From NCBI GenBank assembly GCA_028713555.1, contig JAQTOA010000002.1, positions 1 through 64,000 of the forward strand: 64,000 bases of DNA, given 5' to 3'. The stretch is from Sterolibacterium sp. (GTDB lineage Bacteria > Pseudomonadota > Gammaproteobacteria > Burkholderiales > Rhodocyclaceae). Made by a program: the position numbers and the translations under genes. Shown one piece after another: positions 1-64,000 of this stretch (positions are counted from its first letter, which is position 1; each line of letters begins with the position of its first letter). The notes below the pieces were generated by a model. It ran no database searches and was not told where the DNA came from. It saw nothing but the letters and a program-made list of their open reading frames with translations.

Positions 1-502
1 CCACCTTTTGGTTGATCCACGCAAATTCGTCAACAAACTCGCCTGACGGACCATGGTAGTAGCGCCGCGTCTCGTCGTTGAACGTCCCCTTGATGTTCTG
101 TGCGGCCACCGGACTGCCCGGCATGGCTTTGCTGCCGCTGCCGTATTTGGTGTCGTACCACGCTTGGGCCGAAACACGGAAGCCGATCCGGTTCTGGTAC
201 TTGAAATCGAATTCGCCAAACCAGTCGAGCCGGTTGGTGATCATCTCGTTCTTGTCGTATAGATAGTCGCTTTCGTCCTGGACGCCGATGTTGTTGGCCA
301 GCCCGGGATCCCTGGCCTTCGCACGCCACGCCGTGTTGTAGCGAATAATGTTGTCCAGCGACATCACGATGTCGGGGTTACCCGACTCAATGTTGAAGGC
401 CGATGCGCTGCCAATGCATCCCAACAGCCCCAGCAACGCTACCACCACCGGCGCAACGCGAAGTGCACCGGGAGCTCCCTGCTCCCTCTTCCCGAATTTC
501 AT
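1..502 (-). CDS. DUF1302-family outer-membrane-like protein, N-terminal part (3' end beyond window)
   Basis: Minus-strand reading from ATG at 502: MKFGKREQGAPGALRVAPVVVALLGLLGCIGSASAFNIESGNPDIVMSLDNIIRYNTAWRAK...; signal peptide then DUF1302-like start; open to the window edge. Confidence 0.7.
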   Translation of the reverse strand, partial: MKFGKREQGAPGALRVAPVVVALLGLLGCIGSASAFNIESGNPDIVMSLDNIIRYNTAWRAKARDPGLANNIGVQDESDYLYDKNEMITNRLDWFGEFDFKYQNRIGFRVSAQAWYDTKYGSGSKAMPGSPVAAQNIKGTFNDETRRYYHGPSGEFVDEFAWINQKV

Positions 503-982
503 CCGATTACTCCTCCTCAAAATGAACCATCATCACATGACGACAGTCTTGCTCCGATAAAAAATTTAATGTTATTAAACCGCTCATACGAACAATAATT
601 CTCCTCGTACATGTGTCACGTTAACATGCAATCCCGCTCAGTTAGAGAAACAGAGCCTATTAATAATTCCACACGCTGTCGTTAAATAGGCCGCTTGGGA
701 CATCGGGTCATCCGCAGATATGGGATATAGGTGTGTGTCCGGGTTTTCGTCCCGTCACTTCATGTGCTCGCTGGCGCTGTTGGCGAACCCCGGCGTATGA
801 CCCGGTCTTGTCCCTGGCGAAGAACTTGATATCTATGCCGCCATTGGGTCCGGCTGCCAAAGTTTCAGTGCGAAAGGTCTTCTCACGAAAATTGGCGGCA
901 ACCAGTACCTTCGCTTCGGGAACTATGGAAGGGGGCCAGGCAACGGGTGCTGCAATAAAACCACAAAATTCCCGTTGTGCTT

Positions 983-1651
983 CTAAGGATGCCGGAGTTG
1001 CCGGTCAAACATCTCGGAAACAAAATCAATCCAGTCATCCCCCTTGAACCTTTCATGTGAGACCTTGGTATCCCCAAAAAGCGGGGTTAGAGCAAGAGGA
1101 GCCGTAACAATACTCATCATGCATAATGCGGCATGGGCCGCATTTGCCCGACGGTCGTAAACTCCCTGTTCAATGAGTTGTTCAAAGATTCGCCGGAGAC
1201 GAACCAACCCCTGTCCCTGAGAACCATATTTTTTCAGGAATTGCTCTTTGACAACGGAGCCGTTTCGTCCGAGCTCCGATGCAGTGAATTCCGAAATCCA
1301 TGGTTTCGCGTAATAGATGTCTACAAGCGACTTGAAAAGTTTGCGGGTAACGGTTCCCGGTGAAGCACCGGTTATTTCTAGCCCATTGAGTTCTTGTTTT
1401 ATCTCTTCGCAACGCCGAGTAATAACTCCAAATAAAAGCCCATCCTTATCGCCGAAATAATAGTAAATCATTGTTCTATTGACCCCGGCTTTGGTGGCTA
1501 TTTTTCCTTCAGTGATATCCGAATAATTATGTTCTCGAATTAGAAGCTCGGTTGCGTCCAGTAGGCTATTAATAACCTGAGCTTTCGGAATACATTTAGG
1601 GCGCCCACGAGGCCGTTGCGGCAACAATGAATCCACAGAAGAATCCATCAC
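983..1651 (-). CDS. TetR/AcrR family transcriptional regulator
   Basis: ORF 222 aa; N-terminal HTH 'ITEGKIATKAGVNRTMIYYYFGDKDGLLFGVI' typical of TetR. Confidence 0.85.
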   Translation of the reverse strand: MMDSSVDSLLPQRPRGRPKCIPKAQVINSLLDATELLIREHNYSDITEGKIATKAGVNRTMIYYYFGDKDGLLFGVITRRCEEIKQELNGLEITGASPGTVTRKLFKSLVDIYYAKPWISEFTASELGRNGSVVKEQFLKKYGSQGQGLVRLRRIFEQLIEQGVYDRRANAAHAALCMMSIVTAPLALTPLFGDTKVSHERFKGDDWIDFVSEMFDRQLRHP

Positions 1652-1709
1652 TTGATTTCCTTGGCTGTATCCACAAAGTTTTGACGCAAATTACTCACCC
1701 ATTATTTTA

Positions 1710-1880
1710 ATTATTGAAGGCCGCTGCGCTGCCCACGCAACCCTGTAGCGCCGCCGCCACCTTCGCAACGCGAAGTATACCGGAAACACCCGGCTCCCTT
1801 TTCCTGGTTTTCGTCCGATTACTTCTCCTAAAATGAACCTCCATCACATAACGACGGTATTGCTACGCCATAAAACTTCA
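1710..1880 (-). pseudogene. Decayed copy of the DUF1302 gene 5' end (leader plus signal peptide)
   Basis: Minus-strand translation TKTRKREPGVSGILRVAKVAAALQGCVGSAAAFN aligns with MKFGKREQGAPGALRVAPVVVALLGLLGCIGSASAFN of the 1-502 gene; start codon is ACG; upstream leader also matches (aaaatgaac..catcaca.gacgac.gt.ttgct). Confidence 0.8.
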
Positions 1881-2075
1881 CCGCTGTCCAGGTAAATCAT
1901 GCTGAATGCCGTGATTCAAGCGGAATTCCGAATGATTCTGGGTAGCGTTGATTTGAACGGCGATTGGCTGCTTGCCGCCCACGGACGGGGCTTGACTCCG
2001 AGTTGCAATTCGAACCGTGTCACCACCCCGCACCGCGTTGTGGTTCATTTTTGACATCTCCTCCTGTTTGCCGGT

Positions 2076-2104
2076 CCTGGTCCTTTATCTTAAGGACTTG
2101 GAAT
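2076..2104. repeat. Left copy of inverted leader repeat (cctggtcctttatcttaaggacttgg)
   Basis: 26 bp identical to the reverse complement of 10230-10255; similarity extends to ~80 bp. Confidence 0.85.
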
Positions 2105-2207
2105 CTCTGTTCCCGGTAAACCGTTCTGCACCAGCGGCGGCAAAATTTACCGTGCCAGCCTCGCTTCACAAGCCGCTGGGTGCTCTACAAGTTATTGCGA
2201 GGCCGAC

Positions 2208-3467
2208 TCACTTCGGCCGGCACACTTCGAAAGCTGCCTGGCGTTCTGCTTGCTGCTGCTGGCGCTCGGCCGGGCTGACGCGCACTACCTCGACGGGCAG
2301 TGTCGCCGCCAGTTGGGACAGCTTGAGCATGCGCACTTCACGCATGGCCTTCCCTGCCACATCCGGCCCTGCCGGCTTGGATAGATCCCAACGCACGCCA
2401 ATGACCCCATCATGCAAACCGCCGGTATCGACCCAATTGTAGATCCCCGGGTCCTTCAGCGAAAGCACAAAGGTAATGGTACCGTCCGCATTTGGCTTGA
2501 CCTGCGTGAGATTCAAGTTGGTGGTGCGATTACTGTAGGGGGTTGAGCGCAGATAATTATCCATCGCCTGAATGTTAAGATGTACAGAATCCAACGGGTC
2601 GAGCGTTATCACCATCGCGTCGTCGTCCTTGAGGCTGAAACGATTGACGGCCACCACACCCCAAGCAAGGGGACGTACATAGACGTCCAGCTGATTGGCT
2701 GGACGTAGCCAGACTCCATTACAAAAATCCAATGACATGGTGACCGACCGGTCTATCTCTTCGGCGGCATGCATGATAATGTCTTCTCGGGAGCGGGTTG
2801 GAGTCGGGCCACCATCCACGCGCTTCACCGTATATTCATTGGGCAACTGATTCTTCCAGTCCGGAATCGAGTCGCGAATAAACAGCAAGTCCGTCCCGGG
2901 CGGCATTTGCAGATGATTTCGGCGGCCATTGGTCGGGGTGGCGTCAACGCTAATCACGAATGAACCATCGTTCGCGAAATCCACATCCTTTGATGAGATA
3001 AATGCCAACGAAGGAAGGGCCCAGATACCCCCCTTCATAATCGCTTCGATGTTCAAGTACAGCGCTGGCTTGTCTTTGTTGCAGCGCCCACGGATTTCGT
3101 AGCGGTAAGCCGTATTGACGGCGATGCTTCGATAAATGCGATCCGGGTTGTCGCCGGCGTAACAGCTGCCGGGGAGGCTGCGCTTGCCGATAGTATAAGG
3201 AAGATTACAGAACCAGATGAGCTTGGGATTCGCGGGGTCGTCGGTGACGGACAACAATATGCCATAAACCATTTCATCTACCGCCCCCGGGATGGTGGCT
3301 TTGCCGTCTGCCGACAGGCCCATCCGCGATGCTTCATAACGCTTGATGGAGGCTTCGCGTGCCGTCTTGATGATCGGATCGTTGCGTAGCTCCAGTGCCA
3401 AGTTTTCAGCTTTTTCTTGATCCGGCGTCAGCAGGATCGACGCGGCATGAAGAGTACTCATTTTCAT
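2208..3467 (-). CDS. DUF1214-domain-like protein
   Basis: 419 aa ORF; C-terminal half (DPLDSVHLNIQAMDNYLRSTPYSNRTTNLNLTQVKPNADGTITFVLSLKDPGIYNWVDTGG) reads like DUF1214. Confidence 0.5.
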   Translation of the reverse strand: MKMSTLHAASILLTPDQEKAENLALELRNDPIIKTAREASIKRYEASRMGLSADGKATIPGAVDEMVYGILLSVTDDPANPKLIWFCNLPYTIGKRSLPGSCYAGDNPDRIYRSIAVNTAYRYEIRGRCNKDKPALYLNIEAIMKGGIWALPSLAFISSKDVDFANDGSFVISVDATPTNGRRNHLQMPPGTDLLFIRDSIPDWKNQLPNEYTVKRVDGGPTPTRSREDIIMHAAEEIDRSVTMSLDFCNGVWLRPANQLDVYVRPLAWGVVAVNRFSLKDDDAMVITLDPLDSVHLNIQAMDNYLRSTPYSNRTTNLNLTQVKPNADGTITFVLSLKDPGIYNWVDTGGLHDGVIGVRWDLSKPAGPDVAGKAMREVRMLKLSQLAATLPVEVVRVSPAERQQQQAERQAAFEVCRPK

Positions 3468-3571
3468 TCTTCTCCAAATATTGTGTTGAAGAACTCCCCT
3501 TGTTGGCCACGGTGAAAAATTATGGGCCCGGGGGGAGCATAAATGGCTAGGGAAACACTATGAGTCACACC

Positions 3572-4744
3572 TCAAAAGCACTGGCCGAAACGCTTGATGT
3601 AGGGACCGAATCTTTCTTTCACCATTTCGGGCGTGATCGAATAATCGGCCGCCGAATACTTATAAACGCCGTGCTTGTGCTGGCGATTTCTCTGCTCCCA
3701 ATCCCGCATCGCTTGTTTGGCCTTCTCGGTCAGCGTTCTTCCTGCGTGAGCATAGACCTTCTCGGCAACAAGTTCCGAGTTCTTTGTCAGCTCGGTATAG
3801 CCAATATCGAGAATCTTCAACTCGGGATGTGCATCGAGCAGTTCCAGGTACTGGTCCGCGCATATGACCATGAATTCGACGATCTGTTGTCCCAGCGCAA
3901 TCGCCCGATCGGCATCGCTATAGGCTTTCTGCATGCAGGCCATCAGTCCCGCCGCCGAGGCAATCCGTTTGCCTGGATCGCGGTGGGTGGCCACCAGCAC
4001 CGCATCGGGGAACACCTGCATGATCAGGTGTTCCCGACCGGAATACTGCGGGTTCTTCAGCAGCCATGGCCGTGCGTCCTCATCGGGGTAGAACTGCCAC
4101 TGCAGATACTTCACGCACTGCTTGAGAAATTCAAGCTGCGGCTTCATGTCCTGCGTCATGAACCACTGCGTAAAACTGGGGGTGCAGGCATGCGTGAGGG
4201 TGTAATTGATGCCGAAGCGCGTATGGTCGAACAGGAAGGTTTCTTCCTCGGGTTCGAAGGTCTCATAGTGGTGGATCGTCTTGGCCTCGGGTGTACGCTC
4301 ATTGAACCAGCGGATGAACTCGTCGGCTTCGCGCACGCGATCGGACGGGTCCTCGATGCGGTAGCCGGTGCGTAGCGAAGGGTTATATTGCTGCCAGAAG
4401 TGCAGGTACTTGAAATCGCCGCTCGCGGCGAGCAATTTGTGCATTTTGGTCGAGCCCGTACGGCCTGCTCCGGTGAGGAAAACGGGACGGACGATTTTTT
4501 GCTCGTTGATTTCCGGATGTTGCTGAAAGTCGCGCTGCATGCGCAGCCGATTGCACAAAACGGTCAGGAGGCGCTGCTCCATGCATCTAGCCCCTTCCTC
4601 GTTGAGCAAGGCTTCGGTGTTGAGCGACCGCAACAGTCTTTCCAGCGCTTCTTCGATGTCTGAATCAATGATGTTGATAGCGGTCAGTTCCCGTGCTTTC
4701 GACATTAACTGCTGAGCGGACGATTTGATTTCAAACGATTCCAT
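3572..4744 (-). CDS. Sulfotransferase family protein
   Basis: 390 aa; 'VRPVFLTGAGRTGSTKMHKLLAASGDFKYLHFWQQYNP' PAPS-binding P-loop-like motif and 'LKNPQYSGREHLIMQVFPDAVLVATHRDP' 3'-phosphate motif. Confidence 0.8.
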   Translation of the reverse strand: MESFEIKSSAQQLMSKARELTAINIIDSDIEEALERLLRSLNTEALLNEEGARCMEQRLLTVLCNRLRMQRDFQQHPEINEQKIVRPVFLTGAGRTGSTKMHKLLAASGDFKYLHFWQQYNPSLRTGYRIEDPSDRVREADEFIRWFNERTPEAKTIHHYETFEPEEETFLFDHTRFGINYTLTHACTPSFTQWFMTQDMKPQLEFLKQCVKYLQWQFYPDEDARPWLLKNPQYSGREHLIMQVFPDAVLVATHRDPGKRIASAAGLMACMQKAYSDADRAIALGQQIVEFMVICADQYLELLDAHPELKILDIGYTELTKNSELVAEKVYAHAGRTLTEKAKQAMRDWEQRNRQHKHGVYKYSAADYSITPEMVKERFGPYIKRFGQCF

Positions 4745-5569
4745 TTGCTGTTTCCTTCAGTCTCTGGTTAAGATGGCTTGGCTAACTGCGCCAGATTGGT
4801 CGGGAGACGCTCAAGCACAAACTGGTCTCTGCGTTTGGTTTGTAACACTAACTATACGACACACGGGCATCCCAAGATTAAGGGGGGCTGGCGAAGCATT
4901 CGCCTTTCCATACTCATTTCACGCCCACCCCCGCTCCTGTGAAGCAACACGGTCGGGCACTTCTTCCTTCATGGTATTTTGAAAATACCGTCTGGAGCGC
5001 GGTGTCTTCCACGGCATTCCGGAACTGATCGTAGCCTATCGACCGCGATCTGCAACTTTCAAGAAACCACCAAGCTATCGAACTCTAGGTCGGTGCAACC
5101 AAGTAATCGATTGACCAGAATGCAGAACCACATCACAGGGGCTGATCCCCCCTCCGTTAACAAGCCGCACGTCACGCATACTATACCAGCACACAGTAAA
5201 CTATAAATTGCAAACCAAAATGACTTTTGTTCCGCTCCTGCATGATCCAAAGTCATGCGGCCGGTTTGTTTGTGAAAGTGTGACCAATGATAGAATGAAA
5301 GCCAATTCTGTCGTATTGTCATTATTTTACGTAGCAGGCAGGTTTTGTATTATGGCTCCCGTTCGCGGTTCGGCAAGTCTTCAGCAATAGATAGCGGAAC
5401 AAGATCATCGGATGGTCAAGCATATCCGCTAGCGGATGCCCGGTTTTAATGCCTTCCGCGCTGCCTGAAATGTCTTGGCAAGGATCGGGCGCATGCGCGG
5501 AAAAGCTGCGCTCGCCCATACTCGCAAATTTTAATGCAAAAAAACCAATTGAATTCTCAGTAAATAGGA

Positions 5570-7045
5570 ATGGACGACATGACAACGCAAAGCAAAACTG
5601 CAAAACCGTGGTTAAACGACGATATTACAGCTGCTAGTATCGATCAGTTTCTTGCCGACCCATGCGAATTCTTCGGTAATTCGCTGACGAATCTCATGAG
5701 CTTGGCGCGAAAACCTCGCGAGCGGCTCCAGCTGGCCAGCCTGAAACGGCGTTTTTCACAGTTTCGTGGCTCATTACCGATGCTGGACAAGCTGGCCGAC
5801 AGCCAGAACATCAACGCCATCGAGCAGCTTGAAGATGTGACGCCGCTGCTGTTCGGCCACTCCGTCTACAAATCCTACCCGCCTTCGCTGCTCGACAAAC
5901 ACCGTTACGACCAGCTCACGGTCTGGCTCAACAAGCTCACGACGATCGACCTTTCCCATGTTGACGTATCGGCATGCCGCAGCATCGATGACTGGATGCT
6001 GACGCTAAAACGTGAAACACCGCTGTTCGTGTGCCATACCTCGGGAACCAGCGGCACCATGTCTTTTCTGCCTTGGGACAGTGCGGAATGTGACAAGTTT
6101 ATTGGGGGATATCCCATCACGCAATTCCAGCACTTCGGACAGGATGGGCCTATAGAAACGCGCCCGGTGAATATCGACTGCATCTACCCCTATTTCCGCA
6201 GTGGCGGAATCTCCCACGCAGTATTGAACGATTTTGTTATAAAGCACATTGCCGGCAGCGAAGAACGCTTCCACGCCGCCTATCCCGGGCGCCTGAGTGC
6301 GGACATGATGTTGCTGGCGTCCAGATACCGTGCGGCGGCGGCCAAGGGGCAGCTTGACCGTCTCCAGATCAGCCCGGAGCTGGCGGCACGACGCGCGGAA
6401 TTTGAAATCCAGCAACGCGACATGCCGCGCCGCGCCGCCGAGTTTTTTGACACCATGCGCACCACGCTGGCCGGACGACGGGTATTCATACAATGTGCTA
6501 ACCCTATGCTGACCAAGCTCGCCGAGGACGGGCTCAAGCAGGGCCTGAAGAAAATATTTGCACCCGATTCGCTAATCGTCACCGGCGGTGGCGGCAAGGG
6601 CACAGTACTGCCGGGAAACTGGCGGGAAATGGTCAAGGAATTCTTCGGTTGCGACAACATCAACAACAACTATGGCATGACGGAAGGGGGAGGGTTCAAC
6701 AGAAGTTGCGAACATGGCAATTATCACATCCTGCCTGGGACGATTCCTTTTATTCTCGATCCGGACACGTTTAAGCCGCTGCCGCGTACCGGCAGAGCCA
6801 CCGGCTGCTATGCCTTTTACGACCTGTTGCCCGACACACACTGGGGCGGCTTCATCACTGGCGACTATCTCACGATGGAGTTTGATGCTCCTTGCGCATG
6901 CGGCCGCAACGCGCCGTATATTGTTGGAGAAGTCAAGCGTCTGAGCGAGGTAAGGAACGTCGAGGGCGAAGAGAAACTCAGCTGCGCCGCGGCCCCGGGG
7001 GCTTATGCCGATGCGCTCGATTACCTGAACGAAGGCACAGCCTGA
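5570..7045 (+). CDS. LuxE-like acyl-protein synthetase / ANL-type adenylating enzyme
   Basis: 491 aa; 'CHTSGTSGTMSFLP', 'VTGGGGKG', 'NNYGMTEGGGF' motifs; upstream of a LuxC-like ORF on the same strand. Confidence 0.7.
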   Translation: MDDMTTQSKTAKPWLNDDITAASIDQFLADPCEFFGNSLTNLMSLARKPRERLQLASLKRRFSQFRGSLPMLDKLADSQNINAIEQLEDVTPLLFGHSVYKSYPPSLLDKHRYDQLTVWLNKLTTIDLSHVDVSACRSIDDWMLTLKRETPLFVCHTSGTSGTMSFLPWDSAECDKFIGGYPITQFQHFGQDGPIETRPVNIDCIYPYFRSGGISHAVLNDFVIKHIAGSEERFHAAYPGRLSADMMLLASRYRAAAAKGQLDRLQISPELAARRAEFEIQQRDMPRRAAEFFDTMRTTLAGRRVFIQCANPMLTKLAEDGLKQGLKKIFAPDSLIVTGGGGKGTVLPGNWREMVKEFFGCDNINNNYGMTEGGGFNRSCEHGNYHILPGTIPFILDPDTFKPLPRTGRATGCYAFYDLLPDTHWGGFITGDYLTMEFDAPCACGRNAPYIVGEVKRLSEVRNVEGEEKLSCAAAPGAYADALDYLNEGTA

Positions 7046-7052
7046 CATTGAA

Positions 7053-8540
7053 ATGGAGAACAAGATGAAACAGTTTAAGGCCGGCATCGTGATTCGTGGT
7101 GAATGGATCCAGGATCATCTGGTCGAGTTTGGCGGGCGCAGCACCGGAATCACGTTTCTGTCGCCCGATCCAAAACAGTATCTGGGACGCCTGCCACTGC
7201 CGACACCGCAGGATATGAGCGACCTCTACAAGCTCAGCTTCGACGACGTCCTGGATTACATCGAACGTTTAGGCAGCCGTCTCAAGCTTTCCGATAATCC
7301 CTACCTGCAGGAAGCATTGGAGGCTTCCTGTCTGACCTCCTCGCTGACTCCGCCGCTGCTGCGTCAGGCGTACGAAACCCTGCCGTATTTGTTTAACCGC
7401 GAGGGAGCACGCGAAATCGCCGATAATACTATCGGCATCGGCCACCTCGAAGGCTGGGTCACCAAGACGCTGAACGATGGACGCAAGGTATCGATCCGCG
7501 CCTTCGGCGCGCGTGCTCTGCACATCATTGCCGGCAACAGCCCCGCCGTTGCGGGAGTAACGATTCTGCGCAACGCCATCACACGCAGCGACGCCATCAT
7601 CAAGAGTCCATCCAACGACCCCTTCACCGCGCTGGCAATCGCCCGCACCATGATCGACATGGATCCGAACCATCCGCTCACGCGCCACCTGTCGGTTGCC
7701 TACTGGAAGGGAGGCGACGAGGCACTGGAGCAAAAACTCTACCAGCCGCGCCATATCGAGAAGATCATCGCCTGGGGCGGTTTTGCTTCGGTCAAGCATG
7801 TCACCAAGTACATCCAACCCGGACTCGAACTGATCTCGCTGGACCCGAAGCGCAGCGTCAGCATCATCGGCCCGGAGGCATTCGCCGACGAAAATACGAT
7901 GCATGAAGTGGCGCTACGGCTGGCTACCGACATCGGCGCCGTAAATCAGGAGGGATGCATTTGTGCCCGCGTGGTCTACGTGCTGTCAGGAACCGACGAA
8001 GCAGGCTTGAAAAATATCAACCGCTTGGCTGACCTCACCTATACCGCCATGATCAATCTGCCGGAGGCGGTATCGACGACTCCCAAGGAGATGGGTCCGG
8101 AGTTGCGTTCGCTGGTCAATACCGCGCGCTTCAACGACGAATGGTTTCACGTTGTCGGCGGCGAGAAGGACGAAGGCGCCATCATCGCCTCGCAATTGCC
8201 GGAACCGGTCGATTTTGCCAGCCAGTTGGCAAACCGCGTCGCCAATCTGGTGCCAGTCGACGACATCGAGGAAGTCTGCGCAGTGGTCGATGCCTACACA
8301 CAAACAGTCGGTGTCTACCCAGAAAGCCTCAAGCACGCCTTGCGCGATCGACTGGCTTTGTACGGCGCCCAGCGTTTCACCTCGCTCGGCTATGCCGCGT
8401 ATCTGACGCTCGCTACGCCGCAGGATGCCATCGAATCGACCCGCGAGTTGTGCAAGTGGGTGGTGTGCGAAGACTGCGATCCCGCCGTCACGCCACCCCT
8501 GTGGGAGGGTGGCGAAATGTTCAAAGGTATCGCTGGGTAG
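7053..8540 (+). CDS. LuxC-like acyl-CoA reductase
   Basis: 495 aa; 'HIIAGNSPAVAGVTILRNAITRSDAIIKSPSNDPFTALAIARTM' and 'QEGCICARVVYV' typical of the LuxC/acyl-CoA reductase family; starts 8 bp after the LuxE-like stop. Confidence 0.75.
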   Translation: MENKMKQFKAGIVIRGEWIQDHLVEFGGRSTGITFLSPDPKQYLGRLPLPTPQDMSDLYKLSFDDVLDYIERLGSRLKLSDNPYLQEALEASCLTSSLTPPLLRQAYETLPYLFNREGAREIADNTIGIGHLEGWVTKTLNDGRKVSIRAFGARALHIIAGNSPAVAGVTILRNAITRSDAIIKSPSNDPFTALAIARTMIDMDPNHPLTRHLSVAYWKGGDEALEQKLYQPRHIEKIIAWGGFASVKHVTKYIQPGLELISLDPKRSVSIIGPEAFADENTMHEVALRLATDIGAVNQEGCICARVVYVLSGTDEAGLKNINRLADLTYTAMINLPEAVSTTPKEMGPELRSLVNTARFNDEWFHVVGGEKDEGAIIASQLPEPVDFASQLANRVANLVPVDDIEEVCAVVDAYTQTVGVYPESLKHALRDRLALYGAQRFTSLGYAAYLTLATPQDAIESTRELCKWVVCEDCDPAVTPPLWEGGEMFKGIAG

Positions 8541-8773
8541 CCCTCCCGGGCGCGGGGAGGTCCAAACCGATCTGTATCGCCGAAGCCTGCCGGTGCCAGC
8601 AACAGCATAGGCCTTGGCATGCCGGCGAACAAAATCAGGCCGCGCATCCCGCCGTCTCACCTCACTCGAAGGGTGAGGACAACGAAGAACCCCGCTTTGC
8701 AGCGAGCGCGCCGTCAATCCGGCACAGAAGCACCCGATGCTCCCGGAGTATTGGGCGGGAGCAATCGCGTTGT

Positions 8774-9958
8774 TTACTGTCGCTGGTACAGGGTCACCAC
8801 GGTAGCGCCCCCCAAGCCCAGGTTGTGCTGCAATGCGACCTTCACGCCTTCCACCTGACGCGGTCCGGCCTGGCCGCGCAATTGCCACACCAGTTCCGTG
8901 CACTGCGCGAGCCCAGTTGCCCCAAGCGGATGTCCTTTGGACAGCAGCCCGCCGGAGGGGTTGGTCACCACCCGTCCTCCATAGGTGTTGTCGCCGTCCA
9001 GGATGAACTTCTCAGCCGTACCTTCGGGAGTCAAACCCAATGCCTCGTAGGTGAGCAGCTCATTGGAGGTAAAGCAGTCATGCAGTTCGACCACCTTGAT
9101 GTCCTCCGGCCCGATGCCGGCCTGCTCATACACCTGTAGCGCGGCATTGCGCGTCATGTCATAGCCAATTACCTTGCGCATGTCGCCTTCGTCAAAGGTG
9201 CTGCTGCTGTCGGTTGTCATTGCCTGTCCGGCAATCGCCACGCTCTGGTCCAAGCCGTGCTTCTTGGCAAATTCTTCCGAGCACAGCACGGCCGCCGCCG
9301 CGCCGCAGGTCGGCGGGCAGCATTGCAGCCGGGTTAGCGGCGCAAAGACCATCGGTGAAGCCAGCACTTCCTCAAGCGTGATCGGCTCGCGGAATACCGA
9401 ATACGGGTTGTTCGCCGCATGCTTACGCGCCTTGACCGAAATACGCGCAAAGGTTTCGGGGCGCGTGCCAAACAACTCCATGTGTTTCCTGCCGCCACCG
9501 CCAAACAGTTGCGCTGCTCCAGGCAACGCCTCGTCCCGGCCCTGCAGTGCGGCCATGGCGTCGTAGATGTGCTGCGATGAGTCGGGACGATCCGCCCATT
9601 TAGCGCCAATCGCGCCGCGCATCATTTGCTCAAATCCCAACGCCAGGGCGCATTCGGCCTCGCCGCTGGCAACCGCCAAGCGCGCCAGATACAGAGCCGA
9701 GGAACCGGTGGCACAGTTGTTATTGACGTTGAAGATCGGGATCCCCGTCACGCCCACACCATACAGTGCCGCCTGCCCGCTGCAGGAATCTCCATACACG
9801 TAGCCGACATAAGCCTGCTGCACCAGTTGGTAGCTGACGCCGGCATCGTCCAGCGCCGCCTTCGCGGCCTTAGCTCCCATCACGGGGTAGGCCTCGCTCG
9901 CGCCGGGTTTCGAGAACGGAATCATGCCGACTCCCGTGACTAAGACTTTACGACTCAT
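8774..9958 (-). CDS. Thiolase family protein (SCP-x/lipid-transfer type)
   Basis: Start taken as MSRKVLVTGVGMIPFSKPG at 9958; 'NVNNNCATGSSALYLARLAVASGEAECALALGFEQM', 'NPSGGLLSKGHPLGATGLAQ'. Confidence 0.85.
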   Translation of the reverse strand: MSRKVLVTGVGMIPFSKPGASEAYPVMGAKAAKAALDDAGVSYQLVQQAYVGYVYGDSCSGQAALYGVGVTGIPIFNVNNNCATGSSALYLARLAVASGEAECALALGFEQMMRGAIGAKWADRPDSSQHIYDAMAALQGRDEALPGAAQLFGGGGRKHMELFGTRPETFARISVKARKHAANNPYSVFREPITLEEVLASPMVFAPLTRLQCCPPTCGAAAAVLCSEEFAKKHGLDQSVAIAGQAMTTDSSSTFDEGDMRKVIGYDMTRNAALQVYEQAGIGPEDIKVVELHDCFTSNELLTYEALGLTPEGTAEKFILDGDNTYGGRVVTNPSGGLLSKGHPLGATGLAQCTELVWQLRGQAGPRQVEGVKVALQHNLGLGGATVVTLYQRQ

Positions 9959-10229
9959 AAAATAACTCCTGATGTTGGAAGGTTGCCGGACGCCATCAAC
10001 GCCGTGCACGCGACGGCCCGCCTAAAAGTCTATCACATCTGCCTGAAGCCATTTCGCCTGCATTGCCCATTCTGACTTGCTCGACGTAAGGATTCGTTCC
10101 CGACAGCCGATGAATCGACGCTCATCATCGAACTGGGGGTATCTGAACAAGTGCACAGACAAATTGCATCGCTCCACTATCATTCCTGGTGGGGATCTAG
10201 TTACAATGGTTTGTCGGGAACAACAATCC

Positions 10230-10256
10230 CCAAGTCCTTAAGATAAAGGACCAGGG
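10230..10256. repeat. Right copy of inverted leader repeat (ccaagtccttaagataaaggaccaggg)
   Basis: Reverse complement of 2076-2102; contains GTCCTT-AAGATA-AAGGAC dyad. Confidence 0.85.
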
Positions 10257-10364
10257 CCTCAAGTAGAGGAGATTTCAAAAACACTGAAGTTGGCCCCGCA
10301 ATACGCGGGGTAGGTCGTGGCCACCAAATCATGTGGTCAATAACGGATGGAGGTTCCGATAATG

Positions 10365-11141
10365 GCGATTAATTTTGACGCGTTAGCTTCTTTTCCTTCG
10401 GTGCCTACTCATATGGTGATGCCAACTGAGTTCGCTATGAATTTGACAATCGTGCATGGCATATGCGCAGCGATTGCCTTGATATATGGGCTGCGTTTGG
10501 CATTAATAAATCGCGAACTTATACCGCTGCTGGTAATCTTGGGGGGCGGGGTCGCCGTGCTGGCAGAGCCCATGGTAGATGTGTTTGGCATGTGTTACTG
10601 GACAGAGAACGGTCAGTGGACACTCTTCGAATCCTTTGGCCGAAAGATTCCTGTGATTGGGCTTTTTGGCTACATAGCATTTTTTGGTGGTGCCACATTG
10701 CAGTTTCTTCAACAATTTCGCAATGGCGCCAGTTACTGGCACGTATGGAAGTTGTTTTTGATATGGGCGGTGATTGAAGGCATATCAGAACCGTATCCCA
10801 TCAGTATGGGCGTATGGAGCTATTATGGAGCCCAGCCTTTCAGCCTGTTTTCCTTTCCGTACTGGTGGCCGCCCGTCAACACGGTGGGTGCCTACACCGC
10901 AGCATTCCTGATATACAAGCTCCTGCCGTATCTTACTGGGGTGCGGCAATTGCTCATCGTGCTTGCCGTAATGACGGGAGACATCATGGGAAACGCTGCA
11001 GTTGCATGGCCGGTATGGAGCGCGCTGAACAGCAAGGCTGGCTACGCCGCGACCATTCCAGCAGCCATCCTGACCTTGGTGCTATGCGGAATTGCCATGC
11101 ATTTCTTTGCCAAGCAGGCTGAGCAAAAAAATACCCCATGA
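10365..11141 (+). CDS. Multi-pass membrane protein, possibly AveC-like
   Basis: Several hydrophobic helices; ORF 10347..11141 with likely start MAINFDALASF at 10365 after a 'ggatggaggttcc' region. Confidence 0.5.
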   Translation, partial: AINFDALASFPSVPTHMVMPTEFAMNLTIVHGICAAIALIYGLRLALINRELIPLLVILGGGVAVLAEPMVDVFGMCYWTENGQWTLFESFGRKIPVIGLFGYIAFFGGATLQFLQQFRNGASYWHVWKLFLIWAVIEGISEPYPISMGVWSYYGAQPFSLFSFPYWWPPVNTVGAYTAAFLIYKLLPYLTGVRQLLIVLAVMTGDIMGNAAVAWPVWSALNSKAGYAATIPAAILTLVLCGIAMHFFAKQAEQKNTP

Positions 11142-11200
11142 CGAACGACAACTAAAAGGGTAGAGCGCTGGCGGCCGAACTCGGCAACGGATGTGTTGTG

Positions 11201-13234
11201 TTAAAACTCCAGCGGGTCTACGTCCAGATGCCAGCGCAGGTCATGCGGCGTTTTTAGCTTGTACAGTTGCTCGGCCCAAGTGGTCAGGAAGACTTGCAGC
11301 GCCGGCCGGTTGGTGGATTCCGCCAGCAGTTGGGCACGTTCCAGCGCCATGACACGGTATAAGCGCATCGGTACCGGGTCGTAGATGCTCACGCCTTCGG
11401 GCAAGAGTGTTCGCGCCAATTCGGCAGCCATCTTGAGGAAAGTTATGGCAGCCTCAAGATGCTTCGCTTCGGCGCGCAGCAGTGCCTGGAAGGTGAACGG
11501 CGGAAAGCCCGCTGCGCGGCGTTCATCGAGTTGGGTCGCAGCGAAACGCGCATAGTCGTGTGTCAGCAAGGCCTGATACAGCGGGTGCGCCGGGTACTCG
11601 GTCTGGATCAGCACTTCGCCGGGCAACGCTGCGCGCCCACTGCGCCCACCAACCTGCAGCAACTGGCTGAACAAGCGTTCCGGGGCACGGAAATCGGCGG
11701 CAAACAGCGCCGCATCGGCGCCGACCACGCCAACCAACGTGAGCAGGGGGAAATCGTGGCCCTTGGCGAGCATCTGGGTGCCGATCAGAATATCGGCGCG
11801 TCCGCCATGTATGATTTCCAGGATCGCCTGCCACTTGGCCGGGGTGCTCGCCGAGTCGCGGTCGACACGCAGCAGTCGCGCAGCAGGAAAGCGCGCGGCG
11901 AAGTTTTCTTCAAGCCGCTGGGTACCGCGGCCAAAAGGATGAATGTCGAGATTGCCGCAGCCTGGACAACTCTTCGGGATCGATTCTTCAATGCCACAGA
12001 GATGGCAGCGCAGGCGCCGGTCGGCGAGATGCACCACCAGATTCGCCGCGCAGCGCCGGCAGCGACTGATCCAGCCACAGGCCGGACAGGCCAGCACCGG
12101 CGCATAGCCGCGCCGGTTGAGAAAGATCAGGCTCTGCTCGCCGCGTTCCAGCCGTATGGCAATGGCGGCCAGCAACGCCGCGCTCATGCCGTCTTGCAGT
12201 TTCTCGCGCCGCGTATCGATGCAGCGCACCACGGGCGGCGCTGCGGCGACGGCACGCCGCGACAGTTCCAACAAGCGGTAACGGCCGCCGTCCTGGCGCG
12301 CCTGGTGGAAAGTTTCCAATGAAGGAGTAGCCGAGCCCAGCACGATCGGTACACCGCATTGATGGGCGCGCCACACCGCGACATCACGGGCCGAGTAACG
12401 CAGACCTTCCTGCTGCTTGAAAGAGGCGTCATGCTCCTCGTCGACGACAATCAGGCCGAGCCGCGACAAAGGAGTGAACACTGACAGACGTGTGCCGAGG
12501 ACAATGTCGACTTGCCCTTCGAGAGCGTCCACAAAGCCCCGCGCGCGTGCCGCCTCGGCCATGCCGCTATGCGCCGAAACCACCCGGGCGTTAGGGAAAC
12601 GCGTGGCGACGCGCCCCTCCAGTTGCGGCGTCAGGGCAATCTCCGGCACCAGCATCAGGGCTTGTCTGCCCTGTGCCAGGGTCTGCTCGATCAGCCGCAG
12701 ATACACTTCTGTCTTGCCGCTGCCGGTAATGCCATGCAGCAGGAAGGCCGCATAGCGGCCGAAGCTGGCGGCTATTTCGGTGACCGCCCTGGCTTGCTCG
12801 GGTAACAGTTTGGGCAGAATGGGCAGGGGATAACCTCCTTCCCCACCCAATTCGACGCTGGCCGCGCCGCGCTTCTTTCCCTCTGCGACAGATTGCGCTT
12901 TACGGCGAGGCAACTTGCCGCGCCGCAAATGAGGCGGCAACGCCATGGCCATGACCTCGCCGAGCGGACGCTGATAGTAACAGCTGCAAAATTCAGTCAG
13001 CGCCAGCCAATCACTTGGCAGTGACGGCAGCCCACGCAAAATCTCCCCCGCTAGTTTGAGCTTGTCAGGCGCCTGTTCGCTGGTCGCAACCAGTGCGACG
13101 ATGACGCCAATCTTTTCACGATTGCCAAAAGGCACCCGCACACAGCGTCCGATATCTTCAGGCAGAGCATCGTCCGAACTGTAATCGAACAAACGCGGCA
13201 ACGGAATATCGAGAGCGACACGCAGGATAGTCAT
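11201..13234 (-). CDS. priA: Primosomal protein N' (helicase PriA)
   Basis: 677 aa; 'LLHGITGSGKTEVYLRLIEQTL', 'LIVVDEEHDASFKQQEGLRY', zinc-binding Cys cluster 'CPACGWISRCRRCAANLVVH...CHLCG...CPGCG'. Confidence 0.95.
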   Translation of the reverse strand: MTILRVALDIPLPRLFDYSSDDALPEDIGRCVRVPFGNREKIGVIVALVATSEQAPDKLKLAGEILRGLPSLPSDWLALTEFCSCYYQRPLGEVMAMALPPHLRRGKLPRRKAQSVAEGKKRGAASVELGGEGGYPLPILPKLLPEQARAVTEIAASFGRYAAFLLHGITGSGKTEVYLRLIEQTLAQGRQALMLVPEIALTPQLEGRVATRFPNARVVSAHSGMAEAARARGFVDALEGQVDIVLGTRLSVFTPLSRLGLIVVDEEHDASFKQQEGLRYSARDVAVWRAHQCGVPIVLGSATPSLETFHQARQDGGRYRLLELSRRAVAAAPPVVRCIDTRREKLQDGMSAALLAAIAIRLERGEQSLIFLNRRGYAPVLACPACGWISRCRRCAANLVVHLADRRLRCHLCGIEESIPKSCPGCGNLDIHPFGRGTQRLEENFAARFPAARLLRVDRDSASTPAKWQAILEIIHGGRADILIGTQMLAKGHDFPLLTLVGVVGADAALFAADFRAPERLFSQLLQVGGRSGRAALPGEVLIQTEYPAHPLYQALLTHDYARFAATQLDERRAAGFPPFTFQALLRAEAKHLEAAITFLKMAAELARTLLPEGVSIYDPVPMRLYRVMALERAQLLAESTNRPALQVFLTTWAEQLYKLKTPHDLRWHLDVDPLEF

Positions 13235-13635
13235 GCGATCAAAAACTTACCAGGAAGTCGTCGACATCACATTTGTTTTATCAGCTAATCTATTGCCGTT
13301 AAAGGGGAATATGGTTACCCACGTCCCCTGTGGATAGATTTGTGAGCAATTACCCAGATAATTGAGGAATTCCCTAACAGGTTAAAGGATCTGTTGCCTC
13401 AACGACATTTGAGTTTGTTAATATTCATTAAAAATCAATCATATGCCAAAAAGACAAAAAATTAACGGCAAACCTATCTGTTTTTCATGGTCTTACGTAC
13501 ATCTGTGCATAAGTCACGAGCTTGCGAGTATGCGAGCAGCAATTTCAAAGACTCGCCGGATCTCTTGCGGCCGGAAGAAATTATGTTGAGTGAGCACTAA
13601 CACCTGAACAAAAACAAGATCGCTCACTGTGCTAA

Positions 13636-14712
13636 TTAGCAGCGCAGCAATTGTCGGCTGTATTCATGCACCGTGTTTACCAGGACCGATACATTCTGCG
13701 GCGGCGTAAATTGCGAAATGCCGTGGCCAAGATTAAATACATGGCCGCCACCAGGACCGGCAGCATGAAAGTCGTCGAGTACCCGTTTGGTTTCTTTGGC
13801 GATCACTTCAGGCGAAGCGAATAAGCACATCGGATCAAGGTTGCCTTGCAACGCCACTTTGTCTGCGGTGCGGCGCCGGGATTCAGCCAGACTCGATGTC
13901 CAGTCGAGGCCGACCGCATCGCAACCGATACTGGCGATATCCTCCAGCCATTGGCCGCCACCCTTGGTGAAAACAATGCTCGGCACGCGCTCGCCATCAT
14001 GTTCCTTGAGTAGTCCGGCGACAATAAGCTGCAGGTAGGCCAGCGAGAATTCGCGGTAACCGCGGTGCGAAAGACTGCCGCCCCAAGTATCGAAAATCAT
14101 CACTGCCTGGGCACCGGCTTCGATCTGCGCATTGAGATAGCCGGTCACCGACTGGGCCGTCACCTTGAGTATGTGATGGAGCAGATCAGGTCTTTCATAG
14201 AGCATGGTCTTGACGCGGCGGAAATCATCAGAGGCGCCGCCTTCGATCATGTAACAGGCCAGGGTAAATGGACTGCCGGAGAAGCCGATCAGCGGCACGG
14301 AGTTATCCAGCGCTTTGCGGATCTCGGTCACTGCGTCCATCACGTAGCGCAAGTGGTCATAAGGATCTGGCGTGGCCAAGGCACGGATTTCCCATTCCTC
14401 GCGTAATGGCCGCTCGAACCTGGGACCTTCGCCTTCGGCGAAATACAGGCCAAGACCCATGGCGTCGGGAATGGTCAGAATGTCCGAGAACAGGATGGCG
14501 GCATCCAACTCGTAGCGCGCCAGCGGTTGCATCGTCACTTCGCAAGCCAAGTTGGGTGACTTGCATAAATTCAGGAAATTACCGGCGCGACGACGCGTTT
14601 CGCAATACTCGGGCAAGTAGCGCCCGGCTTGACGCATCAGCCAGACCGGAGTGTATTCGACCGGCTCGCGCAACAGGGCACGCAAAAAAGTATCGTTCTT
14701 GGGACGGGTCAT
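13636..14712 (-). CDS. hemE: Uroporphyrinogen decarboxylase
   Basis: 358 aa; '[15 protein letters not shown]', '[26 protein letters not shown]'. Confidence 0.96.
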
Positions 14713-14756
14713 GGCGGCAGAGCAGCGCAGAATTTGAATGGCCGTATTTTACGCCT

Positions 14757-16016
14757 TTATGCCTCACCTTCGTCCTTCTTGCCGGAGCGCAGACCGAGAT
14801 CCTTAAGCTTGCGATAGAGATGGGTGCGTTCCAGACCGGCTTTTTCCGCCAGCCGTGTCATATTGCCGCCGTCAAGCCGCAAGTGGTGTTCGAAATAGAT
14901 GCGCTCGAAAACTTCACGCGCCTCACGCAAGGGCAATCTCATAACTTCCGCCGGCAGATTGATCAAAGTCATGGAGGAACCCACCATGGCAAGTCGGCTG
15001 GCTACATCCTCGGCATCGATTTCTTCTTCCAGAGCGGAAAGCGCCAGCGACTTCACCGCGCTTCTCAACTCACCATAACCACCCGGCCAAGCGTACTGAC
15101 GCAATGCATTGAGTGCCGCAGTGGAAAAACGGCGCGGCACCATCCCGTGTAACTCAGTCAGTTGCGTCAGCAACTGATTGGCAATCACTGGAACCTCATC
15201 GCGCAGTTCCGCCAGCGACGGCACATTCAGCCAGATGTCCGACAAACGCGTCAGCAGTGCTTCTTCCCACCCCAACTCAAGTAAAGTCGCGGTATCGTGG
15301 ACCGTGGCGACGATCAGACGCAGACCGAACTTCTCCAGCCGATCAAGGGCAAACAGCAGATTCTTCTGCTGCAAACGGGAAAGCCGGCCCAGTTCCTCGA
15401 CGTACAGCACACCCCCGCTCGCCGCTTGCAAGACTTCAATAGTCAACGGAGTACTGTCCAGTGCGAGATCAGCCCAAACCTTACCTGGCAAGTGCAGGGT
15501 ACGGGCTGCCAGTTCCACAATTCCGCCGTGGGTCGTCTTGAGCATCACGGCGCGACTCTTATCTGCGACTTGATCGAGCCTTTTCCTGAGGTCGCGGAGT
15601 GGAACCGATCGGGGAAAAGCGGCCAGTGTCAAGGCGCTGCCCACAGGCACCGAGGTTTTGGCCAGCGCACGTTTCACCGCGCTAAGCAGTTTTTGCAGCG
15701 CGATGGGCTTCTCGAGAAAATCGAGCGCGCCGATCCGCGTGGCCTCCACCGCGGTGTCGATGGTTCCGTGTCCCGACATCATGATGACCGGCATGGTCAG
15801 CTGACCACCGCTGGACCATTCCTTGAGCAAGGTGATGCCATCGGTATCGGGCATCCAGATATCCAGCAATACCAGGTCGGGCCGCGCTGCAGCACGTGCC
15901 ATTCGAGCTGCAGCGGCGTTTTCTGCAAGCCGTACTTGGTGGCCCTCATCGCTAAGAATTTCCGAGAGCAACTCGCGAATTCCCATTTCATCGTCTACTA
16001 CGAGTATTTGTGCCAT
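14757..16016 (-). CDS. ntrX: NtrX-like response regulator with degenerate AAA+ region
   Basis: Receiver domain 'ILVVDDEMGIRELLSEILSDEGHQV..LLDIWMPDTDGITLL', Fis-type C-terminus; no GESGTGKE or GAFTGA seen; next to NtrY-like kinase. Confidence 0.75.
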   Translation of the reverse strand: MAQILVVDDEMGIRELLSEILSDEGHQVRLAENAAAARMARAAARPDLVLLDIWMPDTDGITLLKEWSSGGQLTMPVIMMSGHGTIDTAVEATRIGALDFLEKPIALQKLLSAVKRALAKTSVPVGSALTLAAFPRSVPLRDLRKRLDQVADKSRAVMLKTTHGGIVELAARTLHLPGKVWADLALDSTPLTIEVLQAASGGVLYVEELGRLSRLQQKNLLFALDRLEKFGLRLIVATVHDTATLLELGWEEALLTRLSDIWLNVPSLAELRDEVPVIANQLLTQLTELHGMVPRRFSTAALNALRQYAWPGGYGELRSAVKSLALSALEEEIDAEDVASRLAMVGSSMTLINLPAEVMRLPLREAREVFERIYFEHHLRLDGGNMTRLAEKAGLERTHLYRKLKDLGLRSGKKDEGEA

Positions 16017-16033
16017 AGTCCCAGTTCATTCAA

Positions 16034-18181
16034 TCATGCCGCCAGAGGCAGCCTTATCGTTACCTCGGCACCACGCGGTTGGCGGTTGGCGATGCGGATA
16101 TCGCCATGGTGCTCATCCACAATCTTCCTGACAATAGCCAGACCCAAGCCGCTGCCTTTGGCCTTGGTGGTGACATAAGGCTCGAAGGCATGCGCCAGAA
16201 TTTGCGCCGGAAAGCCGATCCCATTGTCTCTGATCGTCAGCAGTATCCCCCCGTTCCTTTCCGTACGCTGGGTGGCGATCAGGATTTCCGGCCGGACTTC
16301 GGCGCCGGATGCATCTTCCATCGCTTCTTCGGCGTTGGTCAGCAAGTTGTGAATCACCTGCCGAAGCTGGGCGGCATCTCCCGACACACGCGGCAAGTCC
16401 CGCGTCAACTCGGTTGCAAAGTGGGCGCTCGAATTTTCGTAGAGCCCCAATATTTCCACTATCAGGGCGTTCAAGTCGAGCGGCTGCAACTGTGCTGGCG
16501 GCGTGCGGGCATAATCGCGAAAGGCATTAACCATGCTTTTCATGGCTTCGACCTGATTGACGATAGTCTCTGTCGCGCGACTCAGCATCGCCTTGGCGCC
16601 CGGATCGAGCTTGTCGGCCAGTTTCTGTTGCAGGCGCTCGGCGGAGAGCTGGATCGGCGTCAGCGGATTCTTGATTTCGTGCGCCAGGCGACGCGCCACC
16701 TCACCCCAAGCAGCGGAACGCTGCGCGGCGATAAGTTGCGTGATGTCGTCGAAAACCACCACAAAACCACCGCCTCCCGCCTGAGGCAAGGTTGAGCCAC
16801 GCAGCAGCAATACCTGGGTTGAGCCGGCGCCGTCGTCAATCTCAATCTGGCGCTGCCATTCCCTGCCCTGCTCACCTTGCGCAACGCTGCCGTCAAACCC
16901 GGCGTGGATTGCCTCTTTAAAGGTCGCGTGTCCCGGCCAGTCATCCAGCGGCATTCCTTCCAGCGTAACGAGAGCATCACCGAGAATGGTGCTGGCGCCG
17001 CGATTGGTGGCGCGCAACACGAAACCATTGTCGAAGGCCAGCACGCCGGTGGAGAGGTTGGCCAGCACGCTTTCGAGGTAGGCGCGCGCCGCTTCGACTT
17101 CGCCGCGATGCCGTTCGGTTTCGCGCCGCGCCTCGTCGAGTTGGCGTGTCATCCGGTTGAAAGATTGCGTCAGGACGCCCAACTCATCGTGTGTTTCCAG
17201 CGCCGCGCGCGGCGTGAAGTCGCCGGCCGCTACCGCGCGCGTGCCTTCGGCGAGAATCAGCAATGGTGCGGCCAGGCGCTTTGCCAGGAAGAAAGCCAGA
17301 GCGATCGCAGCGAACAGCGCCAGCAGCAGGGTCAAGGTCAAGGTCAGAGTGTAGATGTGCTTTAAACCCTGACGGCCGAGGGACAACTCTTGATAATCAC
17401 GATACGCCGCCTCGACGCTGGCTGCGCTCTTGGCGATCGCCGGAGGTACGGATTGAGTCAGTTGCAGCACGCGCGCCTCCATCGTCAACTCGCTACCCGT
17501 TACCGGCACCAGCACTCGCAAGATCAAGCCTGCTGTGGCATCGCCTTCCACCTGCGACAAGCCGCGATTCTGGCGCCCTTGGCGTAATTGTACGGTGCTA
17601 GGCACATCAGGAAGCAGTTTGTCGAAGTCGCCCAAACTGCTTGCCAACACCCGGCCTGAGCTGGACAGCAAAGTAGCTGTTTGCGCGCCCGCCTGCTCGC
17701 GCAACCGGTTTAGCTTGGTTGCCAGAGCCACTTTGCCGTCGTTGCTGTCGCCCAGTTCGATCGCCATGTCGCGTGCTTTGGCGGTCAACTCGGCAAGTTG
17801 TCCATCCAGGACATTGCGGCCGAGATTGAGTCCACCTTCAAGCGCGTTATCAACCCGCACGTCGAACCAAGATTCAATGCTACTCATTGCGAATTGCAGC
17901 GATACGCCATACACCAGCGCTCCCGGCAGCACCGCCATCAACGCCAACATCAGCAGCAAACGTGACTTCAGGCGCGAGCCGAACACACCCTGGCGGTATT
18001 CGCGCCACATGATGCGCAACTGCACGATAACCAGCGCCAGCAAAGCCACCACGACCACCAGGTTCAATCCCAGCAGCAACGGATAGCTGTCAGCAAAAAG
18101 CGCTGTGTTGGCACTGGCCGAAGCCAGTAGGAACAGCAGGATTGCACTGATCGCGGCGGCGATGATGGCCAGGATCTTCAT
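16034..18181 (-). CDS. ntrY: NtrY-like membrane sensor histidine kinase
   Basis: 715 aa; TM helices, HAMP, '[28 protein letters not shown]', '[20 protein letters not shown]'. Confidence 0.85.
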
Positions 18182-18819
18182 TTTGGCTCGCGCTCCGTCG
18201 CAACCGCAGGCGTGGGCACATTCGTAGGTATGAACTGCCAGCGCAACACTTTTGCTTCTATCTGCCAGTCCCGGTTGGCAATGGCATCAACCTGCAAGGG
18301 TTTGGGAAGTTGTTGCCGATCCAGCGCCAGACGCAAGGCAACCTGGTAGGTTTCTCCGACTTTCAACAGATTCCTGTCGGCAACCGGTAGCGCAGCAACG
18401 CGTCCCAGCATGCGCAACGCATCTCCCAAGCTGGCGAAATTCTGGTGCAAGGTGCCGTCCCGGGAAAGCCGGTACTGGCGCGTCAGCGGAATATAGGCCA
18501 GGCGGTAATTTAGACTGCGGCCAGCAATGTGTTCATTCGGCCAGTACCAGCGGTTGCGGGTGATGTCCAGTTCGAGCACGAAATAAAGTGGAACACCGCG
18601 TGAAATGGCATCTTCGAAATGGCCACCGAGATCGATGCCAAATTCAGAGGAAAGGACATAAGCTTCTTCGCCAGACGACAGCTTGGCCGAGATCGGCTCA
18701 ATGGTTCCGGCCCAAGTTGTCCGGCTCAAGACGAGCAGTCCAACCAAGGCAAAAGCCAACAGTAATCGTAGCGCAGGTTTAGTCACGTTTCTGCAAAAGG
18801 GCATAAAAAAAGCCGTCAT
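18178..18819 (-). CDS. DUF4390-type proline-rich secreted protein
   Basis: 213 aa, N-terminal hydrophobic segment; conserved position between ntrY and rsmB. Confidence 0.65.
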
Positions 18820-20167
18820 GTTCCGCCTGTGGCATCAATTGCCATTGCGCTGAGTCTTGCAGCCCATCTCCACCCTTCAGGGGAAAACACAAAGCATCCG
18901 CATGGCGCGCGCTAAAAGCGGCGATCTGCAAGTCGTTTTCCTGAGGAAACAGAGAACAGGTGCAATAGAGCATTTTGCCACCGGGGGCAAGCAGATGCCA
19001 TAAGGCATCGATGATTTCGGCCTGGCGACGGACAAAGCCGGCAATATCGGTCTCGCGCCGCAGCCATTTGCTGTCAGGGTGGCGGCGCACGACACCCGAG
19101 GCCGAACAAGGCACGTCCGCCAGAATCCGCTCGAACAGCCGCCCGTCCCACCAGTTCTCAGGCGTGCGACAGTCCGCGGTTTTGACCTCCGCATGCAGGC
19201 CGAGACGCGCCAGGTTGTCGACAATGCGCACCGTGCGCAACGGCACTGCTTCGAGCGCGAGCAAGTCGATGTCGGTGAGTTCCAGCAGATGCGTGGTTTT
19301 GCCGCCGGGTGCAGCACAGGCATCCAGCACGCGCATGCCCGGCTGCGCATCCAGCAGCGGGGCCGCATGCTGGGCCCCCCAGTCCTGCACCGAAACCAGG
19401 CCATCAAAGAATCCCGGCAGCTTATCCACTGTCTGCGGGTTCTCAAGCAGGATGGCATAGCCATTCTCCGTCAGCAGGCGGGCGCCGATTCCGGCCCTGC
19501 CCAACTGGGCGAGATAAGTCGGACCATCAACACGACGGCGATTGACACGCAGGGTCATCGGCGGACGGTCATTGCCGACGGCGAGGATGCTTTCCCACTG
19601 TGCCGGACAGGCATGATGGATGTTTTCTATCCACCAGCACGGATGTTGGCAGTGCGCCACCAGATCGGCCTTGGCAGCGGCCAGCAACTCACCATCGCGA
19701 CGCAGGCGGTTGCGCAATACGGCATTGGTCAATCCCCTATATTGGCCCTGAGCAATGCCGGCGGCAGCGTTGACCGCCTGATCCACGGTGGTATGGGCAT
19801 CGGCCAGACGGGATTCAAGCCGATACAGTGCAGCAAGCAGCAGGGATCGCAACAGGAGTTTCTCGTCATTGCTCGACTCGATTGGCGAACGCAACAGATG
19901 GGCGAGCATGAAATCGCCGCGGCCATACTGACGCAGGGCGCCGTAAGCCAGATCCTGCACCGCGCCGCGCTGAGCCGGCGATAGCTCATATGCCTGCCAG
20001 CAGGCGGCAAGCGCGGCATCCAGGGTGCGGCCAGCGGAAATTCCCGCCGGATTTTCTGCAATGACGCTGGCAATAACTTCGGCGGAACGCGTCAGGGCGA
20101 ATGCCAGCGAGTCGGACGGCAAGACCGGCGTGGCCAGATTATTAGGCTTATTGCGACAAACCGACAT
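18779..20167 (-). CDS. rsmB: 16S rRNA (cytosine(967)-C(5))-methyltransferase
   Basis: 'VLDACAAPGGKTTHLLELTDIDLLALEA', 'ILADVPCSASGVVRRHPDSKWLRR'; start taken at MSVCRNKPNN (20167), uncertain within ORF to 20257. Confidence 0.92.
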   Translation of the reverse strand: MSVCRNKPNNLATPVLPSDSLAFALTRSAEVIASVIAENPAGISAGRTLDAALAACWQAYELSPAQRGAVQDLAYGALRQYGRGDFMLAHLLRSPIESSNDEKLLLRSLLLAALYRLESRLADAHTTVDQAVNAAAGIAQGQYRGLTNAVLRNRLRRDGELLAAAKADLVAHCQHPCWWIENIHHACPAQWESILAVGNDRPPMTLRVNRRRVDGPTYLAQLGRAGIGARLLTENGYAILLENPQTVDKLPGFFDGLVSVQDWGAQHAAPLLDAQPGMRVLDACAAPGGKTTHLLELTDIDLLALEAVPLRTVRIVDNLARLGLHAEVKTADCRTPENWWDGRLFERILADVPCSASGVVRRHPDSKWLRRETDIAGFVRRQAEIIDALWHLLAPGGKMLYCTCSLFPQENDLQIAAFSARHADALCFPLKGGDGLQDSAQWQLMPQAEHDGFFYALLQKRD

Positions 20168-20261
20168 AGGAGTTTTCCGAGCTTTACCGAGGTGGCAGTT
20201 GAAGTTTGACATATTCGCGAGCCTGGCGCGGAAACTCCATGGCATGCCATGTCGCAAGTGA

Positions 20262-21593
20262 TCAGTCGTCGCCCTTTCTCTGTATGCCGTAGCGTTTCAT
20301 TCTTTCCCACATGTTCTTGCGACTGATGCCCAGGGTTTCGGCAGCGTGCGTGACGTGGCCATTGTGAGCGGCGAGCACGCGTGATATGTATTGCCGTTCG
20401 AAGTTGTTCAGGTGCTCAGCCAGGGTTTCGTTGGTTGCGGGCAGTGCCAAAGGCATTTCTTCAAACAACGACTCGGGAAGTAATTGACGTTTCTCGCTGA
20501 GCACGCAAGCCCGCTCGAGTGCATGCTTCAATTCACGAACATTTCCAGGCCAGACATTATCCAGCATCAAACGCTCAAGCTTTGCCGACATGAATCGAGG
20601 CGCACCGCCTCGCACCGCCGCTTCCTCTTCGAGAAATTGTCTGGCAAGCCAAAGAATGTCTTCCTTGCGGTCGCGCAGTGGCGGTATGTACAAATGAACC
20701 ACGTTGATGCGGTAATACAAATCCTCGCGGAACTCTCTGTTCTCCACCATTTGCTTCAGATCGCGATGGGTGGCGCAGATCAGTCGCAGACTGACCTGCA
20801 GGGGATGCTCGCCGCCGATCCGGGTAATACACCGCTCCTGGATAGCTCGCAACAGACGAATCTGCATCGACTGCGACATGTCGCCGACTTCATCGAGGAG
20901 CAGAGTGCCGCCGTTGGCTTGCTCGAACACTCCCTTGTGCATTCTTACGGCTCCAGTGAAAGCCCCTTTTTCGAAGCCAAACAACTCGGCTTCGAGAAGG
21001 CTATCGGCAAAGGCGCCGCAATTCACCGCCACAAAGGGGCGTTCGACATCCTTGTTGCCGCGCAGGTGCAATTCACGCGCCACCATCTCTTTGCCGACCC
21101 CCGATTCACCACTGATCAGCACGTTGCTAGTGCTGCCGCCAATTTTATCCAGCATGGATTCGAGCGTGCGCATTGCTGGAGAAATGCCGAGTTTTGGTTG
21201 CCGGTCTCGTGCCATCGGTGCCGTCACCAGGGAACCAATTTTTTCCAGCAAGGTTTCGATATCGAAAGGCTTCTTAATGTAGTCGGCAGCGCCAAGCTTG
21301 AGCAGACGAACCGCCTGGTCGATTTCGCCGTAACCGGTAATGAACAGGTAGGGGGGCAGCGGTACGGCTTCTTCGAGCAGCGCCATGTAGAGCTTTTCGC
21401 CCGACATGTCGGGCAAACGGATGTCGCTGATGACTACATCGAACTGGCGCCGCGGCAAGGTGAGCAGCGCCTCGCGGCCAGTACGAAACCAGGTGCAATC
21501 GTAGTTCTCAAGCTCGAAACGCTCGACCAGCGCGTCGCCGACGATGTCGTCGTCTTCAATCAGGCAAAGATGCAGCTTGGCGGCTACGCTCAT
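20262..21593 (-). CDS. Sigma54-dependent response regulator (AioR/ArxR-like bEBP)
   Basis: Start MSVAAKLHLCLIEDDDIVG at 21593; Walker A 'GESGVGKE', 'GAFTGA', C-terminal Fis HTH 'VTHAAETLGISRKNMWERMKRYGIQ'. Confidence 0.88.
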   Translation of the reverse strand: MSVAAKLHLCLIEDDDIVGDALVERFELENYDCTWFRTGREALLTLPRRQFDVVISDIRLPDMSGEKLYMALLEEAVPLPPYLFITGYGEIDQAVRLLKLGAADYIKKPFDIETLLEKIGSLVTAPMARDRQPKLGISPAMRTLESMLDKIGGSTSNVLISGESGVGKEMVARELHLRGNKDVERPFVAVNCGAFADSLLEAELFGFEKGAFTGAVRMHKGVFEQANGGTLLLDEVGDMSQSMQIRLLRAIQERCITRIGGEHPLQVSLRLICATHRDLKQMVENREFREDLYYRINVVHLYIPPLRDRKEDILWLARQFLEEEAAVRGGAPRFMSAKLERLMLDNVWPGNVRELKHALERACVLSEKRQLLPESLFEEMPLALPATNETLAEHLNNFERQYISRVLAAHNGHVTHAAETLGISRKNMWERMKRYGIQRKGDD

Positions 21594-23053
21594 GACAAAG
21601 TTTTGAGCGGCAAGTTGACTGAGAACCGGGTCATGCTTTCCCCCTCTCGCATGGCACTGTGCACGGTAATGTTGCCCCCCAACTGTTTGACGATCTGATA
21701 GCAGACCCAAAGTCCGAGGCCCCGACCCGTTTCGCCGGCATTGATGAATGGCTCGAACAGATGCTCGGTCTGGGACTCGGTCAACATCTTGCCGCCATTG
21801 ACGATTTCGAAAGACAAGGTTTCGTCTAACTGTGCAATATTGACTTGCACGGCGCCGCCCTCGTCGGTTGCCTGAACAGCATTGAGAATCAGGTTGATCA
21901 ACACCTGTCGTACCAGAGTAGAAGGCAATGGTACAGATATTTCCAGATCGCTCTGCCAAGTCACGCTCACACTGCGCTTGTGCGCCTGGGGGGCAATCAG
22001 GGTGCGCAAATCGTCGACGTCTTGGGGTGAGAGGTCGCGGCTGTTAACCTTCGCTTCGACCAACAGCGCGGCTACGGTCTCCTTGATTTGGGTAAGTCCT
22101 CTTTCCAGCAAGTTCAAGGTCCGCGTGGTGCGGGCATCGGGTTCGCCGTGATGACGCAGGGTATTAATCGAGGTCAGCATGCCGAGTAAGGGATTGTTGA
22201 TTTCGTGAGCGATGCCGGCAGCCAGCCGGCCCAGTGCCACCAAGCGTTCCGAATGAATGACTTCCCGCTCGATCAGCGTTTTCTCGCGTAATTGCTGAAG
22301 GGTTCTGTTGTAGGCATGGAACAGGCGCCCTAGTTCATCCTGATAATCGTAGATTTGTGTCGGTAACTCGGCTGGCAGGCTACGTCCGAGCTGCTCCATG
22401 CGTTCTGTCAGGCGCAGCAACGGCGTTGCGGTACGTTGCCCCCAGTACCAGTTGATCGGCAGCAATACCGAAAGAACCAGGAAGGTCACCCAGGCTGCTT
22501 TCTCGGCACTTTCGAGAAAGCGCGGCAACAGTATCTTCTTGGAGTAAATTTGTAGTAGCGTGCCTAGCCGCGTTTGTTCGTCGATGATCGGCGTGGCGAC
22601 AAACAAATAGTCCGATCCCTCCGGCTCGAATACGGCGGTGTCCTTGCCCAGGCCGGCGATGTCAGATGCAATGCCGGCATGCTCGGCCGACAATTGGCGA
22701 AAATCGGCGAGCATCGGCATTGTTTCCGGGCGTGTCGAGACATACACCTGCAACTTTGGATCGAGTACCAGCAAACTTTCCGCCCGCACCGGATTTTCCT
22801 GGGAGGCACCACGCAGTGGCGCCCTGATCAATTCGTAAGCGTGCCAAACATGATCCTGCAAAATTGCCGGCACCAGAGTATGCGCCATGGTTTCCCCTTG
22901 CGTCGTCGCATTGCGCAGCAGATCGCGTTCAAGATCGTGATAGGCGCCGAAGATCAGGGTGGAGGAAATGATCAGCGCCGTGGCGACGATCAGGAAACCT
23001 CCCCACAAAGGAATCTTGTAGCGAAAACTCAGGTTGAAGATGCCGCGCATCAT
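21590..23053 (-). CDS. Membrane sensor histidine kinase (AioS/ArxS-like by context)
   Basis: MMRGIFNLSFRYKIPLWGGFLIV..; 'LGRLAAGIAHEINNPLLGMLTSINTLRHH', 'GRGLGLWVCYQIVKQLGG'; overlaps flanking genes by ~4 bp. Confidence 0.85.
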   Translation of the reverse strand: MMRGIFNLSFRYKIPLWGGFLIVATALIISSTLIFGAYHDLERDLLRNATTQGETMAHTLVPAILQDHVWHAYELIRAPLRGASQENPVRAESLLVLDPKLQVYVSTRPETMPMLADFRQLSAEHAGIASDIAGLGKDTAVFEPEGSDYLFVATPIIDEQTRLGTLLQIYSKKILLPRFLESAEKAAWVTFLVLSVLLPINWYWGQRTATPLLRLTERMEQLGRSLPAELPTQIYDYQDELGRLFHAYNRTLQQLREKTLIEREVIHSERLVALGRLAAGIAHEINNPLLGMLTSINTLRHHGEPDARTTRTLNLLERGLTQIKETVAALLVEAKVNSRDLSPQDVDDLRTLIAPQAHKRSVSVTWQSDLEISVPLPSTLVRQVLINLILNAVQATDEGGAVQVNIAQLDETLSFEIVNGGKMLTESQTEHLFEPFINAGETGRGLGLWVCYQIVKQLGGNITVHSAMREGESMTRFSVNLPLKTLS

Positions 23054-23898
23054 TCCTCGCCAAACTCGCCCATCATCTTGGTGACCAACGCATAGAGCCT
23101 GGGATCGCCCGCGATAAAGCCATCCAGATTTAACCGCTGGAGAAGTGACTTGCCTTGGGGATCGGTGCTCATTGCCAGTAGCATCCCTTGCATGGCGGCA
23201 AAACTCTCCTTGGAAACAGATCGATGGGCGACGAAAGGAGGAAAGCCGTATTCGGGCGATTGATTCACCACCCAGGTGCGGCGCGTAATATCCGACTTGA
23301 CCTTGTTCAAACTGTCCCAGACAAAACTGTCCACCGAACCACCCTGCGCCAAGCCGTCTGCGACGGCCTCGATCAGCTTCCGGTGAGAATAGGTGAAAAA
23401 TGTGCGGCTGAAAAACCTTCCCGGATCTTCTCCCGCCATCCGCAGTTGATAGCGTGGAACAAGATAACCGGTGTTGGAATAGGGGTCTGAGTAGGCAAAG
23501 ATCTTGCCTCGAAGTTCCAGCAAACTGTTGGCATGAGGCAATTGCGCCGGAACGATCAGGTAGGCGCGGTAGTACGGACGTCCCTGGAACACCGGTACGG
23601 CCAGCAGGCGAACCTGCTCGCGCAAATGAACGTAGGGGTAGTCGCAGATCCAGGCGAAGTCGATTTTTTCCAGTCGCAGCAAATCCATGGTTTCGCGATA
23701 GCTGTCGCGTTGCAGGAATTGGACCCGCTGCAGCAACTTGGCTTCCATATACTGACGCCACGCTTCCAGCGTGCCGTGCTGGTCGTGCAGAAAAGCCGGC
23801 GTCAGACCGATACGGACTGGACGCCCGGGAACCAAGGCCAGCGCCGGCGTCAGCGCCAGGCTGGCACAGGCGCCGAGAAACAGTCGGCGTGTCGGCAT
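23050..23898 (-). CDS. PhnD/AioX-like periplasmic oxyanion-binding protein
   Basis: 'LRLEKIDFAWICDYPYVHL', 'GKIFAYSDPYSNTGYLVPRYQL', 'SVDSFVWDSLNKVK'; signal peptide MPTRRLFLGACASLALTPALA. Confidence 0.82.
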   Translation of the reverse strand: MPTRRLFLGACASLALTPALALVPGRPVRIGLTPAFLHDQHGTLEAWRQYMEAKLLQRVQFLQRDSYRETMDLLRLEKIDFAWICDYPYVHLREQVRLLAVPVFQGRPYYRAYLIVPAQLPHANSLLELRGKIFAYSDPYSNTGYLVPRYQLRMAGEDPGRFFSRTFFTYSHRKLIEAVADGLAQGGSVDSFVWDSLNKVKSDITRRTWVVNQSPEYGFPPFVAHRSVSKESFAAMQGMLLAMSTDPQGKSLLQRLNLDGFIAGDPRLYALVTKMMGEFGEE

Positions 23899-23917
23899 GG
23901 TATTCCCTCCTTATCAA

Positions 23918-23937
23918 TTGTTACCTTTCGGTAGCAA
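23918..23937. promoter_or_regulatory. Palindrome copy 1: TTGTTACC-TTTC-GGTAGCAA
   Basis: Direct reading; 20 bp upstream of PhnD-like start codon. Confidence 0.8.
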
Positions 23938-23969
23938 GTTACCGTCGCATCGGCGTTACCTTTGGTTTT

Positions 23970-23989
23970 ATGCTACCTGAAGGTAGCAA
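23970..23989. promoter_or_regulatory. Palindrome copy 2: ATGCTACC-TGAA-GGTAGCAA
   Basis: Direct reading; same consensus. Confidence 0.8.
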
Positions 23990-24010
23990 TTATGAGCTGA
24001 AATCCAGTTT

Positions 24011-24030
24011 TTGCTACCTTAAGGTAGCGA
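24011..24030. promoter_or_regulatory. Palindrome copy 3: TTGCTACC-TTAA-GGTAGCGA
   Basis: Direct reading; same consensus. Confidence 0.8.
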
Positions 24031-24107
24031 TTTATTGCATGCGTCCAGTGAATTGATGCTTCATGCATCAATCATGCCTTCGCAGCGCTTGCCCGGAGAC
24101 TGCCTGT

Positions 24108-24123
24108 TGGCGCGCTAACAGCC
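24108..24123 (+). promoter_or_regulatory. Weak candidate sigma54 -24/-12 element (TGGCGCGCTAACAGCC)
   Basis: GG-N10-GC spacing is met, but TTGC is CAGC; lies between the palindromes and arrA. Confidence 0.3.
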
Positions 24124-24270
24124 GTGAAGTGGCGAATAAATCTGCCCCATGGCCTGCTTTTTGCAGGAAGAGTTCGGGAATGGGGTGGCACCTATCGCCC
24201 GCGAAAACTTCAAGAGCATTGTCGAAAACGAGTTCCAAATTTTGATTTTGTATAAAGAGGAGTCCTCCAT

Positions 24271-26817
24271 ATGAAACTGACGAGACGGGAATTTCTTACG
24301 GCCTCGGTTGCCACGGGCGCATTGGCTGCTGCGGGCGGTCTGGCTAGCGGGTTGGCCATGGCGGCGCCGAAAACCAGTGCCTTGGCCGTGCGTAATGCAC
24401 AGGCCGCCGGCCCGGCCAAAGGCAGTTGGGTGGCCAGCACTTGCCAAGGCTGCACCCAATGGTGCGCGATCCAGATCTTCGTCGAAGAGGGCCGCGCGGT
24501 ACGCGTGCGCGGCAATGCGCTTTCCAAGTGCAACCATGGTTATGTCTGTCCGCGCGGCCACCTGATCCCGCAGCAAACCTACGATCCGGACCGCATCAAG
24601 GTGCCGATGAAGCGCACCAATCCCCTCAAGGGCCGCGGCATCGATCCGAAGTTCGTCCCGATCACCTGGGACGAGGCGATCAACATCGTCGCCGACAAGA
24701 TGATCGAGTTGCGCACAGCCGGCGAACCCGAGAAGCTGCTCTATCTGCGCGGCCGCTATTCGAACACCTCCACCGAACTGCTCTATGGCACGCTGCCCAG
24801 GGTCTTTGGCACTGGCAACTACTTCTCGCACAGCGCCATCTGCGCCGAGGCCGAGAAAATGGGCCCGGGCATGACGCAAGGTTTCGCTGGCTACCGTGAC
24901 TACGACCTCGAGAAGACCAACTGCCTGGTGCTTTGGGGTACCGACCCGCTGGCCTCCAATCGGCAAGTACCGAACACGATTCGCCGCTTCGGCGAGATTC
25001 TCGCGCGCGGCAAGGTGATCGCGGTCGATCCGCGCCTGTCTAATGTTGCGGCCAAGGCCCACGAATGGCTTCCGGTCAAACCCGGCACCGACGGCGCGCT
25101 GGCCGGCGCCATCGCCCACGTAATTCTCACCGAAGGCCTGTGGAACAAGGAGTTCGTCGGCGACTTCAAGGAGGGCAAGAACCTCTTCGTCGCCGGCAAG
25201 GAAGTCTCGGCGGACGCCTTCGCCGAAAAAGAAACCTCCGGCCTCGTCAAGTGGTGGAACCTCGAGCTCAAGGACCGCACCGCGGCCTTTGGCGAGAAGG
25301 AATCCGGTATCCCCGCCGCGCAGATCGTGCGCGTCGCCCGCGCCATGGGCAAGGCCGCACCCAAGACCGCCGTCTGGATGGGCCCCGGCGCCGCGATGTG
25401 GCCGCGTGGCACCTATGCCGCAATGGCGGTGTACGCGCTGAATGGCTTGCTGGGTTCGATCGATGTCGAAGGCGGCGTCTGGGAAAGCGCCAGTAGTCCC
25501 CATCTGGCAAAGTTCCCCAGCATCGACAAGTTCATCGATGAAGTGGCGAAGAAAGGCTACAAGGGGCACGCGACCAGCAACCGCGGCCACAAGGACATGC
25601 CGGGCTTCATGACCGCTTCGATCAACAACGTGCCCAACGAACTGTTGAAGAAACCCGACGCGATCAAGGTGGTGCTTTCCACTTGGAGCAACTTCAACCA
25701 TTCGGCCACCGGCGCCGACCGCTGGAACCAGGCGATGGCCAAGGTGCCCTTCTTCGCCCACATGGTAACCAATGCCTCGGAACTGACCCAGTTCGCCGAC
25801 ATCGTGCTGCCCGCAACCCATAATACCTCCGAGGGTTGGTCGATCGTCACCAACATGTCCAACGGCTATGCCTACGCCTCGATCCAGCAGAACCCGATCA
25901 AGCGCGTGTTCGACACCAAGCAGGAAGAAACCGAAGTCATGTGGCTGCTGGCGCAGAAGTTGAAAGCCAAGGGCTTCCCCAATCTGGCCGATTACTACGA
26001 TACGATCAAGGATCCCGAGACCGGCAAGTCGGCGACCAGCGAGCTGGAATTTGCCGAGTTCGCCGCCAAGTTCACCAGCGCGCCGATCTGGGATGGCAAG
26101 GAAGTGCCCAAAGGCGACGAGCCGATCAAGGGCTGGGGCGAGTTCAAAGCCAAGGGTATGTTCCACGGCCCGCGCTACACCCTCAAGAAAAACTGGGGCG
26201 GCAAGTTCAAGACCGAGACCAAGAAGTTCGAGTTCTACAGCGAAACGCTGAAGAAGAAACTGGCCGAGCACGCCAAGAAGAACGAGACCACCACCGACGA
26301 TGTCCTCACCGTCAGCGGCTACACCGCGCGCGGCGATCTTGCCTTCGTGCCGCATTACGAGGTGCCCAAGCGCCATGGCAGTTTCGAGGAATACCCGTTC
26401 ACCTTTGTAGACTACAAGTCGCGCCTGAACCGCGAGGGCCGTTCGCAGAACTTGCCTTGGTACAACGAGTTCAAAAAGGTCGATCCGGGCGATGTTTCCT
26501 GGAACGACGTGCTGAGGATGAACCCGGCCGACGGCGCCAAGCTGGGCCTGAAGACGGGCGACAAGGTGAAGATCACCTCGCCGACGGGAGCCATCGTCGT
26601 CGATCTCAGGTTGTGGGAAGGCGTGCGCCCCGGCACGGTGAGCAAGTGCTACGGCCAGGGACACTGGGCCTATGGCCGCGTTGCCGCCAAGGACTACGCC
26701 AAGGCGGAGCCGCGCGGCGGCAACAACAACGAGATCCTGGTCGACGACTACGATCGCTTGAGCGGCGCCACGGCCCGCAATGGCGGGTTCGTCGGCGTCA
26801 AGATCGAGAAAGCCTGA
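24271..26817 (+). CDS. arrA: Respiratory arsenate reductase catalytic subunit ArrA (Mo-bisMGD, Tat-exported)
   Basis: 848 aa; Tat signal RREFLTASV; 'CQGCTQWCAIQIFVEEG..CNHGYVCPRGH'; 'DRIKVPMKRTNPLKGRGIDPKFVPITWDEA', 'RGRY' motif, 'SHSAICAEAEKMGPGMTQGFAGYRDYDL', 'WGTDPLASNRQVP' closely resemble known ArrA. Confidence 0.9.
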   Translation: MKLTRREFLTASVATGALAAAGGLASGLAMAAPKTSALAVRNAQAAGPAKGSWVASTCQGCTQWCAIQIFVEEGRAVRVRGNALSKCNHGYVCPRGHLIPQQTYDPDRIKVPMKRTNPLKGRGIDPKFVPITWDEAINIVADKMIELRTAGEPEKLLYLRGRYSNTSTELLYGTLPRVFGTGNYFSHSAICAEAEKMGPGMTQGFAGYRDYDLEKTNCLVLWGTDPLASNRQVPNTIRRFGEILARGKVIAVDPRLSNVAAKAHEWLPVKPGTDGALAGAIAHVILTEGLWNKEFVGDFKEGKNLFVAGKEVSADAFAEKETSGLVKWWNLELKDRTAAFGEKESGIPAAQIVRVARAMGKAAPKTAVWMGPGAAMWPRGTYAAMAVYALNGLLGSIDVEGGVWESASSPHLAKFPSIDKFIDEVAKKGYKGHATSNRGHKDMPGFMTASINNVPNELLKKPDAIKVVLSTWSNFNHSATGADRWNQAMAKVPFFAHMVTNASELTQFADIVLPATHNTSEGWSIVTNMSNGYAYASIQQNPIKRVFDTKQEETEVMWLLAQKLKAKGFPNLADYYDTIKDPETGKSATSELEFAEFAAKFTSAPIWDGKEVPKGDEPIKGWGEFKAKGMFHGPRYTLKKNWGGKFKTETKKFEFYSETLKKKLAEHAKKNETTTDDVLTVSGYTARGDLAFVPHYEVPKRHGSFEEYPFTFVDYKSRLNREGRSQNLPWYNEFKKVDPGDVSWNDVLRMNPADGAKLGLKTGDKVKITSPTGAIVVDLRLWEGVRPGTVSKCYGQGHWAYGRVAAKDYAKAEPRGGNNNEILVDDYDRLSGATARNGGFVGVKIEKA

Positions 26818-26848
26818 TTTCCGCATACCGAATTGAAGGAGAAAATAA

Positions 26849-27619
26849 ATGCCTAAATATGGAATGGTCATCGACCTTCAGAAATGTGTTGGCTGCGGAA
26901 CTTGCGCACTGGCCTGCAAAGCCGAAAACAACACCCGCAACCGTGCCGACGGTCAGAGCCACAATTTTGCCGACTTCCTGATGAAGACCGAAGGGGTCTT
27001 TCCGAAAGCGGTGCAGACGGCGATGCCGGTGCTCTGCAACCACTGCACCGACGCGCCCTGCGTCAAGAACTGTCCGGTCGAACCGAAGGCGATGTTCAAG
27101 ACACCGGAAGGCATCACCATGCACGACAACGAGCGCTGCATCGGCTGTCGCATGTGCCAGAACTCATGTCCTTACAGCCACGCCGAACTCGACAACACCA
27201 GCCTCAGCGGCGGCAGCTACAGCGTGATCAGCTTCAACGCCAAGGGTAAAGATACTCAGCCCTTCTGGACCGACAAGACCGAAATGATTCCAGGGTGCAC
27301 CGCTTCCGGGGCCGAGACCGCCAAGAAAGCCGGCGCAGAGACGCCTGCTTTCAACGCGTTTGCCGGAGGGGATGTCAAGCCGATTCGCCGGGCAGGAGTG
27401 GTCGAGAAATGTACCTTGTGCTATCACCGCATCAGCAACGGCCTGCAGCCGGCCTGCGTCGAGGCTTGCCCGGCCAAGGCGCGCATCTTCGGCGACCAGG
27501 CCGATCCGCAAGCGGAAATCGCGAAAGTGCTTAAGGCGCAGAAGCCGTTCCGCTTGCAGGAAAACAAGAAGACCCGCCCGAACGTATCTTACGTCGGGAA
27601 ATACAGCGCCAGGGCCTGA
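26849..27619 (+). CDS. arrB: Arsenate reductase iron-sulfur subunit ArrB
   Basis: 256 aa; several 4Fe-4S motifs (CVGCGTCALAC, CNHCTDAPCVKNCP, CIGCRMCQNSCPY, CTLCYHR..CVEACP). Confidence 0.9.
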   Translation: MPKYGMVIDLQKCVGCGTCALACKAENNTRNRADGQSHNFADFLMKTEGVFPKAVQTAMPVLCNHCTDAPCVKNCPVEPKAMFKTPEGITMHDNERCIGCRMCQNSCPYSHAELDNTSLSGGSYSVISFNAKGKDTQPFWTDKTEMIPGCTASGAETAKKAGAETPAFNAFAGGDVKPIRRAGVVEKCTLCYHRISNGLQPACVEACPAKARIFGDQADPQAEIAKVLKAQKPFRLQENKKTRPNVSYVGKYSARA

Positions 27620-27692
27620 TCTTAGGGCGGTTTGTTTAAACTGGGGGCGGATCAGTCTGCCCCCTTTCCAATTCAGGAACCCGAACATCAAA

Positions 27693-28319
27693 ATGCCAAA
27701 CTACGACCTCGACAAGGGACGCGCCCGCGAAGACCTCTGCCGTTATCTGGCGGCCTGCTATTACCAGCCGGGCCCAGAATTCTCGGAAGAAAAAGTGTTC
27801 GATTCGATGCTCGCTGCCGCGACTTGCCTCCATCCGGACCTCGCCGCTTGCGCACGCCGGCTGGGCGAGGAATTTTCCGCGGAAAGCGCGGAGGACCTGC
27901 TGCTCGATTACACCCGGCTTTTCCTCGGCCCCAACCATATCATCGCCAAGCCCTACGGCTCGGTATGGCTGGAACAGCAAGAGACCCTGATGGGGGAATC
28001 GACGCTGGCGATGCTGGCGCTATACAAGGAAGGCGGCTTCGAGATGGACGAGACATTCCGCGAACTGCCCGACCACATCGCCGCCGAGCTGGAGTTTCTT
28101 TACTTGCTGATCTTCCGCGAAAACGAAGCGCACCACCAGGGCAAGCTGGAAGCGCAAGAGGCCAAGGCCGCGCTGCGCAAGCGTTTTCTCGACGAACATC
28201 TCGGCCGCTGGGTCGGACCCTTCACGGCAGCCGTCAAGGACGGCGCACAAAGCAATTATTACCGGCAGCTTGCCGAACTCACCGACAGATTCATCAACAT
28301 GGAAGCCAACAAAGACTGA
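27693..28319 (+). CDS. arrD: TorD/DmsD-family maturation chaperone (ArrD)
   Basis: ATG at 27693; 'EDLLLDYTRLFLGPNHIIAKPYGSVWLE' and 'LPDHIAAELEFLYLLIF' typical of TorD family; directly after arrB. Confidence 0.85.
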   Translation: MPNYDLDKGRAREDLCRYLAACYYQPGPEFSEEKVFDSMLAAATCLHPDLAACARRLGEEFSAESAEDLLLDYTRLFLGPNHIIAKPYGSVWLEQQETLMGESTLAMLALYKEGGFEMDETFRELPDHIAAELEFLYLLIFRENEAHHQGKLEAQEAKAALRKRFLDEHLGRWVGPFTAAVKDGAQSNYYRQLAELTDRFINMEANKD

Positions 28320-28349
28320 GCAGCGATTCATCAACGAGGAGGATGCAAA

Positions 28350-28562
28350 ATGGGAACCATGAGTATCTGGCATTGGCTAGTTGTCTTGGTTATTGTCATG
28401 CTGGTGTTTGGCACCAAGAAACTGCGGTCTGTCGGCGCCGACCTCGGTGGCGCGGTCAAGGGTTTCAAGGAAGGCATGGCCGAGGCTGCGGTGGAACATG
28501 GTGCCGGACAAGCTTCTCCTGAGACTGTTCGTCAGTCGATCGAAGCCAAACTCCGTCAATGA
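28350..28562 (+). CDS. tatA: Twin-arginine translocase component TatA
   Basis: 70 aa; '[40 protein letters not shown]'. Confidence 0.88.
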
Positions 28563-29338
28563 CCGTGCAGTTGTCGGAAGCATCTTGCACCAGCTCAGGT
28601 GCGGCAAATTCCGTGCTTTTGGCGTTCACGAGCAAGACTGCACGCCAAATACGCGGCTATGGCGAATGCTTTCCTTGCGCATTGCTATTGGCGGAAGCAC
28701 CTCCTGAACAGCATGCTGATTTCGATGCGCTGGTTCATGACCAAGACTTCGGGCATTCCGAAGTTCTATACCGTGCCACGGCACCGGTCGATGCGGTGCA
28801 TTTCATCCAGATGGGCGCCGTAAAACTGGTGAGGACTGGGCCTACTGGCGAGCAGCGCATTGTCAGAGTGCTCAAGACCGGAGACTCCGCCGGAACTGAG
28901 TCAATCTTCTCGCAAACTTACGAACACACGGCAATCGCGCTTGGTGATGTGCGTGTCTGTAGCATCCCTGTAGCCTTGTTCCTCAAGTTAGTCGCCGGAT
29001 CCGGGCGAACACAAATGTGGTTGCTACAGAAATCGCTGACGGCACTAAACGATGTAGAAACCTGGCTTTTACAGTTGGCAGGTGGCTCAGTATCATCCCG
29101 CGTTCGTATTGCACGGTTGATGTTGAAGCTATGTGCTGACAACGAAGGCCACATCCACCGGTTGCCTCTCAAGGAAATGGGCGCCATCGTTGGCTTGGTG
29201 GAGGAAACGGTGTGCCGGGTTATTTCCGAATTCGACCGCCAGGGAATTATCGCTAAAGATGGTAGCGGTAGCGTTTTTGGCCAGCGCTATTTCCGCGGCA
29301 ATATACCGGCGCTGAAGAAAATCGCCCATGAACCTTGA
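28559..29338 (+). CDS. Crp/Fnr family transcriptional regulator
   Basis: cNMP-binding fold region, C-terminal HTH '[30 protein letters not shown]'; ATGA overlap with tatA. Confidence 0.8.
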
Positions 29339-29418
29339 AGCACCCAGCAGAACCTTTCTCTTAGCGTCATGGCCAGGAACTTTTCCCTCGGATGTCGCCA
29401 GCTGCCCGGAATACACCA

Positions 29419-30438
29419 ATGAAGTTGACAGATTGGAATGACCAGTCTCTGACTCAGCCTTCGGCCTTGCTACAGGACGGTCACGGTCGTCGGGTCGAGT
29501 ACTTGCGGCTCTCAGTTACCGATCGCTGCGATTTGCGTTGCCGCTATTGCCTGCCGCGCGACTACTGCAAATTCGAGCAGCCGTCGCACTGGCTCAACTT
29601 TGCGGAGATCGAGCGGCTGGTTTTCGCCTTCGCCCGTCTGGGGCTGAAGCGGGTTCGGCTGACCGGCGGCGAACCCCTGCTGCGCAAGAATCTGGCGGAG
29701 TTGGCGACACGGTTGGCGGTAGTGCCGGGCATCGAAGACCTGTCGTTATCCACCAACGGCACGCAGCTCAAAGCTCAGGCGCGTCGTTTGCGAGAGGCCG
29801 GGGTGGGCCGCCTCAATGTGAGCCTGGACACGCTCGACCGGACCCGCTTTGCCGCGATCACCGGACGCGATGTCCTTCCTGAAGTTCTGGCCGGCCTGGA
29901 GGCAACCTGCGCCGAAGGCTTTCGTCTGATCAAGATCAACATGGTGGCCTTGGCAGATACCACCGATGACGAAGTCGACGCCATGACGGCGTATTGCCTG
30001 GAGCGAGGATTTGTCCTGCGCCTGATTGAAACCATGCCGATCGGCGAAGCTGGCCGGAAGGCGGGCTTCGTTAGCTTGCAACCGTTGCAGGAGAGGCTGC
30101 GTGCGCGTTACAACCTGGTCGACGGCATGGTGCCCGGTGGTGGCCCGGCGCGTTACCTGGTATCCGCCGATGGCAGTTTCCAGATCGGTTTCATCACGCC
30201 GCTTTCCCAACACTTTTGCGAGTCTTGCAACCGCGTCCGCCTGACCGTGGATGGGCAACTTTGTCTGTGTCTTGGTCAGCACAACTCGGTTGACCTGCGT
30301 ACTCCGCTGCGCGCTGGTGTCAGCGATGCAGCTCTGGAACAAGTTCTGGTTGAGGCATTGCGCGGCAAACCGAAACGTCATGAATTCGAGGATCAGCCAC
30401 AACGGCTGCGACGTTTAATGTCCGCCACCGGCGGTTGA
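29419..30438 (+). CDS. moaA: GTP 3',8-cyclase MoaA (molybdenum cofactor biosynthesis)
   Basis: 'LRLSVTDRCDLRCRYCLP', 'RLTGGEPLLRKNL', C-terminal 'FCESCNRVRLTVDGQLCLCL'; start codon choice uncertain (ORF from 29392). Confidence 0.93.
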   Translation: MKLTDWNDQSLTQPSALLQDGHGRRVEYLRLSVTDRCDLRCRYCLPRDYCKFEQPSHWLNFAEIERLVFAFARLGLKRVRLTGGEPLLRKNLAELATRLAVVPGIEDLSLSTNGTQLKAQARRLREAGVGRLNVSLDTLDRTRFAAITGRDVLPEVLAGLEATCAEGFRLIKINMVALADTTDDEVDAMTAYCLERGFVLRLIETMPIGEAGRKAGFVSLQPLQERLRARYNLVDGMVPGGGPARYLVSADGSFQIGFITPLSQHFCESCNRVRLTVDGQLCLCLGQHNSVDLRTPLRAGVSDAALEQVLVEALRGKPKRHEFEDQPQRLRRLMSATGG

Positions 30439-30764
30439 TTCTCAAGCATCAATTTGCGGCGAGTGCTCTTATGACCATTCCCTGTGGTTTTCGCAAGAGA
30501 CACCGAAGAGTTCTATGCGCCTGCGTTGACGCAAGCAGTAAGCGTTGGAAACGATACGATCGGCTCGCACGACTACTCAATTACCGGTAGGTGCAAATAT
30601 GGCATTCATGGTATTCCCCAAATATTGGGTTTTTCATATTCTTCGCTCAGGCACCGTGGGGAGGCTATAACCCTGATTACGACCTTCTCAGCCTCAGCCT
30701 TCATGCAAGAATTGGGCATCTACTCCAAACGTACCAGTAAGTATCTAGAAAGAGAAGGTTAACC

Positions 30765-32294
30765 ATGTTGAAGAACCTGCGCATCGGCGTGCGTCTTGCC
30801 ATCGGCTTTGGCCTCGCCTTGCTGGCCATGGCTTTTATCGCCGGATTGGGCTACAACCGCATCAGCGTCCTCAACGGCCAGATGGCGATCCTTGCCAAGG
30901 ACCGTTTTCCCAAGACGGTCTGGGCGAACGACATCATCGGTTCCATCAACGTCATGGCCCGAGCCACGCGGAATACCCTGCTGATCAAGAAGGAGGCCGA
31001 TATCCGCAAGGAAATGGAGCGTATTCCGGTCGAACGGAAAACCATCGACGACCGGATAGAAAAACTGGACAAGACCATCAATAGCGCAAAGGGCAAGGAG
31101 CTTCTCCAGAAGCTTAAAGACGCCCGCGCCGCCTACCTCACCAACCAGGAGAAGCTGCTGGAGCTCGCCCGACAAGGCAAGCGCGACGAGGCAACGGACT
31201 TCATGGTCGGCGAATTCCGCAAGTACCAGAACCCGTTTTTCGCGGCGGCGGGTGATCTCATCAAGTACCAAGGTGAGCAAATGGATGAAGCCTGCTGCGC
31301 GGCCGAGAACATGACCGAGACCGCCCTCAGCCTGTTGCTTGGCATCTCCATTGCCGCCCTGGTCGCCGTGCTCGGCTTCGCCTACTGGGTAACGCGCAGC
31401 ATCACCAGGCCGCTCAATCAGGCAGTTAACGCAGCCGACGCATTGGCGCAGGGCAACCTGACGGTCAAGATCGAGATCGACTCGAAAGACGAGACCGGTC
31501 AATTGAAGCAGTCAATGAGCAACATGGTCGGCAAACTCACCCATATCATCGGCGAAGTGAATACCGCCTCTGACGCCCTCAACAACGCCGCCGGACAAGT
31601 CTCGCAAACCGCCCAGTCGCTATCGCAAGCTTCCTCCGAGCAGGCCGCCAGTATCGAAGAGACCACCGCCAGCATCGAACAAATGACCGCCAGCATCAAC
31701 CAGAACACCGAGAACGCCAAGGTCACCGACGGCATGGCCAGCAAATCCGCGACCGAAGCCACCGAAGGCGGCAGCGCGGTCAATGAAACCGTCGCGGCCA
31801 TGAAGCAAATCGCCGGCAAGATCGGCATCATCGACGACATCGCCTACCAGACCAACCTCCTGGCCCTGAATGCCGCCATCGAAGCCGCTAGAGCCGGCGA
31901 GCACGGCAAGGGCTTCGCGGTGGTCGCCGCAGAAGTGCGCAAATTGGCCGAGCGCAGCCAGATCGCCGCGCAAGAGATCGGCCAACTCGCCAGCAGCAGC
32001 GTCGCCGTGGCCGAGCAGGCCGGCAAGTTGCTCGACACCATGGTGCCATCGATCAAGAAAACCTCCGACCTGGTGCGGGAAATAGCCGCCGCCTCGCAGG
32101 AGCAGTCGAACGGCGTCGGTCAGATCAATAGCGCGATGGGCCAGTTGAACCAGGCCACCCAGCAGAACGCCTCGGCCTCAGAGGAGTTAGCTGCGACCGC
32201 TGAGGAAATGAGCGGCCAGTCGGAGCAACTCACCTCCTTGATGTCCTTCTTCAAGATCAATCAGGAACAAGACGCGGCGCGAGGTTCAAGATAG
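30765..32294 (+). CDS. Methyl-accepting chemotaxis protein (4HB-type sensor)
   Basis: 509 aa; two TM helices, HAMP, signalling tip '[44 protein letters not shown]'. Confidence 0.93.
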
Positions 32295-32322
32295 ACCTTG
32301 TCTAAGAAGCCGTCTTAAAAGA

Positions 32323-32485
32323 TCACGCGAAGCGTTTAACGAGAAAATGAATCAGCGCGAGTTTGATCATTGTCTCGGATTGTCTAGGATTGACTTCATA
32401 GTCACGGTTCAATCGACGGGAGAAGGCGAGCCAGGCAAAAGTGCGCTCAACGATCCTTCGCTTGAGCGGATGGCCCACAGGGTTC
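32323..32485 (-). mobile_element. 3' remnant of IS5-family transposase
   Basis: Minus-strand translation ...[50 protein letters not shown] ; 'ERTFAWL..RRL..DYE' is the IS5 DDE C-terminal motif; no upstream transposase seen. Confidence 0.8.
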
Positions 32486-32675
32486 ATCGGGCACTACGCC
32501 AACAGCATTCCATACCCGTTGTTGAATCTCGTCCTCGGATAGAATTCCGGCGCGAGTCGTCCCCCTTCAATGACAGACACTTTGCGCCCGATGGTTGCGG
32601 TCATTCAGCAGCCTCCCACTGAAATCGCCAATTGTCTATATGCTACTTTTCGCAGGATTCTAGGAAGATACAGCC

Positions 32676-33611
32676 ATGAAATTGACGAAGCGGTGGTTAA
32701 TTCCGGTATCGGCGGTCCTGGTGGCAGCGGCGCTAGCGGCACTGTATTGGTTCGGGCGGGGAGAGACGATTTCCCGCCAAGTAAATATGGCTGAGGTGGC
32801 GAAGAGCGAGACTGGGCCACGGCCGGAAGCAGTGTTGCGGATAGCGGTGGCTTCGATGATCTCCCCCAAGGAGACCGAAAACAGCTATTTCGACTTGCTG
32901 CGTCTTGTCGGTCGGCATGTGGGTCATGAGGTAAGCTTCGTTCAGCGCAAGACCTATGCCGAAGTCAATGAACTGCTGGAGCGCCGCGAGATCGATCTGG
33001 CCTTTGTATGCTCCGGCCCTTACGTCGATGGGCACGAGCGCTTCGGCATGGAGTTGCTCGCTGTGCCGGTAGTGCATGGCGGCATGGTTTACCATTCCTA
33101 TTTCATCGTTCGCCGCGATGCCCCCATCAAGGATTTGGAGGGGTTGCGCGGAAGACGTTTCGCCTTCACCGATCCCAACTCCAACACCGGCTATCTAGTA
33201 CCTACCTACGTGCTGAGCCGCCGGGGCGAAACTCCCAAGAGCTTCTTTGGCGAAACGTTCTTCACCAACAGCCACGACAACTCCATCAAAGCGGTGGCAG
33301 ACGGCTTGGCTGACGGTGCCGCCGTGGATTCGCTGATCTGGGAGTACATCAACGCCACCAAGCCGGCCGATACGGCGCGCACCCGTATCATCGACAAGTC
33401 GCCGCCCTACGGCATCCCTCCGATTGTGATACATCCGGCGCTAAACCCGGAATTCAAACAACAGTTGCGCGAGGTGTTTCTGCATCTGCATGAAGATCCT
33501 CAAGCCACTGCCTTGCTGAAGAACATCCAGATCGAGCGCTTCGCCGTGGGCAACGATGCCATGTACGACTCTGTACGCCAAATGCAGCACGAGTTGAAGG
33601 AGAAGCGGTGA
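32676..33611 (+). CDS. PhnD/AioX-like substrate-binding protein (second copy)
   Basis: 'LERREIDLAFVCSGPYVDGH', 'GRRFAFTDPNSNTGYLVPTYVLSRRG', 'AAVDSLIWEYINATKP'. Confidence 0.82.
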   Translation: MKLTKRWLIPVSAVLVAAALAALYWFGRGETISRQVNMAEVAKSETGPRPEAVLRIAVASMISPKETENSYFDLLRLVGRHVGHEVSFVQRKTYAEVNELLERREIDLAFVCSGPYVDGHERFGMELLAVPVVHGGMVYHSYFIVRRDAPIKDLEGLRGRRFAFTDPNSNTGYLVPTYVLSRRGETPKSFFGETFFTNSHDNSIKAVADGLADGAAVDSLIWEYINATKPADTARTRIIDKSPPYGIPPIVIHPALNPEFKQQLREVFLHLHEDPQATALLKNIQIERFAVGNDAMYDSVRQMQHELKEKR

Positions 33612-36600
33612 TTCGTGTCGATCTGCGCACGCGGATTTTCCTGCGAGCACTAGGGCTGTTGACGGTACTGATCCTTGCAGTAACTCTCGCCTCGGGCGCG
33701 TCGAGCGTAATCCATCGGCGTGAGTACGCGCAGACCATCTACCAGGGCCAGGTCCGGACGCTAATTTTTCAGATGACGGAGCTCGTGCTGTGGGACGACC
33801 GGGTGGCGCTGGACAAGCTCATCACAGAGGTGGTGGAGAAAGATAGTACGCTAGGTTACGTCTTTCTGGAACGCGGCGGCAAGCCCTACGTGTACACGTT
33901 CTCAGCCGGGGTGCCCAAGGCGCTGCTGGGCCTTGGGCCGTTCTCCATGGAGCAGGCAACGATGACCCCTTTTCGGGATCAGGAGGGGGGGCAATGGCTC
34001 GATATTGCCCAAGCGGTGCCAGCCGATGCGGCAGTGCTGCACTTGGGAGTCAACGTCGATGTGCTGTTCTGGCAAGCCTTGGTCGGCTTGCGCGGGGTAT
34101 TGGTGGCCAGCGGTGCCGCCTTGCTGGCCGGCGCGCTGTTTGCCTGGTATATCGCCAGAGCCACCACTCGGGAGGTAACGGCAGATGAGGAGGCTTTGCG
34201 CGAGAGCATGGCATTTCAGAACTCGCTGCTCGATGCGATGCCCATTCCGGTTTTCTATAAGGATCGGGAAGGGCGATACCTGGGATGCAACAGGGCTTAC
34301 GAGACATTTTTTGGCGCAACAAATGATCAACTGATCGGCAAGACCGTATTCGATATCAGTCCGCGGGAGCTTGCGGAAATCTATCGCGTCAAGGACAACG
34401 AGCTGTTCGAGAGCGGAGGGATACAGCAATACGAGTCCCAAGTAAAGAACACGCATGGCGTATTGCGCGATGTCATCTTCAACAAAGCGGTTTTCTTTGA
34501 TGCCCGGGGAGCCGTCGGCGGCTTGATCGGGGCGATTCTCGACATCACCGAGCGCAAGCGGGCGGAGGAAGCGTTTCAGCAGGTGAATCGTCGCAATCAA
34601 ATGATCCTGGAATCGGCCGGCGAAGGCATATTTGGTTTGGATAGCGAGGCGCGTATCGACTTCATCAACCCGGCGGCACTCACCATTCTGGGTTTTAAAA
34701 AGGACGAATTGCTGGGGCAGGACTCCCACGCCGCTTTGCATCACAGCAAGCCGGACGGCAGTTCATATCGGCAAGAAGATTGCCCAATACACCATTCAGT
34801 GCTCAGCGAACTCGGGGTTCGGGGGCTGGAGGAAACGTTTTGGCGCAAGGACGGCTCCCCGCTGCCGGTGCTGTTTTCCAGCATGCCGATCAAGGAAGAT
34901 GGCAAAGTCATTGGCGCGGTGGTCACGTTCCAGGACATTACCGAACTCAAACAGAAGGAAATGGCGCTGGAGGAGAGCGAAGAGCGTCTGCATACGGCCA
35001 CGGAAACGGCGCGCGATGCCATGGTCATTATTGAAGGCGAGCGCGGCACCATCACTGTGTGGAATCCTGCGGCCGAAACGATTTTCGGCCATACGCGGGC
35101 CGAGGCACTCGGTCAGTCCTTGCATGAATTGCTGGCGCCGTCCCGCTTCCGTGAGACGGCACAGCGCGGTTTGTCGCATTTCTCCAGCAGCGGCGAAGGT
35201 GGCGCGGTAGGCAAGACTCTGGAACTGGTGGCCTTGCGCAAGGATGGGACGGAATTCCCCATTGAGCTTTCGCTTTCTGCCATGCAGATATGCGGGAAAT
35301 GGCACGCCACCGGCTTTGTCCGCGACATCACCGAACGCAAGCGCATGGAGCAGGAACGCCTGACCCATCTTCAGTTTGTCGAGAGCCTGGATCGGATCAA
35401 TCGGGCCATACAGGAAACAAATGACCTTGAGAAGACGCTGAGCGATGTGCTCGGCGCAGTGCTGGCGATCTTCGATTGCGACCGGGCGTGGCTTTTCTAT
35501 CCGTGCGACCCGGATGCGCCATCGTTCCGGGTTCCCATGGAAATTGCCAAGCCTGAATATCCTGGCGCCGGGATACTAAATGTGGATGTACCGATGCCCC
35601 CCGACATGGCCCAGAATCTGCGGGAGGCTCTGGAATCTGCCGACCCGGTGACTTATATCGTCGGGACAGACAGACCCATTAACAAGGTGAGTGCCGAGCA
35701 ATTTGGCGTCAAGTCGATGATGATGGCTGCTCTTTATCCCCAGTCGGGCAAGGCCTGGGCGTTCGGCCTTCACCAATGCGCTTACCCGCGAGTCTGGACA
35801 GCGGAAGACAAGAGGCTGTTCCAGGAGATCAGCAGGCGCTTGGGCGATAGCCTGACCGGCCTGTTGTCTCATCGCGACTTGCAGGAAAGCGAGGCAAAGT
35901 ATCGTCGTATCGTGGACACCGCCAACGAGGGGATATGGATGCTCGGGCCGGACACCATGACCACCTTCGTCAACGCCCGGATGGCCGGAATGCTCGGCTA
36001 TTCCGGCGAAGAGATGATCGGCCGGCCGGTGACGGACTTCATGTTCGGGGAGGATGCGTCCGACCATCTCAGGAAAATGGAGCATCGTCGTCAGGGAATA
36101 TCGGATAACTATGAACGACGTTACCGCCGCAAAGATGGGCAGGCAGTTTGGACTCTGGCTTCTGCGGCTCCCATCTTCGACGGTAAGCATCAGTTCATGG
36201 GTTCCTTTGCCATGTTCACCGACATCACCGAGCGCAAACAAGCGGAAGAAAGGCTCAAGCGCGCCAACACCGAACTGGAGCGGCAGGCCATGGCTCTTAC
36301 CCGCACCAACGCCGATCTGCAACGATTTGCCGAAGTGACGGCGCACCACCTGAAGGAACCGGCGCGGCGCCTGGCTACCTATGCGATGCGTCTAACCAAG
36401 CAATTGGGCGATCGGCTCGACGACGCCGAAGCCAGGCTGTCCCTCGAATTCATCAACCAGCAGGCGCGGCAACAACAAGCCCTGCTGCGCGACGTCGAAC
36501 GTTATCTGGCGTCCGATCAGCCGCGCGGGGAGATCGAGTCGATCGATGCTTACCAGACAGTTGCCAGGATACTGGCGCGATTGAAGAATCGGATCCGCGA

Positions 36601-36991
36601 AGCCGGCGCCGAAATCTCGCTGGGTAATCTGCCGCCCTCACGCATCGACTTACCGCGACTGGACGACGCGTTCTCGATTGCACTGGATAACGCCCTGATT
36701 CACGGGCGCTGCGCGCACCCCTTGTGCATCGGGATCGAGGGCGAACACCAAGGTGGCAAGGTGCGCTACAGCATCAGCGACAACGGCCCCGGCGTGGAAG
36801 CGCAGTATCGCGAGAGGGTGTTTCGTGTGTTCGAGCGATTGACATCAGACGATCATGTGATCGGAACCGGTATCGGGCTGGCGATCCTGCGACGAATCGC
36901 CGAGAGTTGCGACGGGCGCGCCTGGATCGAAGAAACGCCAGGCGGCGGTTGCCGCGTCCTGTTTGAATTACCTATTGGAGAATCGCATTGA
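33608..36991 (+). CDS. Multi-PAS/GAF sensor histidine kinase
   Basis: 1127 aa; N-terminal TM, repeated PAS/PAC ('DITERK'), GAF-like segment, 'FAEVTAHHLKEPARRL', 'GTGIGLAILRRIAESCDGR'; ATGA-type overlap with PhnD-like gene. Confidence 0.88.
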   Translation: MIRVDLRTRIFLRALGLLTVLILAVTLASGASSVIHRREYAQTIYQGQVRTLIFQMTELVLWDDRVALDKLITEVVEKDSTLGYVFLERGGKPYVYTFSAGVPKALLGLGPFSMEQATMTPFRDQEGGQWLDIAQAVPADAAVLHLGVNVDVLFWQALVGLRGVLVASGAALLAGALFAWYIARATTREVTADEEALRESMAFQNSLLDAMPIPVFYKDREGRYLGCNRAYETFFGATNDQLIGKTVFDISPRELAEIYRVKDNELFESGGIQQYESQVKNTHGVLRDVIFNKAVFFDARGAVGGLIGAILDITERKRAEEAFQQVNRRNQMILESAGEGIFGLDSEARIDFINPAALTILGFKKDELLGQDSHAALHHSKPDGSSYRQEDCPIHHSVLSELGVRGLEETFWRKDGSPLPVLFSSMPIKEDGKVIGAVVTFQDITELKQKEMALEESEERLHTATETARDAMVIIEGERGTITVWNPAAETIFGHTRAEALGQSLHELLAPSRFRETAQRGLSHFSSSGEGGAVGKTLELVALRKDGTEFPIELSLSAMQICGKWHATGFVRDITERKRMEQERLTHLQFVESLDRINRAIQETNDLEKTLSDVLGAVLAIFDCDRAWLFYPCDPDAPSFRVPMEIAKPEYPGAGILNVDVPMPPDMAQNLREALESADPVTYIVGTDRPINKVSAEQFGVKSMMMAALYPQSGKAWAFGLHQCAYPRVWTAEDKRLFQEISRRLGDSLTGLLSHRDLQESEAKYRRIVDTANEGIWMLGPDTMTTFVNARMAGMLGYSGEEMIGRPVTDFMFGEDASDHLRKMEHRRQGISDNYERRYRRKDGQAVWTLASAAPIFDGKHQFMGSFAMFTDITERKQAEERLKRANTELERQAMALTRTNADLQRFAEVTAHHLKEPARRLATYAMRLTKQLGDRLDDAEARLSLEFINQQARQQQALLRDVERYLASDQPRGEIESIDAYQTVARILARLKNRIREAGAEISLGNLPPSRIDLPRLDDAFSIALDNALIHGRCAHPLCIGIEGEHQGGKVRYSISDNGPGVEAQYRERVFRVFERLTSDDHVIGTGIGLAILRRIAESCDGRAWIEETPGGGCRVLFELPIGESH

Positions 36992-37452
36992 ATGCCCCGG
37001 TGCCACTCTTTAACATTCTGCTGGTCGAAGACGAACGGGCGGATGCCCACCTCGTAAAAGTCGCCTTTGTCGAAAATCATATTCTGGCCGACTTGCACCA
37101 CGTGGTTGATGGCCGGGAGGCGCTCGAATTCCTGCGCTGCCAGGGACCGCATTTTGCCAATAGTTCGCGTCCCGACCTGATTCTGCTGGATCTGAATATG
37201 CCGCGCATGGACGGGAGAGAATGCCTCGCCGAGTTAAAGAAAGACTCTGCTTTGTGCGATATTCCTGTGGTTGTGCTGACCACTTCCGAGGGCGAGCGGG
37301 ACGTCGTTGCTTCCTACAACCTGGGCGCTGCCGGCTACATTACCAAGCCGATGGATGTGGTTCAGTTCATGTCCGTCATTCGCGATATGGGCAATTACTG
37401 GTTCGCATTGGTGCGCCTGCCCGAACACAAGAAACCCGGCACTCCTAATTGA
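36988..37452 (+). CDS. Single-domain response regulator (Rcp1-like)
   Basis: 154 aa; 'FNILLVEDERADAHLVKVAF..LILLDLNMPRMDGRECLAELKKD'; no output domain. Confidence 0.9.
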   Translation: MNAPVPLFNILLVEDERADAHLVKVAFVENHILADLHHVVDGREALEFLRCQGPHFANSSRPDLILLDLNMPRMDGRECLAELKKDSALCDIPVVVLTTSEGERDVVASYNLGAAGYITKPMDVVQFMSVIRDMGNYWFALVRLPEHKKPGTPN

Positions 37453-37482
37453 AGATAACGATTCTGGCAATGCACCATTAGC

Positions 37483-40400
37483 ATGAGCCACATCAAATAT
37501 TCCGATCTCGTCGATATCCAAAAGCTCCAGGCTCTGCTGGAAAGGATGGCTTTTAGAATCAGCAAATCATTTATGTCAATGTCGCAGCTCCCATTCCGGG
37601 CGCCTTTGTTTTCCAGTCTCCAGCTGAGAGTGACGCTGATGACAGTCAGTGTATTCGTCGCCGGGCTGTGGGTTGCCGCGCTGCTGCTAGTCAGGCATCA
37701 AGAAGAAAATCTGCACGACATGCTCGCGGCCCAGCAAGTGACCACCGCCCGCTATGTCGCGAGAGAAATCGACAGCAAAATCCGTATGCGGCTGGAAAGC
37801 CTGGAGTCGATTGCGGCGCGCATCCCATCGCCCATCGACGAAATACCGAAGCTGGAAAGCTATCTGCAAGAGCGGCGCGCGATCTACAAGATGTTCGATT
37901 TTGGGCTGATCGTGGTCAAACCGGATCTTAGCGCTGCCTATGCTGACTTCCCGGTTCTGCCCGGTCGCCGCACCAGCAACCGGCAGCTAGCGCCGTTCGC
38001 GGATGTAGCGCGTACCGGCAGGCCCTCGGTGGGCGAACCGCACATCGGACGCTACTCGGAAAGCCCGATGGTCCCGATGGCGGTGCCCATCAAGGACGAT
38101 CAAGGCCGGATGCGGGGCATTCTTGCCGGTATTACCAGCATCGATGCACCGTTCTTTCTGGAACCTCTCTCCCAGTATCGGCAGGCACAAGGCGGCAGCA
38201 TTGAGATTGTCGCGCCGCGCAGTGGGCTGATGTTGGCCGGTTCGGACCGGCGCAACATTATGAAACCGATGCCTGCCGCCGGCACGGTGCCGCTGGACGA
38301 CCGATTGGTGGCACAGGAAGGATCGTTAGTTGGCTTGAATGCGCAAGGTGTTGAAGAACTGGCTTCGAGCTATCGCATTTCTTCTTCGGACTGGTTCGTG
38401 ATCGTCCGTTTGCCGACCACAGAGGCTTTCGCGCCAGTACGCACACTACAAGCCCAAGTGCTAGCCATCGCCGCTGCCCTGTCGCTGATCGTCGGCCTGC
38501 TCACCGCGCTGCTGGTGCGCTACGCCCTGCACCCGGTCAAACTGCTGGCGATAGATATGAATTCGATGTCGCGCGGAGTGAAGTCGCTGCATGCGCTGCC
38601 GGTGCTGCGGCAGGACGAAGTGGGTAATCTGGTCGATAGCTTCAATCGCTTTCAGGCCAGTCTGCTCAGCGAGCAGGCCGCTCAGCGCGAAGGCGAGGAA
38701 CGCTTGCGCACTTTGATCGAAGCGATTCCGGATGCAGTCCAGTTCAAGGATCGCGACGGTCGCTGGCTGGTATTCAATCGCACCGCACAGTGCTCCTTTG
38801 GCCTGGAACACGTGGATTGCCAGGGAAAGAGCGACGTCGAACTCGCGCAACTGGCTCCGCCGTCCTTTCGGGATCCGCTACTCCAGTGCCGAGCTACGGA
38901 CGAGTTGGTATGGCAGGCAGGCACGTTGTCGCGCGTGGAAGAGGTCATTACGCTGCCCGATGCTTCGATTCTGACCTTCGATGTGACCAAAGTGCCGCTG
39001 TTCGAGTCGGACGGTGCACGCAAGGGGTTAGTCATCATTGGCCGCGACATCACCGCCGCCCGGCGCGCAGAAACCGAATTGCAACAACTGGGTGAAGCCG
39101 TACGGCAATGCTCCGAAGCGATCATCCTGGTCGATGAAACGCTGCACTTCCAATATATCAATCCGGCGTTCGAGCGCTTGCTCGGCTACACCCTCGACGA
39201 AGTGCGCGGGCGATCGCTGTCGTTGCTGGTTCCGGACGATCCGGCACTGCGGGAGACCAACGCCATAATCCTGGGCGGCCCCTTTACCGGCGAGCGGTTA
39301 CGCCGAGCCAAGGATGGTCGAGTAGTCCCGGTGTTGCTTAACATCGCGCCGATCAGGCTAGCCGACGGGCGACGGATCGGACTGGTTGGCACCATGACCG
39401 ACCTGACCCACATCAAGCAAGTGGAGGCTCGGCTGGAAAGCGAGCGAACGCACTTGCGCACGTTGGTACAGACCATTCCAGACATGGTCTGGTTGAAGGA
39501 TCCGAATGGCATTTACTTGGCCTGCAATCCGGAGTTCGAGCGGTTCTTCGGCGCCCCGGAAGCCGAAATCATCGGCAAGACCGATTACGATTTCGTTGCT
39601 GCGGAACTGGCCGATTTCTTTCGCAAGAAAGACCGCGAGGCGATGGCTGCCGGCCGGCCCAGCGTCAACGAGGAATGGATCACCTATGCCAGCAACGGCC
39701 ATCGCGCCCTGCTCGAAACGATCAAGACGCCGATGAGCGACGGCACTGGCCGGATGATGGGCGTGCTTGGTATCGCGCGCAACATCACCGAACGCAAGCA
39801 GGCAGAAGCGGAGCTCAAGCGCTCCAACGCCGAACTGGAACAATTCAGCTACGGCATCTCCCACGACATGCGCCAACCCTTGCGCATGATCGCAAGCTAC
39901 CTGCAACTCTTGGACAAAGAGCTTGCCGACCAACTCGACGACGAGAAACGCAAATTCCTGAACTTTGCCAAAGACGGGGCCAAACGTCTCGATCAAATGT
40001 TGGTTGGCCTGCTTGAATACTCCCGTGTCGGCCGCAAGGGTGAGCCGCCGGTGTGGATCGAAAGCCGCGCCGTCCTCGACGAAGCATTGCTTTTCCTGCG
40101 ACCGGCAGTTGCCGAGGCGCAGGCAATCGTTCGTGTCGAAGGAGATTGGCCGCGAATTCTGGCCAGTCCCGACGAAATGCTGCGGCTGATGCAAAACCTG
40201 CTGGGCAACGCGCTTAAGTACCGAGTCCCCGGACGCACCCCGGAAGTCGCCGTGACTGGCGAAATCGTCGGCAAGGAGTGGTGCATGTGTGTTGCCGACA
40301 ACGGTATAGGTATCATTCCAGACCAGATTGGACGGCTGTTTCAGGTCTTCCAGCGTTTGCAAAGCCGCGCTGTTTATGAAGGTACTGGCATCGGTTTGGC

Positions 40401-40509
40401 GCTTTGTCGCAAGATTGCCGAGCATCATGGTGGTAGGATCTGGGCAGAATCAGCAGGCGAAGGACAGGGTAGCCGGTTCTGCGTTGCGCTGCCACAGGGA
40501 GCATTTTGA
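37483..40509 (+). CDS. Multi-PAS sensor histidine kinase with periplasmic (Cache-like) domain
   Basis: 1008 aa; TM, HAMP, PAS repeats, 'FSYGISHDMRQPLRMIASYLQLL', 'GTGIGLALCRKIAEHHGG'; start could be 37561. Confidence 0.86.
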   Translation: MSHIKYSDLVDIQKLQALLERMAFRISKSFMSMSQLPFRAPLFSSLQLRVTLMTVSVFVAGLWVAALLLVRHQEENLHDMLAAQQVTTARYVAREIDSKIRMRLESLESIAARIPSPIDEIPKLESYLQERRAIYKMFDFGLIVVKPDLSAAYADFPVLPGRRTSNRQLAPFADVARTGRPSVGEPHIGRYSESPMVPMAVPIKDDQGRMRGILAGITSIDAPFFLEPLSQYRQAQGGSIEIVAPRSGLMLAGSDRRNIMKPMPAAGTVPLDDRLVAQEGSLVGLNAQGVEELASSYRISSSDWFVIVRLPTTEAFAPVRTLQAQVLAIAAALSLIVGLLTALLVRYALHPVKLLAIDMNSMSRGVKSLHALPVLRQDEVGNLVDSFNRFQASLLSEQAAQREGEERLRTLIEAIPDAVQFKDRDGRWLVFNRTAQCSFGLEHVDCQGKSDVELAQLAPPSFRDPLLQCRATDELVWQAGTLSRVEEVITLPDASILTFDVTKVPLFESDGARKGLVIIGRDITAARRAETELQQLGEAVRQCSEAIILVDETLHFQYINPAFERLLGYTLDEVRGRSLSLLVPDDPALRETNAIILGGPFTGERLRRAKDGRVVPVLLNIAPIRLADGRRIGLVGTMTDLTHIKQVEARLESERTHLRTLVQTIPDMVWLKDPNGIYLACNPEFERFFGAPEAEIIGKTDYDFVAAELADFFRKKDREAMAAGRPSVNEEWITYASNGHRALLETIKTPMSDGTGRMMGVLGIARNITERKQAEAELKRSNAELEQFSYGISHDMRQPLRMIASYLQLLDKELADQLDDEKRKFLNFAKDGAKRLDQMLVGLLEYSRVGRKGEPPVWIESRAVLDEALLFLRPAVAEAQAIVRVEGDWPRILASPDEMLRLMQNLLGNALKYRVPGRTPEVAVTGEIVGKEWCMCVADNGIGIIPDQIGRLFQVFQRLQSRAVYEGTGIGLALCRKIAEHHGGRIWAESAGEGQGSRFCVALPQGAF

Positions 40510-40710
40510 ATGCTCCCCATAACGCCTGGTACGCGCACCTGAAAAACCTCAGTGACCGGCCCTGGTGGATTGCCGCGATGGTATCGTTGGGCATCACCTT
40601 GTTCGAATATCTGCTACAGGTGCCCGACAATCGAATTGGTCATCAAGCCTTGGATCTGGGCCAGTTGAAAATAATGCAGGAAGCCATCATTGTTTTGATT
40701 TACAACCAAT
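40506..40710 (+). pseudogene. Truncated DUF486-family (small multidrug transporter-like) gene
   Basis: 'AWYAHLKNLSDRPWWIAAMVSLGITLFEYLLQVPDNRIGHQALDLGQLKIMQEAI' resembles DUF486 but lacks a normal N-terminus and runs into the arsA 3' end. Confidence 0.6.
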
Positions 40711-42564
40711 GCCATCGCGTTCCATACGGGCAGCTATTGATGTTTGGAGTTGATGGACAACGTGCTGATCTGAAGTCAATTGCGCCAAGCCCTTTGCGCC
40801 GATCGGCGCTTCCGGCAACCAGGGAATCAGGGCGCAGCGTGAAGAGAGCTTATCGGCCACGCGCCGGATGAACGGGATCTCGTAGTGGCCGCACTGGGCC
40901 AGCAAAGGATTGCGGGTGCCGCTGGCGAGCAGGCTTTGATTGATCACCCAGGCGAAGGGCTGAATCCCGGCGCGCAGCAGATCATCTTGCAGGCGCTCTG
41001 CCTCGTGCACCGGCGTGGCTTCCGGCAGGGTGACGATCAGCACCTTGGTGAAATCCGCGTCGCGCAGGCGCGGCAGCAGGCTACGCACGGCTTCCGGCAT
41101 GTCGCCCTGAGTACGCAGGACTTCCCGGTGGTAAGACTCGGCGGCATCGAGCAACAGAATGGTGTGCCCGGTGGGCGCCGTATCGAGGACCACAAAGCCT
41201 TCCTTGCCGGCATCGACTGCCCGCGCGAAGGCACGGAACACGGCGATTTCCTCGGTGCAAGGCGAACGCAAATCTTCTTCGAGCATGGCGCGGCCATTCA
41301 GGTCGAGATGGCTGCCGGCCTTGGCGAGAACTTCGGCGGTGTATTGGGCGATTTCCGCGGCCGGGTCGATGCGGCTGACATTTAATAGGGCGATGCTTTC
41401 GCCCACCGCGGCAGCCACGTGAGCGGCCGGGTCAGTCGTCGAGAGCTGCACCGGGAAGCCGCGCCGGGCAAGCGCCATGGCGATGGCCGCGGCGACCGTG
41501 GTCTTACCCACGCCACCCTTGCCCATGGCCATGATGACCCCGCGTCCGGCCTTGGCGATTTCATCGACCAGCACGCTGAGTGGTCCAGGTAGCCGAGTCG
41601 TGGCTGCATTGGATGGAACCGACAAATTGGCCATATCCGGGTAAGCCATCAGGCGCAGCGCAGGCAGTCCCACGGTGCCTAGTGGCAGGAAGGGGGTCAC
41701 GGTGCGTGGCAAGTGGCTCAGTCCTGGCGGCACGGCGGCAAGTGCCGCATTGGCTCGCCGCATCATGGCATTGGCAATGGAGTCGTCGGCGCGATCAGTG
41801 GAAAACAGGCCATTGATGGCGAGTTGCAGGTTGCTGACGCCGAGTTCAACCAACTCCGCACGGGTGCGTTCCGCCTCGCGCAGGGCCGAGGTGTCGGGGC
41901 GGCTGACGAGGATCACGGCGGTGCTGGCGGGGTCGCAGAGCCGTTCGACGGTAGCGGCATACAGCGCCTTCTGTTTTTCCAGTCCGGCCAGCGGGCCGAG
42001 ACAGGATGCGCCGCTGTCAGAGGAGGCGATGAATTCGCTCCAGGCCGAAGGCAGCGTCAGCAGCCGCAAGGTGTGGCCGGTCGGCGCCGTGTCGAAAATG
42101 ACGTGATCGAATTCTGCAGTGGCCTGCGGTTGGCCGAGCAGTTTCGAGAACTCGTCGAAGGCGGCGATCTCGACCGTGCACGCGCCGGAAAACTGCTCTT
42201 CCATGCTGGCAATCGCCGCAGCCGGAAGCACGCCCCGGTAGGGCGCCACCATGCGTTCGCGATAATCCCGGGCCGAAGCTTCGGGATCGATGTTGAGGGC
42301 ATAAAGACCGGCGGCATCGGGGATGGCCGTCGGTTGCGCACCGAGGCTGACGCCCAGCACTTCATCCAGATTGGAGGCCGGATCGGTACTGACGATCAGC
42401 ACCTGTTTGCCGGCTTCGGCCAGCGCCAGACCGGTGGCGCAGGACAGCGAGGTCTTGCCCACGCCGCCCTTGCCGGTAAAAAATAAGTGGCGGGTGGTCG
42501 CCTTGGGCAAGCTCACGACGAAGTTCTCAGCAGCAGCCGGATTTCGGATTGCAGGCACCGGCAA
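40687..42564 (-). CDS. arsA: Arsenite-transporting ATPase ArsA (tandem NBDs)
   Basis: Two P-loops 'FFTGKGGVGKTSLSCATG' and 'IMAMGKGGVGKTTVAAAIA', two 'DTAPTGHT' motifs. Confidence 0.94.
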   Translation of the reverse strand: MPVPAIRNPAAAENFVVSLPKATTRHLFFTGKGGVGKTSLSCATGLALAEAGKQVLIVSTDPASNLDEVLGVSLGAQPTAIPDAAGLYALNIDPEASARDYRERMVAPYRGVLPAAAIASMEEQFSGACTVEIAAFDEFSKLLGQPQATAEFDHVIFDTAPTGHTLRLLTLPSAWSEFIASSDSGASCLGPLAGLEKQKALYAATVERLCDPASTAVILVSRPDTSALREAERTRAELVELGVSNLQLAINGLFSTDRADDSIANAMMRRANAALAAVPPGLSHLPRTVTPFLPLGTVGLPALRLMAYPDMANLSVPSNAATTRLPGPLSVLVDEIAKAGRGVIMAMGKGGVGKTTVAAAIAMALARRGFPVQLSTTDPAAHVAAAVGESIALLNVSRIDPAAEIAQYTAEVLAKAGSHLDLNGRAMLEEDLRSPCTEEIAVFRAFARAVDAGKEGFVVLDTAPTGHTILLLDAAESYHREVLRTQGDMPEAVRSLLPRLRDADFTKVLIVTLPEATPVHEAERLQDDLLRAGIQPFAWVINQSLLASGTRNPLLAQCGHYEIPFIRRVADKLSSRCALIPWLPEAPIGAKGLAQLTSDQHVVHQLQTSIAARMERDGIGCKSKQ

Positions 42565-42898
42565 CCACCCTGATGCGGGGTTTCTCCGCGGTCGTCAGGG
42601 TGATGCCCAGCTTCTGAACCAGCTGGATGCGCGAAGGATACATGCCGGTGGAAACGATGTGCCCATCGACCAGCAATATCGGCAGGCGATCCATCCCCGC
42701 TTCCATTTCCTTGACGATCGCGGCATTGCCGGCGAAGGCCTGCGGTTCCTGGGACAGGTTGTAGCGCTTGACCTGAATATCATGCTCTGCCAGCCATTGC
42801 AGGTCGGCCGAGAACTGGACCAGTACCGGGTCAACTTCCACACCGCAAACGCCGGTCGAACAGCACATCGCGGGATCGAAAACTTCGAGCTTCTTCAT
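42527..42898 (-). CDS. arsD: Arsenite metallochaperone ArsD
   Basis: 123 aa; 'MKKLEVFDPAMCCSTGVCGVEVDPVLVQFSADLQWL', C-terminal CC. Confidence 0.95.
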   Translation of the reverse strand: MKKLEVFDPAMCCSTGVCGVEVDPVLVQFSADLQWLAEHDIQVKRYNLSQEPQAFAGNAAIVKEMEAGMDRLPILLVDGHIVSTGMYPSRIQLVQKLGITLTTAEKPRIRVVAGACNPKSGCC

Positions 42899-42931
42899 GG
42901 CATTTCCTCTCTTGTTGCCAGCCCTTGCGTC

Positions 42932-44002
42932 CTACCCATGACTGGGTAATTGGGCTGATGTCGAAACAAAATACTTCCTCTGAAACCATAGCGAGACATT
43001 GACCAAACCGATCATTACCGGCACTTCGACCAGGGGTCCGATCACCGCCGCAAAAGCGACACCCGAGTTGATGCCGTAAACCGCCACGGCAACCGCGATG
43101 GCCAGTTCGAAATTGTTGCTGGCGGCGGTGAACGAGAGGGTGGCACTCTTTTCATAACTGGCCCCGAGGCGCATGCTCATGAAGAACGAGAACACGAACA
43201 TCACCACGAAGTAGATCAGCAACGGAATGGCGATGCGCACCACATCCAGCGGAATGCCGATGATCAGCTTGCCCTTCAGGCTGAACATCACCACGATGGT
43301 AAACAGCAGCGCGGCCAGGGTGATCGGTCCGATCTTCGGCACGAAATGGGCGTGATACCAATCCTTGGTGACAAAGCGTAGCATGATCACGCGCGTCAGC
43401 ACGCCGGCTATGCAGGGGATGCCCAGATAGATGAAGACACTCTCGGCGATCTGCCTGATCGAGATATCGACCACCGAGCCGGACAGCCCGAAGAACGGCG
43501 GCAACACCGTGATGAACAGCCAGGCATAGACACTGAAGAACAGCACCTGGAAAATCGAATTGAAGGCCACCAGGCCGGCCGCGTACTCGGTCGAGCCCTT
43601 GGCGAGCTCGTTCCAGACAATCACCATGGCGATGCAACGCGCCAGGCCGATCATGATCAGGCCCACCATGTATTCCGGCTGGTCCTGCAAAAAAATCAGC
43701 GCCAGTGCAAACATCAGCAGCGGCCCGACGATCCAGTTCTGCACCAGGGAAAGGCCCAGCACCTTCCAGTCTCGAAATACGTCGGGCAAATCCTCGTAAC
43801 GCACCTTGGCGAAGGGCGGGTACATCATCAGGATCAGTCCGACGGCAATCGGAATGTTGGTGGTGCCAACCTGGAAACTGTTGATGAATGCCTCGATGCC
43901 TGGCACGAAGAAGCCAAGCCCAACCCCGAGCGCCATCGCTGCAAATATCCAGACGGTCAGGTATCGATCAAGAAATGAAAGCCTTTTTGTCAGGGTACTC
44001 AT
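42932..44002 (-). CDS. acr3: ACR3-family arsenite efflux permease
   Basis: 356 aa; '[46 protein letters not shown]' region as read in ORF ([14 protein letters not shown]...). Confidence 0.93.
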
Positions 44003-44011
44003 GTGTAGCCC

Positions 44012-44371
44012 CTAGCGGACGGGTTTTGTGCTTGCGCGACGGCGTTTCGCCGTGCTGTTGGCAGCCATGGTCTTGGGCAGACAACTGCCGCCGTTGCAGC
44101 AGTTCTGGGTCAGGAAGGCGAGCAGGTCGTCCATCTCGGTGTAATCGGCGGCGTAATAAATGAAGCGGCTTTCCTGCCGCCCGGCAATCAGCCCCACCCG
44201 GCTCAGATGCGCTAGATGGAAGGACAGCGTGGCCGGCGCCAGAGCCAACTCTTCGCCGATGACGCCGGCGCTGAGGCCCTGCGGTCCGGCTTGCACCAGC
44301 AGGCGAAAGACGCTGAGACGCTTTTCGTGTCCGAGTGCGGCAAGTCGCGATGTGGCATCTTTTGTTTTCAT
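44012..44371 (-). CDS. arsR: ArsR-family arsenic-responsive repressor
   Basis: Start MKTKDATSRLAALGHEKRLSVFRLLVQAG at 44371; wHTH 'IGEELALAPATLSFHLAHLSRVGLI'; Cys near C-terminus. Confidence 0.88.
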   Translation of the reverse strand: MKTKDATSRLAALGHEKRLSVFRLLVQAGPQGLSAGVIGEELALAPATLSFHLAHLSRVGLIAGRQESRFIYYAADYTEMDDLLAFLTQNCCNGGSCLPKTMAANSTAKRRRASTKPVR

Positions 44372-44391
44372 GTTTCGAGTATTGTCGAAAC
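44372..44391. promoter_or_regulatory. Candidate ArsR operator, perfect dyad GTTTCGA-GTATTG-TCGAAAC
   Basis: Direct reading; abuts arsR start codon. Confidence 0.6.
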
Positions 44392-44885
44392 GACAGGCAA
44401 AGTCAAATAATGCTTTTTCGTTGACCCCAAGGGGATTGCGAGATCCGTCGATCCGGCACAAGGCAGAGAAATACCGGTATTCGATTGTCGTGATCTATAT
44501 GGCATTGGCATGGCGCAATGCAGCGAGTTTGTGGAGTGGCAATGCTGTCGCGATCACGCCGTGCCAGCCCGGTGTCGACCGGCAAGAGACGTTCGGCCTT
44601 CGACGCCATGACAGTCAGCGATCTGGGGTGGAGCCGTTACTCGCTAATTTTCTGCGAACTGCGGCTCTTCGGCCATAACGGCGGTTCGCGATCGATTGAA
44701 GAACAATTCTGAGCAGCAGCTTCGAACGTCTGCTTACCGGCAAGCCGTGGGTCCGCACCCGACCCACACCGGCCGGTCGATCCCTCAGAAGTTCAAGGAC
44801 AGGTTACTGAGCGAAGCAGTCACCCGACGCGGCAACCGACAGGTAGAATCCTGCTTTGTCTAGTTCACTGAACTTGAGATGACTG

Positions 44886-46988
44886 ATGGGCATCTTCCTG
44901 CGATTTCTGTTGCTGGTTGCTTCCATTTCCTGTGGTCTTGCGTATGCCGCCGACGGCCGCAACCTTGGGGTACGAGCGACCGCAGTCCGCGTTGCCCTTG
45001 TTATTGGCAATTCATCCTATCCCGGTAGTGCCGCCCTCAAGAACCCGGCCAACGATGCCACAGACGTTGCCGGAAAGTTGAGAAGACTGAACTTCAACGT
45101 CACCCTTAAGACGAATGTTGGCCTGAAGGAAATGCTCCGCGCCCTGACTGCGTTCGGTGACAAGGTGCAACAAGGGAGCGAAGTACTCTTCTTCTATGCT
45201 GGGCACGGCATGCAGGTGCATGGCAAGAACTACTTGATTCCTGTCGACGCGGAGATCAAGAGCGAAGGCTCAGTCAGCAGCGAGGCTGTTGATGTGGACC
45301 AACTTCTCGATAAATTAGCTCAGGCCAGATTGTCAATCGTCATTCTTGATGCATGCCGGAACAATCCCTTCGAGCGACGTTTCCGTGGCAGCGGCCAGGG
45401 TTTGGCACAGATCAATGCGCCCACGGGGACATTGATCGCCTATGCAACGGCACCGGGCAAAGTGGCCTCCGACGGCGAAGGGCGCAATGGCCTATACACG
45501 TCGGAACTGCTGGCCAGCATGGACGTTCCTGGGATCAGGATCGAAGATGTATTCAAGCGCGTCCGCTCCAATGTGGTCAGGAAGAGCAACGAAGCTCAGA
45601 TTCCGTGGGAATCCAGTTCCTTGACTGGCGACTTTTTCTTCATGACAACCGGAGTGGAGAGCGCCCCCGCCATGCAGGCTGCTTCATCGCCATCCGACCC
45701 CACGGCAGTCGAACTGGCTTACTGGAATGGCGTCAAGGACAGTCGCGACACCGATGCTTTCAAGGCCTATCTGGACCAATATCCTGATGGGCGATTCGCG
45801 TCGCTGGCCAAAGTCAGGATGCGCGAGCTGTCGGGCACCCCGCCGGAGGATGGGCAACGCACAAGTGCTACTGATTTCCTGGAAGGCATGTGGGAATACC
45901 AGATGCCCGACAACTACGCCCACGTCCAGGTGTATTGGAATCCCAAGGCGGCACAGTACGAAGCCATCTTGATGCACCACGGAAAGATTTCCCAGTGGGT
46001 GGGCTTCGTGATGGGCGAAGTGGTGTGGAAGGCCAAGCCGACAAGTGACCCCAAGCGCTTACAAGAAAGCCAGTTGACCCGGGTTGGCTCCAATGGCGTT
46101 TCGATCAGCCAGCAATGGCTGGAGGGCGAACTCCATCTCGATCGTTCCAGTCCCGACGAACTCGTAACCTCGTTCGGGAAGCTGAGACGCATCGGGCCAG
46201 GTTCCGGTGCAGGTACCCAGACGGCCGGTCGACAGGAAAAAGGCGTGGTGGAGAGAGCTTTAGCCGGCAGGTGGGTCGCGCAGGACGGAGCAATATACCA
46301 ATTGGCTCAGGATGGTACCCGGCTGACGCTGAGAACCGATAGCCGTCCGATATCCGATGATGAGGTTCGCTCCACCTACACCCTGGTCGGCAACGTTCCG
46401 ATCACCCAACCCAACCATGCGGAATTCCATCTGCTATTGGATGGCAAGCGATTGAGTGGCAGCTGGAATCGCGCGCCGATTCCAGCGGAAAAATGCATCG
46501 TTCCCGCCGCCACCTCTCAGGTCGAAGGCGAGTTGAAGGACAGGGAAGGTACGATGGCACTACGCTACGCGCGGACGAGCTACAAAGCCGCGACCCAACT
46601 GGCCCTTCTGGGAGACGATACTTGCTCCGGGGTGGCCACTCTTGGCACAAAAACCGTCGAAGACGTTCTTTATGGTCCTCTTGGGCGAGGCGGAATTGGT
46701 GGAAGTATCTACGGACTAACCTCGTGGTGGGATGGCGGCATGTCAGCGATCAAGTTCGGCTGGCAGGGGCGTTTGGGTATCCGAGTCCAAGAAGGTTCTT
46801 CGGCGTATCTGGCGGGATTACGAGATAACGATGAAATCCTCGCTATCGATGGCGTATACCTAAAGAACCTCACTGCTGGCGAGGCGATGGTACGACTGCA
46901 TGGTGAGCCGCTCAGCAGCGTCACATTGGAAGTGAAGCGCAAAGACGAAGCAGCACCCGTTTCCTTGAAGGTTCAGCGAGTCGAGTGA
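44886..46988 (+). CDS. Caspase-like (peptidase C14) protein with C-terminal PDZ domain
   Basis: 700 aa; signal peptide; 'VLFFYAGHGMQVHGKNYLIPVDA' (His) and 'IVILDACRNNPF' (Cys); C-terminus 'GRLGIRVQEGSSAYLAGLRDNDEILAIDGVYLKNL' PDZ-like. Confidence 0.85.
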   Translation: MGIFLRFLLLVASISCGLAYAADGRNLGVRATAVRVALVIGNSSYPGSAALKNPANDATDVAGKLRRLNFNVTLKTNVGLKEMLRALTAFGDKVQQGSEVLFFYAGHGMQVHGKNYLIPVDAEIKSEGSVSSEAVDVDQLLDKLAQARLSIVILDACRNNPFERRFRGSGQGLAQINAPTGTLIAYATAPGKVASDGEGRNGLYTSELLASMDVPGIRIEDVFKRVRSNVVRKSNEAQIPWESSSLTGDFFFMTTGVESAPAMQAASSPSDPTAVELAYWNGVKDSRDTDAFKAYLDQYPDGRFASLAKVRMRELSGTPPEDGQRTSATDFLEGMWEYQMPDNYAHVQVYWNPKAAQYEAILMHHGKISQWVGFVMGEVVWKAKPTSDPKRLQESQLTRVGSNGVSISQQWLEGELHLDRSSPDELVTSFGKLRRIGPGSGAGTQTAGRQEKGVVERALAGRWVAQDGAIYQLAQDGTRLTLRTDSRPISDDEVRSTYTLVGNVPITQPNHAEFHLLLDGKRLSGSWNRAPIPAEKCIVPAATSQVEGELKDREGTMALRYARTSYKAATQLALLGDDTCSGVATLGTKTVEDVLYGPLGRGGIGGSIYGLTSWWDGGMSAIKFGWQGRLGIRVQEGSSAYLAGLRDNDEILAIDGVYLKNLTAGEAMVRLHGEPLSSVTLEVKRKDEAAPVSLKVQRVE

Positions 46989-47308
46989 GCTTAAGCAGGT
47001 ACCGATCGCTAATTGAAGTGGTTCGAAAGAAAGTGAGGCTGATCGTCGTCAAGTGTGCGGCCCATTGCAGACTGAAGTCCCACGCCGGATGAAGGTCCGT
47101 TTTGGCTGAGTTGCGGTAGATCGCTATGTTTGTGCGAAGGTCAGCTATCCGAGGTGCTGCTGACTTTCAATTCGCAGATTCTGGTGACCAGCGACAGACC
47201 TCACCTGGCCGAACTGAGGCAGTCAGTTCGGACTGCCCAAGGCGCTCATTTTCAGCGCTGGATCGCACAACCAATTATCAATCACGAAGATCGGATACCC
47301 AAAAATAC

Positions 47309-48010
47309 TCAGGCGGCCAGATCGAACACCAGCACCTCGGCATCGGTGCCGTTCGCGAGCGTGATCCGTCGTTCAGCTTCCAGCATGATGGCGTCGCCGC
47401 TGCCGATGCGCTGGCCATTGACCTCCAGCGTGCCGCGCACCAGATGCACATAGGCTTTGCGGGCCGGGTCCAGTGCGAGCTCCGCAGTCTGGTCGCCATC
47501 GAACAGGCCGGCGTAGACCGCCGCATCGGCATGAATCGTGACCGAGCCCTGCGCCCCGTCGGGCGATGCCACCAGCCGCAGGGTGCCCCGCTTCTGTTCG
47601 GCCGGAATGGTTTTCTGCTCATAGCTCGGCGCGATGCCGTTCATGTTCGGCTCGATCCAGATCTGCAGAAAGTGCGTGGTCTGGCCTTCGGCGTGGTTGA
47701 ACTCGCTGTGCGTCACGCCGCTGCCGGCGCTCATGCGCTGCACGTCGCCGGGCGGGATGCCCTCGACGTTGCCGATGCTGTCCTGGTGCGCCAGCTCGCC
47801 CGACAGCACATAGCTGATGATTTCCATGTCGCGGTGACTATGCTTGCCAAAGCCGGTGCCCGGTGCGACGGTGTCCTCGTTGATAACGCGCAGGTTGCCC
47901 CAGCCCATGTGGACCGGGTCGTAATAGCCGGCAAACGAGAACGAGTGATAGCTCTTGAGCCAGCCGTGGTCCGCGTAGCCGCGGTCTTGCGATTTGCGCA
48001 GGGTAATCAT
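47309..48010 (-). CDS. Pirin family protein (YhhW-like)
   Basis: 233 aa; 'FAGYYDPVHMGWGNLRVINEDTVAPGTGFGKHSHRDMEIISYVLSGELAHQDS'. Confidence 0.92.
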   Translation of the reverse strand: MITLRKSQDRGYADHGWLKSYHSFSFAGYYDPVHMGWGNLRVINEDTVAPGTGFGKHSHRDMEIISYVLSGELAHQDSIGNVEGIPPGDVQRMSAGSGVTHSEFNHAEGQTTHFLQIWIEPNMNGIAPSYEQKTIPAEQKRGTLRLVASPDGAQGSVTIHADAAVYAGLFDGDQTAELALDPARKAYVHLVRGTLEVNGQRIGSGDAIMLEAERRITLANGTDAEVLVFDLAA

Positions 48011-48030
48011 GGATCGGCCTCCTTTTCCTG

Positions 48031-50118
48031 TCAGCTTGCCAGTCGTCGATAGATGTCGGCGACCTTCAGCGGCAGTTTCTTTACATCGTCCAATACCGTG
48101 TAGCCTGCAGCCCCGTACATGTGCGCCAGATAATCCGCGCCATGCCGGTCGATCGTGATGCAGTAGCTGCGCACCCCCTGTTCGCGCGCTTCCTGCAAGG
48201 CGCGGCGGGTGTCCTCGATGCCATAGTGACCCCGGTATTCGTCGCCGAAATCGTCCGGGCGGCCGTCCGACAAAGTGACCAGCAGCCGGTGGCGAGCGGG
48301 CTGGCGCAGCAACAGCCGCGTCAGATGGCGGATCGCCACGCCCATGCGCGTGTAATCCTTGGCTTCGACTGCCGCGATGCGGGCGCGCACGGCATCGTCA
48401 TAGCGCTCGGCGAAATGCTTGATGCGGTAGATGTCGCAGCGGGTGCGCGTCCACCCCGAGAATCCGCAAATGGCATAGGCATCGCCGAGCGACTCCAGCG
48501 CTTCGCAGAGCATCACCAGCGCTTCGCGCTCGGCATCATTGACCCAGCCTTTGGTCGAGCCGCTCATGTCGACCATGAACATCGCCGCCAGCGAGCGCTG
48601 GTTGCGAATCCGCTGGCAGAACAGGCGGGCGGAAGGCTCGCAGCCGGCCCTGCGGTCGCCCAGGGCATCGACCATGGCGTCGAGATCGATCTCCTCGCCT
48701 TCGGGCTGCCGCCCGAGCATGCGATTCTCGCCGCGCAGCATCTCGAAGCGCCGGCGGATCTGGCGGATCAGGGCAGCATGGCGCGCCTTGACGGCGCCGA
48801 CATAGTCGGCCGCGCCGGCCGGCACATCGGCTTCGAATACATGGCACCAGTCGTGCCGGTAGGCCTTGCGCCGGTAATCCCATTCATCATAGCGACAATC
48901 CGGTTCGAGTTGGCTGGCGAGGGTTTCGGCATCGCCCTTGAGCGCGGTGGCCTGCCAAACTCCCGGCCCGGCCGGAAGCAGGCACTCCGGCGGCACTTCA
49001 CCGAGATCCTGCAGCAAGGACTGCGCCGCCGCACGCGCTTCGGGCGGCAAGGCAGACACTTTTTCGGCTAAATTGATTTCTGCCGCACCGCCTTCCGCAG
49101 CCAGTTGAGCCATGACCTCATCGCGCTGCCCCGGATGGCCGGCGCTCCCCTTGAGCGCATGAATCGCTCGACTTAGAATTTCCTTGTGCCGGGCAATTCG
49201 CTCGGCACGCACGCGCAAGGCTATTGCCGGATCGATGCGCACGGCGTGCGGCAAGTGCGGCGCCTCAGCGCTCCCCCGCATGCATTCGGCCAAGCAGGCC
49301 AGCGTGTCGGCCAGTGTCGCATCTGCTTGGTAGAGGCGTACCAGCAGTGGCTCCAGTGACGGCGGCCAGAGGCCGCGCACGGCGGCAATCTCGGCGCCGA
49401 GACCGGGCAACTCGTTGGTAACTCTCGCTTCCAGACGCACCGACTCGAGCGCCGCCAGCCATTGCAAGGCGCGTTCCTGATCCTCCGTGCCCTGCCAAGG
49501 CGCCAGCGCCGCATCAAGGTCGCAGTGCGCCGAGCCGAAGGTGCCGAAGCGCGCTTGCGCCCAGAGCATGGTCGCCAGAGTCTTGTAGAGCTTGCGGTTG
49601 GCCCCGGCCTGCGGCTGGGCGTCGAGCTGTCCCGGCAGATAGAGGGTATCCGTATCGGTCCAGGCATCGGCGCCGCTGGCGCTGATACTCAGCCCCAGCG
49701 GACGGCCGGAAAGGCCTTGCAGAAACCGTGACAGCCGCGCTTCGATTTCGGCAAACTTCACGACCGGCCTGTCGCCGTCCAGCTTGAGGCGAAAACCCTC
49801 AAGATCACGCAATACTTCCATCGCCGCGCGGCCGCCATCGCGGTCGAAGGCATCCAGGCCGGCCAGCACCCAGGCGTCGAAACTCGCGTCGTCGAGCATG
49901 ACGAATGCTTGGGGCGCCAGGGTGGCGATCAGGTAGCCGATTTCGGCGTAGGTCTGGGCGGCGACGGCCACCCAGTCGAGGAGCTTTTCCTGTTGTACCC
50001 GGGGTAGCGCCTCCAGGCCCTCGGCAATGCCGGTAGCGGAGCGATGCGAGTGAGACGCGAACAGCACGGCGTCGAGGCGCGCCTCGAGTTCGGCGGCGAA
50101 CAGGCGTCGCTCGCTCAC
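48031..50118 (-). CDS. cbbO: CbbO/NorD-like von Willebrand factor type A protein
   Basis: 695 aa; C-terminal MIDAS 'MVDMSGSTKGWVND'; paired with CbbQ-like ATPase. Confidence 0.8.
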   Translation of the reverse strand: MSERRLFAAELEARLDAVLFASHSHRSATGIAEGLEALPRVQQEKLLDWVAVAAQTYAEIGYLIATLAPQAFVMLDDASFDAWVLAGLDAFDRDGGRAAMEVLRDLEGFRLKLDGDRPVVKFAEIEARLSRFLQGLSGRPLGLSISASGADAWTDTDTLYLPGQLDAQPQAGANRKLYKTLATMLWAQARFGTFGSAHCDLDAALAPWQGTEDQERALQWLAALESVRLEARVTNELPGLGAEIAAVRGLWPPSLEPLLVRLYQADATLADTLACLAECMRGSAEAPHLPHAVRIDPAIALRVRAERIARHKEILSRAIHALKGSAGHPGQRDEVMAQLAAEGGAAEINLAEKVSALPPEARAAAQSLLQDLGEVPPECLLPAGPGVWQATALKGDAETLASQLEPDCRYDEWDYRRKAYRHDWCHVFEADVPAGAADYVGAVKARHAALIRQIRRRFEMLRGENRMLGRQPEGEEIDLDAMVDALGDRRAGCEPSARLFCQRIRNQRSLAAMFMVDMSGSTKGWVNDAEREALVMLCEALESLGDAYAICGFSGWTRTRCDIYRIKHFAERYDDAVRARIAAVEAKDYTRMGVAIRHLTRLLLRQPARHRLLVTLSDGRPDDFGDEYRGHYGIEDTRRALQEAREQGVRSYCITIDRHGADYLAHMYGAAGYTVLDDVKKLPLKVADIYRRLAS

Positions 50119-50133
50119 CGTCTTCGGCAGAGC

Positions 50134-50940
50134 TTAAAAGACGGCCCGGACCAGGTCATCGAGCGTGTCCGTCATGTCGGCGTCATCGCTGAGCGCGCGC
50201 GCCACGGCGGCGGTACAAGCCTGCTCGGGTGCGATGCCGGCCGCCATGAGCTGCGCCGCATGGATCAGCAGGCGTGTGCTGGCGCCTTCGTCCAGCCCGG
50301 CCCCCTTGAGATTGCGGGTCAGTTCGCCGAGCTTGACGAGTCGTCGCGCAATGTCGGCATCGACGCCGCCTTCGCGGGCCACGATGCCGGCTTCGACCGC
50401 AGCTTCCGGATAGTCGAAGTCGAGCGCGACAAAGCGCTGCCGCGTGCTCGGCTTGATTTCCTTCAACACGCTCTGATAGCCGGGGTTGTAGGAAATCACC
50501 AGCATGAAGCCGGCCGGAGCCGGCACCAGTTCGCCGCGCTTGTCCACGGCCAGGACTCTGCGCGCGTCAGCCAGCGGGTGGATCACCACGATGGTGTCTT
50601 TGCGCGCCTCGACAATCTCATCCAGATAACAGATGGCGCCGGCACGCACGGCGGCGGTCAGCGGACCGTCCACCCAGACTGTCTCGTTGCCGACGATCAG
50701 GTAGCGGCCGACCAGATCGGCCGTGGTCAGGTCGTCGTGGCAGGCCACCGTGACCAGCGGGCGTTTCAGGCGCCAGGCCATGTATTCGACAAAGCGCGTC
50801 TTGCCGCAACCGGTCGGTCCCTTCAGCAGCACCGGCAAGCGCTGGGCATGGGCGGCCTCGAACAGGGTGACTTCCTCGGCTATCGACTGATAGTAGGGTT
50901 CCGTGTCGATGTGCGCGAGCTGCGTGGCAAGAGCTTCCAT
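50134..50940 (-). CDS. cbbQ: CbbQ/NirQ/NorQ-type AAA+ ATPase
   Basis: 268 aa; '[21 protein letters not shown]', '[23 protein letters not shown]'. Confidence 0.88.
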
Positions 50941-50948
50941 GCGTAGGC

Positions 50949-51839
50949 TTACTCCTGATCGCCGTACATCTCACGCTCTTCGCGCGCCATTCGGTCGGCA
51001 GCTTCGGTTTCCAGGCGGCGCTGTTTTTCCACCAGACGTTCGCGGCGCTGCTCCACCGAATCAGCATGTATGGCAATCGACATTTCGCCGAACAATACCT
51101 GGCGCAAGAAACGGAAAGCGAACAACATCAGACCCTGGTCGTCACTGAGTAGCTGGGATTTCTCATCCTCGGCAAACGCATAGACCTCGTTGAAGCCATC
51201 GCTGGCCACAAAGCCGCGGAACCGATCGAGGTCGTAGCAGGCCATGAAGAACAATTGCCGGCTGCGCTGCGAGGGTTTGCCGATGCTCGGACCCGAAGAC
51301 TTCTTCTTCAGGATCAGCTGACGCCAGCCGCGCGCGAGTTCGTCGTATTCTTCGAGCCCCTGCTCGCTGCGGTATTCGTCGATGCTCAGGCGGCGCGGCT
51401 CCTGGTGGCCGAGGCAGTGATCTTCCTTGACCAAGGCATACGAGTCCCGATCCACATACTCGTCCTGGCGCCGCATCGACAACAGCGCGACCGGATAGTA
51501 GCGGCAGGCGGTGGGACGGTCGGCGTAAACGCCGCATCCCTCGGGCTGCATGAACTGGCAGGCGGTACCCCCCTCAACCGGACGCAGCTTGACGCCGGCA
51601 ATGCTGTCCAGCTCCATCTCATAAGGCAGGGTGTGCTTTTGCAGGAATTCCGTGGAGCTGATGCCAAGCCGCTGCTTGAGGCGCAGGATATCGTAAGGTG
51701 TCAGGGAAATGTCGATATTGCCGCAGCAAACGTTCCAGCAGGCGATGCCCTTCCTGCACTGGAACTGGATGGTCTTGCCGCCATCGAAAGTTTCGGGCAG
51801 GACGGGGCTGGTTGGAAACGGGGCTTCGGATGGGGTCAT
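50949..51839 (-). CDS. YkgJ-family cysteine cluster protein
   Basis: 296 aa; '[31 protein letters not shown]...[24 protein letters not shown]'. Confidence 0.85.
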
Positions 51840-51920
51840 GGATATTCTCGTCTAAAAACGCACCGGGCGCCCCAAGGGACGCCCGGCAATTACATCACAA
51901 AACGGCTTGCGCGTTAAAGC

Positions 51921-53963
51921 TTAATGCGCGGCGGCCTTGAACAGCTTGGACTTGTCCACCAGGTCGACGTGCTTGCGCTTGAAGCAGGTCCACTTGTGGG
52001 TGGTCTTGTCATACACCGAGTTCACGAAGCAATGCCAATTCTTCTCGTCCACGAAGTTCTTGTCGGTGCGATAGTAGAAGCCCGGATAACGCGACTCTTC
52101 GCGGAACTGGATGTGCTTCATGTGCGCTTCGGCGGTGATGATGCGATGGTAATTTTCCCAGGCGCGCAACAACTCATGCAGATCCTTGGCGCGCATCTTC
52201 AGCGCGTCTTCCTTGAGCAACTCGAGCTTTTCCTCGGCGACCGCCAGCATCTTGTCGTTGGTGTTGTAATAAGTAGAGCAACCGGCGACATATTCGTCCA
52301 TGATTTTCTGCAAACGCATCTGCAGCATCTTGGGCGTAATGTAATGCGGATTGACGTCGATCGCCGTACTGTAGTCCTTGTGCTCAAGGAAGGTGCGCAC
52401 CGGTTTGTAGATTTCCTCGGCCAAAGCTGCGGCGGTGGTCGCCAACTCGGGCTTGTAGTCCTTGTGGTCGACCGCATACTTGACCATCGCCTTGGCGGCC
52501 AGGCGGCCTTCGGCATGCGAGCCGGAGGAGAACTTGTGGCCGGAAGCGCCGACGCCGTCGCCGGCGGTAAACAAACCCTTGACCGTGGTCATCGAGCGAT
52601 AGCCCCAGCTCCAGCCGCGCGGCAGATGCGCCGGCACGCCGTCATATTCGCCGTCGGCGGCAGTCGGTGCGCCGAGATCCTCGGGACCGGATACCCAGAT
52701 GCCGCAGCAGCCGGAGTGCGAACCGAGCAGATAGGGCTCGGTCGGCATCAGCTCGGACATCTTCTTTTCCGGCTCGACGTTTTCGCCGACCCAGATGCCG
52801 CACTGGCCAACGCACATGTCGAGGAAATCTTCCCAGGCTTCGGCTTCGAGGTGCTTGACTTCCTTTGGCGTCAGCGTCTCGCGCAAAACGGCCAGCGCCG
52901 ACACGGTGTCCATGTAGATCGGCCCGCGGCCTTCCTTCATCTCGTGCAGCATCAGATGATTGCGCAGGCAGGAAGCGGGCACGGCCGCCTGCCCATAGGG
53001 CGGATAGTCGTTCAGCATCTCCTTGTTCCTGACCATGTAGTCTTCGCCATAGGCGTTGATCGCCTTGGCCTTGAACAGCAGGAACCAGGCGCCGACCGGC
53101 CCATAGCCATCCTTGAAGCGGGCCGGCACGAAACGGTTTTCCATCATGGTCATCTCGGCGCCGGCTTCGGCGGCCATCGCATAAGTGCTGCCGGCGTTCC
53201 ACACCGGATACCAGGCGCGCCCCGCGCCTTCGCCGACGGAACGCGGCCGGAACAGATTCACGCAGCCGCCGGCGGCGAGCAGCACCGCCTTGGCCTTGTA
53301 GATGTGAATGGTATTGTCGCGAACCGAGAAGCCGACTGCCCCGGCAATGCGCGAGGGATCGTTCTTGTCATTGACCAGCTTGACGATGAAAATGCGCTCC
53401 TCGATGCGCGCCAGGCCCAACGCCTTCTTGGCGGCCTCGGCGACGATCCACTTGTAGGATTCACCGTTGATCATGATCTGCCACTTGCCCGAGCGCACCG
53501 GCTTGCCGCCGTCCTTGAGCGCCGGGATGCCTTCGCGCATGGCTTCGGCGCCATCGTGGCGGACGCCATCGGTGTCGGTTTTCCAGATCGGCAGGCCCCA
53601 TTCCTCGAACAGATGCACCGAGTCATCAACCACCCGGCCGAGATCATAGGCCAGATCGTCGCGGGTAATGCCCATCAGGTCATTCGAGATCATGCGGGTG
53701 TAATCGGCGGGATCGAGATCCGGACCGATGTAGGTATTGATCGCCGAAAGGCCCTGGGCGACAGCACCGGAGCGGTCCATCGCGGCCTTGTCGACCAGTT
53801 TGATCTTGAGTTCGGTGCCCGATTCGGCCTTGACCGCCTCGGCCCAGCGCATGACTTCGTAAGCGGCGCCGCATGAGGCCATGCCGCCGCCGATAATCAG
53901 AATATCGAGTTCTTCCTCGACGATAGTTGGGTTGTCGAAAGTTCCTTGGGCCATTTCATTCAC
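51921..53963 (-). CDS. aprA: Adenylylsulfate (APS) reductase alpha subunit
   Basis: 680 aa; FAD motif 'ILIIGGGMASCGAAYEV', 'AINTYIGPDLDPADYTRMISNDLMGITRDDLAYDLGRVVDDSVHLFEEWGLP'. Confidence 0.95.
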   Translation of the reverse strand: MNEMAQGTFDNPTIVEEELDILIIGGGMASCGAAYEVMRWAEAVKAESGTELKIKLVDKAAMDRSGAVAQGLSAINTYIGPDLDPADYTRMISNDLMGITRDDLAYDLGRVVDDSVHLFEEWGLPIWKTDTDGVRHDGAEAMREGIPALKDGGKPVRSGKWQIMINGESYKWIVAEAAKKALGLARIEERIFIVKLVNDKNDPSRIAGAVGFSVRDNTIHIYKAKAVLLAAGGCVNLFRPRSVGEGAGRAWYPVWNAGSTYAMAAEAGAEMTMMENRFVPARFKDGYGPVGAWFLLFKAKAINAYGEDYMVRNKEMLNDYPPYGQAAVPASCLRNHLMLHEMKEGRGPIYMDTVSALAVLRETLTPKEVKHLEAEAWEDFLDMCVGQCGIWVGENVEPEKKMSELMPTEPYLLGSHSGCCGIWVSGPEDLGAPTAADGEYDGVPAHLPRGWSWGYRSMTTVKGLFTAGDGVGASGHKFSSGSHAEGRLAAKAMVKYAVDHKDYKPELATTAAALAEEIYKPVRTFLEHKDYSTAIDVNPHYITPKMLQMRLQKIMDEYVAGCSTYYNTNDKMLAVAEEKLELLKEDALKMRAKDLHELLRAWENYHRIITAEAHMKHIQFREESRYPGFYYRTDKNFVDEKNWHCFVNSVYDKTTHKWTCFKRKHVDLVDKSKLFKAAAH

Positions 53964-53975
53964 TCCTAAATAAGC

Positions 53976-54452
53976 TTACTTGACGCGGATCAGTTCTTCG
54001 GGCTTGCCGGTGCGATAGCCGTTCATCGTGGTGCCGGTAAACATGCCGGCCGTGCCGAGCTCGGCCAGCTTCGGCATGGGCTTGCCGCCGAACGGGTCGA
54101 CGGAACCTTCCGAGGTGGTGCGAATCGGAAACTTGAAGCGCTTCAGCGTACCGTTCCTGAACTTGACGGTCCACATGATGGTATCGGAACCGCGCAGGGG
54201 CTGAACCGAGCCGCCCAGCGGCACGATGTCGGCATAGTGGCGAACTTCGATGGCATTCTGTGGGCAGATCTTGACGCAGGAATAGCACTCCCAGCACTGT
54301 TCCGGCTCCTGGTTCCAAGCTTTCATGGCATGGCCGGTCTCCGAACCGTCCTTGTCCAGTTTCATCAGGTCGTGCGGGCAGATGTACATGCAAGCGGTCT
54401 TGTCCTGGCCCTTGCAACCGTCGCATTTTTCAGTGCGTACATAGGTTGGCAT
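53976..54452 (-). CDS. aprB: Adenylylsulfate reductase beta subunit
   Basis: 158 aa; 'MPTYVRTEKCDGCKGQDKTACMYICPHDLMKLD..CWECYSCVKICPQNAIEVR'. Confidence 0.95.
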   Translation of the reverse strand: MPTYVRTEKCDGCKGQDKTACMYICPHDLMKLDKDGSETGHAMKAWNQEPEQCWECYSCVKICPQNAIEVRHYADIVPLGGSVQPLRGSDTIMWTVKFRNGTLKRFKFPIRTTSEGSVDPFGGKPMPKLAELGTAGMFTGTTMNGYRTGKPEELIRVK

Positions 54453-54491
54453 TGTTATTACTCCTTAGGTGATAACGACAAAAGCGAAACC

Positions 54492-54668
54492 TCAATGTGC
54501 TGGATGTCCGGATAACTTCACTCCAACTTTCTCATGCTCGGCCATGCCGGCGTAATACGCACGCAAGATCTCCAGGACTTCCGGACGACTGAATTCGCTC
54601 GGCACGGCCTGGGCTTTGGAAAACGATTGGAATCGGCCAGAACAGTTCTGGCCTGAGATCTTTGTCGC
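54492..54668 (-). pseudogene. sat: C-terminal remnant of dissimilatory ATP sulfurylase (sat)
   Basis: Minus-strand '..ISGQNCSGRFQSFSKAQAVPSEFSRPEVLEILRAYYAGMAEHEKVGVKLSGHPAH*': 'EFSRPEV' C-terminal signature of Sat; no upstream Sat sequence read. Confidence 0.6.
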
Positions 54669-54956
54669 CATGCGGATTAACCAATGCCACCTTGCCCACC
54701 CCCGCGCATGCTGGTATCTGGGCGAGGAGATTAGCATTTTGCTATGGGGTGACTAATCCTATTTGTTTATTGGAAAATAAACGGGGCGAATCAGAACGGT
54801 TTACTTATCAAAACTGAATCTCTGGCAAATCGCGTAGGAGCTTCATGAAAGACACCGCCGCCGCAAGCCGGACAGTATTACCAGCCCAGACCCTGTAATC
54901 TCGGCGACGGACAAGGGCGCAGCCGATGAAGTCGTTCCGCTTTAAATTCTCTATCG

Positions 54957-56021
54957 CTAGGGCGATAGAGGAACGAAGCTCATCCAAGCGCCGCTTTCGA
55001 TGGTTTTCGGCGCCACCCTCCGGCCTTGATAGAAAATCATAAGGTTCCGGCCCTCCGCAACCCGAACGATTTCGTTTTTTGCAATCGAAATGGTTGTTGT
55101 CGCACCTTTGGAAATAAAGATGCGCGTGCCTTCAGAAGAATCCTGGCGTTTCTTCCTAAACAGGACCGACGGCTCTTTGCTAATCACCGAGACAACGCCC
55201 GCTGGCTTACCCGGATTGACCCCTTGCACCACGACCACCTTTTCCGGATCCATTTCGGGATGATCTGAGGGGGAAGCTTGCGCAACACTTGTGGTGGCCG
55301 CATCTGGGCTTGGCGCAAGGGGAACTGCATTTTCAGCAACACCTCTCGAACCATCCTGCAGCCCACCGCTTGCCGCGGACGCGGACTGCGCCGCCGATGG
55401 CTCGTTCATAGAGGAACTGGCCCTGAGTGCATCGCCAGTAACTATTGGCGTAATAGGCGCCGGATCTCTGCTTGCCAACATGACTGCGACCACGGCAATC
55501 AGCAGGGTAACGGCCCAGCCGAGCTTACGCGCATACCAAACCCGGTAATTACTGCCGACCGGTGCTGCATTGGCGAGTGGCATGTCGGGTTCTTTGGCAG
55601 CTGATGGTTCTGAAACTTGAATAAACCGTTCCTGCTCTAACTGCTCCCTATCCATTAAACCTCTTGGGATTAGCAATCCTTCGATAGCTCCACCTGCATG
55701 GACTTCAATTACCGAGTAGAAAGCGTCACCTACAAGACTTGCTCCCGGTCGAATTTCAATTGACCCCGATGAATTCGCAGGTCCAGAAACTCGTCCTCCC
55801 ACGACGATGTGAGGGACGCTGATTGTGCCAGTCACATTTCCCGACTGACCCACGACAACCGTTCCGTTGATATCGGCGTCGCACGACACATCGCCGAGGA
55901 CGTCCCCCTGAATGCGCAGAACACCCGTGAAGGAAATATTACCTTCAACGCGCACACCAGCGCCGATCATGGTATCGGTGCGGCTCTGCGAATATCTCGC
56001 GCTATTACTCTTCCTGGACAA
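54957..56021 (-). CDS. Bactofilin/polymer-forming domain protein with TM segment
   Basis: 'MIGAGVRVEGNISFTGVLRIQGDVLGDVSCDADINGTVVVGQSGNVTGTISVPHIVVGGRVSG' bactofilin repeats, then TM helix 'LGWAVTLLIAVVAVMLAS'; start uncertain (TTG 56021 or ATG 55970). Confidence 0.7.
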   Translation of the reverse strand: MSRKSNSARYSQSRTDTMIGAGVRVEGNISFTGVLRIQGDVLGDVSCDADINGTVVVGQSGNVTGTISVPHIVVGGRVSGPANSSGSIEIRPGASLVGDAFYSVIEVHAGGAIEGLLIPRGLMDREQLEQERFIQVSEPSAAKEPDMPLANAAPVGSNYRVWYARKLGWAVTLLIAVVAVMLASRDPAPITPIVTGDALRASSSMNEPSAAQSASAASGGLQDGSRGVAENAVPLAPSPDAATTSVAQASPSDHPEMDPEKVVVVQGVNPGKPAGVVSVISKEPSVLFRKKRQDSSEGTRIFISKGATTTISIAKNEIVRVAEGRNLMIFYQGRRVAPKTIESGAWMSFVPLSP

Positions 56022-56194
56022 AAGATTCGCCTTTTTCACGAACCAGAATGCATCATGCCTAGAGACACAGTCCGATGACCACCGGCTTCGTCGCGGGCCG
56101 CATCGAGTGCAAGCTTGGCAACGGGGCACCAGCCATTCGGTGCGCAAAACCATCGACACGACACACCGGGTAACATCCGTGCAATACGGGTCCG

Positions 56195-57649
56195 CTATCT
56201 TTCTTGCTTCTCCTGCTTCCTCTGCTGGGCTTCCGTAGCTTGTCGCAGCTTCAGTTCGCGCAACCGGGCATCGACCTGCGAGTGCTCGTAGAAATCTCCG
56301 TCGCTGTCTTTTTGTGCAAACTGCAGCTGGTTGATTGCCTCCAGCAACAACCCCTGCAACACGTAGGCCTCGGCCTGGGCGCGATGTTGCTGGAACCGCA
56401 TACCCAGGGCGGAATAGGTTTTGGCTTGTAGCCCGCGCATGTAATCATCGCTCGGATATGCCAGCAAATCGTCCGCGCTTGCCTTCAAAGCTTCCTGTGG
56501 CTGGCCGGCGGCAAGCAAGGTATCAACCAACGCATAGGCCAACCCGCGTTCGTGAGGGTAGCGCGCCAGCGCCTGGCGCAGAATCTTCAAGGCGCCCGCC
56601 AGGTCTTTCTGGTTCATCCGCAGATCGGCGGCGAGCGATTCGATCATCGCCGAGTTTGCCTTGAGGCGACGCAGTTCGACCAGTTCGCGTTCGGCGGCAA
56701 CGAAGTTTCCGGCACGCGACTGGGCTAGCGCCAGGCCATAGCGCGTGGCGATCTCGCTGGTGAACTTGCGTTCGCGGAGTTGCGCTCCAAATTCCTTCAC
56801 CGCATCCTGTGGCGTTCCATCGCTCGCCTTGAGCTTGGCGCGCACCAGCAGGAATTCCAGCGTATCCGGTACCTGCCGATAAGGCAGTTCATGAATGCGA
56901 TTTTCCATGTCGGCGATGCGTTCGGAGGTCAGCGGGTGGGTGCGCAGATACCCCGGCGCATTGTTCTCGTAGAGCCGTCCAAATTTTTGCAGGCGCTCGA
57001 AAAAAGCTGCCATGGCGCTAATATCGAAGCCCGCGCGCTCCAGCAATTGGATACCGAGGCGGTCGGCCTCGCGCTCGAAATCGCGCGAATAGTTGAGTTG
57101 GTTCTGGATCCCGGCGGCCTGGCCGGCCATCAGGGCGCCTTGCGCCACGTCGCCACCGGAATGGCTGCGCGATGCCAGAATCGCCACGGCCAGGGACAGC
57201 AGCATCGGCAGACTTGCCTGGCTTTGCACGCCCAGTTGACGAGCCAGATGGTGCTGGGTGACGTGGGAAATTTCATGCGCCAGCACCGACGCCAGTTCCG
57301 ATTCCGACTGTGCCGCCATGATCAGACCGGTATGCACGCCGATAAAGCCGCCAGGCATGGCAAACGCGTTGAGTGTGGCGTCGCGTAGCACAAAGAATTC
57401 GAAATCCTGGCGTGCTTCGGTGCTTTGCGCGACCAGGCGCGATCCAAGCTGATTCAGATAAGCGCTGATCTCCGGATCGAAAACATAGCTTGGCTCATGC
57501 AGGCGAATATCACGCATGATGGTAGCGCCGACATGTTTTTCCATCGCAGGCGAAAAATCGGCCTGAGCCACCTCACCCAGATCCGGCAAGCCTTCAGCCA
57601 ACGCGAGCGGCGCCAAACAGAGGAAAAAAAATAAGGTCCTTAATCGCAT
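56195..57649 (-). CDS. M48 family metalloprotease with TPR-like tail (BepA-like)
   Basis: 484 aa; signal peptide; 'LASVLAHEISHVTQHHLARQLG' HExxH, 'DFEREADRLGIQLLERAGFD'. Confidence 0.9.
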   Translation of the reverse strand: MRLRTLFFFLCLAPLALAEGLPDLGEVAQADFSPAMEKHVGATIMRDIRLHEPSYVFDPEISAYLNQLGSRLVAQSTEARQDFEFFVLRDATLNAFAMPGGFIGVHTGLIMAAQSESELASVLAHEISHVTQHHLARQLGVQSQASLPMLLSLAVAILASRSHSGGDVAQGALMAGQAAGIQNQLNYSRDFEREADRLGIQLLERAGFDISAMAAFFERLQKFGRLYENNAPGYLRTHPLTSERIADMENRIHELPYRQVPDTLEFLLVRAKLKASDGTPQDAVKEFGAQLRERKFTSEIATRYGLALAQSRAGNFVAAERELVELRRLKANSAMIESLAADLRMNQKDLAGALKILRQALARYPHERGLAYALVDTLLAAGQPQEALKASADDLLAYPSDDYMRGLQAKTYSALGMRFQQHRAQAEAYVLQGLLLEAINQLQFAQKDSDGDFYEHSQVDARLRELKLRQATEAQQRKQEKQER

Positions 57650-57696
57650 GTCGTCTATGATAGCTGTTTTGAACTATGATTTTTTGGAGATGACTG

Positions 57697-58182
57697 TTGA
57701 TGAAATCGCCATTGACGCATTTTGATACTGCCGGACAGGCTCGCATGGTGGATGTCGGCGGAAAAGCCAAAACCCGGCGAATCGCCCGGGCGATCGGCAG
57801 CATCACGATGCAAGCCGAAACGCTGGCGCTGATTCAGGCCGGCAGCGCCAAGAAAGGCGACGTACTGGGCATCGCCCGCATCGCTGCGATCCAGGCTTCC
57901 AAGCGCACGACCGAACTGATTCCGCTTTGCCATCCACTGGCCCTCACCCGCGTCGGGGTCGAATTCAGCATCGACGAGAAACATCCACGTATCGCCTGCG
58001 AAGTGACTGCCGAAACGGTGGGACGCACCGGCGTCGAGATGGAAGCACTGACCGCGGTAAGCGTCGGGCTGCTTACCATCTATGACATGTGCAAGGCAGC
58101 GGATCGCGCCATGCGCATCGAAAATATTCATCTGCTCGAGAAAGCCGGGGGCAAATCGGGACACTGGATGGCAACCGAATAA
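57697..58182 (+). CDS. moaC: Cyclic pyranopterin monophosphate synthase MoaC
   Basis: 161 aa; '[27 protein letters not shown]', '[19 protein letters not shown]', '[26 protein letters not shown]'. Confidence 0.96.
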
Positions 58183-58186
58183 TTTG

Positions 58187-59407
<1,221 letters not shown>

Positions 59408-59534
59408 TTCCTGCCTCCGGCAGGATGGTCTCTGCCATGCTCGGCTAGGTTAGGGCACCCCCTCCCAACCTCCCCCGCCGGGCGGGGAAGGTGACTAGTA
59501 AGCCCCGCCCTTGGGGCGGGGAAAGAGGAGTTTG

Positions 59535-60269
59535 TCACGTGGTCGCCTCCAGGTGTTGAGGTTCGGCATGAGCCACCGGGCCGTCATAGACGATGCGTCC
59601 ATCCGCCAGGCGCACCAGGCGTTGGGCATAGGCGGCAATATCCGACTCGTGAGTCACCAGGACGATGGTGATACCGTCGCGCTCGTTGAGTTCGGTGAAC
59701 AGGGCCATGATCTCCTGGCTGGTGTGCGTGTCGAGGTTGCCGGTGGGTTCGTCGGCAAGGATCAGCTTGGGCTGATTCACCAAGGCGCGGGCAATCGCGA
59801 CGCGCTGCTGCTGGCCGCCAGAAATCTGATTGGGCCGCGAGGCGCGGTGGGTGGCGAGACCGACCTTGGCCAGCATCTCGTTGGCCCTTCTCAGCCGCTC
59901 GTCGCCGGGCGTGCCTCGGTAGATCAGGGGCAGAGCGATGTTGTCCTCGATGCTTGCGCGCGGCAGCAGATTGAAACCCTGGAAGACAAAGCCGATCACC
60001 TGATTGCGCAGATGCGCCAGTTCGTCGCGGTTAAGGGCGCCAACATCGCGGCCGTTGAGCCGATAGCTGCCACTGGTGGCAACGTCGAGGCAACCGAGAA
60101 TGTTCATGAAAGTGGACTTGCCGGAACCCGATGGGCCCATGATGGCAACGAACTCGCCCGGCATCACCGAAACCGAAATGTCCTTGAGCACCGGCACCGG
60201 ACCGGCGTCGGTTTCATATTCCTTGTGGAGTTGTTCGATGCGGATGACCGCATCGGCCGTGCCGCTCAT
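59535..60269 (-). CDS. MacB-type ABC transporter ATP-binding protein
   Basis: 244 aa; 'IMGPSGSGKSTFMNILGCLD', 'ISGGQQQRVAIARALVNQPKLILADEPTGNLD'. Confidence 0.95.
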   Translation of the reverse strand: MSGTADAVIRIEQLHKEYETDAGPVPVLKDISVSVMPGEFVAIMGPSGSGKSTFMNILGCLDVATSGSYRLNGRDVGALNRDELAHLRNQVIGFVFQGFNLLPRASIEDNIALPLIYRGTPGDERLRRANEMLAKVGLATHRASRPNQISGGQQQRVAIARALVNQPKLILADEPTGNLDTHTSQEIMALFTELNERDGITIVLVTHESDIAAYAQRLVRLADGRIVYDGPVAHAEPQHLEATT

Positions 60270-61474
60270 CAGAACAATCTCATCCCGGGAGCACCGGGTG
60301 CCTTGGTAGGCGGCTGCCGATCTTCGACGATCACTGCGGCGCCCTCCTTGATCTCGCCGCCGGTAACTTCGGTGTAGCGATTGTCGGTGATGCCGACGCT
60401 GACGCGCACAGCCTTCGGCTGTCCATTCTCAAGCACATAGACTGTCCCGCTGGGACCTTCACCCTTGCCCTTGCCGTCCTTGCGGCCTTCCGGTGACTTT
60501 TCTGCGCGCGGCTTATCCGGACGAGGCGCGGCATCAGCTGGGCGGAAACGCAGGGCGGCATTGGGCACGGTCAGCACGTCCTGGCGCTGGGCGACGGTGA
60601 TATTGACATAAGCCGTCATGCCCGGCATCAGCACCTGATCCGGGTTGTCGACGGCAATCACCACATCGTAGGTGACGACGTTCTGCTGTGTGGTGGGATT
60701 GAGCCGCACCTGTTTCACGGCGCCGCGAAAGTTGCGGTTGGGAAAGGCATCGACGCGAAAGCTGGCTGGCTGATCGACCTTGATATTGCCGACATCCGCT
60801 TCGGCGAAGCTCGAGTCAATCTGCATCTTGCTCAAGTCCTGGGCGATCTTGAACAGGGTGGGGGTCTGGAAGCTGGCCGCCACGGTCTGGCCGATATCGA
60901 CTTCGCGCGAAACGACGACTCCGGAAACCGGCGAGCGAATCACCGAATACCCGAGGTTGGTGTTGTCCTTCAGCAACTGGGCGGACACCTGCGCCACCTG
61001 GGCGCGAGCGGCTTCCAGGGCCTGCACGCTGGTGTCGAGTTCCTGCCTCGATATATATTCCTGACGAAATAATTCACGCGCACGCGCCGCGTTGGCTTCG
61101 GCGAGTTTCAGCTGGGAACGGGCGGCAGCCAGACTGGCGCTGCTCAGCTTGACCTGGGCATTGTAGAGCGCCGGGTCGAGCTCCAGCAGTTTCTGTCCCT
61201 CCTTGACGTGGTCGTTGAAATCCGCGTACCACTTCTTGACGGTGCCGGAAACCTGGGTGCCGACGTTGACCAGCACCACCGGATTCAGGGTGCCGTTGGC
61301 CGAGGCCAACTGGGTCAGGTCGCCGCGTTCAACAACCATGGTGCGGTAGCGGGCCTGGTTGTCCTGAGCGTGGGAGTTGTCCCAGAAATAATATCCGCAA
61401 GCGGCAGCGAGCAGCAGCGCGATGCTCAAGGTATATCTGTTAAACAGCGACTTAAACGGTTTCATGACGGACAC
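60269..61474 (-). CDS. MacA-like periplasmic adaptor (HlyD/MFP family)
   Basis: 401 aa; 'VSGTVKKWYADFNDHVKEGQKLLELDPALYNAQV', 'VIRSPVSGVVVSREVDIGQTVAASFQTP'. Confidence 0.92.
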   Translation of the reverse strand: MSVMKPFKSLFNRYTLSIALLLAAACGYYFWDNSHAQDNQARYRTMVVERGDLTQLASANGTLNPVVLVNVGTQVSGTVKKWYADFNDHVKEGQKLLELDPALYNAQVKLSSASLAAARSQLKLAEANAARARELFRQEYISRQELDTSVQALEAARAQVAQVSAQLLKDNTNLGYSVIRSPVSGVVVSREVDIGQTVAASFQTPTLFKIAQDLSKMQIDSSFAEADVGNIKVDQPASFRVDAFPNRNFRGAVKQVRLNPTTQQNVVTYDVVIAVDNPDQVLMPGMTAYVNITVAQRQDVLTVPNAALRFRPADAAPRPDKPRAEKSPEGRKDGKGKGEGPSGTVYVLENGQPKAVRVSVGITDNRYTEVTGGEIKEGAAVIVEDRQPPTKAPGAPGMRLF

Positions 61475-61490
61475 ATTTCCTTAGAAGGAA

Positions 61491-62978
61491 TCACTTAGCG
61501 GCAGTTTGAAGCTCGCTGACATCCAACTGGCCCATGGCCTGGGCCAGAGCGGTCTTGGCGATGCGCCAGTTGTAAAAGGCCTGGATATTCTGCTGACGGG
61601 CGCTGGCCAGCGCGCTCTGGGCGTTGAGCAGCTCGAGAATGCCGCCGACGCCGGCCTTGTAGCGGCCTGCCGCCAGCTTCTCTGATTCTTCGGCGCTGGC
61701 GAGGAGATCCGCGCTGGCGCGCAGGGCTTCAGTGCCGGTGATCAGCGCGTAATAAGCGCGCCAGACATCGAGCGAGACCTGCTTGGAAAGCTGGTCGAGT
61801 AGAGCTGTCTTGGCTTCCAGCTGCGCCTCGGCTGCCTTCACCCGGTAGGTGGTGTTGTAACCCGTGAACAGGGGAATGTTCATCGAGATGCCTAGGGTAT
61901 TGCCGCGCAAGGCAGCGCTTGAACCGTTATCGCTGTAGTTCCGGGTGGCGAAAAGTGCGATGCTCGGCATGCCGGAGGCATTAACTGCGGCGATATTGGC
62001 GTGGGCCGCCTTGACCTGGGCCTCGGCGGCGGATAGATCGGGCCGGGCACGTTTGGCCTCGGCGATCAGCTCGCTGATGTTGCGTTCGAAAGCGCCACTC
62101 GAAGCGATATCCGCCGGCGCTGCAATGGCAGGGGCGCTGTTGGCGTCGAGACCCATGACATTGGCAAGCACGCCGAGGGCGGTCTGGGCGTTTCCCTCGG
62201 CCTGGATCAGCGTTAATGCCGCCTGAGAAGCGGCGGTCTGTGCCTGCAGGCGATCCGCCGGCGTGCCGGTGCCGACTCGGTAGCGCGCTTCGGCGGCTTT
62301 CAGACTTTCCTGACTGGCCCGCACAGACTCGCGGGCTGCAGTCGCTGCGGCCTCGACGGCATAGCGCTGATAATACGCTTGGACAGCCGACAGGAAGACG
62401 CTCTGCAGCGTTGCATCCTGAGTCGCGGCGAGCGCGGCCATGAGTTGGCGAGCATTCTCCAACGTCGCCTCCCGACCGCCGAAATCGTAAAGCAGATAGT
62501 TGGCGGAGAGACTGGCGGAGGTCTGGTTATAGGTAAGCTGGGGACCAGTAGCGTTGCTGCTGTTGCGGCTATGGGCAGCGCTGGCGGAAAGCGTGGGCAG
62601 AAAGGCGCTCTGCGATACGCCAAGCTGGGCTGCCTGGATCCGTGCGTTGACCCACGCCAGCCGGGTTTGCGGATTGTTGCAGAGGGACGCTTCGACGATA
62701 TCCGCCAAGGCCAGTGCCACGCCATCCGGAGTTTTCTGGCAGGGCATGCGCAATTTGCCGCCACGGCTATCCCCCGGTCCGGCCGCATACAGCGCACCGG
62801 TATTGAATGGATCGACCTCGGCGCCCGCGACCTTGCCGGCAACAGCAGCCAGCAAAATGCACGCCCCGCAGGCAATGCCCACGGCTGGCGGAAAAAGCGC
62901 GGCGATTCTGTTTGCCAAGCCGGTCGACATGGAACGAATGATTACAAACGATAGTAAAGCCGGCAAATAGCATATCAC
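61491..62978 (-). CDS. TolC family outer membrane efflux protein
   Basis: 495 aa; duplicated alpha-helical OEP-type repeats ('AYYQRYAVEAAATAARESVRASQESLKAAEARYRVGTGTPADRLQAQ', 'EKLAAGRYKAGVGGILELLNAQSALASAR'). Confidence 0.92.
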   Translation of the reverse strand: MICYLPALLSFVIIRSMSTGLANRIAALFPPAVGIACGACILLAAVAGKVAGAEVDPFNTGALYAAGPGDSRGGKLRMPCQKTPDGVALALADIVEASLCNNPQTRLAWVNARIQAAQLGVSQSAFLPTLSASAAHSRNSSNATGPQLTYNQTSASLSANYLLYDFGGREATLENARQLMAALAATQDATLQSVFLSAVQAYYQRYAVEAAATAARESVRASQESLKAAEARYRVGTGTPADRLQAQTAASQAALTLIQAEGNAQTALGVLANVMGLDANSAPAIAAPADIASSGAFERNISELIAEAKRARPDLSAAEAQVKAAHANIAAVNASGMPSIALFATRNYSDNGSSAALRGNTLGISMNIPLFTGYNTTYRVKAAEAQLEAKTALLDQLSKQVSLDVWRAYYALITGTEALRASADLLASAEESEKLAAGRYKAGVGGILELLNAQSALASARQQNIQAFYNWRIAKTALAQAMGQLDVSELQTAAK

Positions 62979-63061
62979 CTATAATCAAACAGGCTTGCTG
63001 TCGAGATGGTTTTATATCGTAACAAAATATCTCAGTGAGTCATCCTTGACCCGTAACAATC

Positions 63062-64000
63062 ATGGCCAACGAAATTGAACTCAAGCTAGCCCTGCCCGTA
63101 GCGGCGCAACGCCAGCTGCTGCGCCAACCGATCTTGCGCAAGGCTGTTGCTAGACAGTCCCAGCATCTCGTCAACCTCTATTACGACACGCCCACCCTTG
63201 CCCTGCACCAGCAAGGCATCGCATTGCGTTTGCGCAAGCAGGGACGCATCTGGCTGCAAACCGTGAAATGCGCCGGCAGTTCCGCTGCGGGACTGACTAC
63301 TCGACCGGAATGGGAAACGCCGTATGCGGGGCATTTCGACTTTTCAGCGGTCGATACCAAGCCCGTGCGCCGCTGGCTGGAACGGCCGGAGCAGCGCGAT
63401 CGCATTTCCCCTCTGTTCGAGACCAACTTTCGCCGTACCACCTGGCGCTTCGAACCCAGAGCCGGCTGCGTCGTGCTGCTGATGCTGGATCGTGGCTGGA
63501 TCGCCGCCGCTGGAAGACTCGAAGCGATTTCCGAGGTGGAAATCGAACTGGCTGGTGGCGAAGACAATGACGATGGCAACGAGAGTGGCAAAGTCAGCGA
63601 ACTGTTCAAGCTGGCGCAAACTTTGGGCGAACGGCTGGCTCTGGTGCCAGCCATTCTAAGCAAGGCCGAGCGCGGCTATCGACTGTACCAGGGCATGCGG
63701 CTCACGCCGCAAAAAGCCCGGATCGTGCCGTTGGAATCCACTAGCGTCCCTCTGGCGGCGTTCCGCAAAATCGCCCTGGCTGGCCTCGAACATCTGCAAG
63801 GCAACGTCGACGGCGCCATCAACAGCGACGACCCCGAGTTTATTCACCAGATGCGGGTGGCGACGCGTCGACTGCGCGCCGCGCTGCGCCTGTTTGCCCC
63901 ACGTCTGCCGCCGACGCTGGCGGAGGAATTACTGCCGGAATTGCGCATCCTGACCACGCGGCTCGGTCGCGCCCGTGATCTTGACGTGCTTCTGACCGAG
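63062..64000 (+). CDS. CYTH-CHAD domain protein (5' part; runs off window)
   Basis: From ATG 63062: MANEIELKLALPVAAQRQLL.. (CYTH 'EIELK'), then CHAD 'FIHQMRVATRRLRAALRLFAPRL' and 'LGRARDLDVLL'. Confidence 0.9.
   Translation, partial: MANEIELKLALPVAAQRQLLRQPILRKAVARQSQHLVNLYYDTPTLALHQQGIALRLRKQGRIWLQTVKCAGSSAAGLTTRPEWETPYAGHFDFSAVDTKPVRRWLERPEQRDRISPLFETNFRRTTWRFEPRAGCVVLLMLDRGWIAAAGRLEAISEVEIELAGGEDNDDGNESGKVSELFKLAQTLGERLALVPAILSKAERGYRLYQGMRLTPQKARIVPLESTSVPLAAFRKIALAGLEHLQGNVDGAINSDDPEFIHQMRVATRRLRAALRLFAPRLPPTLAEELLPELRILTTRLGRARDLDVLLTE

Follow-up and report, generated by a model that had tools for sequence, protein, structure and literature searches.

The three palindromes at 23918-24030 of the window (the whole 64,000-nucleotide stretch of DNA analysed here) very probably constitute an operator (enhancer) array for the response regulator encoded at 20262-21593. 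The array is flanked by arrA on one side and on the other by a divergently oriented arrX-arrS-arrR module (hereafter XSR, with products X, S and R), and comparison of sequences points to operators of the AioR/ArxR/ArrR type, given the co-occurrence of the sites with XSR, their presence in arx-type loci and their matches to the AioR consensus. AioR provides a known precedent for this type of operator; new here are the GCTACC half-site and the foreign XSR module. The features concerned are as follows.

20262-21593, minus strand: arrR-like response regulator (R), sigma54 activator and proposed binder of the sites (PF00072, PF00158, PF02954)
21590-23053, minus strand: arrS-like sensor histidine kinase (S; HAMP, HisKA and HATPase domains)
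23050-23898, minus strand: arrX-like periplasmic oxyanion-binding sensor of PhnD fold (X; Pfam PF12974)
23918-23937, no strand: putative operator site 1 (core 23920-23935, GTTACCTTTCGGTAGC)
23970-23989, no strand: putative operator site 2 (core 23972-23987, GCTACCTGAAGGTAGC), 52 bp from site 1
24011-24030, no strand: putative operator site 3 (core 24013-24028, GCTACCTTAAGGTAGC), 41 bp from site 2
24064-24080, minus strand: candidate sigma54 promoter of the arrXSR operon (AAGGCATGATTGATGCA)
24149-24165, plus strand: candidate sigma54 -24/-12 promoter of arrA (ATGGCCTGCTTTTTGCA; GG and GC 10 nt apart)
24271-26817, plus strand: arrA, respiratory arsenate reductase catalytic subunit (RGRY motif; NCBIfam ArrA)
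26849-27619, plus strand: arrB, iron-sulfur subunit (NCBIfam ArrB 232.7 bits, cut-off 450)
27549-28319, plus strand: TorD-like chaperone (Pfam PF02613)
28559-29338: Crp/Fnr-type regulator in the same cluster, right of the TorD-like chaperone and followed by moaA

The palindromic array and its neighbouring genes

A pattern scan with TTGCTACCNNNNGGTAGCAA matched at 23918-23937, 23970-23989 and 24011-24030, with one mismatch per site, and each dyad is also one mismatch from TTGCTACCN4GGTAGCAA. The scan thus confirmed the three near-identical dyads, spaced 52 and 41 bp, that the first-pass annotation had placed at 23918, 23970 and 24011, and the distances it gave to the flanking genes are correct: the dyad cores start at -351, -299 and -258 relative to the arrA ATG (24271), and between site 1 and the arrX ATG (23898), some 20 bp further down, there is only the Shine-Dalgarno region. 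Its remark that no such dyads occur elsewhere was borne out in both window and genome. No further TTGCTACCNNNNGGTAGCAA match was found in the window at up to 3 mismatches, and shuffled windows gave a mean of 0.20 matches and never three (0/100). The genome contains exactly three perfect copies of the 16-bp core GYTACCN4GGTARC, all at the arrA-XSR locus and none at unrelated loci, the sequence scanned being 3.07 Mb and 80% complete, so that sites in the absent part would go unseen. The next-best 20-mers elsewhere in the genome have 2 mismatches and differ in sequence. The dyads described as 20-bp palindromes are therefore real, but the conserved element is confined to the 16-bp core, an inverted repeat with 6-bp arms and a 4-bp spacer in all three sites; the outer TT/AA positions carry no information content among relatives.

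The proposed binding protein R comprises receiver, AAA+ and Fis-type helix-turn-helix (HTH) domains. Its Pfam domains, together with GESGVGKE and GAFTGA in the translation, confirm its earlier description as a sigma54 enhancer-binding regulator with both motifs intact, and rpoN was found in the genome. Together the three genes form the X-S-R module that has been described at aio, arx and arr loci (PMC5908839). Among solved structures, X is closest to AioX (6esv, 179 bits), followed by ArrX (6x6b, 144 bits); reading off the alignment, six of the seven AioX pocket residues listed in PMC5908839 (Y88, C106, Y131, S161, S163, H192, D210) are identical in X, with Thr at S163. The pocket gives no ligand identity, since ArrX and AioX share it yet differ in ligand (PMC5908839). 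The nearest solved structure to the arrA product is ArrA itself (PDB 6cz7, E = 3e-263, RGRY aligned); its NCBIfam ArrA score of 1000.8 bits is below the strict cut-off of 1600. ArrA proteins are recognized by their clade and an R/KGRY motif (PMC11283718), and the window protein, which has the motif, nests among Rhodocyclaceae ArrA, with 67-86% identity to 80 related loci, including Geobacter sp. OR-1. A search of plasmids for ArrA returned only an Arx-type locus. At 32676-36991 the window encodes another PhnD-fold binding protein (44% identity to X) and, after it, a large histidine kinase of PAS type; no GYTACC dyad lies nearby.

Conservation of the dyad and the variant half-site

Among the 80 related arrA loci with flanks that formed the comparison set, a dyad lies less than 600 bp from arrA in 26/29 loci with a nearby XSR and in 2/28 without one (Fisher p = 1e-10, a nominal value that overstates independence because the loci are related). 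In relatives, then, the dyad is kept, and it tracks the XSR module, not arrA as such. The XSR loci without a dyad inside 600 bp (L051, L052 and L083) have a site at -647 to -649, and one of the two exceptions without XSR (L093) has a diverged S-R pair. Across the class, a dyad precedes X in 94/117 XSR loci (a redundant count) versus 5/109 control stretches in the S gene; relatives also have a site at the position of site 1. The arx-type loci and other XSR loci carry the dyad too, many of them before X. In arrA loci with a divergent XSR it takes the form of an intergenic GTTAC[CG]-N4-GGTAAC, usually present twice close to arrX and once close to arrA. The co-occurrence, the position before X and the sigma54 promoter considered below all support the original proposal that these dyads are the upstream sites of the regulator.

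Binding of the dyads by some other protein, with R acting elsewhere, is very improbable. The Crp/Fnr-family gene at 28559-29338 belongs to the same cluster, but the dyad is unlike the FNR box, TTGAT-N4-ATCAA. An ArsR-type or AioF-like repressor might also be considered, AioF (ArsR-type) being known to help control aioBA in Thiomonas (PMC7533571). Against any such candidate, the dyad tracks XSR even beside arx-type or other enzymes, nearly all arrA loci without XSR lack it, and the dyad family fits the AioR consensus. It is scarcely credible that the palindromes serve instead as RNA hairpins in the mRNA of arrXSR or arrA, be it as terminator or as leader structure, although site 3 drew a terminator-like flag and the sites follow the proposed XSR promoter and precede the start codon of X. 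Relatives keep the half-site letters, not pairing alone: across 152 of their sites, five of the six half-site positions hold at least 1.5 bits and the spacer nearly none, and it was on this letter conservation that the hairpin reading was rejected. There is no strong T-run, and arrays of two to three copies near whole helical turns suit DNA binding; spacings of 52 and 40-43 bp recur among relatives (samples that are not independent).

The operator of AioR in Agrobacterium tumefaciens GW4 (aioBA, mcp) is known from the footprint GTTCGGATTTCCGAAC, with a published consensus of GT[TC][AC][CG]...AAC (PMC5335332). Features shared with that operator are a 16-bp dyad of 6-N4-6 design with GT...AC ends, a location upstream of an arsenic oxidoreductase operon and a sigma54-type regulator from an XSR module, for which binding is here predicted; differences are the single copy in GW4 versus three in the window, and the enzyme, AioA versus ArrA. 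Distinct sites of relatives fit the AioR consensus exactly in 46/170 cases and with at most one mismatch in 120/170, versus 1, 3 and 4 mismatches for the window sites, which makes this one operator family, with the window off its consensus. By its letters, the window array is a variant of the AioR-type operator, not a canonical AioR site. In five of its six half-sites, C replaces the T of AioR at position 2, giving GCTACC versus the near-invariant GTTACC of relatives, which have T in both arms of 150/152 and 166/170 sites (two counts).

The nearest XSR relative, genome G908 (loci L161/L189; X 72%, S 72% and R N-terminus 77% identical), has three sites at the same 52/41-bp spacing, with C at position 2 in four of six arms. 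One C arm occurs in L155; the only site in L093 has C on both sides. The GC variant, being shared with G908 and present also in L155 and L093, is thus a feature of a lineage and not a sequencing slip. The recognition helix of R reads ISRKNMWERM in the window versus ISRKNLWEKM or ISRKNLWERM in GTTACC-type regulators (the contig with L189 ends within R, before the HTH), so that the change is not obviously explained by the nearly identical protein. Co-variation of the helix with GC half-sites was not supported: the sole residue change specific to the window is Leu to Met, and L155 and L093 keep Leu.

Published arxXSR/arxB2ABCD loci (PMC6549141, PMC6683785) likewise combine a divergent XSR module with a Mo-enzyme operon, and three arx loci (L013-L015) have GTTACCN4GGTAAC, of the same dyad family, upstream of arxA-type genes; their enzyme differs, with about 35% identity to the window ArrA. 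At the time of those two reports it had yet to be demonstrated that ArxXSR controls arx. In the literature searched we found no published operator for arr or arx XSR modules, nor a demonstration that either system is controlled by its own module (PMC6549141 states so for arx). The betaproteobacterial arr loci (L018-L028, L031-L044, L076-L087) share with the window the gene order with divergent XSR, the dyad family and a sigma54 promoter upstream of arrA, and differ in having half-sites of the form GTTACC or GTTACG, one more site close to arrA and XSR proteins of other clades. The arrA-proximal site of most relatives is missing in the window, where the best 16-mer in 24032-24290 has 4 mismatches. 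The conserved box GTTACC-N4-GGTAAC could be used to predict which genes XSR modules control in bacteria that respire arsenate or arsenite. Elsewhere, L056 has a perfect GTTACCGAACGGTAAC at 7790-7805, 211 bp upstream of arrA, with no XSR in the fetched flank.

Candidate sigma54 promoters and proposed regulation

The candidate promoter of arrA at 24149-24165, with its GG and GC 10 nt apart, lies downstream of the sites and is the only zero-mismatch match in the window to TGGCMYGN4TTGCW, a pattern loosened to fit. It scores 19.0 of 22 (shuffle p 0.016), in itself weak evidence since arrA loci without XSR sometimes score high too. At the matching place L189 has TTGGCCCGGTCTTTGCT, and conserved TGGCAYG-type sigma54 elements stand upstream of arrA in arr relatives. 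The two closest relatives of the module keep the candidate promoter facing XSR: over 1.6 Mb of fetched sequence, a scan for GGCAYRATTGATGC hit nothing but the region before X in the window, in L189/L161 and in L155/L111. No sigma70 promoter for XSR was found in the window. A perfect dyad, TTGATGC-N5-GCATCAA, at 24053-24071 (a single exact copy in the genome) was discarded as a functional palindrome; its symmetry is probably due to chance, since the left arm is not conserved in L189 and the right-hand portion is a piece of the conserved promoter of XSR.

Transcription is predicted to start near 24175 (arrA) and near 24054 (XSR). The site centres would then fall at about -248, -196 and -155 from the arrA start, and at about +34, +75 and +127 from that of XSR, in its leader. 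The former is the classic distance of an enhancer, and activation of arrA by R is on this ground likely. In the mechanism that we propose, X would bind an oxyanion, probably of arsenic, and signal through the kinase S; phosphorylated R would bind the 16-bp dyads, whose 52/41-bp spacing (5 and 4 helical turns) would set its oligomers on one face of the DNA; and its AAA+ domain would drive sigma54 polymerase at the arrA promoter (24149-24165), some 155-250 bp off. Through the second promoter (24064-24080, minus strand), which faces XSR, R would probably control its own operon too. We infer binding by R, the ligand of X, sigma54 dependence at this locus and the sign of autoregulation. In H. arsenicoxydans, expression of aox requires RpoN and AoxR (PMC2848651).

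Control of XSR by R, of either sign, is likely from the arrangement of sites and promoter. The first-pass annotation had the regulator autoregulate its operon; the conserved sigma54 promoter facing XSR fits this, with a sign that may be positive or negative. The aioXSR genes are induced by arsenite in some strains and not in others (PMC7533571, PMC6011840); those of NT-26 do not respond to it (PMC6011840), so autoregulation need not follow from the presence of a site. Should R at these sites only repress XSR, by roadblock or promoter occlusion, arrA would have to be activated through another element. Here, as in Rhodoferax-type loci, site 1 abuts the Shine-Dalgarno region of X, a site falls within the start of X in Rhodocyclaceae-type loci, and the arrA-proximal site of relatives is wanting, all of which would suit a purely repressive role. 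That role is nonetheless most improbable: a sigma54 promoter lies between sites and arrA in the window, in L189 and in most arr relatives, and R retains the GAFTGA loop needed for sigma54 activation.

Origin of the regulatory module

The enzyme and its regulators have different affinities. The window ArrA falls among ArrA of Rhodocyclaceae type (100/100), and a tree constrained to place it with L065/L066/L074 is rejected (AU 2e-5). S and R together join L155, L065, L066 and L074 (100/100), and here too the constraint, in this case to the Rhodocyclaceae-type modules, is rejected (AU 4e-55). A genome of the same genus (G003; L017, L168) has arrA with an ordinary module and GTTAC-type sites. By phylogeny, the XSR module is thus a stranger to the arrA that it adjoins. 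Regulator and operators were apparently exchanged as a unit, with module and GCTACC half-site arriving jointly from another lineage of XSR; which way the transfer ran is something that we infer. The window thereby offers a natural test of regulator and operators moving as one cassette and drifting in sequence jointly. More speculatively, and less likely than not, the whole cassette (sensor, kinase, activator and three-site operator, its half-site altered) might have moved to arrA from the locus of another molybdoenzyme, thereby placing arsenate respiration under a sensor with another specificity, perhaps not for arsenate, and with an operator code that is insulated. The regulator had been called arsenic-responsive; an arsenic ligand is probable, but the nearest XSR modules sit by non-Arr enzymes, and the term should be read as an expectation.

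Of the modules closest to that of the window, the one in L155 (4938-12000) adjoins a PhsA-like 778-aa oxidoreductase and the one in L189 (2266-4397) a TtrB-like iron-sulfur protein, neither of them Arr or Arx. In a Sulfuritalea MAG (L024, 1267-8001) the three-site region is present twice, beside arrX and beside arrA, the two being separated by a 5-kb stretch that codes for a large protein of PAS/GGDEF/EAL-like type and a smaller one. One Rhodocyclales MAG (JAPLQY01) has two complete arr loci (L018 and L020), each with its own XSR and sites.
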